The position numbers were made by a program, and so were the translations under genes. A model generated the notes under the pieces. It made no database searches. It saw only the letters and a program-made list of their open reading frames with translations, and had not been told where the DNA came from. A DNA stretch of 45,536 nucleotides from Acidobacteriota bacterium (lineage in GTDB: Bacteria > Acidobacteriota > Vicinamibacteria > Vicinamibacterales > UBA8438), in contig JAGWAJ010000001.1 of assembly GCA_021296475.1 (NCBI GenBank), positions 1 through 45,536 on the forward strand, given 5' to 3'. The first letter of the stretch is position 1. Every line of letters begins with the position of its first letter. This document shows positions 1-45,536 of this stretch, one piece after another.

Positions 1-80
1 TGGAGAAGGGGCTTCGGTTCGCGATTCGGGAAGGCGGCCGGACCGTCGGCTCGGGAACCATCACGGATATCGTGGAGTAA
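1..80 (+). CDS. tuf: Elongation factor Tu, C-terminal fragment
   Basis: The first 80 bases read, in the frame beginning at base 3, as the end of EF-Tu domain 3: EKGLRFAIREGG, then GSGTITDIVE and TAA. EF-Tu carries aminoacyl-tRNA to the ribosome as a GTP complex. Only about 25 residues are present; the rest lies upstream of the window. A tuf gene directly before rpsJ is the classic str-to-S10 junction, so fusA and rpsL/rpsG may lie further upstream. The 66 bases to rpsJ hold no clear terminator, so read-through into the S10 genes is likely. Confidence 0.9.
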   Translation, partial: EKGLRFAIREGGRTVGSGTITDIVE

Positions 81-146
81 CAGGCCTGGACCCGAGAAAG
101 CCCCTGCGGGCGGAGCTCGGACCTCTCAGGCGGGATGCACCGCACG

Positions 147-479
<333 letters not shown>

Positions 480-515
480 CGTGGTCGGCCAGGTTGGGCG
501 TCGGGGGCCGGTGTG

Positions 516-1211
516 ATGGTGACGGGAATCATCGGCCGCAAGGTCGGCATGACGCAGGTGTTTCGCACGGACGGGGCCGCGCAGCCCGCGACGGTGCTCA
601 CGGCCGGGCCGTGCGTCGTCGTCCGCCGGAAGGACGTGGACCGCGACGGCTACCAGGCGGCGCAGATCGGGCTGGTCGAGGACCGCGCGGTGCGCGTCTC
701 GAAGCCCGTTGCGGGCCTGTACGCCCGGGCCGGCGTCCCGCCGACACGCATCCGGCGAGAAGTGGCAATCGCCGACGGCGACGGTCAGGCGCCCGAGGCA
801 GGCGAGCAGGTGCTCGTGTCGCTGTTTTCCGAGGGCGACCAGGTGGACGTGTGCGGGCTCAGTCGCGGCCGCGGCTTCCAGGGCGTCGTGAAGCGGCACG
901 GTTTCGGCGGCGGGCGGGCGACGCACGGCTCGATGTTCCACCGCGCCCCGGGCTCCATCGGTCAATCCTCCTACCCGTCGCGCGTCCTGAAGGGCATGCG
1001 CGGGCCGGGTCGGATGGGCGGTGATCGGGTGACCGTCCGCAACTTGCGGGTGATCGCCGTCGACGTCGAGAATCACCGCCTCGTGGTCAACGGGGCGGTG
1101 CCGGGTGCGCCCGGCGGCTACGTCGTCATTCGCAAGGCGATCGCGCCGAGGCGACAGCCGGCGGCGAAGCCGGTGGAGGAAGCGCCGAAGGGCAGACGGA
1201 AGGGCAGGTAG
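516..1211 (+). CDS. rplC: 50S ribosomal protein L3
   Basis: L3 is an early-assembly 50S protein whose loop reaches towards the peptidyl-transferase centre. The start reads [16 protein letters not shown], typical for the family. The central segment [15 protein letters not shown] and the following GPGRMGG with a run of R and V residues match the L3 core. Length from this ATG is 231 aa, with a basic lysine/arginine tail (KGRRKGR). A GTG one codon upstream (513) is an equally possible start. It lies 36 bases after rpsJ. Confidence 0.95.
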
Positions 1212-1281
1212 CGGCGGCGCGCCGCGCGTGGGGGAGTTCGAGCTCTGCCGCGCGGGAGCCCCGGCCTGTCGGATGGACGCG

Positions 1282-1911
1282 ATGACGATTGACGTGGTCA
1301 ACGGTCAGAACGAGAGGGTCGGTGCCCTCGACCTCAGCGACGAGGTCTTCGCCGGTCGTGTGCACGGTGCGCTGATCTGGGAATCAGTCGTGCACGAGGA
1401 GGCCAGCCGGCGGCGCGGGACGCACGCCACCCTGACGCGGGGCCGCGTGAGTGGGACCGGCCGCAAGCCGTGGCGGCAGAAGGGGACCGGCCGCGCGCGC
1501 GTCGGCGAGGCCCGCAACCCGCTCTGGCGGGGTGGGGGGACGGTCTTCGGTCCGGAGCCGCGCAGCTACGCGTACCCCTTGCCCAAGAAGATGGTTCGCG
1601 GCGCGCTCCGTTCCGCACTGCGGCAGCGTCTCGGCGACGACGGCGTCATCGTCATCGACGAGTTTGCGCTCGAGTCCGAACGGCCGCGGACGCGCGAGGC
1701 GGCCGCGCTGCTCGAACGACTGGGCGTGGACGCGGGCGCCGTCCTCGTCGACGTTCACCCGGACGAACGCCTGGAGCAGGCGGCACGCAACCTGCCCGGG
1801 GTGCGCGTGGTCGCCTCGAATCGGCTTACCGCGCGCGACGTGATGGTCGCCGGGCGCGTGATCGCCAGTCGGGCCGCCGTGGAGCATCTGGCGCGGGTGC
1901 TGGAGCAATGA
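1282..1911 (+). CDS. rplD: 50S ribosomal protein L4
   Basis: L4 binds 23S rRNA domain I and lines the exit tunnel; in enterobacteria it also autoregulates the S10 operon. Recognisable features are the [21 protein letters not shown] loop (the extended tunnel loop, split here by eye from the flanking R-rich part), [11 protein letters not shown] and the C-terminal TARDVM. The ATG at 1282 gives [11 protein letters not shown], 209 aa; an in-frame ATG at 1273 would add three residues (MDA). No hairpin resembling the enterobacterial S10 leader is evident. The stop overlaps the rplW start (ATGA). Confidence 0.95.
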
Positions 1912-2198
1912 AGCAGACGGACGTCATTCGGGCGGCGCTCATCACGGAGAAGACGACCGTGCTGCGGGAGGCCGGCCAGATTCTCGTCTTCAAGGTTGCG
2001 CTCCACGCCACCAAGGTCGAGATCAAGCGGGCCGTGGAGCACTTGCTGAACACGAAGGTGGAGTCGGTGCGGACGGCCATCATGCATGGCAAGATCAAGC
2101 GCCAGGGGCGCTTCGCCGGGCAGCGGCCGGACTGGAAGAAGGCCTACGTCCGCCTGCGCGCCGGAGAGCAGGTGCCGGAGTTCCTGGAAGGCGCCTGA
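1908..2198 (+). CDS. rplW: 50S ribosomal protein L23
   Basis: L23 sits at the tunnel exit and docks SRP and trigger factor. The sequence [15 protein letters not shown], then [17 protein letters not shown] and [10 protein letters not shown], is a standard bacterial L23 of 96 aa. The start overlaps the rplD stop by four bases (ATGA), which argues for translational coupling and fixes the start. The C-terminal [13 protein letters not shown] is the usual strand that ends the fold. Confidence 0.95.
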
Positions 2199-2226
2199 GG
2201 GCCGACACCGGGGAAAGTGCGTCAAG

Positions 2227-3054
2227 ATGGGGATTCGCAAGTACAAGCCGACGTCGGCCGCCCGTCGATTCCAGAGCGTGCCGACGTTCGAAGAGATCAC
2301 GACGGACAAGCCCTACCGCCCTCTGATCCGACCGCTGAAGAAGTCGGGTGGGCGCAACAACCACGGGGAGATCACGATCTGGTGGCGCGGCGGAGGGCAC
2401 AAGCGCGCCTACCGGATCATCGACTTCAAGCGGGACAAGCGCGACATCCCGGCCCGGGTGACGACGGTCGAGTACGACCCCAACCGTTCGGCGCGCATCG
2501 CACTGGTCAGCTATGCCGACGGCGAGAAGCGCTACATCCTGCATCCGGTCGGGGTCAAGGTCGGCGACGTGGTGATCGCCGGCGACAGGGTCGACATTCT
2601 GCCGGGCAACACGCTGCCGCTGGCGAACATACCGCTCGGGACCCAGGTGCACAACGTTGAGCTGAGACCCGGCAAAGGGGGGCAGCTCGCCCGCAGCGCC
2701 GGGTCGTCCGTACAGGTGGTGGCCAAGGAAGGCAAGTACGTCACCGTGCGGCTGCCGTCCGGAGAGACGCGGTTGATCATGCCGCGCTGTCTGGCGACCA
2801 TCGGCCAGGTGGGCAACGTGGATCACGAGAACGTCCGGATAGGCAAGGCCGGCCGCCAGCGTTGGCGCGGCCGCCGTCCGCACGTGTGCGGCAACGCGAT
2901 GAACCCGGTGGATCATCCGCTGGGCGGCGGGGAGGGGCACGCCGCCGGTGGCCGGCACCCGGTCTCTCCCTGGGGCGTGCCGACGAAGGGGTACAAGACC
3001 CGCAAGAAGAAGCCGTCGGATCGCTTCATCATCTCGAGAAAGAAGAAGCGCTAG
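2227..3054 (+). CDS. rplB: 50S ribosomal protein L2
   Basis: L2 is needed for subunit joining and peptidyl transfer. The 275-aa product has the usual [14 protein letters not shown] start, [34 protein letters not shown] and NPVDHP. In the conserved C-terminal loop the sequence is DHPLGGGEG rather than the E. coli DHPHGGGEG; the first histidine, shown essential in E. coli, is kept. The TAG stop (3052-3054) is also the first bases of a 33-base hairpin that belongs to a dispersed repeat found elsewhere in the window. Confidence 0.97.
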
Positions 3055-3085
3055 GAGTCTGCGCCGTGGAACGGTGCGGACTCCT
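3053..3085 (+). repeat. Palindromic dispersed repeat, copy A (rplB 3' end)
   Basis: AGGAGTC (3053-3059) plus TGCGCCGT pairs with ACGGTGCG plus GACTCCT (3079-3085) around a GGA loop. By hand this gives a 15-bp stem including two G-U type pairs. The first 22 bases from the rplB TAG differ at one position from the sequence starting at the EF-G-like gene's TAG (minus strand, 15911 downwards). The right half, 3071-3116, aligns without gaps to 20718-20763 at 34 of 46 positions. It has no U-tract, so it may be a processing site, stabiliser or mobile repeat rather than a classical terminator. Confidence 0.75.
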
Positions 3086-3151
3086 GCAGGGGACGGTTGG
3101 GCGGGAATCGGAGCCGCGGGCGACGGTTTCCGGGTCAGCGGCAGGGAGAAT

Positions 3152-3170
3152 GCCGGCGGCGACCGCCGGC
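3152..3170 (+). other. Perfect hairpin in the rplB-rpsS gap
   Basis: GCCGGCGG, loop CGA, CCGCCGGC: an 8-bp perfect stem with a three-base loop, 33 bases before the rpsS start. With copy A of the palindromic repeat it makes the 148-base rplB-rpsS gap the only heavily structured junction in the S10 part of this cluster. There is no T-run after it, so a Rho-independent terminator is unlikely; an RNA-processing or transcript-stability role is a guess. Confidence 0.5.
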
Positions 3171-3202
3171 GCAGGAGCGTTCGCACCAGGGATGAGGCCT
3201 TC

Positions 3203-3505
3203 ATGAGCCGTTCGTTGAAGAAGGGGCCGTTTGTCGATCTGCCGTTGCTCGAGAAGATCGAGACGATGAACCGGAGCGGCGACCGGAAGGTCATCAAGAC
3301 GTGGTCGCGCCGGTCCACGGTCGTGCCCGAGATGGTCGGACACACGGTCGCGGTGCACAACGGCAAGAAGTTCGTCCCCGTGTACGTGACCGAGAACATG
3401 GTGGGCCACAAGTTCGGCGAGTTCGCCCCCACCCGCCTGTTCCGGGGACACCGGACGAAGAGCGAGAAGGCGGCCTCGGTCGGCAAGTCCGGAGGCGGCC
3501 GATGA
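3203..3505 (+). CDS. rpsS: 30S ribosomal protein S19
   Basis: S19 is a head protein that, with S13, contacts the A-site finger of 23S rRNA. The start [12 protein letters not shown] and the segments [16 protein letters not shown] and [23 protein letters not shown] are diagnostic; length is 100 aa. A GATGAGG element lies just upstream of the ATG. The 148-base gap to rplB is long for this operon and holds two hairpins. The stop overlaps the rplV start (ATGA). Confidence 0.96.
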
Positions 3506-3903
3506 TCGAGGGACGGGCCACGACCCGGTACGTGAGGACGTCGGCGCAGAAGGCGAAGCTGGTGCTCGACCTCATTCGCGGAAGGAACGTGGACGCGGCG
3601 CTCGCCACCTTGCGGTTCTCACCCCGGAGCGTGGCCAAGGACGTGGAGAAGACGGTGCTCTCCGCCGTTGCCAACGCCCAGCAGCAGGAGGGCGCGAGCG
3701 GCGACGTCGAGCGACTCTCGGTCTGGGCGTGTCACGCGGATCAGGGCCCGACGCTGAAGCGCATCCGAGCCGCACCGCAGGGCCGCGCGTTTCGGATACT
3801 GAAGCGCACATCGCATCTGACGGTCGTCGTGCGGGAACGCCCCGAGGTGGCCACGGTGGCTCGCGTGGGCCGTACGGACGCGCCCGAGGCGGAGGCGGAC
3901 TAG
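3502..3903 (+). CDS. rplV: 50S ribosomal protein L22
   Basis: L22 lines the exit tunnel with its beta-hairpin. Family markers are [31 protein letters not shown], and the hairpin [15 protein letters not shown] followed by [12 protein letters not shown]. The 133-aa product ends in an acidic tail (TDAPEAEAD), about 20 residues beyond the E. coli protein. The start overlaps the rpsS stop by four bases, which fixes it. Confidence 0.95.
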
Positions 3904-3906
3904 GTC

Positions 3907-4599
3907 ATGGGACAGAAGGTACATCCGTACGGATTCCGCCTCGGCTTCAACAAGACGTGGCGTTCGCGCTGGTACGCCGACCGCGACTACGCGAAGCTGC
4001 TCCACGAGGATCTGGCTCTCAGGCGCGACCTGAAGTCCCGCTTCTCCCATGCGGGCGTCTCGAAGATCGAGATCGAGCGGGCGGCCAACAAGCTGAAGCT
4101 CGACATCTACACGTCACGTCCCGGCATCATCATCGGCAGGAAGGGGACGGAGGTCGACAAGCTCAAGACCGAGGTCCAGAAACGCACCAACCGCGAGGTC
4201 TTCATCAACATCCAGGAAATCCAGAAGCCGGAGCTCGACGCGCAGTTGATCGGCGAGTCGGTCGCGCTCCAGCTCGAGAAGCGGGTCGCCTTCCGGCGCG
4301 CGATGCGCAAGGCGGTCGAATCGGGCCTTCGTTTCGGGGCGCGCGGCATCAAGGTGCGGGTGGGCGGCCGTCTCAACGGCGCGGAGATCGCGCGCTCGGA
4401 ATGGTACCTGCACGGGCAGCTTCCGCTGCAGACCCTCAGAGCGGACATCGACTACGGATTCGCACAGGCCCGGACCACCTACGGCGTGATCGGAGTCAAG
4501 GTCTGGCTCTACAAGGGCGAGCGGCTCGAACCGCAGGTGGGTCGCGAAGAGGAGTACCGGGCGCCCCGTCGCGGGGCGCGTCTGCAGGGACCGAGGTGA
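3907..4599 (+). CDS. rpsC: 30S ribosomal protein S3
   Basis: S3 forms part of the mRNA entry tunnel. [14 protein letters not shown] is the standard start. A KH-type RNA-binding domain follows with the signature [17 protein letters not shown], then the C-terminal domain ([34 protein letters not shown]). Length is 230 aa, near the E. coli 233. It begins four bases after rplV. Confidence 0.97.
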
Positions 4600-4605
4600 C
4601 GCATC

Positions 4606-5031
4606 GTGTTGATGCCGAAGAAGGTCAAGTATCGCAAGCAGCACCGTGGCCGCATGGCGGGGAAGGCGTGGCGCGGGTCGTCCGTGTCGTTCGGCGACTA
4701 TGGACTCAAGGCCCTGGAGCCGTGCTGGATGACGGATCGGCAGATCGAGGCCGCGCGCGTCGCGATGACACGGTTCATCAAGCGCGGCGGGAAGATCTGG
4801 GTCCGCGTCTTTCCGGACAAGCCGATCACCAAGAAGCCTCAGGAGACGCGGATGGGCAAGGGGAAGGGCGCGCCCGAGCAATGGGTGGCCGTCGTGCGTC
4901 CCGGCCGCATCCTCTTCGAGATGGAAGGCGTCAGCGCGGCCGACGCGGAGCGGGCCATGACCCTCGCCGCTGCCAAGCTGCCCATCGGCACCCGGTTCAC
5001 GACCCGGTTCGGCGAGGCGGGTGCCCGGTGA
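4606..5031 (+). CDS. rplP: 50S ribosomal protein L16
   Basis: L16 is a late-assembly protein near the A-site tRNA elbow. From the GTG at 4606 the product reads [19 protein letters not shown], the common MLMPKR-type start, with a GAGG element about nine bases upstream. The ATG at 4612 is a less well-spaced alternative. Later markers are [33 protein letters not shown] and [14 protein letters not shown]. Length is 141 aa. The stop overlaps the rpmC start. Confidence 0.95.
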
Positions 5032-5243
5032 CGAAGATTGCCGAGCTGCGAGAGTTGGGAGCGGACGACCTCGCGCGTCGGGAGCGCGAGATTGACGACG
5101 AGATGTTCCGGCTGCGACTCCAGCGGTCGACCGGCCAGGCCGAGGCGCCGCACAAGATGCGCGATTTGCGCAGGGACCGCGCTCGAATCAAGACCTTGCT
5201 GCGCGAGCGGGAGCTGGCCGCCTCGGGGGATAGCGATGGGTAA
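5028..5243 (+). CDS. rpmC: 50S ribosomal protein L29
   Basis: L29 is a small two-helix protein beside L23 at the tunnel exit. It begins at a GTG overlapping the rplP stop (GTGA) and reads [18 protein letters not shown], then [16 protein letters not shown] and the family's [18 protein letters not shown] helix. Length is 71 aa. It overlaps the rpsQ start by eight bases, so L16, L29 and S17 are probably translationally coupled. Confidence 0.93.
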
Positions 5244-5490
5244 GGGGCGCGAAGTCTTGGGCGTCGTCGTTCGCGACAAGCTGGACCAGGGTGTAATCGT
5301 GGCCGTGGAGCGGCACGTGAGTCACGGTGTCTACGGGAAGATCCAGCGCCGCACCTCGAAATTCATGGCGCACGACGAGGCCAACACGGCGAAGGTCGGA
5401 GACCGGATTGCCATGGTCGAGTCGAGACCGCTCAGTCGGCGGAAACGCTACGTGGTGACGCGCGTCATCGAACGCGCCGAAGTGATCTAG
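5236..5490 (+). CDS. rpsQ: 30S ribosomal protein S17
   Basis: S17 is a primary 16S rRNA binder. [18 protein letters not shown], then [15 protein letters not shown] and [27 protein letters not shown], is a standard OB-fold S17 of 84 aa. The start lies inside the end of rpmC (8-base overlap) and the gene ends four bases before rplN. Confidence 0.95.
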
Positions 5491-5494
5491 GGCC

Positions 5495-5863
5495 ATGATT
5501 CAGATGCAGTCCGTCCTTGACGTGGCGGACAACTCCGGAGCTCGCAAGATAGCGGTCATCAATCCCCTCGGGGGGGCGACCGGGCGCTACGCCAGGCTGG
5601 GCGACGTCGTCACGGCGTCCGTGAAGGAGGCCGCGCCGGCCGCCGGCGTCAAGAAGGGGCAGGTCGTCAAGGCCGTCATCGTTCGCACGCGGAAGGAGCA
5701 GCGGCGGCGTGACGGCAGCTACATTCGCTTCGACCGAAACGCGGCGGTCCTCGTGAACGATCAGAACGAGCCGATCGGCACGCGCGTCTTCGGCCCGGTC
5801 GCGCGGGAGCTGCGCGAGCGAAAGTTCATGAAGATCATCTCTCTCGCGCCGGAGGTCCTGTAG
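5495..5863 (+). CDS. rplN: 50S ribosomal protein L14
   Basis: L14 forms the B8 inter-subunit bridge and is the binding site of the silencing factor Rsf[44 protein letters not shown] and the terminal [23 protein letters not shown] (given in two parts by the family as GPVAREL and [10 protein letters not shown]) identify it. Length is 122 aa, exactly the usual size. Confidence 0.97.
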
Positions 5864-5901
5864 GGACCGCCGCAGCGGGGCCGACCGAGGACGCTCGAAC
5901 G

Positions 5902-6234
5902 ATGTCTCGACTCCAGACGCCCGTTCGCAAGAACGACAACGTGATCGTGGTGGCCGGCAAGGACCGCGGCAAGCGAGGTCGTGTGCTCAAGGTGCTGCCG
6001 GCCAGGAACCGCGTCGTCGTCGAGGGGGTCAACTTCATCAAGCGGCACACGCGGCCGAACCCGCGCGCCAACGTCAAGGGCGGGATTGTCGAGCGCGAGG
6101 CGTCGCTGCACGCCTCCAACGTGCAGATCGTCTGTCCCGAGTGCGGCGCCCCCACGCGGATCGGGCGGCAGTTGCTCGGCGACGGGCGGAGCGTGCGGGT
6201 GTGCCGCAAGTGCGACGGAGCGGTGGACAAATGA
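5902..6234 (+). CDS. rplX: 50S ribosomal protein L24
   Basis: L24 starts 50S assembly. A KOW motif is visible in [20 protein letters not shown], followed by [10 protein letters not shown] and [15 protein letters not shown]. The C-terminal part has two CxxC pairs (CPEC and CRKC, about residues 79-106), a zinc-ribbon arrangement found in many bacterial L24 proteins. Length is 110 aa. The TGA overlaps the ATG of rplE. Confidence 0.95.
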
Positions 6235-6773
6235 GCCGGTTGCGGGAGCGTTACCAGAACGAGGTCGTGCCGGCGCTCCGGAAGGAGTTCGGGTACGAGA
6301 ACCCCATGGCCGTGCCCAGGATCGAGCGGGTCGTGGTGAACATGGGGCTGGGCGAGGCCACCCAGAACGCGAAGCTGATCGACGTGGGTGCGGACGAGCT
6401 TGCCCGCATCACCGGCCAGCGCCCGGTCACGCGCCGCGCGCGCAAGTCGGTCGCGCAGTTCAAGGTGCGCCAGGGGATGCCGATCGGCGTCATGGTCACC
6501 CTCCGCGGCGAGCGCATGTTCGAGTTCCTGGACCGTCTCGTGTCGATCGCGCTGCCGCGGGTTCGCGACTTCCGCGGTGTCCCGCAGCGCGGATTCGACG
6601 GGCGAGGCAACTACACGCTGGGCTTGAAGGACCAGCTCATCTTCCTCGAGATCGACTACATGAAGGTCGACAAGGCGCGCGGAATGAACATCTCCGTCGT
6701 CACCACGGCGAACACGGACGAAGAAGGCCGCAAGCTGCTGCAGTTGATGGGCATGCCGTTCCGGCAGAACTGA
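6231..6773 (+). CDS. rplE: 50S ribosomal protein L5
   Basis: L5 binds 5S rRNA and contacts the P-site t[58 protein letters not shown] and [16 protein letters not shown] are family hallmarks; length is 180 aa. The start is fixed by the ATGA overlap with rplX. Confidence 0.97.
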
Positions 6774-6784
6774 CACGACGAACC

Positions 6785-6970
6785 ATGGCTACGACCGCGA
6801 AGACCGTCAAGGATCGGCGCCCGGCGAAGTTCAAGGTGCGCGCGCGCAACCGCTGCCGGCTGTGCGGACGCCCGCGCGCGTACCTCCGCAAGTTTGCGCT
6901 CTGTCGCCTCTGTTTCCGGCGGCTGGCGCTCGAGGGGGAGATAGCCGGCGTCGTCAAGAGCAGTTGGTAG
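6785..6970 (+). CDS. rpsN: 30S ribosomal protein S14, zinc-binding short type
   Basis: This is the 61-aa C+ form of S14, with a zinc site formed by CRLC and CRLC ([17 protein letters not shown], then [23 protein letters not shown]). S14 joins the 30S head late in assembly. It lies 11 bases after rplE and is followed by a 69-base spacer to rpsH. The gene is short and easily missed by automatic callers, but the four cysteines and the KSSW terminus leave little doubt. Confidence 0.95.
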
Positions 6971-7039
6971 CTCGGGCGGCGCCCATGAGCCGCGTCCGGG
7001 TCGGTGAGCGGGCGCGGGAGGTGTTGGGATCGGAGTGCT

Positions 7040-7450
7040 ATGGCTGATCAGATTGCCGATATGCTGACGAGGATTCGCAACGCGGCCCTGCAACGGCGGT
7101 CGCGGGTGGATGTCCCGGCATCCCGCATAAAGGCCGACATTGCGAGGATCCTCCAGAGCGAAGGCTACATCCTCGGGTTCAAGCAGGTGGAGCTTCAGAA
7201 TCCCCACGGGAGCTTCCCGCTGCGGACGCTGCGGATCTATCTCAAGTACGGGCCGCAGGGGGAGCGTGTGCTGACGGGGCTCGAGCGGGTCAGCCGGCCC
7301 GGACGCCGCGTGTACTACGGGCGGGACAAGGCTCCGCCGGTGCTCGCCGGGCTCGGCACGAGCATCCTGACGACGTCGCGCGGCGTGATGACGGGGCGCG
7401 AGGCGGCGCGGGCCGGAGTGGGCGGCGAAGTGCTGTGCAACGTGTGGTAG
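7040..7450 (+). CDS. rpsH: 30S ribosomal protein S8
   Basis: S8 organises the central domain of 16S rRNA and, in E. coli, represses the spc operon. The ATG at 7040 gives [15 protein letters not shown]; an upstream in-frame ATG at 7004 would add residues foreign to the family. The C-terminal motif STSRG-like segment appears as [14 protein letters not shown], ending GGEVLCNVW. Length is 136 aa. Confidence 0.96.
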
Positions 7451-7475
7451 CGGCGAGCCGCGATCGGGGACCGAC

Positions 7476-8015
7476 ATGTCGCGAGTAGGCAGGAAGCTCA
7501 TACCGATCCCGCAGGGCGTCAAGGTGCAGGTGAGCGCAGACGCCGTCGAGGTGGAGGGCCCGAAGGGGAAGCTGCGGCAGGCTCTTCCGCCGGGAGTCCG
7601 GTTCGAGGAGCGGGAAGGCGCCCTTCAGGCCTTCCCGGTTCGGGCGGACGACACCTCCCTGCGCAAGTTCCATGGGCTGGCGCGGAGCCTCGTCGCCAAC
7701 GCGGTGCACGGGGTCGCGCAGGGATTCAAGAAGGAGCTCGACATCGTAGGGATCGGCTACCGCGCGGAGAAGACGGACGGACAGGTGGTGTTCGCGCTGG
7801 GGTACTCGCATCCCATTGCCCTGGACATCCCCGCCGGAATCGACATCGCCGTGGACAAGCAGACGCACATCACGGTCAGCGGCATCGATCGGCAGCGAGT
7901 GGGCCAGGTGGCGGCGAACATCCGGGCGTTGCGCAAGCCGGACCCCTACAAGCAGAAGGGGATTCGCTACACCGGCGAGGTGCTGAAGAAGAAGGTGGGC
8001 AAGACGGGTGCGTAG
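7476..8015 (+). CDS. rplF: 50S ribosomal protein L6
   Basis: L6 lies near the sarcin-ricin loop. [28 protein letters not shown], the linker [25 protein letters not shown] and the second-repeat signature [17 protein letters not shown] identify both L6 domains; length is 179 aa. It is followed three bases later by rplR. Confidence 0.97.
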
Positions 8016-8018
8016 GAG

Positions 8019-8393
8019 ATGAAGGTCAAGACCAAGAAGGATCGGCGCGAGCGCATCCGCCTCCGCCAACGCCGCAGGTTGCGGGGGACGCCGGACCGAC
8101 CGCGGCTGGCCGTCGTTCGGAGCTTGGCGCACATCTCGGCGCAGGCGATAGACGACGAGGGGGGCCGCACGCTCGCGTCCGCATCGAGCATGGAGTCGAA
8201 CGTCAAGGCCGCGTTCGCCGACGGGGCCGGCGGCGGGAACATGGCCGGGGCGCAGGTCGTCGGCCGGCTGGTGGCCGAGCGCCTCCTGCAGCAGGGGGTC
8301 AAGCGGGTCGTCTTCGATCGGGGCGGCGTCCTCTATCACGGACGCGTTCGGTCGGTGGCCGATGCCGCGCGCGAGGCCGGATTGGAGCTCTAG
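8019..8393 (+). CDS. rplR: 50S ribosomal protein L18
   Basis: L18 binds 5S rRNA together with L5. A basic N-terminus ([19 protein letters not shown]), then [35 protein letters not shown] and the ending [28 protein letters not shown] (read as [18 protein letters not shown]) are typical. Length is 124 aa. Confidence 0.95.
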
Positions 8394-8399
8394 AGTTCG

Positions 8400-8912
8400 A
8401 TGAGCGAATCACGAACGAAGATCGACCCGACCATGCTCGATCTGAAGGACACCGTGGTGTCGATCAATCGGGTCACCAAGGTCGTCAAGGGCGGCAAGAA
8501 CCTCAGCTTCAGTGCGCTCGTCGTCGTCGGCGACGGAGCGGGTCACTGCGGCTACGCCATCGGCAAGGCGAAGGAGGTTCCGTCGGCCATCAAGAAGGGA
8601 ATCGAGGCGGCCAAGAAGGCGTTGATTCGCGTCCCATTGCAGGGCACCTCGATCCCCCACACGATCGTGGGGAGGTACGGCGCCGGCAGCGTCCTCCTGA
8701 AGCCGGCGCCGCAGGGGACCGGCATCATCGCCGGCGGGGCCGTGCGGGCGGTCGTCGAGTCCGCCGGCATCCACGACATCCTGACCAAGTCGCTGGGCTC
8801 GGACAACCCCAACAACGTGGTGCGGGCGACGTTCACCGGGCTCGCCGAGCTCCGCGATCCGGTCGAGGTGGCGCGGCTGCGGGGGGTGGAGCTCGAGGCC
8901 CTCGGAGGGTAG
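8400..8912 (+). CDS. rpsE: 30S ribosomal protein S5
   Basis: S5 helps form the mRNA entry site and is a fidelity protein. The double-stranded RNA-binding-like N-domain is visible in [18 protein letters not shown] and [21 protein letters not shown]; the C-domain contains [15 protein letters not shown] and [18 protein letters not shown]. Length is 170 aa. Confidence 0.97.
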
Positions 8913-8920
8913 ACCCGCTC

Positions 8921-9130
8921 ATGCGACCACCGGCATCGCGTAATGACGAAGCACCCCGGGTGCGTGTCACGCTCCGGCGAAGCTGGATCGGATACGAGAA
9001 GACCCAGCGGGAGATCGTGCGGAGCCTCGGGCTGCGCCGCATCGGGCAGTCCGTCGAGGTCGTCGACAACGAAGCCACGCGCGGAATGATCCGCGCGGTA
9101 CAGCACCTGGTATCGACCGACCCGCAGTGA
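8921..9130 (+). CDS. rpmD: 50S ribosomal protein L30
   Basis: A small 69-aa protein with the L30 core [36 protein letters not shown] and [12 protein letters not shown]. The first eleven residues ([11 protein letters not shown]) are not conserved in the family, so translation could begin slightly later, but no better start codon is visible. Its place between rpsE and rplO is canonical. Confidence 0.92.
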
Positions 9131-9173
9131 TCTGCGTGCGGGAATCGACATCGGCAACGCGGACGAGGCCGGC

Positions 9174-9646
9174 ATGAGTCTCAACAACCTGAAGCCTCCC
9201 AAGGGGGCGAGACGGAACCGGAAGCGCGTCGGGCGCGGCGAGGGATCGGGCACGGGCGTCACCGCCGGCCGGGGCCACAAGGGGCAGCAGTCCCGATCCG
9301 GGTACGCGCGGAAGCGCGGCTTCGAAGGCGGTCAGATGCCGGTGCATCGCCGCCTGCCGAAGCGCGGATTCCGCAACCCGTTTCGCGTCGCCTACGAGGT
9401 GATCAACCTCGACACCCTCGAGGAGCGATTCGAGGCCGGAGCCGAGATTACGCCCGAGGCGTTGCGCGCCGTGAAGCTCTTGAGCCGCTTCGGCCTGGTC
9501 AAGGTCCTCGCGCGCGGGGAGATCACCAAGGCTCTGACCGTGAAGGCCCACCGGTTCAGCGCGAAGGCCCGGGAGGCCATCGCCGGCGCCGGCGGGCACT
9601 GCGAGGTCGTGGCCCCGCGTGAAACCGGGCGGAAGGAATCAGCCTG

Positions 9647-9647
<1 letters not shown>
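9174..9647 (+). CDS. rplO: 50S ribosomal protein L15
   Basis: L15 is a 50S assembly protein. [26 protein letters not shown] begins the flexible basic N-terminus (split: [13 protein letters not shown] and [12 protein letters not shown]), followed by [29 protein letters not shown] and a C-terminal [14 protein letters not shown]. Length is 157 aa. The final A of its TGA is the first base of the secY ATG. Confidence 0.96.
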
Positions 9648-11068
<1,421 letters not shown>

Positions 11069-11085
11069 GTCGCAGGTATTGCGCG

Positions 11086-11751
11086 ATGGCGTGCCATATC
11101 GTCATGCTCGGGCCGCCGGGGGCCGGAAAGGGCACCCAGGCGAAGCGTCTGGCGGCGGTCCGCGGGGTCCCGCACGTCTCGACGGGGGACATGCTCCGGG
11201 AGGCCGTGCAGTCCGGGACGCCGCTGGGACGGCGCGTGCAGGCGGTGCTCGACTCGGGCGCCCTGGTGAGCGACGAGATCGTCGCCGACCTCGTCCGGGA
11301 GCGCCTGACGCGCCCGGATGCGCGCGCGGGCGTCGTGCTGGACGGGTTTCCGCGAACGGTGGCCCAGGCGCAGACGCTCGACACGCTGCTGGGGAACGCC
11401 GATGCGCTCGTCATCGTCGACCTCGCGGTCAGCGCCACGGACCTCATCCGGCGCCTATCGCTCCGGCGCGTCTGCGCGGCGTGCGGTACGATCGTGGCGC
11501 TGGTCGAGGCCGGCGCGACCGAGGTCTGCGCGCAGTGCGGCGGGGCGCTGACGCAGCGCAGCGACGATCGGGAAGAGGTCGTGCGCGAGCGTCTCGCGGT
11601 CTACGAGCGGAGCACCGCGCCCCTCGTGGACTACTATCGCGAGCGCGCGAGCTATCGCACCATCGACGGTGCTCAATCTCCCGACGCGGTAGCCGGCGCG
11701 GTAGCGGCCGCGATCGACGAGACGGCGGCGGTGATCGGGCAGGATCGATGA
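11086..11751 (+). CDS. adk: Adenylate kinase
   Basis: Adenylate kinase interconverts ATP + AMP and 2 ADP. The P-loop [15 protein letters not shown], the AMP-binding [11 protein letters not shown] and [10 protein letters not shown], and a zinc-type LID with CAAC and CAQC (about residues 128-148) are all present, then [16 protein letters not shown]. Length is 221 aa from MACHIVMLG. The gene follows secY by 17 bases and its TGA overlaps the map ATG, the common secY-adk-map order. Confidence 0.96.
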
Positions 11752-12569
11752 TCGTCTGCAAGTCCCCGTCGGAGCTGGCCCGCATGCGGGCCGCCAACGG
11801 GTTGGTGGCCAACGTGCTGGCGGAACTGCAGGGGATTGTCGGCCCCGGAGTGACGACCCGCGATCTCGACGTGCTGGCGGAGGCGCGGGTCCGCAGCGCC
11901 GGAGCGGTCCCCGCGTTCAAGGGGTACCAGGGATACCCGGCCACGCTGTGCACGTCGGTCAACGACGCCGTGGTTCACGGGATACCCTCGGACGCACCGC
12001 TGAAGGACGGCGACATCGTGTCGATCGACCTCGGCGTGGTCCTCGACGGCTATTACGGCGACTCCGCGGTGACGGTGGGGGTCGGCTCGATATCGGGCCG
12101 CGCGTCGACGTTGCTGCGTGTCACCTCGGAAGCGCTGGCGCGCTCGATCGCGTGCGCGAGAATCGGCGGGCGGGTCTCCGACCTCGGGCACGCCGTGCAG
12201 CAGCACGTGGAGGCGAGTGGTTTCTCCGTCGTGCGCGAGTTCGTCGGGCACGGGATCGGCACGAGCCTGCACGAGGAGCCACAGATCCCGAACTACGGAG
12301 AGCCGGGCCACGGGCCGAGGCTGCGGGCCGGCATGGTCCTGGCGATCGAGCCGATGGTGAACATGGGGCAAGCGGCGGTTCGCGTGCTCGACGATGGCTG
12401 GACCGCAGTCACGCAGGACGGGAGCCTATCGGCGCACTTCGAGCATACGATTGCTGTCATGGCGGACGGTCCGGTGGTGCTGAGCCGGCCGAACGAGCGG
12501 TACGGTCGGGATGCGGTGCGCTCCGGCGTCACCGCCCGGTCCGGTGCAGAGGGTCAGGGAGCGCAATGA
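11748..12569 (+). CDS. map: Methionine aminopeptidase, type I
   Basis: Removes the initiator methionine from nascent proteins using two divalent metals. Metal ligands are recognisable in [18 protein letters not shown] (two Asp), [18 protein letters not shown] (His), IEPMVNMG (Glu) and the final [11 protein letters not shown] (Glu). [15 protein letters not shown] is the substrate-side motif. Length is 273 aa, with about 25 extra residues after the usual VLS end. The start overlaps adk and the stop overlaps rpmJ, so no infA gene fits between map and rpmJ. Confidence 0.96.
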
Positions 12570-12679
12570 AGGTACGTACATCCGTTCGGCGCATGTGCGA
12601 CAAGTGCAAGATCGTCCGCCGCCGCGGCGTTGTCCGGGTGCTCTGCCCGAACCCGAAGCACAAGCAGCGGCAAGGCTGA
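12566..12679 (+). CDS. rpmJ: 50S ribosomal protein L36
   Basis: A 37-aa zinc protein: [20 protein letters not shown], then [15 protein letters not shown]. The CxxC plus CxxxxH zinc ligands are intact. It overlaps the end of map by four bases (ATGA). In most bacteria infA lies just upstream; here the overlap excludes it. Confidence 0.96.
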
Positions 12680-12691
12680 GAGGGGGCTGCA

Positions 12692-13066
12692 ATGGCGCGA
12701 ATCGCAGGTGTCGATCTGCCGAGGACGAAGCGGATCGAGGTGGGGCTGACCTACATCTTCGGTGTCGGTCCGGCTCGCGCGCGTGGCATTCTCGATGCCT
12801 CCGGCGTGGAAGCCGATACGCGCGTCAAGGATCTCGGCGAGGACGACGTGCGCAAGATCAGCCGCGTCCTCGAGGAGCAGGGCGGGGTGGAAGGCGACCT
12901 GCGGAAGGAGATCTCCATGAATATCAAGCGTCTGATGGAGATCGGGTGCTACCGCGGGTTGCGGCACCGGCGCAACCTGCCGGTGCGCGGGCAGCGAACG
13001 AACACCAACGCGCGCACGCGCAAGGGGCCGCGCAAGGCGGCCGTCGCCGGCAAGAGGACCAGCTAG
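12692..13066 (+). CDS. rpsM: 30S ribosomal protein S13
   Basis: S13 forms inter-subunit bridge B1 and contacts P-site t[37 protein letters not shown], the helix [21 protein letters not shown] and the C-terminal [22 protein letters not shown] (given as [17 protein letters not shown]) are standard. Length is 124 aa. It begins 12 bases after rpmJ with a GGGGG-type ribosome-binding site. Confidence 0.97.
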
Positions 13067-13089
13067 AACGGGACGCGACAGGAACAGGC

Positions 13090-13530
13090 ATGGCCAAAGT
13101 CGAGACCGTCGAGACCGGGCTGCCGCCGGGGAAGCCCAAGCGGCGGAAGAAGTCGTTCAAGAAGCGCGGCGAGAAGCGCGTCGTGCACCACGGTGTCGTG
13201 CACGTTCAGGCTTCCTTCAACAACACCATCATCACCATCACCGACTCCGAGGGCGCGGTGCTGGCGTGGTCGAGCGCCGGAGGAATCGGATTCAAGGGCT
13301 CGCGCAAGGGCACCCCGTTCGCGGCCACGCAGGCGGCCATCAACGCGGGGCACGGCGCGAAGGCGTTCGGCCTGCGAACGGTGGACGTGCGGGTGAAGGG
13401 ACCGGGCGCGGGGCGTGAATCGGCGATTCGGGCGCTACGGACCTCGGTGGGGCTGGAGATCAAGTCGATCCGCGACGTGACGCCGATCCCGCACAACGGA
13501 TGCCGCCCGCCGAAGCGCAGACGGGTCTGA
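13090..13530 (+). CDS. rpsK: 30S ribosomal protein S11
   Basis: S11 shapes the platform near the E site. The core [33 protein letters not shown] and the terminal [20 protein letters not shown] are diagnostic. Length is 146 aa, about 17 more than E. coli, because of a lysine-rich N-terminal segment ([16 protein letters not shown]) before the conserved GVVHVQAS. Confidence 0.96.
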
Positions 13531-13543
13531 ACAGAGGAGAAGC

Positions 13544-14173
13544 ATGGCACGCTACGTCGGTCCGGTATGCCGGTTGTGCCGGCGGGAAGGTATGAAGCTC
13601 TTCCTCAAGGGAGAGCGCTGCTACGGCGAGAAGTGCGCGATCGAGCGGCGCAACGTTCCTCCCGGCCAGCACGGAAAGGGCCGCAAGGCCAAGCTCATCG
13701 GGTATGGGCTGCAGTTGCGTGAGAAGCAGCGGGTGAAGCGGATGTACGGCGTGTTGGAGCGTCAGTTCCGGCGCTACTTCCACACCGCCGACCGCAAGAA
13801 GGGGATCACGGGCGAGATCCTCCTCCAGTTGCTCGAGAGCCGTCTCGACAACGTCGTATATCGGCTCGGTTTCGCGACGTCGCGGGCGCAGGCGCGGCAG
13901 CTCGTCCGCCACGGGCACTTTCTCGTCAACGAGCGGCGTGCGGACATTCCCTCGTACCTGCTGCGGGCCGGCGACCGCGTGATCGTCAAGCCGGCCAGCG
14001 TCAAGAACCCCGCCATCCTGTACGCGATGGAGGAGGTCAAGGGGCGTGGTGTTCCGGAATGGCTGGAGCTCAACGCCGCAGGTTCCACGGGGCGGCTCGT
14101 CGCGGTCCCGACGCGCGAGCAGTTGGGGCTCCCCGTTCAGGAGCAGCTCATCGTCGAGCTGTACTCGAAGTAG
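13544..14173 (+). CDS. rpsD: 30S ribosomal protein S4, zinc-binding type
   Basis: S4 nucleates 30S assembly. The N-terminus [16 protein letters not shown] with CYGEKC supplies a four-cysteine zinc site, the C+ variant. An S4 RNA-binding domain follows ([27 protein letters not shown]), and the end is [11 protein letters not shown]. Length is 209 aa. A 14-base perfect palindrome lies between this gene and rpoA. Confidence 0.97.
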
Positions 14174-14185
14174 GCGGCTCGGGCC

Positions 14186-14199
14186 GGCTCGCGAGCCGC
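14186..14199. other. 14-base perfect palindrome between rpsD and rpoA
   Basis: CGGCTCGCGAGCCG reads identically on both strands, 12 bases after the rpsD stop. A second CGGCTCG at 14177 could compete as the left arm, giving a longer loop. No T-run follows, and rpoA must be transcribed through it, so it may be a processing or translation-repression structure; S4 represses the alpha operon in E. coli, but nothing here resembles that pseudoknot by eye. Confidence 0.4.
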
Positions 14200-14227
14200 C
14201 GCCGGGTCTGGAAAGGACATTGCCGCG

Positions 14228-15217
14228 ATGTTGTGGAAAGGCTTCCAGAGACCCACGGTCCTGGAGTGCGACCAGGAAACGCTGACCGATCAGTACGGGC
14301 GCTTCCACGCCCAGCCGTTCGAGCGCGGTTTCGGAACGACGATCGGCAACGCCCTGCGGCGCGTGCTGTTGTCATCCATCGAGGGCGCGGCCGTCACCGC
14401 GGTGAAGATCGACGGCGTGCTGCACGAGTTCTCACCCATTCAGGGGGTCGAGGAGGACGCGACCGACCTCATCCTGAACCTCAAGCAGATTCCGATCCGC
14501 ATCCACGTCGACGCCACGAAGACGCTCTACGTGCGGGCCGACAAGCCGGGCGAGGTCACGGCGGGCGATATCGAGACCGATGCCGACGTCGACATCCTCG
14601 ATCCGGACGTGCACTTGGCGACAGTGGCCGAGGGGGGCAGCCTGCACCTCGAGCTTCGGGTCAAGCGGGGGCGCGGGTACGTCTCGGCCGACAAGAACGC
14701 GGACGAGGACCTGGGCATCGGCTGGATTCCGATCGACTCGGTGCATTCGCCCATCAAGAAGGTCAACTATCTGGTCGAGGCGGCCCGGCTGGGACAGACC
14801 ACCGACTACGACAAGCTGACGGTCGACGTATGGACGGACGGGGCCGTGAGTGCGCGTGACGCCGTGTCCCTCGGGGCGCGCCTGATTCGCGACCACCTGA
14901 ACATCTTCATCGACGTCGACGCGGCGGAAGAGGAGCTGGAGGAGGCGGACGAGCCGCCGGTCGCGTTTGCCAACGAGCATCTGGACAAGAGCGTCGATGA
15001 GCTCGAGCTCTCTGTGCGCTCGTCCAACTGCCTGAAGAACGCCAACATCCGCACGATCCGCGAGCTCGTCCAGAAGAGCGAGCCGGAGATGCTGCGCACC
15101 AAGAACTTCGGGCGGAAGTCTCTCAACGAGATCAAGCTCATTCTCACGGAACTGGGGTTGGGGCTGGGCATGCGCCTGGAGCAGCCGCCTGCCACGCCCT
15201 CCTCGGAGTCCGAGTAA
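14228..15217 (+). CDS. rpoA: RNA polymerase subunit alpha
   Basis: The alpha dimer scaffolds RNA polymerase and its C-terminal domain contacts UP elements and activators. The N-terminal domain has [27 protein letters not shown] and [17 protein letters not shown]; an acidic linker ([10 protein letters not shown]) precedes a helix-hairpin-helix C-domain ([30 protein letters not shown]). Length is 329 aa, the same as E. coli. It is followed 11 bases later by rplQ. Confidence 0.97.
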
Positions 15218-15228
15218 GAGTCTGGACC

Positions 15229-15810
15229 ATGCGTCATCGAATCGCCCATCGCAAGCTGGGCCGCGTGACGGAGCACCGAATCGCGCTGCTGCGAAGCCAG
15301 GCCGATGCGTTGCTGCGGCACGAACGAATCCGCACCACGATAGCGAAGGCCAAGGAGCTGCGGCCGTTCGTCGAGCGGCTGATTACGGTGGCGAAACGCA
15401 GCCTCGCCGACGGGGCCGACACCGGCCGCGCGGTTCATGCGCGGCGCCTCGTGCGTCGGGACCTTGCCGACCGCGAGGTGGCGGCCAAGCTGTTCGAGAC
15501 GATCGCGCCCCGGTTCGCGAGCCGTCCGGGCGGCTACATACGCATCCTGCGGCTCGGGCAGCGGCAGGGGGACGCGGCGGAAATGGCCCAGGTCGAGTTG
15601 CTCGGCAGCGAGTACGAGCCGCAAGCGGACGGGGCCGACACGCCCGACTCGAGTGGCGAGTCGACCTCGGGCGGCGTGGGCGGTCGGATACGCCGCGCTG
15701 CGAGCCGCATGCGCGGCCGCCAGGAAGACGACCGCAAGAGCGCGCCGGCAGGCGGGAAGGCGAGTCGCGGCCCCAGGGCGGCGCCCAAGCGCACCCGCAA
15801 GAAGGTCTGA
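15229..15810 (+). CDS. rplQ: 50S ribosomal protein L17, extended C-terminus
   Basis: L17 lies near the tunnel exit. MRHRIAHRKLGRVTEHRIALL and RIRTTIAKAKELRPFVERLIT, then GGYIRILRLGQRQGDAAEMA, define a complete L17 domain of about 130 residues. After VELLGSEYE come about 60 further residues: first Gly/Ser/Thr-rich, then strongly basic (RRAASRMRGRQ, ending APKRTRKKV). Such basic tails can bind rRNA; its function here is unknown. This is the last gene of the ribosomal cluster and converges on the EF-G-like gene. Confidence 0.95.
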   Translation: MRHRIAHRKLGRVTEHRIALLRSQADALLRHERIRTTIAKAKELRPFVERLITVAKRSLADGADTGRAVHARRLVRRDLADREVAAKLFETIAPRFASRPGGYIRILRLGQRQGDAAEMAQVELLGSEYEPQADGADTPDSSGESTSGGVGGRIRRAASRMRGRQEDDRKSAPAGGKASRGPRAAPKRTRKKV

Positions 15811-15826
15811 GGCACCGGCGGCCTCT

Positions 15827-15871
15827 CCGCCGCCGCTCCCGCGCCCTGACGGGCGCGTCGGGAGGCGGCGG
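15827..15871. terminator. Large GC-rich hairpin between rplQ and the EF-G-like gene
   Basis: CCGCCGC (15827-15833) pairs with GCGGCGG, CTCCC (15836-15840) with GGGAG, and GCGCCC with GGGCGC around a TGAC loop (15847-15850); short bulges separate the three helices. It lies 16 bases after the rplQ stop and 37 bases beyond the EF-G-like stop, between convergent genes, so it is placed to end transcription both ways. There is no T-run. The CCC-TGAC-GGG tip is shared with the hairpin at 36008-36025. Confidence 0.6.
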
Positions 15872-15881
15872 CGCGACTTCC

Positions 15882-15911
15882 GCGCCGCACGTTCTACGGC
15901 GCAGACTCCTA
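15882..15911 (-). repeat. Palindromic dispersed repeat, copy C (EF-G-like gene 3' end)
   Basis: Read on the minus strand from the stop codon, the first 22 bases (TAGGAGTCTGCG then CCGTAGAACG) differ from those at the rplB stop (3052-3073) at one position. GCGCCG (15882-15887) and CGGCGC (15897-15902) can pair over a 9-base loop. In both copies the repeat starts with the TAG stop codon of the gene it follows and has that gene's orientation. Confidence 0.7.
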
Positions 15912-18011
15912 CTCCTCGGCGTCTCCCCCCTCGTCCCCGCGCTCGGCCTTCGCGTCCGCGATGATCTTGCCGTGCAGGTGCGCGGGAACCTCCTCGTAGT
16001 GCGAGAACTCCATGTGGTACGAGCCGCGGCCGCCGGTGGACGAGGTCAACTGCTGCTCGTAGGTGAGCATCTCGGCCATCGGCACCTGCGCCTTGATCAG
16101 CGTCGCACTGCCGCGGGTCTCCATGCCGCCGATCCGGCCGCGACGGCCGTTCAGGTCTCCCATCAAGTCGCCCGCGAAGTCGCTCGGGGCGGACACCTCG
16201 ACGCTCATGATCGGCTCGAGCAGGGTGGGTCTCGCCTTGGACATCGCGTCCTTGAAGGCCAGTCGCCCGGCCATCTTGAACGACATCTCGTTAGAGTCGA
16301 CCGAATGGAACTGGCCGTCGTAGAGAGTGACGCGGAAATCGACCATCGGGTAGCCGGCCAGGAACCCCTTCTCCCGCGCTTCGTGGATGCCCTTCTCCAC
16401 TGCCGGGATGAACTGACGCGGAATCGCGCCGCCGAAGACCTCGTTGGCGAAGTCGAAGTCCGCGCCCCGGGGCAGCGGCTCGACGCGGATCTTGCAGTCG
16501 CCGAACTGCCCGTGGCCGCCGGTCTGCTTCTTGTGGCGGCCGTGCGCCTCCGTGCGCGCGGTGATGGTCTCGCGGTAGGGGATGCGCGGGAGCTTCAGGT
16601 TGACCTCGACGCCGAACCTCCGCTTCAGCTTGGCGACGGTGACCTCGATGTGCAGCTGCCCCTGCCCCGACAGCAGCAACTGCTTGGTCTGCGCGTCGCG
16701 CTCGTAGCGAATCGTCGGGTCCTCTTCCTGGAGACGCTGCAGCGCCGTGCTGATCTTCTCCTCGTCGCCGCGGCTCTTGGGCTCGATGGCGTAGGACAGC
16801 ACGGGCTCGGCGAACGCGATGGGTGTGAATACGAACCGGGCGTCGGAACTCGCGAAGGTGTCGTTGGTCTGGGTCGCCTTCAGCTTGGGCACGGCGCCGA
16901 GGTCGCCCGACCGCAGCTCGTCGACCGCGTTGGCGGTCTTCCCCTGCATGACGGCCAGCCCTCCGAGGCGCTCCGTCGTGTCCTTCGTGGCGTTGTGCAG
17001 CGACGAGTCGGTCTTGAGCGTCCCTGCCGCGACTCGGAAGAGCGTAATCCGGCCGGCGAACGGGTCGGCGATCGTCTTCCAGACGAAGGCCGCGGCCGGC
17101 GCGTCCTCGGCGGAGTCGAAGGTTACGGGCTCGCCGCTCTCGCGGTCGACGGCCGGGAACGGCCGGTCCTCGGGGGACGGCAGATACGCGGCGACGGCGT
17201 CGAGCAACGGCGGGATGCCGAGGTTCGCGTGCGCCGACGTGCAGAGCAGCGGGAAGACGTTGCGGGTGAGCGTGGCCGCGCGTAGTCCGGCTTCGAGCTC
17301 GGTCTGGGTCAGCGTGCCCTCCTCGAAGAACTTCTCCATGAGCGCGTCGTCGGCCTCCGCCACGAGCTCTATCAGCGACTCCCGCGCCGCCTCCGCGCGC
17401 TCGCGCATGCCGTCGGGCACCTCACCCGCCGTGGGACGTCCGCTCCCGTCCGCGGGGAACGTGACGGCCTGCATCGCCAGCAGATCGACGGAGCCGCGGA
17501 AGTCCTTCTCCTCCCCGACCGGGAGCTGCACGGGAGCGACGGTGCGGCCGAAGGCGACGCGAAGCGAGTCGAGGGATCGGTCGAGGCTGGCGCGTTCCCG
17601 GTCGAGCACGTTCAGCACGACGAGACACGGCAGATTCAAGTCGGCGGCGAGGTTCCAGACCTTTTCCGTCTGGACCTCGACACCGGCGACGGCATCGACG
17701 ACGACGAGGGCCGCGTCGGCCACCCGGAGGGCGGCGCGGACGTCGCTCAGGAAGTTGCTCATGCCGGGCGTGTCTATCAGGTTGAACTTCTTCCCTTTCC
17801 ATTCCGCGACGGCGACGCTCGAGGACAGGGTGTGCTTGCGCGTCACTTCTTCTTCGTCGAAGTCGGTGATCGTCGTGCCGTCATCCACCATCCCGAGGCG
17901 ATTGACCATGCCCGCGCCGAACAGAAGAGCGGACGCCAGTTGCGTCTTCCCCGCCCCGCTATGGCCGACGACAGCGACGTTGCGGATGCTCGATGCACCG
18001 TAGACCTTCAT
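15909..18011 (-). CDS. EF-G-like translation GTPase with altered G motifs
   Basis: A 700-aa protein with the full EF-G domain order: GTPase domain, domain II (ending in the GxLGAVPKLK region), then domains III-V (LSGQGQLHIEV, GGHGQFGDCKIRVEP, FLAGYPMVDFRVTLYDGQFHSVDS). It is not ordinary EF-G. The P-loop is GHSGAGKT; the switch I RGIT motif is replaced by TRKHTL; DTPGH is DTPGM (the His that activates water is Met at 17760-17762); NKxD is NVLD. Such paralogues form a known EF-G-like/FusA2 class, some reported without translocation activity. Function here is unknown. A TTGAGC-N17-TACCAT promoter lies upstream, with an AAGGAG ribosome-binding site. Confidence 0.9.
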   Translation of the reverse strand: MKVYGASSIRNVAVVGHSGAGKTQLASALLFGAGMVNRLGMVDDGTTITDFDEEEVTRKHTLSSSVAVAEWKGKKFNLIDTPGMSNFLSDVRAALRVADAALVVVDAVAGVEVQTEKVWNLAADLNLPCLVVLNVLDRERASLDRSLDSLRVAFGRTVAPVQLPVGEEKDFRGSVDLLAMQAVTFPADGSGRPTAGEVPDGMRERAEAARESLIELVAEADDALMEKFFEEGTLTQTELEAGLRAATLTRNVFPLLCTSAHANLGIPPLLDAVAAYLPSPEDRPFPAVDRESGEPVTFDSAEDAPAAAFVWKTIADPFAGRITLFRVAAGTLKTDSSLHNATKDTTERLGGLAVMQGKTANAVDELRSGDLGAVPKLKATQTNDTFASSDARFVFTPIAFAEPVLSYAIEPKSRGDEEKISTALQRLQEEDPTIRYERDAQTKQLLLSGQGQLHIEVTVAKLKRRFGVEVNLKLPRIPYRETITARTEAHGRHKKQTGGHGQFGDCKIRVEPLPRGADFDFANEVFGGAIPRQFIPAVEKGIHEAREKGFLAGYPMVDFRVTLYDGQFHSVDSNEMSFKMAGRLAFKDAMSKARPTLLEPIMSVEVSAPSDFAGDLMGDLNGRRGRIGGMETRGSATLIKAQVPMAEMLTYEQQLTSSTGGRGSYHMEFSHYEEVPAHLHGKIIADAKAERGDEGGDAEE

Positions 18012-18100
18012 GGGACGCTTCCTCTCCTTGACGTGCGCCGCCGCCGCTCCGATCGTGGGATGTCGCCGTGCGTCCGGCGTGTGCGGGCGCGGTCGTGACG

Positions 18101-18129
18101 ATGGTACTTCGGCTCGCGGGAGGGCTCAA
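18101..18129 (-). promoter_or_regulatory. Predicted sigma70-type promoter of the EF-G-like gene
   Basis: On the minus strand TTGAGC (18129-18124), a 17-base spacer and TACCAT (18106-18101) match the sigma70 consensus at 4 of 6 positions in each box or better. Transcription would begin near 18094, leaving a leader of about 80 bases before the start codon. Confidence 0.5.
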
Positions 18130-18139
18130 GTCCGCCGGG

Positions 18140-19432
18140 TCATTCGTAACGGAGGGCTTCGATGGGATCCAGCGACGAGGCTCGGACCGCCGGGAAGAGG
18201 CCGAAGACGATGCCGACCAGGGTCGAGAACCCGATCCCGAGCGCGAACGACCACCACGGCAACGAAACCGGGAACCCGGTGGCGAAGTGGACGCCGAGAC
18301 CGATGGCGCTGCCTGCTGCGATCCCCAGGACCCCGCCGATCGCGGTCAGGAAGGCGGCTTCGAGCAGGAACTGCCACAAGATCTCGCGGCGCCGCGCCCC
18401 GATGGCCTTGCGCGTGCCTATCTCGCGCGTGCGTTCCTTGACCGAGATCGTCATGATGGCCATGACGCCGATGCCGCCGACGAGGAGCGCGATCGACGAG
18501 ATCGCTACCAGGGCGAGGAAGGTCGCGCTGCTCACCCGGTCCCACAGTCGGAGCGCGGCGTCCTGCGTGAGCACGTCGAAGTCGTTCGGCTCGTCCAGGC
18601 GCAGGCCGTGACGGATGCGCATCACCCGCTCCACGTCGCGGAGGGCGTCGTCCCGCGCTACGCCCTCCCGCGGGATGGCGGTGATGGTCAGCGCGATGAA
18701 CCTGCCGCGCCGCGACCTCATGATCCGCAGGCCGAACTGCTTCTGGTAGGCGGTGTGCGGGATCACGACGAAGTTGTCCTGGTCCGCGTTGAAGCCGCCG
18801 ACTCCCGGCCGCGGTCCCATCACACCGACGACCGTGTACGGCTGGTTCGCGATGCGCACGGTCTTGCCGATGGGGTCGACGCCGGGGAACAGCGCTTCGG
18901 TCGGGCCCGTGCCGAGGACCACCGTGCGCCGTCGATGGCTCACCTCCCCCTCGGTGAAGAACCGGCCCTGCTCGATGTCGATGTGGAACACGTCCGGGTA
19001 GTCGTGGGTCGTGCCGATGATCGTCGTCGGCGCGGTCCGCTCGCCCTGGTAGTGGATGCGAGTTCGGGTCGGGCCCCCGGGCCCTCCGGCCTCGCCCACC
19101 GTGAGGACGACCCGGTCGATAGTCTCGGGAGCCTGGCGTTCGATGGCGCGCGCGTCCGCGGGCGTCAACGTGGGGCGCTTCAGCAGCTCGTTGAAGTCCG
19201 CGCCCGACATGAAGCTGGTCAGGCCGATCTGCATGACCGTGATCGAGTCCGGACCGAGCTCCCGAATGCTGTCGCGCAGCGACTCGTCGAACCCGCGGAT
19301 CAGCGACGTCATGCCGACGATCGACGTGATGCCGATGACGACCCCGAGAATCGTCAGCGCGGACCGCATCTTCTGGGTCCGGACGGTCGTCACCGCCATC
19401 GCGACGATCTCGCCGAGGAGGGAGCTCCGCAT
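18140..19432 (-). CDS. ABC transporter permease, MacB/FtsX type (second of pair)
   Basis: A 430-aa inner-membrane permease. It has one N-terminal membrane segment after RTQKMRSALTILGVVIGI, a large periplasmic MacB-type domain, and three C-terminal segments with the FtsX-domain signature (KERTREIGTRKAIGARRREIL, then GLFPAVRASSLDPIEALRYE). MacB-type proteins move substrates by periplasmic conformational coupling, with an ATPase domain either fused or separate; none is fused here and none is encoded nearby. Start MRSSLLGEIV overlaps the stop of the upstream permease by one base, so the two are probably made in equal amounts and may form a heterodimer. Substrate unknown. Confidence 0.88.
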   Translation of the reverse strand: MRSSLLGEIVAMAVTTVRTQKMRSALTILGVVIGITSIVGMTSLIRGFDESLRDSIRELGPDSITVMQIGLTSFMSGADFNELLKRPTLTPADARAIERQAPETIDRVVLTVGEAGGPGGPTRTRIHYQGERTAPTTIIGTTHDYPDVFHIDIEQGRFFTEGEVSHRRRTVVLGTGPTEALFPGVDPIGKTVRIANQPYTVVGVMGPRPGVGGFNADQDNFVVIPHTAYQKQFGLRIMRSRRGRFIALTITAIPREGVARDDALRDVERVMRIRHGLRLDEPNDFDVLTQDAALRLWDRVSSATFLALVAISSIALLVGGIGVMAIMTISVKERTREIGTRKAIGARRREILWQFLLEAAFLTAIGGVLGIAAGSAIGLGVHFATGFPVSLPWWSFALGIGFSTLVGIVFGLFPAVRASSLDPIEALRYE

Positions 19433-20664
19433 CAGTCGGACCGGCCCAGCGCATCGATCGGGTCGAGCGCGGCCGCGCGGGCGGCCGGGTACAGCCCGAA
19501 AAAGAGTCCGACCACGGCGGTCAGCGTGATGGCGAGGATGACCGACCACGGCTGCACCGAGGCCGGAACCGGAGCGAAGCGGTCGAGGAGCAGTGCGGCG
19601 GCGGCGCCGAGAGCCGTCCCGGCGATCCCGCCCATCAGGGACAGCACGACCGATTCGGCGAGCATCTGGTTCAGGATGTCCTGCCGCCGGGCCCCGAGCG
19701 CCTTGCGCAGACCGATCTCCTTCGTCCGCTCCGAGACGGCCATCAGCATGATGTTCATGATGACGATACCGGCGACCACGAGGGCCAGGCCGACCACGCC
19801 GACCAGCACCGCGAAGATGCCCGCCGTCGCCTGGTTGAAGAGGCCGAGGGCCGTGTCGGAGGTCAGGATGCCGAAGTTGTCCTCCTCGGTCGCCTTCAGG
19901 CGTCGCTCGATGCGCAGCGCGAGGGTCGTCTCGCCGATGGCCGCGTCGACCTCGTCCGGGTCGCGCGGACGAATGCGCAGGTTCAACGAGGACCGGCTCC
20001 CGAAGAGCCGCTGGAACGCGCCGAGGGGGACGATGGCGAACTCGTCCTGCGACATGCCGAACATCGAGCCCTGCGGCCGGCTCACGCCCACGACGCGGAA
20101 CGGAACACCGCGGATCTTGATGGTCCGATCGACGGGATCCACCGCCGGGAACAGGCGGTCCGCGACGGCCCAGCCGATGACCGCCACGTTGCGTTTCCGC
20201 CGCACCTCGGTCGGCGTCAGCAGCCGGCCGGTCGCCGCGTTGAACGTCGGAAAGCGGCCGAACTCCTCGGTCACGCCCCGAACATTCACCGAATCGAGCA
20301 CGTGCTCGCGGTAGCGCACCTCGGCGTTCCGGTCCGCCTCGGCCATGACGGCGGTGACCGACGTCCCGAAGCGCCGGACGGCGTCGGCGTCGGCGAGCGT
20401 GATCCGCGGATGGCTCCGCGTCCGCTCCAGGTCCTCCTCGCTCATGACGAGGCCGCGCCGGTCGACCAGGAACGCGTCGGCGCCGATCTCCGACAGGATG
20501 ACCGTCCGGACCTCGTCGGTGATGCCCTGGATGAGCGACACCAGCGTGATGATCGACGTGATGGCGACGATGTTGCCGAGGATGGTGAGGAAGGACCGCA
20601 GCTTGTTGGCCCAGATCGCACTCCCGGCGACCCGCACCATCTCAAGGATCAGCATTGCGCGCAC
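19432..20664 (-). CDS. ABC transporter permease, MacB/FtsX type (first of pair)
   Basis: A 410-aa paralogue of the next gene, with the same layout: N-terminal membrane segment (ANKLRSFLTILGNIVAI), periplasmic domain with VAVIGWAVADRLFPAVDPVDR, and three C-terminal membrane segments with SERTKEIGLRKALGARRQDIL and GLYPAARAAALDPIDAL. The GTG at 20664 has a GGTGA element six bases upstream; an ATG three codons in (20655, MLILEMVRV) fits the family start equally well. It follows an hlyD-like gene after a 118-base gap that contains a palindromic repeat. No nucleotide-binding domain is present. Confidence 0.88.
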   Translation of the reverse strand: MRAMLILEMVRVAGSAIWANKLRSFLTILGNIVAITSIITLVSLIQGITDEVRTVILSEIGADAFLVDRRGLVMSEEDLERTRSHPRITLADADAVRRFGTSVTAVMAEADRNAEVRYREHVLDSVNVRGVTEEFGRFPTFNAATGRLLTPTEVRRKRNVAVIGWAVADRLFPAVDPVDRTIKIRGVPFRVVGVSRPQGSMFGMSQDEFAIVPLGAFQRLFGSRSSLNLRIRPRDPDEVDAAIGETTLALRIERRLKATEEDNFGILTSDTALGLFNQATAGIFAVLVGVVGLALVVAGIVIMNIMLMAVSERTKEIGLRKALGARRQDILNQMLAESVVLSLMGGIAGTALGAAAALLLDRFAPVPASVQPWSVILAITLTAVVGLFFGLYPAARAAALDPIDALGRSD

Positions 20665-20711
20665 TGGCGTTCACCGGGGGCATCGCAGCCCGCGCCGAGG
20701 TCCAATCGCGC

Positions 20712-20763
20712 CGTTCCGCGGCGCCGACTCCTGAGCGGGTTGGTTGGGCGCCAGACGGAGCCG
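20712..20763 (-). repeat. Palindromic dispersed repeat, copy B (hlyD-like gene 3' side)
   Basis: On the minus strand 20732-20712 reads AGGAGTCGGCGCCGCGGAACG, 19 of 21 matches to the rplB copy. On the plus strand 20718-20763 aligns without gaps to 3071-3116 (34 of 46 identical), sharing GACTCCTG, GGTTGGGCG and CGGAGCCG blocks. GCGCCG (20708-20713) and CGGCGC (20719-20724) form a hairpin. It sits 20-70 bases past the stop of the hlyD-like gene, on that gene's strand. Confidence 0.7.
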
Positions 20764-20782
20764 TACGGCGACGAATGGTCGG

Positions 20783-22096
20783 CTAGCGCTCGGCGACATC
20801 GACTGCGTCCCCGTCGGCCAGGTTGCGGACGACCTCGAACGGCCCCGTGACGACCAGATCGCCCTCGTCCAGGCCACTCAGCGCCTCGAAGTAGCGCTCG
20901 CCCGCGATGCCGGTCACTACGGGAGTGAAGTGGACGCGTCCCTGGCGCACGATGAACACGCCCTCGCGCTCCTCCCGCGTGCCGCTGCCGTCGGACGACG
21001 CCGCGGACGCCGGCGTCGAGAGGACGCCCGAGCCGGGCGGCGGCTCCGGCGGCACGATGTTGCCGGCCGCGTCGATCGTGACGTCCCGGACCGTCGTCGA
21101 CTGGATCGGTACCGACAGGGCGTCGGTTCGCGTCGCCGTCGTGATCTCGGCCGTGCAGGTGAAGCCGGGGCGCACGCCGGGCACGACGTCGTCGAGCGTC
21201 ACGACGACCAGGAAGTTGGTCGCCTCCTGTTGCGCGCTTCCGGCCGCGGCCTGGATCGGACTGTTGCCGATCTCGGTCACGCGGCCGGTGTACTGCCGGT
21301 CCGGAAGCGCGTCGATGGTGATCAGGGCCTCCTGGCCGAGCTGCACCGTCGGGATGTCGGTCTCGTCGACCTCGATCTCGGCCTCGAGGATGGAGAAGTC
21401 CGCGATGGTCAGCAGCACCGTGCCGGCGTTGTTCATGGTGCCGATGACGACCGTCTCGCCCTCCTCGATGTTGCGCCGGGTGACGATGCCGTCGATCGGC
21501 GAGGTAATCGTCACCTGCGTCAGGTCGTAGCGCGCGCTGTCGAGCGTGGCCTGTTCCTGGCGGATTCTCTGCGCCGCGGCCTCGACGTCCACCTCCCGCG
21601 CCCGCAGCTCCGTCTCGCGCAGCTCGACGTCGGCGACGGCCTGGTCGTAGATCTCGCGCGCGACGAGCCGCAGCGACCAGAGGTTCTCCTGGCGCTCGAG
21701 GTTCTCCTCGGCCAGATCCAGGTTGACCCGCGCCGTCTCGACCGCGACCTGCGCCGACCGGTAGGCCGACTCGGCCGCCTCGAGCACGGCTACGCCGCGG
21801 GTCACCTGGGCCTGCAGGTTCTCCGGGTCGATCTGCAGCAGGAACTCCCCGGCGGCGACGCGGTCGCCCTCGTCCACCGCGAGGCTCGTGACGCGGCCCA
21901 TCGTGCTGGCGCTCATGTCGACCGAGAGCTGCGGCTCGATGGTGCCCGGCGCCGACACGATCGCCTCGAGGGGCCGCCGGGCGATTGCCTCGACCTCCAC
22001 CTCCGGTGCGTCGGAGCGCGAAAACAGCAGGTTGACCGCCACGAGGGCGCCGGCGGTCAGGATTATGGCGCCGCCGATCAGAAGTTTCCTTGGCAT
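20783..22096 (-). CDS. HlyD/MacA-type periplasmic adaptor
   Basis: A 437-aa membrane-fusion protein that would bridge an inner-membrane transporter and an outer-membrane channel. The start MPRKLLIGGAIILTAGALVAVNLLF is a membrane anchor (read in part: LLIGGAIILTAGALVA). A biotinyl-lipoyl half-motif (VSAPGTIEP, GRVTSLAVDEGDRVAAGEFLLQI), a long coiled-coil (about residues 90-180) and the second half (ITSPIDGIVTRRNIEEGETV) follow, then a beta-barrel. It overlaps the yip1-like stop by one base. MacA-MacB pairs export antibiotics, lipids or peptides; the two permeases downstream are the likely partners. A Ser/Pro-rich stretch near residue 370 is unusual. Confidence 0.9.
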   Translation of the reverse strand: MPRKLLIGGAIILTAGALVAVNLLFSRSDAPEVEVEAIARRPLEAIVSAPGTIEPQLSVDMSASTMGRVTSLAVDEGDRVAAGEFLLQIDPENLQAQVTRGVAVLEAAESAYRSAQVAVETARVNLDLAEENLERQENLWSLRLVAREIYDQAVADVELRETELRAREVDVEAAAQRIRQEQATLDSARYDLTQVTITSPIDGIVTRRNIEEGETVVIGTMNNAGTVLLTIADFSILEAEIEVDETDIPTVQLGQEALITIDALPDRQYTGRVTEIGNSPIQAAAGSAQQEATNFLVVVTLDDVVPGVRPGFTCTAEITTATRTDALSVPIQSTTVRDVTIDAAGNIVPPEPPPGSGVLSTPASAASSDGSGTREEREGVFIVRQGRVHFTPVVTGIAGERYFEALSGLDEGDLVVTGPFEVVRNLADGDAVDVAER

Positions 22097-22824
22097 CAGA
22101 ACCCGAACGTCGTGCGCACGGCGGCGATGACGACCGCGATCGCGGCGTACACGACGAGGAGCGTGGTGGCGATTGGGCGCGTCTCGCGCCGCCACAGTAC
22201 GGCCAGACCGATGGACAGCACCATCAGCCACCACAGGTAGAAGAGGTCCACTCCGCTTAGCAGACGGTATACGAAGGACTCGCCGTCGAGCATCGGGACG
22301 AAGGCAGCCAGGGTGGTCGGAGGCAGGATCGACTCCCGGGCATAGTTCAGCGGGACCACGAACACCTGCTGCAGGGCGAAGATCACGCCGGCGTGGGCGA
22401 CCACGGCCAGCATCTGCACGAAGGTGGTCTGCGCCCCGAGGAAGCCGGAGCCGACGCCGTACAGGATCCCGGCCAGGATCAGGCAGGCGATGGGAATCCC
22501 CACCAGCGTCGTGCCGAGCGTCATGTACGGCGCGACGGCCAGACCCTGCTCGAACTGCTCCTCCATCTCGGCCGTGATCGTCACGCCGAACGCCTCCACC
22601 GAGTTTCGCTGCTGCTCGATCAGCTGGCGCTGGGCGAAGTCGGTGTCTACGAGCGCGGCGCTCAGGACCGCCACAATCACCACCGACACGGCCAGGATGC
22701 CGATCCAGCGCGGTTCCGCGACAACGTGCTCGAACGTCGCCCGAGGCGCGGTGATCACGCCCAGCCCCCGGCCGATCAGCCCGGGACGCTCCTCTGCCGA
22801 TGACGCTTCAGGTGCGGTCGACAT
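22096..22824 (-). CDS. Yip1-family membrane protein
   Basis: A 242-aa protein with about five hydrophobic segments and the Yip1-domain look: an N-terminal GVITAPRATFEHVVAEPRWIG leading into the first membrane segment, then ILAGILYGVGSGFLG and a C-terminal FYLWWLMVLSIGLAVL. Yip1-type proteins in bacteria are poorly characterised. The ATG at 22824 (MSTAPEASS) has GGAGG 11 bases upstream; an ATG at 22866 would add 14 residues. It is first in the operon with the HlyD-like adaptor and permeases, which suggests a membrane role in the same export system, but this is inference. Confidence 0.8.
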   Translation of the reverse strand: MSTAPEASSAEERPGLIGRGLGVITAPRATFEHVVAEPRWIGILAVSVVIVAVLSAALVDTDFAQRQLIEQQRNSVEAFGVTITAEMEEQFEQGLAVAPYMTLGTTLVGIPIACLILAGILYGVGSGFLGAQTTFVQMLAVVAHAGVIFALQQVFVVPLNYARESILPPTTLAAFVPMLDGESFVYRLLSGVDLFYLWWLMVLSIGLAVLWRRETRPIATTLLVVYAAIAVVIAAVRTTFGF

Positions 22825-22916
22825 CTCTGTTCCAGCCTCCGGGAATTCTACCGCGAACGCCGGCATCCGGTTGATACGAGGGTACTTGCGCAGAAGTTCA
22901 TCCGGGGTCCACTCGC

Positions 22917-22945
22917 TTGACAGCCCGGATCGCGTTGACTAGAGT
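22917..22945 (+). promoter_or_regulatory. Predicted sigma70 promoter next to the arginine decarboxylase start
   Basis: TTGACA (22917-22922, perfect -35), a 17-base spacer and TAGAGT (22940-22945). Transcription would begin at about 22952, only some 5 bases before the GTG at 22957 or 14 before the TTG at 22966, so the transcript would be leaderless or nearly so. No ribosome-binding site is seen. Confidence 0.6.
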
Positions 22946-22956
22946 CCCGCAGCGAA

Positions 22957-23508
22957 GTGCTTGGCTTGGTCCCCACGGAGCTCTTTTTCACGAAGGGCGT
23001 CGGAGAACACAGAGAGAAGCTGACATCGTTCGAGCTCGCCCTCCGGTCGGCCGGCATCGCCGCTTGCAACGTGGTCCGCGTGTCGAGCATCTTCCCTCCC
23101 GGCTGCAAGATTCTCTCCCGCGACGAGGGCGCCCGCCGTCTGAGCCCGGGCCAGGTGACCTTTGTCGTCATGTCGGAGGCGGCCACTCGCGAGCCGCACC
23201 GGCTGATTGCCGCCAGTGTCGGAGTGGCGGTTCCCCGGGACCCCACGCTGTACGGCTACCTGTCGGAGCATCACAGCTTCGGCGAGGATGAGGAAACCGC
23301 GGGCGACTACGCCGAGGATCTGGCGGCGGAGATGCTGGCCACCACCCTCGGACTGAAGTTCGACCCCGAGAAGAGCTGGGACGAGAACAAGGAAGTCTGG
23401 CAGCTCTCCGACAAGATCGTCCACACGCGGAACATCACGCAGACCGCCGTCGGCCATCGGCAGGGGTTGTGGACCACCGTCGTCGCCGCCGCGGTCATGG
23501 TCGGCTGA
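22957..23508 (+). CDS. Pyruvoyl-dependent arginine decarboxylase
   Basis: Converts arginine to agmatine and CO2, the first step of one polyamine route. The family self-cleaves at a Ser-Ser bond and turns the second Ser into a pyruvoyl group; that site is RVSSIFPPGCKI (S43-S44). FFTKGVGEHREKLTSFELALR, then LSPGQVTFVVMSEA and SVGVAVP, match bacterial members. Length is 183 aa from GTG 22957; a TTG at 22966 would give MVPTELFFTKG, which resembles homologue starts better. No agmatinase or agmatine deiminase gene is nearby. It is divergent from the yip1-like gene. Confidence 0.88.
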   Translation: MLGLVPTELFFTKGVGEHREKLTSFELALRSAGIAACNVVRVSSIFPPGCKILSRDEGARRLSPGQVTFVVMSEAATREPHRLIAASVGVAVPRDPTLYGYLSEHHSFGEDEETAGDYAEDLAAEMLATTLGLKFDPEKSWDENKEVWQLSDKIVHTRNITQTAVGHRQGLWTTVVAAAVMVG

Positions 23509-23694
23509 GGCCGCGCCCCCCGCAACCCGCGTTTCCCTGTTTCCTCCCGTGGCGAACCGGACGTCTGTCGACCGCTCCGTCCGGCCGGACCGCTTCGTTC
23601 TGGCAGCGACTTTGCTCCCCCCGTCGGTCGACGGTGCCGAGGAGGTCGGGAACCGCCGGCCCTCCGTTGCGGCGCTCGGTGAGGACGCCCGATC

Positions 23695-25482
23695 ATGCCC
23701 GCTCGACTCGGGGAGCTGCTCGTCGCGCAGAAGAGCGTCAGCCCGGATCAGGTCCAGGCGGCGCTCGCGTCCCAGAAGGTGAACGGGGGCCGATTCGGCC
23801 TCAATCTGGTCGAGCTGGGCTTCGCCACCCGGGACGAGGTCGGCGCCCTGCTGAGCCGGCAGCACGGCGTGCCGTCGATCGCCCTGAGCCGGTTCGACAT
23901 CGACCCTCACGTCATCAGCCTCGTGCCGGGCGACCTCGCCCGCGCCCACCAGGTCGTGCCGGTCGATCGATCCGATTCGGTCCTGGTCGTCGCGGCGGTG
24001 GACCCCGCGAGCGCGCGCGCCCTGGAGGAGGTCGCCCGCGCCACCGGGTGCACGGTCAAGCCGGTCGTGGCGGCCGAGGTCGAGATGCGCGGGGCCCTCG
24101 CCCGCTACTACCAGGGCGCTGCCCCCCGGGTCGCGCCGGCTGCCGGCGTCGATCCGCGGCCCGACGACGGGAAGAACGGCAGGGGCGCCGGGTCGCGGGA
24201 GCGGGACCGCCATCCCTTCGCGCGCGGCCTCGACCCGCCCGCGCGCGGCCTCGACCCGCCCGGGCGCGATGCCCGAGGGGGCGGCGTCGCGGCGGAGACG
24301 CCGGCTGACGAGGCCCCCGTGGTGAGGTTCGTCAACGTGGTCCTCGCCTCGGCGATCCAGAAGGGCGCGAGCGACATCCACATCGAGCCCTACGAGAACG
24401 ACCTGCGGATCCGGTACCGCGTCGACGGCGTGCTGCAGCACGCGCTGGCGCCGCCGCCGGCGATGCGGGACGCGATCACTTCTCGCGTCAAGGTGATGGC
24501 CAAGCTCGACATCGCGGAGCGGCGGCTCCCGCAGGACGGCCGCATCCGGATCCGCGGCGGCGAGGTCGGCGCGGAACGGGAGATCGATCTCCGGGTGTCG
24601 TGCCTGCCGACGCTGTTCGGCGAGAAGATCGTGCTGCGGCTGCTCGATCGGGCCCACCTGGCGCTCGACCTGACGCGGCTGGGCTTCGAGCCGGCGGCGC
24701 TCGCCCGCTTCGAGGCGAGCATCCGGCGGCCCTGGGGCATGGTGCTGGTGACCGGGCCGACCGGCAGCGGCAAGACCAGCACGCTCTACTCGTCCATCGC
24801 CCGGATCAACAAGCCCGACACGAACATCCTGACCGCCGAGGACCCGGTCGAGTTCAACCTGAGCGGGGTCAACCAGGTGCCGATCCGCGAGGCGATCGGC
24901 CTGACGTTCGCCGCGGCGCTCCGGGCGTTCCTGCGCCAGGATCCCAACGTCGTTCTCGTCGGCGAGATACGTGACGTCGACACGGCCGAGATCGCCGTCA
25001 AGGCGGCGCTGACGGGGCACCTGGTGTTGTCGACGCTGCACACCAACGACGCCCCGAGCACCATCATCCGCCTCGTCGACATGGGCATGGAGCCGTTCCT
25101 GGTCGCCGGTGCGGTCACGCTCATCTGCGCGCAGAGACTGGTGCGGCGCGTCTGCGCGCGCTGCAGCGAGCCGGATGCGCGGCCGGTCACCGCTCTGGCC
25201 GATCTCGGGTTCGACGCCGCGGAGGCCGCCGCCGTGGTCCCGCGCCGCGGCAGCGGATGCGACGCCTGCAGCGGCACGGGCTATCGCGGCCGGTTGGGAC
25301 TCTACGAGGTGATGGAGGTGACGGACTCGCTGCGCAGCCTGATTCTCGCCGGCGCACCGGCCGGCGACCTGCGCCGGCAGGCCGTCGAGGAGGGCATGGT
25401 GACGCTGCGGCAGAGCGGGCTGAGCAAGATCGCCCAGGGGGTCACCACAATCGACGAGGTGTCGCGCGAGACCGTGCGCTGA
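23695..25482 (+). CDS. pilB: Type IV pilus assembly / type II secretion ATPase
   Basis: A 595-aa AAA-like hexameric ATPase that powers pilus extension or pseudopilus assembly. The N-terminal GspE/MshEN domain starts MPARLGELLVAQ with repeats of (E/D)Q and LxxLGF type. The core has SDIHIEPYENDLRIRYRVDG, Walker A GPTGSGKTSTLY, Asp box TAEDPVEFN, Walker B VVLVGEIRD and His box LSTLHTNDAPST. A C-terminal zinc site (CARC, CDAC) is intact, typical of PilB/GspE and not PilT. The linker near residue 180 contains a tandem ARGLDPP pair from a 21-bp duplication. GAGGA lies nine bases before the ATG. Confidence 0.94.
   Translation: MPARLGELLVAQKSVSPDQVQAALASQKVNGGRFGLNLVELGFATRDEVGALLSRQHGVPSIALSRFDIDPHVISLVPGDLARAHQVVPVDRSDSVLVVAAVDPASARALEEVARATGCTVKPVVAAEVEMRGALARYYQGAAPRVAPAAGVDPRPDDGKNGRGAGSRERDRHPFARGLDPPARGLDPPGRDARGGGVAAETPADEAPVVRFVNVVLASAIQKGASDIHIEPYENDLRIRYRVDGVLQHALAPPPAMRDAITSRVKVMAKLDIAERRLPQDGRIRIRGGEVGAEREIDLRVSCLPTLFGEKIVLRLLDRAHLALDLTRLGFEPAALARFEASIRRPWGMVLVTGPTGSGKTSTLYSSIARINKPDTNILTAEDPVEFNLSGVNQVPIREAIGLTFAAALRAFLRQDPNVVLVGEIRDVDTAEIAVKAALTGHLVLSTLHTNDAPSTIIRLVDMGMEPFLVAGAVTLICAQRLVRRVCARCSEPDARPVTALADLGFDAAEAAAVVPRRGSGCDACSGTGYRGRLGLYEVMEVTDSLRSLILAGAPAGDLRRQAVEEGMVTLRQSGLSKIAQGVTTIDEVSRETVR
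24220..24261 (+). repeat. Tandem 21-bp duplication in the pilB linker
   Basis: 24220-24240 and 24241-24261 are identical 21-base units (GCGCGCGGCC then TCGACCCGCCC). They are in frame and encode ARGLDPP twice in the low-complexity linker between the N-terminal domain and the ATPase core. A recent slippage event is the simplest explanation. Confidence 0.85.
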
Positions 25483-25500
25483 GGAAGGGGACGCGATTCG

Positions 25501-26634
25501 ATGGCGGCGACACTTCCGGAGCTGCTCGCGCGCACGGCCGAGCGCGGCGGATCGGACCTGCATCTCACGGCCCACGCGCCGCCGCACGTGCGGATCGACG
25601 GCGAGCTGCGCTGCCAGGAGGACCTCGATCCGCTCTCCGAGACGCGGGCGAGGCAGCTCGTGTACAGCCTGCTGACGGTCGCGCAGCGAGAGCGGTTCGA
25701 AGCCACGATGGAGCTCGACGCCGGGCTCGACGTCCCCGGTGTCGGGCGCGTCCGGTGCAACGCCTTCCGGCAGCGGGGGGCGGTGGCGGCCGCGTACCGG
25801 CTGATTCCGGGGAGCATCCCGGATCTGGAGCGGCTCGACCTTCCTCCGGCGGTCGCCGGCTTCACCCGCCTGGCGCACGGCCTGGTTCTGGTGACCGGGG
25901 CCACGGGAAGCGGCAAGAGCACGACGCTCGCCGCGCTGGTCGACCGGGTCAACCGGGAGCGCCGGGCGCACATCCTGACGATCGAGGATCCCATCGAGTA
26001 CGTGCACCCGCACCGCCGCTGCCTCGTCAACCAGCGAGAGCTGCAGGCGGACACCGGCGGCTTCGCGGCGGCCCTGCGGGCGGCGCTGCGCGAGGACCCG
26101 GACGTGGTGCTGATCGGCGAGATGCGGGACCTGGAGACCGTCGAAGCGGCGCTGCGGATCGCGGAGACGGGGCACCTCACGCTGGCGACCCTGCACACGA
26201 GCTCCGCCGTCCAGACCGTCACCCGCATCATCGACGTATTCCCCCCGCACCGGCAGGCCCAGGTCCGCACGCAACTCTCCCTGGTACTGGCCGGCGTCGT
26301 CTGCCAGACGCTGGTGCCGGTGGTCGAGGGACCGGGCCGGGTCTGCGCGGCCGAGGTCCTGACGCCGACCCTCGCGATCCGGAACCTGATTCGGGAGGAC
26401 AAGCTGCACCAGGTGTACTCGGCGATGCAGGCGGGACAGGAGCGCCTCGGGATGCAGACCATGAACCAGGCCCTCGCGCGCCTCCATGCCCGCGGCCGCA
26501 TCGCGCCGGAGCAGGCGCTGGCGCGGTCGCCGCACGGGGACGAGCTGCGCGCGCTGCTCGGCCGGGGCGATTCTCGATTCGACGAGGGCCGGCCGGGAGC
26601 CCGGCGTCACCCGGGCGCGGGAGCGGCGCGTTGA
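25501..26634 (+). CDS. pilT: Twitching-motility retraction ATPase PilT
   Basis: A 377-aa hexameric ATPase for pilus retraction. PilT-type markers are GGSDLHLTAHAPPHVRIDGEL, Walker A GATGSGKSTTLAAL, IEDPIEYVH, Walker B VVLIGEMRDLET, LATLHTSSAVQTVTRIIDVFP and the AIRNLIRE box needed for retraction in studied PilT proteins. It lacks the zinc cysteines of PilB. The ending is a variable Arg/Gly-rich tail. It lies 18 bases after pilB; an AGGAAGG element precedes the ATG. Confidence 0.93.
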   Translation: MAATLPELLARTAERGGSDLHLTAHAPPHVRIDGELRCQEDLDPLSETRARQLVYSLLTVAQRERFEATMELDAGLDVPGVGRVRCNAFRQRGAVAAAYRLIPGSIPDLERLDLPPAVAGFTRLAHGLVLVTGATGSGKSTTLAALVDRVNRERRAHILTIEDPIEYVHPHRRCLVNQRELQADTGGFAAALRAALREDPDVVLIGEMRDLETVEAALRIAETGHLTLATLHTSSAVQTVTRIIDVFPPHRQAQVRTQLSLVLAGVVCQTLVPVVEGPGRVCAAEVLTPTLAIRNLIREDKLHQVYSAMQAGQERLGMQTMNQALARLHARGRIAPEQALARSPHGDELRALLGRGDSRFDEGRPGARRHPGAGAAR

Positions 26635-26642
26635 ACCGGGTG

Positions 26643-27785
26643 ATGCGCGCTCCGTTCACGTCTCGGGCGCGGGGAGCCGTCGCCGCCGGCGGGGCGCCGG
26701 AGGCGCCGCGCGGCTTGTCGCTCCGCATCCCGTCCTGGCGACCGTCGGGCGTACCCGCCCGCAGCCTCGCCGTCTTCACCCGGCAGTTCGCCACGATGAT
26801 GGACGCCGGGGTGCCGCTGGTGCAGTGTCTCGGGGTTCTCGGGGAGCAGGAGAAAGGCCCCCGCCTCCGAGGCGCGATCCTCGCCGTGCGTGCAGAGGTG
26901 GAGGGTGGATCCGGGCTTGCGGACGCCATGCGCCGCCACCCGGACGCCTTCGACGGGCTCTACACCAACATGATCGCCGCGGGCGAGTCCGGCGGCATCC
27001 TCGACACCATCCTGAAGCGGCTCGCGGCGTGCATCGAGACCAACGTGAAGCTGCGCCGGCAGGTCCGTTCCGCGCTGACCTATCCGGTCGCCGTGGTCGC
27101 GATCGCGGCGGCGGTCGTGGGGGTGATTCTCTGGAAGGTGATTCCGACCTTCGCCGTGCTGTTCGAGGGGGTCGGCGCCACGCTGCCGCTGCCGACCCGG
27201 CTGGTCATCGCCGCCAGCGATTCGCTCGTCGCGCTGCTCCCGGCGATCGCGGCGGCGGGGCTCGGCGGCTCGGCGGCGCTGCGGTGGTTCCGGACCACCC
27301 GCCGCGGGCGACGCCTGGGCGACGCCGCGATGCTCCGTGCACCGGTCGTGGGCGCGATCCTCCGCAAGATTGCCGTGGCGCGATTCTGCCGCACGTTGTC
27401 GGCGCTCTTCGGCTCGGGCGTTCCGATACTCGAGGGGTTGGCGATCACGGCCGGGACGGCCGGCAACGCGGTGGTCGAGGAAGCCGTCATGACCACGCGG
27501 GCGGCGGTCGAGCGCGGCGAGTCGATGTCCGGCCCCATGCGCGCCACCGGCGTGTTCCCGGTCTCGGTCGTGCATATGATCGATGTGGGCGAGACGACCG
27601 GCGCGCTCGACGCGATGCTGGCGAAGGTGGCCGACATCTGCGAAGAGGACGTCGATGCAGCCGTGGCGGGGCTGATGACGCTGCTCGAGCCGATCCTGAT
27701 CGCCCTGCTCGGCGTGGTGGTCGGAGGCATCGTCGTCGCGATGTACCTGCCGATCTTCGATCTCATCGGCGAGCTGGCCCGCTGA
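26643..27785 (+). CDS. pilC: Type IV pilus inner-membrane platform protein PilC
   Basis: A 380-aa GspF-type protein that anchors the ATPase and passes pilins into the fibre. Two GspF domains are visible: ARSLAVFTRQFATMMDAGVPLVQ ... GGILDTILKRLA near the start and KIAVARFCRTLSALFGSGVPILEGL ... MIDVGETTGALDAML later, with membrane stretches PVAVVAIAAAVVGVILWKV and LEPILIALLGVVVGGIVVA. ATG 26643 follows pilT by eight bases; an in-frame GTG (26640) and TTG (26631) are alternatives, and no clear ribosome-binding site decides. Confidence 0.92.
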   Translation: MRAPFTSRARGAVAAGGAPEAPRGLSLRIPSWRPSGVPARSLAVFTRQFATMMDAGVPLVQCLGVLGEQEKGPRLRGAILAVRAEVEGGSGLADAMRRHPDAFDGLYTNMIAAGESGGILDTILKRLAACIETNVKLRRQVRSALTYPVAVVAIAAAVVGVILWKVIPTFAVLFEGVGATLPLPTRLVIAASDSLVALLPAIAAAGLGGSAALRWFRTTRRGRRLGDAAMLRAPVVGAILRKIAVARFCRTLSALFGSGVPILEGLAITAGTAGNAVVEEAVMTTRAAVERGESMSGPMRATGVFPVSVVHMIDVGETTGALDAMLAKVADICEEDVDAAVAGLMTLLEPILIALLGVVVGGIVVAMYLPIFDLIGELAR

Positions 27786-27824
27786 ACGCGCGTCCGAACC
27801 AACCAGGAACAGGGAGGGGAGAGC

Positions 27825-28355
27825 ATGTCCGAACGGACGAGAAACCAGGGATTCACGTTGATCGAGCTGCTGATCGTCGTCGCGATCATCGGCGTCATCG
27901 CCTCGGTTGCGGCGCCGGGCCTGCTGCGCGCGCGCATGGCCGGCAACGAGGCGTCGGCGATCGCGTCGCTCCGGGCGGTCAACGCCGCCCAGGCCATCTT
28001 CGCCGCCAGCTGCGGCGGCGGATTCTACGCCCCGAGCCTGGCCGCCCTGGGAACGCCCCCTTCCGATGGCGGTGACGGCTTCATCGGTTCCGATCTGAGT
28101 GCGGACCCGTCGGTCAAGAGCGCGTATACCATTACGTTGACCGGCGGTGCGGCGGCGACCGGCGCGCCGGCGGCGTGCAACGGGATCGCGGCGGGCGAGC
28201 TGGTGACGAGCTACTTCGTCGGCGGCGAGCCGCAGCCGGGCGGTGGCGTGCGCAACTTCGGTACGAACCAGGGGGGCACAATCTACTTCATCAGCGGTGC
28301 GCCGGTTCCCGTGACGCAGCGCGGAGCCCCCCCGGGCGCCGACCCGATTCAGTGA
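27825..28355 (+). CDS. Type IV pilin-like protein
   Basis: A 176-aa prepilin. The nine-residue leader MSERTRNQG ends in the glycine cut by prepilin peptidase; mature FTLIELLIVVAIIGVIASVA has Glu at position 5, needed for assembly and methylation. The globular part contains two cysteines (ASCGGG and AACNG), which could form a disulfide. The GGGAGGGGA ribosome-binding site before the ATG is the strongest in the locus, suggesting high expression and a major-pilin role. The body is low in aromatic residues and rich in Gly/Ala. Confidence 0.88.
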   Translation: MSERTRNQGFTLIELLIVVAIIGVIASVAAPGLLRARMAGNEASAIASLRAVNAAQAIFAASCGGGFYAPSLAALGTPPSDGGDGFIGSDLSADPSVKSAYTITLTGGAAATGAPAACNGIAAGELVTSYFVGGEPQPGGGVRNFGTNQGGTIYFISGAPVPVTQRGAPPGADPIQ

Positions 28356-28372
28356 GACGGAGAAACTGACGC

Positions 28373-29629
28373 ATGAGTAGCCCATCTCGACGCTGGATGG
28401 CGGTCCTGGCGCTCGCCGGACTGGCCGCGGCGGCCGTGTCCACCTTCGTTCACGCGCAGATGGTGAGCGACCCCACGCACGTCAGCTTCTGCGACATCAA
28501 CGCCCGGGTCAGTTGCACCCAGGTGTACCAGAGCCGCTACGGGAGCATCGCCGGCATCCCTGTCGCCCTCGGCGGCGTCGTGTGGTTTGCCGGGATCCTG
28601 CTGCTCGTGCTCGCGCACGCCCGCGGCCCGGCCGCGTCGCGGGCCCACGTCGACGGCTATCTGCTGGTCTGGTCGACGATCGGCCTCGCCGTCGCCATGT
28701 ACATGGCGTACGCGTCCTTCTTCGTCCTGCAGACCGTCTGCCTGCTCTGCCTCGTGGTCTACGCAGCGGTCATCGGCATCTTCGTTCTCGCGGGGTCGGC
28801 ATCCGCCACGCCGGTGATCCGGCTTCCGGCCGCCGCCGCGGCCGACCTCGGCCACCTGGCGCGCAGCCCGGTCGGTCTCGTGCTGGCGCTCGCGTACGCT
28901 GCCGCCACGGTGGGAGGGTCGGCCTGGTTCGTGCGCGCGGAACAGGCCCCGGGGTTTGCTTCCGCTGCGGCCGGCGAGAGCGGCGAGCCGAACGCGGCGC
29001 CGGCGACGTCCGCCGATCAGCAAAGCGAGTTCGAGCGCTTCTGGGAGGCGCAGACGCGCATGGACTTCACGCTGCCGGCGTCGGCGCCCCACCCCGACGC
29101 GCCGGTGATCGTCGTGAAGTTCAACGACTATCAGTGCCCGGCGTGCGCCAGTACCGAGAGCATCTACGCGCCGATCTTCGCCAAGTACGCGTCGAGCCAT
29201 CCGGGGATGGTCGCGCAGGTCACGCTCGATTTCCCCCTCGATCCGGAGTGCAACGACGAGACGCCCAACGGCCAGCACGATGCCGCGTGCGAGGCGGCGG
29301 TCGCCGTGCGCCTGGCAGCGGCGGTGAGTCCGGAGGCGCGCGAGCGGATGGCCGATTGGCTGTACGGGAACCAGGCCGGGCTCGAGCGGGACACGATCGT
29401 CGAGGCCCTCGAGAGCATCGCCGGCGTGGACGCCGCGCGGTTCGCTGCGCGCTACGCGACGGAGATCGAGCAGGTGAGGCTCGACATCGCCACCGGCGCG
29501 GCGCTGCCGGTGCAGGCGACGCCCACCTACATCATCAATGGCGTCCTCCTGCGCGGGGGCCTCGCCGCCCGCTACTTCGACGCCGCCCTGGCCTACGAGA
29601 TCGTTCGCGCCGAGGCACCCGCGCCGTAG
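28373..29629 (+). CDS. VKOR-DsbA fusion, disulfide-forming membrane protein
   Basis: A 418-aa fusion of a VKOR-type quinone-linked oxidase and a periplasmic DsbA-like thioredoxin domain. The VKOR half (residues 1-140) has four membrane segments, the loop pair C40/C48 (CDINARVSC) and the active CLLC (C123/C126). The thioredoxin half has the CPAC centre (C255/C258) and the cis-proline loop QATPTYIINGVLL. Two more cysteines (DPEC, AACEA) lie in the helical insertion. The known mechanism oxidises substrate cysteines and passes electrons to quinone. It lies 17 bases after the pilin gene and before prepilin peptidase, so pilins are plausible substrates. Confidence 0.9.
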   Translation: MSSPSRRWMAVLALAGLAAAAVSTFVHAQMVSDPTHVSFCDINARVSCTQVYQSRYGSIAGIPVALGGVVWFAGILLLVLAHARGPAASRAHVDGYLLVWSTIGLAVAMYMAYASFFVLQTVCLLCLVVYAAVIGIFVLAGSASATPVIRLPAAAAADLGHLARSPVGLVLALAYAAATVGGSAWFVRAEQAPGFASAAAGESGEPNAAPATSADQQSEFERFWEAQTRMDFTLPASAPHPDAPVIVVKFNDYQCPACASTESIYAPIFAKYASSHPGMVAQVTLDFPLDPECNDETPNGQHDAACEAAVAVRLAAAVSPEARERMADWLYGNQAGLERDTIVEALESIAGVDAARFAARYATEIEQVRLDIATGAALPVQATPTYIINGVLLRGGLAARYFDAALAYEIVRAEAPAP

Positions 29630-29729
29630 CGGCTTCACGGCAGCAAGATCCCCGACGCGCCCTCCGGGGGGCCGGGGGCGAGGGTCACGTCGTCGAGCGC
29701 GCGTCTGCCGAGGGTCGTGCTCCGAACAC

Positions 29730-29762
29730 GGCGCCGCCGCGAGAACGCTCGCCGGCGGCGCC
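29730..29762. other. Strong hairpin upstream of the prepilin peptidase gene
   Basis: GGCGCCGCCG (29730-29739) pairs with CGGCGGCGCC (29753-29762) over 10 bp; inside, CGAG and CTCG pair around an AACG loop with one bulged C, giving 14 pairs. It lies 100 bases after the VKOR-DsbA stop and 63 before the pilD start, with no T-run. The GCGCCG...GAACG...CGGCGC pattern resembles the dispersed palindromic repeat, but the AGGAGTC flank is missing. The remaining bases of this 195-base gap show no promoter I would defend. Confidence 0.55.
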
Positions 29763-29824
29763 TCCGCTGCCGCCGCCCCGCGTCCGACCTCCTGTCGATC
29801 GGTCCGAATCCGGGTCCGTATCCG

Positions 29825-30580
29825 ATGCACGTCGCCCTGCTGCTCGCGCTCGGTCTTGCGGTGGGGAGCTTCCTCACCGTCTGCATCCACCGGCTGCCGC
29901 GGGGCGAGTCCGTCGTCGCCCCCCGGTCTTACTGCCCGGCGTGCGCGCGGTCGCTCCGGTGGTCCGACAACGTGCCGCTGCTCGGCTACCTGTGCCTGCG
30001 GGGGAGCTGCCGGGCGTGCGGAGCTCCGATCTCGCCGCTCTATCCGACCGTGGAGCTCATCACCCCGCTGCTCTTCGTCCTCCAGTACGGGGCCCTCGGC
30101 TGGCAGCCGCTCCTCCCGGCGCGCATCGCATTCGCCTGTGCGCTACTCGTTCTCGCCGCGATCGACCTGCGCCACCGTATCCTGCCCAACGTCGTCACGC
30201 TCCCGGGCACGGTGCTCGGGTTGATCCTGAGCCTGGGGCTGGAGCCCGGCCCGGTCGACGCGCTGGCCGGCGCGGCCGTCGGCGCCGGCGTCCCGTTCGC
30301 CATCGCCGTCGGCTACCGCCGCCTGCGCGGCGTCGAGGGCCTCGGGATGGGCGACGTGAAGATGCTGGCGATGATCGGCGCCTGGCTCGGCTGGCAGGCG
30401 GCACTGCTGACGCTGCTCCTCGCTTCGCTGCTCGGCTCGCTGGCGGGCCTGACGATCCTCGCCGCCGGGCGGGGCGATGCCCGGTACCCGCTGCCCTTCG
30501 GGTCGTTCCTGGCCGTGGCGGCCTTCGCCTCCACCCTCGTCGGCGACGAGCTCATCGCCTGGTACGCAGGGTTCTACTGA
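29825..30580 (+). CDS. pilD: Prepilin leader peptidase / N-methyltransferase
   Basis: A 251-aa membrane aspartyl protease that removes prepilin leaders and N-methylates the new N-terminus. The methylase half has GSFLTVCIHRLPRGESVV and a zinc tetrad CPAC ... CRAC (residues 38-63). The protease half has the two catalytic aspartates in AAIDLRHRILPN and GMGDVKMLAMIGAWLG. Multiple hydrophobic segments fit eight membrane passes. ATG 29825 gives the normal start MHVALLLALGLAVGSF; a longer in-frame ORF upstream is arginine-rich and unlike the family. Confidence 0.92.
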   Translation: MHVALLLALGLAVGSFLTVCIHRLPRGESVVAPRSYCPACARSLRWSDNVPLLGYLCLRGSCRACGAPISPLYPTVELITPLLFVLQYGALGWQPLLPARIAFACALLVLAAIDLRHRILPNVVTLPGTVLGLILSLGLEPGPVDALAGAAVGAGVPFAIAVGYRRLRGVEGLGMGDVKMLAMIGAWLGWQAALLTLLLASLLGSLAGLTILAAGRGDARYPLPFGSFLAVAAFASTLVGDELIAWYAGFY

Positions 30581-30813
30581 CCCGCAATCGGCGCGCTCGT
30601 ACCCACCGACCGGCACAGGTTTGCGCGACCCGGTGCCGGTCTCGCTGGTCTTGAGTGGACGCATCTGAAGACCGTCCTATGGGGCGGGGTGGTCCAAGCA
30701 GCGCAATTCCTGCCGCACGGCGCCAGTCGGACCGGCGCAGTTCCTGCTGCCGCCCGGCGTGCATGCCCCCGCCCCGTGGGCTGCCGACGGCGGTCCCGTT
30801 CTTGCACGCCCGA

Positions 30814-31386
30814 GTGGTCGTGAGGTCCTCCTCGGCTGCCGGTTTCACGCTCATCGAGACGTTGATCGCGATCGCCCTGCTCGCGGGGCTGGCCGCCGGA
30901 CTGGCACACGTCGTGGTCGTGGCACACCGGGCCGTCGCGTTGGGGGGCGCCGACGCCGTGGCGACGCGGGCCGCGACGCAGAAGCTGGAAGAGCTGCGCT
31001 CGCTCGACTGGACGTTCGATCCGCGGACGGGGCGGCGGGTGACGGACACGACCGCCGACCTGACGCAACCGGCGCCGAGCGGACGCGGACCCGGTCTGCG
31101 CGCCTCGCCGGCGGGGGCGGCGACCCTGGAGGCCAGCCTCCCGGGCTACGCCGACCACCTCGATTCGAGCGGCGCATGGATCGAAGCCGGCGCCGGGGCC
31201 GAGCCGCCGCCCGGCGCGGCCTACGTGCGCCGGTGGGCAGTGGGCACCCACGTCTCCAACGAGGACCTGCTCGTGCTGCAGGTGGCGGTCGTCGACCGCC
31301 GGGTGGGGTCCGGGGAGCCGCAGCGCGCCGTCCGGCCCCACGATCCCGGCGTGACCTGGGTCGCCACTCTCCGTGCGCGTCGTTGA
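30814..31386 (+). CDS. Minor pilin, PilV-like
   Basis: A prepilin-like protein of 190 aa with SSSAAG cut before [21 protein letters not shown]; Glu is at mature position 5. The body is short, with [10 protein letters not shown], typical of PilV/GspI-type proteins, and a variable Gly/Pro-rich middle. GTG 30814 gives a leader of ten residues, like the pilin; GTG 30820 and ATG 30763 are alternatives, and none has a good ribosome-binding site. It opens a compact set of three minor pilins; such proteins prime pilus assembly. Confidence 0.78.
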
Positions 31387-31398
31387 TGGGGGCTGCCG

Positions 31399-32457
31399 AT
31401 GCTGCTCGAGGCTGTCGTTTCCATGGCCATCGTCGTGGTGCTGCTCGGCGCGGTCTTCAGCCTGCTCGATCCGGCGCAGAACGCCGTGGCCACTCAGCCG
31501 CTGGCGGCCGACATGCAGCAGCGGGCTCGCGCCGCGTTCGCCGAGCTGCACCACGAGCTGCTGATGGCGGGCAGCGGGAAGGGCCCGGGTTCCCGCACCG
31601 CGCTGGGCTGGCTCCGCGCTCCTATCGTGCCAGGGCGGATGGGCGGTTCGACCACCGCGGACGCGGCTGCGGACGAGCCCGGATTCATGCTCTTCTACGC
31701 GCCGCCCGGGGTCACGGGAGCCCGCCTCGACGCCGGGCTGCCCGCCGGTCCGAGCGAGGTGCTCGTCTCGCTGGCGCCGGGGCCAGGGTGCCGGCGGCCG
31801 CCCCGCTGCGGCGTCGACCGGTCCGGGAGCGCCCTGGTGTTCGACCGCCGCGGCCGTTCGGAGCTGTATCGCGTGACAGAGGCCCGGGGCCCCGCGGTCG
31901 GCATGCGCCGTCTGGGCGTGGACCCGGGCGCCGCCTTCGCGCCGGGCGCCTCGATCGTGCCCGTCACCGTGCGCGGCTATGTCCTCGACCGCCGGCGCGG
32001 CCAACTCCGACGGCATGGCGGGACGACGGCCACGCTGCCCGTCATCGACGGCGTGGTCGACCTGAGCGTGCGCTACTTCGGGGGGGCGCTTCCCGTGCTG
32101 ACCCCTGCCTCGTCGGCCGGCGATGCGGCCGAGCGCGTAGCGGCGCCGTGCCTGGTGGAGGCGGCCGGACGCGCCCGCCCGCCGGGCGCGCCGCCGCCGC
32201 CGACCCGGGAGCTGACCGCGGCCGAGCTCACCGACGGTCCGTGGTGCAGCGGCAGCCTGCCGTTCGACCTCGACCTGTTCCGGGTCCGGCGCGTGCGCGT
32301 CGCGCTTCGCCTCCGTGTCCCGGACGACGCCTGGCGCGGGCGCGGACTCCTGGCCTCCGGGCGGCCGGGGCCAGGAAACCGGGGCGGCCGGAGCGGGAAC
32401 GTGCCCGATCTGACGCTGCGCTTCGACGTCGCGCCGCGCAGCCTGGCGAGTTGGTGA
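31399..32457 (+). CDS. Minor pilin, PilW/GspJ-like, with unusual N-terminus
   Basis: A 352-aa protein starting [24 protein letters not shown], a pilin-type hydrophobic helix ([14 protein letters not shown]). ATG 31399 lies 12 bases after the PilV-like stop, in the same frame, with GGGGG six bases upstream. No start codon before it leaves room for a leader: the codons between are W-G-L-P. A normal prepilin cleavage glycine is therefore absent from the predicted protein. The body has four cysteines ([21 protein letters not shown]) and a C-terminal region like PilW ([18 protein letters not shown]). Role as minor pilin is inferred from position and helix. Confidence 0.68.
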
Positions 32458-33104
32458 GCCTGGCCGGCCGGCTCGCGCGCGCGGAGGGAATCGCCCTCGT
32501 CGTGACCCTCATGGCCTCCGTCGTGTTGCTGGGGATCGCCGGCGTCCTCGTTCCGTTGGCGTCCACGGAAGTGACGATCGCGGCCAATTATCGGCGCGCG
32601 GTCGAAGGGCTGCATGCAGCCGAGGCAGCGCTCGAATGGACCGTCGGCGAGCTGGCTCCGTCCCCCGTCTGGCGCGCGGCCCTGGTGGACGGCGCCCGGT
32701 CTCGACTGTGGGCGGGAACGCCCGAGCTGCGCCTGGCCGACGGGGCTCGCGTCCCGCTCGACGACGAGACGGCGGCCTTGCGGGGTGACGGGGCGGGCCC
32801 GGACGGGGCCGGCCGGGGCCTCGACTGGTCGCTGTTCGCCCACGGCCCCCTGGCCGACCTCGTCCCGCTCCCCGCCGGGTACGGCGCGTGGCACGTCGCC
32901 GTCTGGCTGGCCCCCGCGCCCGGCGCCGCAGGCCTCGACCCGGAGGACGCCGGCGGCACGATCGCGGTCCACGCCGCGGCGCTCGATCCCGGGCGGGGAC
33001 ATCGCGCCGTTCAGGCGGACCTGGTCCGCGTCGTTCCGCCGCTGCCGGCCCCGGGCGGTGCGACGGAGTACGTGCAACTGATCGCCTGGCGCATCGTGCG
33101 CTGA
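32454..33104 (+). CDS. Minor pilin, PilX-like
   Basis: A 216-aa protein starting at a GTG that overlaps the PilW-like stop (GTGA). The N-terminus [20 protein letters not shown] leads into a hydrophobic helix, followed by TIAANYRRAVEGLHAAEAALEW, which matches the PilX-type AxxAAEAxLE region. The family often keeps a charged pre-helix and lacks a classic cleavage motif. The rest is Gly/Ala/Pro-rich and unrecognised. It is the last gene of the pilus locus and converges on aroB. Confidence 0.75.
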   Translation: MSLAGRLARAEGIALVVTLMASVVLLGIAGVLVPLASTEVTIAANYRRAVEGLHAAEAALEWTVGELAPSPVWRAALVDGARSRLWAGTPELRLADGARVPLDDETAALRGDGAGPDGAGRGLDWSLFAHGPLADLVPLPAGYGAWHVAVWLAPAPGAAGLDPEDAGGTIAVHAAALDPGRGHRAVQADLVRVVPPLPAPGGATEYVQLIAWRIVR

Positions 33105-33117
33105 CGGCCGGCACCGA

Positions 33118-33161
33118 GGCGGCCGACGTCAGTGCGGCCGGCGCAGGTGCGGCCGGTGCGG
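33118..33161. repeat. Short degenerate repeats between pilX-like and aroB genes
   Basis: Three units of about 14 bases share a GTGCGGCCG-like core (GGCGGCCGACGTCA, GTGCGGCCGGCGCA, GGTGCGGCCGGTGC). Just beyond, CCCC-ACGC-GGGG (33181-33192) could form a small stem at the convergent gene ends. Significance is unclear. Confidence 0.4.
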
Positions 33162-33196
33162 AACGTCCAGCCCGAGGGTGCCCCACGCGGGGTGGT

Positions 33197-34282
33197 TCAG
33201 GGGCGCATGCCGATGGCCCGCAGGGCGCGTGCGAGCTCCGGCTCGGTCACGTCGTCGACGATCTCCGTGGTGCCGATGCCGGTGGGGAGAACCACGTGCA
33301 GGGTACCGCGGATCACCTTCTTGTCGCGGCGCGTGGCCTGCACGATGTCCGCGGCGGAAAGGTCGCGCACCGACGGCAGCGGACCGAGCCGGGCGATCAG
33401 CGCGGCCAGGGCCTCGCGGTCCGCCTCGTCCAGCGCGCCGCGCCGTACCGCGACGTCGGCCACGGCCAGCATGCCGTAGCCCACCGCTTCGCCGTGGCGG
33501 AAGCGGCGGTACTTCGTCACCGCCTCGATCGCGTGGCCGGCCGTGTGGCCGAAGTTGAGCAGGCGGCGCAGGCCGCCCTCCCGCTCGTCCTGCGAGACGA
33601 TGTCGGCCTTGATGCGGCACGACTGCGCGATGACCGGGACGAGCACGTCCGGCTCCCGGGCGAAGATGGCGTCGAGGTCGCGCGCGACCCGCTCGAACAG
33701 GCCCCGGTCCGCGATCACCCCGTACTTGATGACCTCGTAGAGGCCGGCCCGGAACTCGCGCCGCGGCAGCGTCCGGAGCACCCGCGGGTCCGCGACGACG
33801 GCAAGCGGCTGGTGGAACGCTCCGATGAGGTTCTTGCCGAGCGCATGGTTGACGCCGACCTTCCCTCCGATGGCGGCGTCGACCTGCGCGAGCAGGGTGG
33901 TCGGCACCTGCACCAGGGCGACCCCGCGCAGAATGGTGGCGGCGGCAAAGCCCGCCATGTCGCCGATCACCCCGCCGCCGACCGCCACGACGGTCGCGGA
34001 GCGGTCGGCCGAGGCGAGGAGGAGCTCCTCATAGATCCGGGCCACGGTGCGCGTCGTCTTGGAGCGCTCCCCGTCCGGCACCAGGATGACGTGGGCAGCG
34101 GGCACCGCGCGCTCGATGGCCCGCCCGTGGGCCCGCCAGACCGTCGGGCTCGACACCACGAAGCGGCGGTCGGAAGCGCCGTCCGCGTCGAGCACGTCGC
34201 CCAGGGCGTCGGTCAGCCCCTCGCCGACGTGCACCGGGTAGGCGCGGGAGGGGGTAGTGACGTCGATGCGCAGCGCGGACAT
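33197..34282 (-). CDS. aroB: 3-dehydroquinate synthase
   Basis: Second enzyme of the shikimate pathway: DAHP to 3-dehydroquinate, using NAD and a divalent metal. Markers are GGGVIGDMAGFAAATILRG, VQVPTTLLAQVDAAIGGKVGVN, GLYEVIKYG (metal-ligand Glu), LLNFGHTAGHAIE and HGEAVGYGM (metal-ligand His residues). Length is 361 aa, complete. It is divergent from proS and no other aro gene is in the window. Confidence 0.96.
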   Translation of the reverse strand: MSALRIDVTTPSRAYPVHVGEGLTDALGDVLDADGASDRRFVVSSPTVWRAHGRAIERAVPAAHVILVPDGERSKTTRTVARIYEELLLASADRSATVVAVGGGVIGDMAGFAAATILRGVALVQVPTTLLAQVDAAIGGKVGVNHALGKNLIGAFHQPLAVVADPRVLRTLPRREFRAGLYEVIKYGVIADRGLFERVARDLDAIFAREPDVLVPVIAQSCRIKADIVSQDEREGGLRRLLNFGHTAGHAIEAVTKYRRFRHGEAVGYGMLAVADVAVRRGALDEADREALAALIARLGPLPSVRDLSAADIVQATRRDKKVIRGTLHVVLPTGIGTTEIVDDVTEPELARALRAIGMRP

Positions 34283-34323
34283 GGCGCCGCCAGCATAGCA
34301 GCCCGCGCGGGACGATATAGACT

Positions 34324-34370
34324 GTCCGGGCGCAGACGGACCGTCCCGGGCGCGGGCGTCGTCCGACGCC
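34324..34370. other. Two hairpins in the aroB-proS divergent region
   Basis: GTCCG (34324-34328) pairs with CGGAC (34337-34341), and GGCGTCG (34355-34361) with CGACGCC (34364-34370) over a two-base gap. CCCGCGCGGG, a 10-base palindrome, lies just before them. The hairpins would fall in the proS leader or be operator-like; no T-box or tRNA-Pro-specifier pattern is visible, and no promoter of good quality was found on either strand. Confidence 0.35.
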
Positions 34371-34416
34371 GGGTGGTCCGGTGTGCAATGCGGTGCGCGA
34401 ACGAGGACAGAAGTTG

Positions 34417-35868
34417 ATGGCGGCCAAGCAGGGTGCGTTCGTTACGGAGATTACTCCGCGGTCGGAGGACTTCTCCCGCTGGTACACCGACGTGATCCGC
34501 CGCGCCGAGCTGGCGGACTACTCGCCGGTGAAGGGCAGCATGGTCATCCGGCCGTACGGCTACGCAATCTGGGAGCTGATGCAGGCCGAGCTCGACCGGC
34601 GGTTCAAGGCGACCGGGCACGTGAACGCCTACTTCCCGCTGTTCATTCCGGAGAGCCTCCTGCGCAAGGAGGCGGCCCACGTCGAGGGATTCGCCCCCCA
34701 GGTGGCGTGGGTGACCCGCGGCGGCGACGAGGACCTCGAGGAGCGCCTCGTCGTGCGACCGACCTCGGAGGCGATCATCGGCACGATGTACGCCAAGTGG
34801 GTGCAGTCGTGGCGGGACCTGCCGATCCTGATCAACCAGTGGGCCAACGTCGTGCGCTGGGAAAAGGTCACCCGTTTGTTCCTGCGCACGACCGAGTTCC
34901 TCTGGCAGGAGGGGCACACCGCGCACGAGACGGAGGCCGAGGCCGAGGCCGAGGCGCTCCGCATGCTAGGCGTCTACAAGGAGTTCGTCGAGCAGGAGCT
35001 GGCGATGCCGGTGCTCGACGGCCGCAAGACCGACAGCGAGAAGTTCGCCGGCGCCGTCCACACCTACTCCATCGAGGCGCTGATGGGCGACGGCCGCGCC
35101 CTGCAGGCCGGGACGTCGCATCACCTCGGGCAGAACTTCGCGAAGGTCTTCGACATCAAGTTCCAGGCGCGCGACAAGTCTGTGCAGTTCGTCTGGCAGA
35201 CGTCGTGGGGCATGACCACCCGCCTGATCGGAGGGGTGATCATGGTGCACGGCGACGACAGCGGTTTGATCCTGCCCCCTCGCATCGCACCGCACCAGGT
35301 CGTCGTCGTGCCGATTCCGCGGGGGAACTGGCGGGAGACGGTGCTCCCGCGGGCGCAGGCGATCGCGGACGAGCTCCGGACGGCGGGCACGCGCGTCCTC
35401 GTGGACGACCGCGAGGAGTACTCGCCGGGGTGGAAGTTCGCCGAATGGGAGCTGCGCGGCGTCCCGCTGCGACTGGAGATCGGGCCGCGCGACATCGAGC
35501 GCGGCCAGGTCGTCCTGGTGCGGCGCGACACGCGGGAGAAGCTACCGGCGCCCATGGACGGCCTGCCGGAGCGGGTCCGCGCGCTCCTCGCGACGTTGCA
35601 GGAGGACCTGTTCGAACGGGCGCGGCGGTTCCGGGACGAGCGCACCCAGCGGGCGGCCACCCGCGACGCCTTCCGCGAGCTGCTCGAAGGCCGCCCCGGC
35701 TTCGTCATCGCGCCCTGGTGCGGCGCCGCGGACTGCGAGGCGCGGATCAAGGCAGACACCCAAGCGACCATCCGCAACATACCGCTCGATCCCCCGAGCC
35801 CGTCCGGCCCGTGCGTGGAGTGCGGCGCCGGCGGCCAGGTGGACGCCTGGTTCGCGAAGTCCTACTGA
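34417..35868 (+). CDS. proS: Prolyl-tRNA synthetase, short type without editing domain
   Basis: Charges tRNA-Pro. A 483-aa class II synthetase of the ProS type 3 (archaeal/eukaryotic-like) form: VTEITPRSEDFSRWYTDVIRRAEL, motif 1 region GSMVIRPYGYAIWELMQ, motif 2 REWE-like RWEKVTRLFLRTTEFLWQEGHTAH, and motif 3 TSWGMTTRLIGGVIM. The C-terminal domain ends GPCVECGAG ... AKSY, with cysteines (CGAADC, CVEC) for zinc; no YbaK-type editing insert is present. ATG 34417 has GAGGA nine bases upstream. The last codons are repeated downstream in a degenerate tandem array. Confidence 0.95.
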   Translation: MAAKQGAFVTEITPRSEDFSRWYTDVIRRAELADYSPVKGSMVIRPYGYAIWELMQAELDRRFKATGHVNAYFPLFIPESLLRKEAAHVEGFAPQVAWVTRGGDEDLEERLVVRPTSEAIIGTMYAKWVQSWRDLPILINQWANVVRWEKVTRLFLRTTEFLWQEGHTAHETEAEAEAEALRMLGVYKEFVEQELAMPVLDGRKTDSEKFAGAVHTYSIEALMGDGRALQAGTSHHLGQNFAKVFDIKFQARDKSVQFVWQTSWGMTTRLIGGVIMVHGDDSGLILPPRIAPHQVVVVPIPRGNWRETVLPRAQAIADELRTAGTRVLVDDREEYSPGWKFAEWELRGVPLRLEIGPRDIERGQVVLVRRDTREKLPAPMDGLPERVRALLATLQEDLFERARRFRDERTQRAATRDAFRELLEGRPGFVIAPWCGAADCEARIKADTQATIRNIPLDPPSPSGPCVECGAGGQVDAWFAKSY

Positions 35869-35958
35869 CCGCCCGCCAGAGTCCTGCCGCCCGCGAAGCT
35901 CTGCCGCCTGCCCGCGAAATCCTACCGCCCGCCTGCCGGCGAAGTCCTACTCACCACC
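35854..35958. repeat. Degenerate tandem array repeating the proS 3' end
   Basis: GCGAAGTCCTACT, the last codons and stop of proS (from 35854), recurs exactly at 35939. Between them are units starting at 35893 (GCGAAGCTCTGCCGCCTGCCC) taken as GCGAAGCTCTGCC and at 35914 (GCGAAATCCTACCGCCCGCC), plus a truncated AGAGTCCTGCCGCCC at 35878. Units are 15-25 bases, with a shared GCGAARTCCTACYGCCC core. Confidence 0.65.
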
Positions 35959-35966
35959 AGCCCATC

Positions 35967-36007
35967 TCGGGAGTCAGCGCGCAGGAGTTTCGCAGCGAGA
36001 CTCCCGA
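35967..36007. other. Inverted repeat between proS and tatC
   Basis: TCGGGAGTC (35967-35975) and GACTCCCGA (35999-36007) are perfect 9-base inverted repeats over a 23-base spacer containing GCGCGC and TTTCGC. It directly abuts the hairpin at 36008-36025. The GGGAGTC/GACTCCC arms recall the AGGAGTC/GACTCCT arms of the dispersed palindrome, but the inside differs. Confidence 0.5.
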
Positions 36008-36025
36008 CCCGCCCGTCAGGGCGGG
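36008..36025. terminator. Hairpin at the convergent proS-tatC ends
   Basis: CCCGCCC, loop GTCA, GGGCGGG: a perfect 7-bp stem ending one base before the tatC stop codon. On the minus strand the loop reads TGAC, as in the hairpin at 15827-15871. No T-run follows. Position between convergent genes suggests a terminator working in both directions. Confidence 0.55.
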
Positions 36026-36026
36026 C

Positions 36027-36839
36027 CTACTCGTCGCCGCCGCGCCGGCCGAAGACCCAGGCGATCAGGATGCTCAGCCCGTACAGGACGATCATGGGCG
36101 CCGCCATCGCGGTGAGCGTGACCGGGTCGCCGGTCGGGGTCAGCACCGCGGCGAAGATGAAGATGCCGAGGATGGCGTACTTGGTGCTGCGGATCAGCAG
36201 ACCGGACGTCACGGCCCCGATGCGCGCCAGGAAGAAGACGACGGTGGGAAGCTGAAAGACGGCGGCGCAGGCGAGCGCGAGCCGCACGTAGAGCGAGAAC
36301 GCCGGCTGAATGCGCGGCGCGAAGGTCAGGAAATCCGTGTCGAAGCTGGCGAAGAAGTTCCAGGCGAACCGGAACAGTACGTAGTGCGAGAAGAGCGCCC
36401 CGCCGATGAAGAAGATGCTCCCGAGGCCGACGAAGGGGATCGCGAACTTCTTCTCGTGGACGTAGAGCCCGGGCGCGACGAACTGCCACACCTGCCAGAT
36501 GACGTACGGACTCGCGACCAGCAGCCCCGCGAGCACCGCCATCTTGATGTACAGGAAGAAGGCTTCGCCAGGCTCGGTGAAGATGAGCGTGCCGCCGTCC
36601 GGGAGGACGTCGGTCAGCGGCTCCATGATGAACTCGAAGATGAACGGGATGAAGCCGAAGCAGGCGAGCACGCCGACGACGAGGGCGATCAGCGATGCAA
36701 TGAGCCGCTTCCGCAGCTCGTCGAGGTGATCGAGAAACGACATCTTGCCGCCGGCTTCCTCGGACGATCCGTCGGCGGGCTGGAGCGTGCCGTCTTCGGG
36801 GTCGGACGGCCCCTGTTCCGGAGGCGGGGGGAGCGCCAT
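36027..36839 (-). CDS. tatC: Sec-independent translocase subunit TatC
   Basis: TatC recognises twin-arginine signal peptides and recruits TatA. MSFLDHLDELRKRLIASL starts the conserved part at residue 33; markers are EPGEAFFLYIKMAVLAGLL, SPYVIWQVWQFVAPGLY, FELPTV-like FQLPTVVFFLARIG, and PTGDPVTLTAMAAPM. Six membrane segments are visible; length is 270 aa. The 32-residue acidic, proline-rich N-terminal extension could be avoided by starting at ATG 36743. The gene lies 24 bases after tatA. Confidence 0.95.
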   Translation of the reverse strand: MALPPPPEQGPSDPEDGTLQPADGSSEEAGGKMSFLDHLDELRKRLIASLIALVVGVLACFGFIPFIFEFIMEPLTDVLPDGGTLIFTEPGEAFFLYIKMAVLAGLLVASPYVIWQVWQFVAPGLYVHEKKFAIPFVGLGSIFFIGGALFSHYVLFRFAWNFFASFDTDFLTFAPRIQPAFSLYVRLALACAAVFQLPTVVFFLARIGAVTSGLLIRSTKYAILGIFIFAAVLTPTGDPVTLTAMAAPMIVLYGLSILIAWVFGRRGGDE

Positions 36840-36863
36840 CGCGATGTGCCGGCTGGAGCAGGG

Positions 36864-37418
36864 CTAGCCGCGGGCGTCCGGCTCCGTCGGATGCGTACCC
36901 GAGTCGGGCGCGGACTGGGACGCCGGCGCTGCGGATGCGGACACCTCAGGTGCAGATGCCTCGGGTGCGGATGCCTCGGGTGCGGACGCCTCGGGTGCGG
37001 ATGCCTCGGGTGCGGACGCCTCGGGTGCGGACGCCTCGGGTGCGGATGCCTCGGGTGCGGACGCCTCGGGTGCGGACGCCTCGGGTGCGGACGCCTCGGG
37101 TGCGGACGCCTCGGGCGCGGACACCTCGGATGCGGACGCGTCCGGCGCCGACGCTACGGAGCCGGAAGTCGCGGGTACGGACGCCGCGGACGACGGCTGG
37201 CCGGGCTTCGTGGCGGCGGCCGGCGCGGTCGCGGGGCGCCGTTCCTCGACGCGGATCTCGTCCTCGAGGGTGTTGCGGAGGTCGTTCGAGGCGCGCTTGA
37301 ACTCGCCGAGGCTCTTGCCCAGCGAGCGGCCGAGCTCGGGGAGTTTCCGCGGGCCGAAGACGATCAGCGCGATGACGAGGATGACGATCATCTCCGGCAT
37401 GCCGATTGAGCCGAGCAT
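36864..37418 (-). CDS. tatA: Sec-independent translocase subunit TatA, with repeat-rich tail
   Basis: TatA multimers weaken the membrane for folded-protein export. MLGSIGMPEMIVILVIALIVFGPRKLPELGRSLG is a short membrane helix, the FGPRKLPELG hinge and an amphipathic helix (KSLGEFKRASNDLRNTL), about 60 residues in all. The remaining 120 residues are unstructured and dominated by 12 copies of a five-residue repeat, (A/V)SAPE. AAGGAG lies seven bases before the ATG and a strong promoter upstream. The TatA/TatB split cannot be settled; TatA/E type is favoured by the hinge. Confidence 0.92.
   Translation of the reverse strand: MLGSIGMPEMIVILVIALIVFGPRKLPELGRSLGKSLGEFKRASNDLRNTLEDEIRVEERRPATAPAAATKPGQPSSAASVPATSGSVASAPDASASEVSAPEASAPEASAPEASAPEASAPEASAPEASAPEASAPEASAPEASAPEASAPEASAPEVSASAAPASQSAPDSGTHPTEPDARG
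36946..37125 (-). repeat. 15-bp coding minisatellite in tatA
   Basis: Twelve consecutive 15-base units, ten of them identical except for one T/C position (plus strand TCGGGTGCGGAYGCC, 36961-37110). The flanking units at 36946 and 37111 carry one or two changes. Each encodes (A/V)SAPE in the tatA frame. The near-identity suggests recent expansion by slippage or unequal exchange; length changes would keep the frame. Confidence 0.92.
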
Positions 37419-37465
37419 GGTGACGCTCCTTGGACCTCGGGAAGCCCGGATCGAGCCCCTCCGGC

Positions 37466-37495
37466 ATTATAGAAACCGCCGCGCAGGGGGGTCAA
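37466..37495 (-). promoter_or_regulatory. Predicted sigma70 promoter of tatA-tatC
   Basis: On the minus strand TTGACC (37495-37490), an 18-base spacer and a perfect TATAAT (37471-37466). Transcription would start near 37459, about 40 bases before the tatA ATG. This is the best promoter match in the window. Confidence 0.7.
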
Positions 37496-37567
37496 GCGGC
37501 GGCCGCGCCGCGGGATCCCGCGAAGTCGTTGTTGCGTCGCACCTTATCTGATAGTAGGATGCCGGCC

Positions 37568-39187
37568 ATGCGGGGCATGACATCTCTGACGGCAGGCATC
37601 GGCGTCATCGTGTTCTCGGCGCTGGTAGGCGGCTTGTTCGGCGGGCGGGTCCTGGCGCAGCAGGACTCGATGACCCGTCATTTCGACGCCTTTGCGTCCG
37701 CCCTCGCGGCGATCGAGGCGAACTTCGTCGACGAGGTCGACTCCGAGCGGCTGGTGTATCGCGCCATCGGCGGCATGCTCCAGACGCTCGATCCCCACTC
37801 GAACTTCATGGATCCGCGCTCGTACGCGCAACTGCGCGAGCGGCAGGAGGGGCGGTACTACGGCCTCGGGATTCGAATCAACGTGCTCGACGGCCGGATT
37901 ACGGTCATGAGCCTGTTCGAGGGCTCGCCGGCCTACCGGTCCGGGATTCGCGCCGGCGACGTCATCGCCCGCATCGAAGGCGAGAACGCCATCGGCATGA
38001 GCAGCGAGCAGGCGGTGCGCCGGCTGCGCGGCCCCCGCGGCACCACGGTCAACATCTCGATCCGGCGCGACGGGTACGAGGATCTGATCCCTCTCGACGT
38101 GGAGCGGGACGAGATCAATATCCCGACCGTCAGGGCCTCGTTCATGGTCGACGGCGAGACGGGATACGTCCGTCTCGGCGACTTCTCGGAGACGAGCAAT
38201 CGCGAGCTGCGCCGGGCGCTCGACCGGCTGCAGGCCGAAGGGATGGGGCAATTGCTGCTCGATCTGCGGGACAACCCGGGGGGGCCGCTCGATCAGGCGA
38301 TCAGCGTGTCGAACCAGTTCCTGCCCCGCGGCGACATGATCGTCTACACCCGCGGGCGCGTCTCCAACTCCGATCAGGACTACCACGCCCGCGACGAGAG
38401 CGACTTCACGGGCCTGCCCATCATCGTGCTGGTCAATCGCAGCAGCGCGAGCGCCTCGGAGATCGTCGCCGGCGCCCTGCAGGATCACGACCGTGCCCTC
38501 GTCGTCGGGGAGACCACCTTCGGGAAGGCGCTGGTCCAGTCAATCTACCGCGTCAGCCACGGCGCCGGTCTCGCGCTGACGACGGCGCGCTACTACACGC
38601 CGAGCGGCCGGATGATCCAGCGGCCCTGGGACGGCACGTTCGACGAGTACCTCACCTACTCGCTCCGCGAGCAGGAGACGCCGCTGCGAGCGCCCGCCGA
38701 CCGTAAGTTCACCGACGCCGGACGCGAGGTGTACAGCGGCGGAGGCATCGAGCCCGATCACTTCATGGCCGGTCCGATCCGGGGCTTCGATCCTTCGCGA
38801 CTCGGGCGGCTGCTGGCGGCTCGGGGGGATTTCGCATATTTCGCCCGGCGGTTCTCCGCCGTCGGAGACACGCGCATCCCGGTCGAGGGCGACGGCCGGG
38901 AGCTCGTGAGCCGCGGATTCACGGTGGACGACCGGCTGCTGGAGGCCTTCAAGGAGCAGGTACGGAGCCGCGGCCTCACGGTCGACGACGAAGACTTCGC
39001 CGGCGACACGGACTTCATCCGCGCCATGATCCACTACGAGGTGGACCTGGCCCTGTTCGGGGAGGCCGAGGCGTGGGCCAACCTCTTCGTGCGCGACCCG
39101 CAGGCCCAGTTCGCCGTCTCGCTGTTCGGCGACGCGCGGCGCCTCCTCGACCTCTCCGACGACGCGCTCGTGGCGGCAGCTCGCTGA
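37568..39187 (+). CDS. Carboxy-terminal processing protease, S41 family
   Basis: A 539-aa periplasmic serine protease anchored by an N-terminal membrane segment (residues 5-25, LTAGIGVIVFSALVGGLF). The PDZ domain (about 90-170) has YYGLGIRINV and SPAYRSGIRAGDVIARIEG. The protease core has LLDLRDNPGG, the catalytic Ser in VNRSSASASEIVAGAL (about S293) and Lys in TFGKALVQS (about K320). The family trims or degrades envelope proteins. The C-terminal 150 residues are not part of the catalytic core. ATG 37568 has a GTAGG nine bases upstream; ATG 37559 is possible. It is divergent from tatA. Confidence 0.92.
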   Translation: MRGMTSLTAGIGVIVFSALVGGLFGGRVLAQQDSMTRHFDAFASALAAIEANFVDEVDSERLVYRAIGGMLQTLDPHSNFMDPRSYAQLRERQEGRYYGLGIRINVLDGRITVMSLFEGSPAYRSGIRAGDVIARIEGENAIGMSSEQAVRRLRGPRGTTVNISIRRDGYEDLIPLDVERDEINIPTVRASFMVDGETGYVRLGDFSETSNRELRRALDRLQAEGMGQLLLDLRDNPGGPLDQAISVSNQFLPRGDMIVYTRGRVSNSDQDYHARDESDFTGLPIIVLVNRSSASASEIVAGALQDHDRALVVGETTFGKALVQSIYRVSHGAGLALTTARYYTPSGRMIQRPWDGTFDEYLTYSLREQETPLRAPADRKFTDAGREVYSGGGIEPDHFMAGPIRGFDPSRLGRLLAARGDFAYFARRFSAVGDTRIPVEGDGRELVSRGFTVDDRLLEAFKEQVRSRGLTVDDEDFAGDTDFIRAMIHYEVDLALFGEAEAWANLFVRDPQAQFAVSLFGDARRLLDLSDDALVAAAR

Positions 39188-39190
39188 CCC

Positions 39191-39220
39191 TTGCCGGCCC
39201 GCCGGCCGCCTTGCTACACT
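39191..39220 (+). promoter_or_regulatory. Predicted promoter in the ctp-smc gap
   Basis: TTGCCG (39191-39196), an 18-base spacer and TACACT (39215-39220), preceded by an extended -10 TGC. Each box matches sigma70 consensus at 4 of 6 positions. Transcription would start near 39227, about 177 bases before smc and 145 bases before the terminator-like hairpin. Confidence 0.5.
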
Positions 39221-39226
39221 GCGGGG

Positions 39227-39375
39227 TAGCGTGAAGGTGTGGAGCCATCCCTGCGTGAGAGTCGCAGGTGGCGACATGCCGCGCAGTCGCTTCAGCGCGT
39301 ACGACGTCCGGGCGCACCCAGCCGCTCGAACAGGTGTTGCGATGATGCAGGAACCTGTTTGTGCGGCTCGTTTTG
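39227..39375 (+). ncRNA. Candidate small RNA or structured leader upstream of smc
   Basis: Between the promoter at 39191-39220 and the terminator-like hairpin lie two further stems: GCCA-TC-CCTGCG (39244-39255) pairing with CGCAGGTGGC (39263-39272) over a TGAGAGT loop with a TC bulge, and CGCGC/GCGCG (39280-39299). No open reading frame of note fits. I do not recognise SRP RNA, 6S, tmRNA or a known riboswitch core. It could be a free RNA of about 145 nt or an attenuating leader of smc. If the promoter is false, the hairpin may simply end the protease transcript. Confidence 0.4.
39320..39374 (+). terminator. Intrinsic terminator-like hairpin before smc
   Basis: AGCCGCTCGAACAGGT (39320-39335) pairs with ACCTGTTTGTGCGGCT (39353-39368): 15 pairs with one T-T mismatch and one G-T pair, loop 17 bases. 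CG and then TTTT (39371-39374) follow. It is the only hairpin with a T-run in the window, and lies 30 bases before the smc ATG. Confidence 0.65.
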
Positions 39376-39403
39376 TGTACGCCGCCGTGTGAAGTCTCGC
39401 ATA

Positions 39404-42400
39404 ATGCGTTTGAACCATCTTGAGTTGGCCGGCTTCAAGAGCTTCCCGGAGCGCGCCGAGCTGGCGTTCGACGGCGGCGTCACCGCCATCGTCGGGCCGA
39501 ACGGCTGCGGCAAGAGCAACGTCATCGACGCGATCACGTGGGTCCTCGGCGAGCAGAGCGCCCGGAGCCTCCGCGGTGAGCGGATGGAGGACGTGATCTT
39601 CGGCGGCAGCGACGCGCGCCGCCCCACCGCCGCGGCCGAAGTGCGCCTGCGGCTGTCCGACGTTGCCGCCGCGCTGGCCGCGCTGGGCGGTCAGGTGCGG
39701 CCCGTGGCTCCCCCCCGCAGCGACCAGGGTGAGGGCGGGGAGTCCGACCGCGACGGTGCAGCGGCTGGCAACGGACACCTCGACGGCGCGCTGCCGGAGG
39801 ATCCCGATCTCGAGCCGCCCCTCGTGCAGCGCGACGTCGAGGTAGGGCGGCGGCTGTACCGCTCGGGAGAGAGCGAGTATTTCATCGACGGGCAGGTCTG
39901 CCGCCTCCGCGACGTGCAGGACCTCCTGATGGACTCGGGCGTCGGCGTCAAGGCCTACGCGGTCATCGAGCAGGGGCGGATCGGTCAAATCCTGGGAGCG
40001 CGCCCGGCGGAGCGCCGGCAGCTCCTCGAGGAGGCGGCCGGCGTCACGAAGTACAAGTCGCGGCGCCGGTCGGCCGAGCTCAAGCTCGAGGCCGCGCAGC
40101 AGAACCTGACCCGCGTCGACGACATCGTCTTCGAGGTCGAGAAGCAGCGCGGGGCGCTCAAGCGGCAGGCGGCCCGGGCGCGCCGTTACCGCCGGCTGCG
40201 CGAGGAGTTGCGGCGCTGGGAGAAGGTCCACTTCGCGCGGACCAGCCTGGCGCTCGGAGCCGCCATCGAGGACGCCGATGGCCGGTTGGAGGAGTCCCGG
40301 GCGCGCGAGCGGGCGTGTGCCGCGCGGGTCGCGGAGCTGGAGGGCGCCGAAGAGAAGCTTCGCACGGCGCTGGGCGAAGCGGATCGGGAGGCGGGCGTCA
40401 CGCGGGACGAGGCGCATCGGCGCCAGCTCGATCTCGACCGCCGGCGGCAGCGGATCGAGTTCGACCGCCAACAGGTGGCGACGCTGGCCGAGGCGGTGGC
40501 GTCCGGCGAGGCGGAGGTGACCGCCCTGGAGGCCCGCTGCGGCCCGTTGCGGGCGGAGCTCGACAGCCAGCGGACGGCGCACGACCGCTGCGGCACGGAG
40601 CGCGAGGCCGCGGCGGAGCGGCTGGACGCCGAGGCGGCCCGGTTCGCGGAGGCGCAGCAGGCGGTGGAGGAGCTGGCCCGTGGCCTCGAGGGGGCGCGGA
40701 GCCAGGTCTACGCGGCGGCCACGGAGAAGACGGCGCTGGAGAACGTGGTCGCCAATGCCGATGCCGGCCAGGCGCGCATCCGCGAGGCGCTCTCCCGCCT
40801 GGAGGCCGAGTCGGCCGACGTCGCGACCGAGCTCGCCCGCAGCGACGAAGCGTCCCGCCGGGCCGAAGACGCCGCCCGCGAGGCGCGCGCGGCCCTCGAG
40901 CGGGTGCGAGCCGACAGGGCGGTGCGCGAGGCCGAGGTCGGGGCGGCGCGCACCGGGGCGGCGGAGGCGGCGCGCGCCGTGCGCGAGCGGGAGCGCGAGG
41001 TGGCCGCGTTTCGGGCCCGGGTCGAGTCCCTGGAGGAGCTCGAGGCCGGCCGGACGGCGTACGCCGACGCGGCCCGCATCGTCCTGGCGTCGGAGATCCC
41101 GCACCACGGGTCGGTGGCCGACCACCTCGAGGTCGACCGGGCCGACGAGCGCGCCGTGGAGGCCTGCCTGGCGGACCTGCTGCAGCACGTGGTCGTCGCC
41201 TCGCACGAGGACGCCCTGGCCGGCATCGCGCTGGCTACGGAGCGCGACGCCGGTCGCTGCGGCTTCCTCGTGGCGTCGTCCTTCAGCGGCCGCGCGGTGT
41301 CGCCGCCGCACGAGAGCCTGCGGCCGATCGCAGATGCCGTGCGCGTCGGCGGCCCGGCCGGGGAGGCAGTGCGGTCGGCGATCGGCGGTCGGTGGCTCGC
41401 CCCCTCGATCGCGGAGGCGGAGGCGGCGGCCCGGAGCACCGTCGACCCGATCGTGGCCCCCGACGGCACGGTGTTTCGCGGCGAGACGCTCGTGTCGGGA
41501 GGCGGGAGGTCGGCGGCGCGGGGGCTGCTGTCGACCAAGCGCGAGATCAAGGAGCTGCGGGCCCGCATCGTCGCGGAGGAAGAGGCCGTCGCCGGCCTGC
41601 ACGCCGACGTGGCGAGGCTGGAGGCCGAGGCGGCCCGCGCCGCGGAGGCCCTCGAAGGGCTCAAGCGGGAGGGGCACGAGCACGAGAAGACGCTGGTCGG
41701 TCTCGACGCGGACTTGCGGCAGGTGGGGGAGGGGCGCGCCAGGCTGATGGATCGGCAGCGCGTCGTCGCCACGGATCGACGGACCGCGGTCGAGGAGCGC
41801 GACGGGCTCGCCGCGAAGCAGGCGGAGGCCCGCGCGTCGCTCGTCCGTCTCGCGGCGGAGCAGGCTGCGGCCCAGGACCGCTTCACCCGGTCCGAGGAGC
41901 GGCTGGTCGAGGCGCGCGAGGCGGTCGAGGCCCGCGGCCGGCAGGTCGCCGACGTGCGGTCCGAGCACGCGACGCTGGCGGAACGCGCGGCGGCGCTGGC
42001 CGCGGACGTGCGGCGTATCGAGGACCAGGTCCGCGATCTCCTCCAGCGCATCGATGCGCGCGGGACCGAGAACCGCAACGCCGCGGAACGGCGAACCGCG
42101 CTGAGCGCCGCGATCGAGGCGGCCGTCGGCCATCTCGAGCACGACGCCGCGGCCTTCGACGAGCTCCAGGAGCGGATGCGGCACATCGGCGAACGCGGCG
42201 CCGCCCTCCGCGAGCGCATCGCCGCGGAGAGCGACGGCGTGCGGGACGCGCGGCAGGCGCTCGAGGATGTGCGGTCGGACGTGGGCCGCATCGAGGTCGT
42301 GCGCGCGAAGGCCGATGCCGATCTCGCGCACGCCGCGGCGTCGTGCCGGGAGACACTGCAACTCGAGCTCGGGGAGGTCGTCGCCGAGGTCGAGCGCCTG

Positions 42401-43264
42401 GAGCGCGAAGGTCCCATCGAGCCCGATCGGTCCCTGCTCGGCCCCCCCGGGAACAGTGCCGCCGGCGCCGACGCCGACGCGACCGGGGACGACGCCACCG
42501 AGGACGATGACGCCGGGCACGATGCCGTCGGAGACGCCGCCGCCACCGGGGACTCGCCGGCCGTCGTCGAGTCTGAGGCGGAGGCGGGCGCGGCAGAGGG
42601 CGCGGCGGAGCGGAGCGCCACGGTCGACGTCGATGACATCCTGGTCCGGCTGCGCTCGAAGATCGACCGGCTCGGGCCGGTCAACATGATGGCCATCGAC
42701 CAGTTCGACGAGCTCGAGGAGCGCCACACCTTCCTGACGACGCAGCGGCAGGACCTCCTAGACGCCATTGCGGCCACCGGCAAGGCCATCCAGCAGATCG
42801 ACGTCACCACGCGCGAGCGCTTCGAGCACGCTTTCGCGGCCATCAACGCGTACTTCCAGGACACGTTCGAGACGCTCTTCGGCGGCGGGCGCGCCGGGCT
42901 GGTGCTGCTCGACGAGGCCGACGTGCTCGAGAGCGGCATCGACGTCATCGCGCAGCCGCCGGGCAAGCGCCTCCAGAGCATTCAGTTGCTCTCCGGCGGC
43001 GAGAAGGCGCTGACGGCGATGGCACTGATGTTCGCCATCTTCAAGTACAAGCCGAGCCCCTTCTGTCTGCTCGACGAGATCGACGCGCCGCTCGACGACG
43101 CCAACATCGGTCGTTTCGTCGAGATGCTGCGCGGGCTGCAGGCCCGCACGCAGTTCGTCCTCGTGACGCACAACCGCAAGACCATGGAGATTGCGGACCG
43201 GCTCTACGGCGTCACGATGGAGGAGCCGGGCGTCTCGAAGCTCATCTCCGTCAAGGTCAACTGA
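39404..43264 (+). CDS. smc: Chromosome partition protein SMC
   Basis: SMC is the ATP-driven loop extruder that compacts chromosomes with ScpA and ScpB. The 1286-aa product has MRLNHLELAGFKSFPERAEL, Walker A GPNGCGKSNVIDAITW (31-38), two long coiled-coils around a hinge (about residues 545-690, with PHHGSVADHLEV and GRSAARGLLSTKREI at its ends), signature LSGGEKALTAMALMF (about 1196) and Walker B FCLLDEIDAPLDD. Two low-complexity inserts are unusual: about 95-143 in the N-terminal head and about 1013-1075, the latter very acidic. GTG 39389 is a possible earlier start. Confidence 0.95.
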   Translation: MRLNHLELAGFKSFPERAELAFDGGVTAIVGPNGCGKSNVIDAITWVLGEQSARSLRGERMEDVIFGGSDARRPTAAAEVRLRLSDVAAALAALGGQVRPVAPPRSDQGEGGESDRDGAAAGNGHLDGALPEDPDLEPPLVQRDVEVGRRLYRSGESEYFIDGQVCRLRDVQDLLMDSGVGVKAYAVIEQGRIGQILGARPAERRQLLEEAAGVTKYKSRRRSAELKLEAAQQNLTRVDDIVFEVEKQRGALKRQAARARRYRRLREELRRWEKVHFARTSLALGAAIEDADGRLEESRARERACAARVAELEGAEEKLRTALGEADREAGVTRDEAHRRQLDLDRRRQRIEFDRQQVATLAEAVASGEAEVTALEARCGPLRAELDSQRTAHDRCGTEREAAAERLDAEAARFAEAQQAVEELARGLEGARSQVYAAATEKTALENVVANADAGQARIREALSRLEAESADVATELARSDEASRRAEDAAREARAALERVRADRAVREAEVGAARTGAAEAARAVREREREVAAFRARVESLEELEAGRTAYADAARIVLASEIPHHGSVADHLEVDRADERAVEACLADLLQHVVVASHEDALAGIALATERDAGRCGFLVASSFSGRAVSPPHESLRPIADAVRVGGPAGEAVRSAIGGRWLAPSIAEAEAAARSTVDPIVAPDGTVFRGETLVSGGGRSAARGLLSTKREIKELRARIVAEEEAVAGLHADVARLEAEAARAAEALEGLKREGHEHEKTLVGLDADLRQVGEGRARLMDRQRVVATDRRTAVEERDGLAAKQAEARASLVRLAAEQAAAQDRFTRSEERLVEAREAVEARGRQVADVRSEHATLAERAAALAADVRRIEDQVRDLLQRIDARGTENRNAAERRTALSAAIEAAVGHLEHDAAAFDELQERMRHIGERGAALRERIAAESDGVRDARQALEDVRSDVGRIEVVRAKADADLAHAAASCRETLQLELGEVVAEVERLEREGPIEPDRSLLGPPGNSAAGADADATGDDATEDDDAGHDAVGDAAATGDSPAVVESEAEAGAAEGAAERSATVDVDDILVRLRSKIDRLGPVNMMAIDQFDELEERHTFLTTQRQDLLDAIAATGKAIQQIDVTTRERFEHAFAAINAYFQDTFETLFGGGRAGLVLLDEADVLESGIDVIAQPPGKRLQSIQLLSGGEKALTAMALMFAIFKYKPSPFCLLDEIDAPLDDANIGRFVEMLRGLQARTQFVLVTHNRKTMEIADRLYGVTMEEPGVSKLISVKVN

Positions 43265-43300
43265 GCCCTGAACGAAGACAAGGCGACCCGCTACCATCGG

Positions 43301-44431
43301 TTGCGCCGGCGCAGCCGGATGCTCGCCGTCGCCGTCCGGGCGAGCCTGCTGGGCGGCCTGGTCGCGCTCGGCGCCGGTGCGCCGGTACGTACCGCGCTCG
43401 AGCAGATGGTGGCGCAGGCCGGGCTTCCCGTGTGGCTGCAGCCGACGGTGGTGGTGGCGCTCGGGGCCCTGGCCCTCGGCGTGGCGGGGGAGGTCCTGGC
43501 GTTCCCCTTCGTCTGCCGCGCGGAGTGGCTGCTGGCGCGCCGCTACGGCCAGTCGCGCGAGCGCTTCGCGGCGTGGTGGGGGGCGCACGCCCGGACCGCG
43601 CTGTGGACCAGCGTGTCGTGGATGCTGGCCGCGGTGGTCGTGTACGTCGCCATCGGGCTCTCGGCAACTCGCTGGTGGCTGGTGGTGGGGGCGGCGTTCG
43701 CCGCCGGCACCGTAGCCGTGGCCCTCCTCGGGCCGCTGCTGCTGCGGCCCGCCCTGCGCGCCCGGCCGTTGGGGCGTCCCGAGCTGGCCGCCCGGCTCGA
43801 GGCGCTGGCGCGGCGGGCGGGCGCTCCGGTCGTCGGCGTGCACGAGTGGCCGGAGGGCCCCGCGTCGAGGCCCAACGCCGCCCTCGTCGGCGTCGGCGCG
43901 GCGCGGCGCGTCCTGCTCTCCGACACGATGGTCGCCGACTACAGCGACGCGGAGATCGAGGTGGTCCTGGCCCACGAGCTGGCCCACCACCTGCACCGGG
44001 ACATCTGGAAGACCATCGCCTTCCGGGCCGCGGTCGTCTGCGCCGCCGGCTGGGTCGGGCAGCGCGTGCTGGCGGACCTGGGGCCGGTGCTGGGCCTCCA
44101 CGGGGCGGCCGACGCGGCCGGACTCCCGGCCCTGGCCCTCTGCGCCGGCGGCGTGACGATGGCCGTTCTCCCCGCCGCCAACCTGCTGTCGCGGCGCCAC
44201 GAGCGCCGTGCGGATCGGTTCGCCCTCGACGTGACCGGCAACCACGAGGCGTTCGTGTCCGGGCTCCGCAGGATGGGCACGGAGCATCTCGCGGAGGAGC
44301 GCCCGTCGCGCCTCGTCAAGTGGTGCTTCTACTCCCACCCCCCGGTGGCGGAGCGGGTGGCCGAGGCGCGCCGGCACCGCGCCCGGCCCCGGGGCGAGTC
44401 TCCTCGACGCGGCGTCGCGGCCCGCCCCTGA
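43301..44431 (+). CDS. M48-family membrane metalloprotease
   Basis: A Ste24/HtpX-like zinc protease of 376 aa with several membrane segments, the zinc motif HELAHH (residues 225-230) and a downstream ERRADRFALDVTGN region supplying the third ligand. The ending KWCFYSHPPVAERV is typical of Ste24-like members. TTG 43301 and ATG 43319 are the usable starts. The codons between the smc stop and 43301 stay open and read LNEDKATRYHRL, which looks coding, so initiation at a CTG (43268) cannot be excluded. It follows smc closely and may be co-transcribed. Substrate unknown. Confidence 0.88.
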   Translation: MRRRSRMLAVAVRASLLGGLVALGAGAPVRTALEQMVAQAGLPVWLQPTVVVALGALALGVAGEVLAFPFVCRAEWLLARRYGQSRERFAAWWGAHARTALWTSVSWMLAAVVVYVAIGLSATRWWLVVGAAFAAGTVAVALLGPLLLRPALRARPLGRPELAARLEALARRAGAPVVGVHEWPEGPASRPNAALVGVGAARRVLLSDTMVADYSDAEIEVVLAHELAHHLHRDIWKTIAFRAAVVCAAGWVGQRVLADLGPVLGLHGAADAAGLPALALCAGGVTMAVLPAANLLSRRHERRADRFALDVTGNHEAFVSGLRRMGTEHLAEERPSRLVKWCFYSHPPVAERVAEARRHRARPRGESPRRGVAARP

Positions 44432-44720
44432 CCCGCCTCCGCGCGTCCCCGGACGAAGCGTCCACGCGCCAGAGGCCGCTCAGCGACCGACCTTGGTTGT
44501 CGCCGCTGCGGCAACCGCGGCAAGAGACGACGGAACCGCTGCTTGTGTCTTACGTAGCACGACGGGGTGTCGCGCGTGTGCTCTGCTTCGAGCGAAACCG
44601 CGCTCATCGTGACCGTCGTCGAGACCGGAATCGGAGCGACCGCAGCCGCGGCTCCGGATCCCGGTCAGCCTCGCGCCGGAGGCGGGCAGGGAGCGGAGCC
44701 GTCCAGGCGCCGCGTTCGGG
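44432..44720. other. 289-base gap between convergent M48 protease and pnp genes
   Basis: No gene is supported here. The open frames that cross it are Arg/Ala-rich and lack ribosome-binding sites. GGTTG...CAACC with inner GCC/GGC (44495-44516) could form a hairpin in the middle of the gap, but no T-run follows on either strand. No tRNA or repeat copy was seen. This is the longest non-coding stretch in the window. Confidence 0.5.

Positions 44721-45536
<816 letters not shown>

Follow-up and report, generated by a model that had tools for sequence, protein, structure and literature searches.

In the trp leader, the T-box and the terminator riboswitches, a promoter is followed by a structured 5' domain and by an alternative hairpin, one strand of which also belongs to an intrinsic terminator. 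The region between ctp and smc in an Acidobacteriota bacterium of the order Vicinamibacterales has the same arrangement and, like these systems, lies in the leader of a single gene; however, it stands before smc, its 5' domain has no counterpart among the Rfam models, and there is no conserved leader peptide. To our knowledge, neither RNA-based control nor an RNA switch of smc has been reported. 6S RNA, an abundant structured bacterial RNA, is of comparable length, but its model does not match the smc leader, and it was rejected as an identity since the only RF00013 match of the genome (G000; 62.1 bits, above the Rfam gathering score) lies on another contig (C87:12990-13180). Acido-1 and Acido-Lenti-1 (RF01686, RF01687) are also candidate structured RNAs from Acidobacteria, with unknown function; they have been entered as not cis-regulatory (PMC2864571), and neither was matched in the window or in eight related leaders. 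Among 4227 Rfam models, none matched the window above its gathering score and permissive thresholds returned only chance matches to microRNA models, in agreement with the original prediction, in which no known RNA family was recognised. A survey of premature terminators, which likewise lie within 5' leaders, contains almost no attenuator predictions with associated functions for Acidobacteria, and smc is not mentioned in its main text (PMC2965389); the smc element differs from those predictions in its covariation support across many families of one order. No description of an smc attenuator or of RNA control of smc was found in a literature search. The smc leader looks like an undescribed RNA switch, of which the switching itself is predicted, and the region is probably the 5' leader of the smc mRNA, acting in cis as a transcription attenuator.

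The window, that is, the whole stretch of DNA analysed (45,536 nt), comes from a GC-rich bin of 3.17 Mb, and many genomes of the comparison set are MAGs. On the + strand, which carries all features of the leader, ctp (37430-39187, the latter being the last base of its stop codon) was assigned by Pfam and synteny to an S41 C-terminal processing protease with a PDZ domain (Peptidase_S41 and PDZ), and it is the 5' neighbour of the leader in the relatives examined. The presumed regulated gene, smc (39404-43264, +), encodes the chromosome-partition SMC ATPase (SMC_N and SMC_hinge in Pfam) and starts at the ATG at 39404. The smc frame runs without a stop through the leader back to a GTG at 39239, and automatic gene callers may therefore annotate a wrong, longer smc in the window. 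Such an N-terminal extension (39239-43264) was rejected because the frame is closed near the ATG in several relatives (9 nt before it in L010, L018, L021 and L024) and genus mates carry a 1-nt deletion. A conserved short leader ORF was not found; the sole ATG-started frame read in the leader of the window begins at 39276, and a leader peptide or ribosome-mediated attenuator was rejected because this ATG is lost in genus mates. Farther upstream, the minus strand (36864-37418) encodes a predicted TatA-like protein with a long (EASAP)n repeat run at its C-terminal end, and the same repeat appears as a long ORF on the antisense strand of this gene.

The promoter TTGCCG-N18-TGC-TACACT of the original prediction is present at 39191-39220, four bases 3' of the ctp stop codon. 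It was recognised from its sequence as a -35 element TTGCCG (39191-39196; order-wide consensus CTTGCC) and an extended -10 element TGC-TACACT (39212-39220; TGC at 39212-39214, TACACT at 39215-39220), with 18 nt between TTGCCG and TACACT. The window contains the strict pattern TTGC-N15-18-TGBTASACT once (0.02 expected) and the whole 3.17 Mb genome twice; a strict pattern lies before smc in 89 of 126 genomes, compared with 0.05 expected from shuffled sequence. In families f2 and f4, the promoter mostly stands directly before smc with a short leader, and f5, f7 and part of f10 have neither promoter nor leader, with ctp almost abutting smc in f5 and part of f10. The promoter is predicted to be that of smc. 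Across the smc upstream regions L080-L181, conservation between families extends to the spacer between the -35 and -10 elements (CCACTANGGCTAGGC and similar sequences) and to an AT-rich segment near -50 (CCCAAAATATTGTGG), which is unusual for a plain promoter; they are partly palindromic, as if bound by a regulator.

Downstream of the promoter, the predicted folds, the covariance model R1 (the terminator hairpin and its flanks) and covariation all point to an intrinsic terminator hairpin, AGCCGCUCGAACAGG...CCUGUUUGUGCGGCU, at 39320-39368. Its folding energy is -29.3 kcal/mol and CGTTTT comes directly after it, with the T-run at 39371-39374, so that the hairpin with a TTTT run (39320-39374) that had been proposed just before smc does exist, ending 29 nt before the gene. 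The tail, CGTTTTGTGTACG (39369-39381), was delimited by its sequence and by the relatives; the nine bases 3' of the stem contain 5.0 T on average, and several T-runs in the family of the window are weak (GTTGTT, in some only GTTGTTG). In 42 sequences the covariation score of the terminator is 0.250, versus 0.115 when shuffled and at most 0.090 when slid, with double changes in 7 of 11 pairs, and f1, f3, f8 and f11-f15 retain a terminator-like hairpin that shows compensatory changes. The stem ends about 15-45 nt before the smc start in most members (17 in L091, 28 in L085 and 35 in the window). Therefore, there is scarcely space for a second promoter between the two, and smc must be transcribed through the terminator. 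Directly after the T-run, GTGTACG or GTACG (39375-39381 in the window; L009-L034, L077-L086) is found in f1, f3, f8, f13 and f14; it is not conserved in f15 and f12, and it would fall beyond the end of a released RNA. Pairing of this tail with an upstream GTAC was rejected, being confined to the genus of the window.

The element was followed outward from the window by several searches. At the DNA level, the region is about 88% identical in three genus mates and only pieces are found farther out. In the 400 nt before smc, the order ctp, promoter, variable leader, hairpin and smc is seen in 20 of 26 family genomes; the hairpin is diverged in five genomes of genus g9, and in G006 ctp lies 41 nt from smc and the element is absent. 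Of 162 genomes of the order, 38 have an R1 match, always a single one, and 36 of the 38 matches, including all those with E < 0.003, lie directly upstream of smc; the exceptions, in G119 and G132, are weak matches (E 0.004-0.007). In 396 genomes sampled from the phylum, R1 found nothing outside Vicinamibacterales at E<=0.001. A multi-copy or mobile element was rejected, as there is one strong copy per genome. The element is absent from f5, f7, much of f2 and f10, and genus g4 of the family of the window, and it is therefore dispensable. In G060 (contigs C4 and C46) and G154 (C14 and C46), two strong matches to the Smc N-terminus were found each, which may be duplicated genes or contamination.

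The original prediction had left two options, a small RNA gene or a leader that attenuates smc. The structure and its conservation are confirmed. Promoter, structured RNA and intrinsic terminator form the complete layout of a small-RNA gene, and the 5' domain opens where the transcript should open, as would suit a stand-alone RNA of about 145 nt acting in trans, with smc transcribed by leaky termination or from ctp. In 162 genomes, however, strong matches are never away from smc, relatives without the RNA retain the promoter immediately in front of smc, an smc promoter would scarcely fit 3' of the terminator, and a conserved hairpin competing with the terminator would have no obvious use in a small RNA. 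The cis-acting attenuator is preferred mainly because smc must be transcribed through the terminator; it is further favoured by the restriction of the strong element to sites upstream of smc, by relatives that lack the RNA and have smc directly behind the same promoter, and by the competition of a conserved alternative hairpin with the terminator. A small RNA gene is accordingly regarded as unlikely.

This alternative hairpin, here termed SL2, was missed by the original prediction and is the most informative element of the leader, whose anatomy is larger than had been described and comprises promoter, 5' domain, SL2 and terminator. SL2 (39310-39327), a small hairpin identified by folds and covariation as a putative antiterminator, reads GGGCG-CACCCAGC-CGCUC and presents a CCCAGC loop. 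In most families it is GAGCG-NNCCCAGC-CGCUC, and the stem becomes GAAGCG/CGCUUC in f15 and GGUUG/CAAUC or UUCUG/CAGAA in f6, with the loop near-invariant (40 of 46). An ungapped alignment of 33 distinct copies has 88% of its cells paired, compared with 82% when shuffled and at most 43% when slid, and its covariation score is 0.236 versus 0.139 and at most 0.104, respectively. When copies from f6 and f12 are included, 92% of cells are paired versus 75% in shuffles, none of which reaches 92%, and both sides change in 4 of 5 pairs, although some f6 stems were aligned by eye, which may favour pairing. Elsewhere in these genomes the motif AGCG-NN-CCCAGCCGCT occurs at background frequency only, and a multi-gene SL2 regulon was rejected on this ground.

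The co-changing stem also bears on whether the inverted repeats might be DNA operators for a regulator instead of RNA structures. The promoter spacer, with its partly palindromic sequence conserved throughout the order, would suit such operators; against them, the half-sites of SL2 change together from family to family, and since they do so around an asymmetric, near-invariant loop, the pattern fits an RNA and not a fixed operator. DNA operators are therefore considered extremely improbable.

The 3' strand of SL2, CGCUC, sits within the 5' arm of the terminator (39320-39327). Because they share these bases, SL2 and the terminator are mutually exclusive. Folding of partial transcripts of the window gives SL2 until the 3' arm of the terminator is made and the terminator from then on. 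In the window SL2 is worth -4.8 kcal/mol and the terminator -29.3 kcal/mol; being far weaker, SL2 should lose to the terminator without help. The same difference in stability, together with the loss of the leader in several families without apparent harm, would agree with a constitutive 5' UTR, in which the terminator insulates smc from read-through out of ctp and holds smc at a fixed low level without regulation. An insulating terminator would, however, be expected before the smc promoter and not behind it, SL2 covaries even in genomes that have lost the terminator, and conservation of the 5' domain extends over several families, all of which makes an unregulated UTR distinctly unlikely.

The 5' domain of the window is a long bulged hairpin at 39229-39284, predicted by folds. 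It contains the bulged stem 39244-39272 of the original prediction, GCCA-UC-CCUGCG...CGCAGG-UGGC, as part of the larger hairpin, and the folded region of the leader is more stable than shuffled sequence (z = -2.46; 2 of 200 shuffles are equally stable). The second stem that had been proposed, at 39280-39299, fared less well: the inverted repeat exists and is partly kept within the genus, but it is not seen in other genera and is unused in the predicted folds. After the family set had been extended by the sequences upstream of smc from about 100 more genomes, the RNA of f6, f15, f3, f9, f12 and f13 was found to open at the predicted start with a P1, P2, GGGGC bulge and P3, and independent folds of divergent sequences gave the same shape. 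R2, a model of the 5' domain built on f15 only, matches f6 and f3 members in the same position. In the resulting alignment of f15, f6 and f3 (22 rows, one of which, L024, is the terminator rather than the 5' domain), 81% of cells are paired, compared with 68% when shuffled and at most 48% with the partner strand slid, counts that are biased towards the model since the alignment was fitted to R2. The covariation score is 0.387 versus 0.181 shuffled and at most 0.123 slid, with double changes in 17 of 24 pairs and an invariant GGGG bulge. Compensatory changes among relatives, which had been suggested as a check on the original prediction, are above both the shuffled and the slid controls for the 5' domain, SL2 and the terminator alike.

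R2 has no match in the genome of the window, whose own 5' domain lacks the GGGG. By its resemblance to the other families, seen by eye only, this domain may be a degenerate relative of the P1-P2-GGGGC-P3 domain, with GGAGCCAUCC in place of GGGGCCAUCC. Two R2 matches fall outside the family pattern, one away from smc (G172) and one on a different contig from smc (G103). An extension to other orders was rejected, as neither of these matches stands before smc and R1, in the 396 phylum genomes, finds nothing outside the order at E<=0.001.

Family f6 mostly keeps the 5' domain and SL2 and usually loses the terminator. Therefore, attenuation is not the sole function of the leader. Where the terminator is lost in f6 (L122-L140), a GGUGU/GGUGGUGU motif immediately precedes the smc ATG, perhaps as a ribosome-binding site, which would point to translational control. 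Alternatively, the leader might be a post-transcriptional element, its 5' domain and SL2 governing how stable the smc mRNA is or how it is translated, with the terminator acquired later or serving as a 3'-end or processing signal; this would account for f6 and for GGUGU just before the smc start. It sits poorly with the families (f1, f3, f8 and f11-f15) whose terminator-like hairpin is retained with compensatory changes, and such an element seems highly improbable.

The features of the preferred reading, a cis-acting transcription attenuator, are a promoter upstream and an intrinsic terminator between the predicted start and the start codon, both by prediction, as well as a covarying terminator and a conserved alternative hairpin that excludes it. 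The proposed sequence of events is as follows. RNA polymerase would start at about 39227, at the promoter directly behind ctp, and transcribe the structured 5' domain first; SL2 would then fold while the terminator is still incomplete. With SL2 kept in place by a ligand, a protein or the 5' domain, transcription would continue into smc; otherwise the terminator, as the more stable of the two, would form and a leader RNA of about 145 nt would be released, with termination at 39371-39378. The sequence, its position throughout the order, the compensatory changes in the three structures and the overlap of SL2 with the terminator are observed; the start site, the termination, the antitermination by SL2 and the existence of a signal are inferred. 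Given the energy gap between SL2 and the terminator, one of the three stabilising factors named above would have to assist SL2. In a more specific version the leader would be riboswitch-like: docking of its 5' domain, possibly through GGGG:CCC pairing with the CCCAGC loop, would let it sense a metabolite, an ion or a protein and so set the amount of SMC condensin; this version is offered tentatively and is rather unlikely. Where the domain is intact, the GGGG bulge and the SL2 loop are nearly invariant, and covariation therefore cannot test this pairing.

The element provides a covariance model, precise mutations to make, and natural variants from across the order with the terminator, without the terminator and without the leader. 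Therefore, both the switch and its signal are directly testable. If the attenuator reading is true, an entire order of soil bacteria, abundant and poorly cultivated, would set its supply of the chromosome-organising SMC protein through a decision made by RNA as the smc transcript begins.
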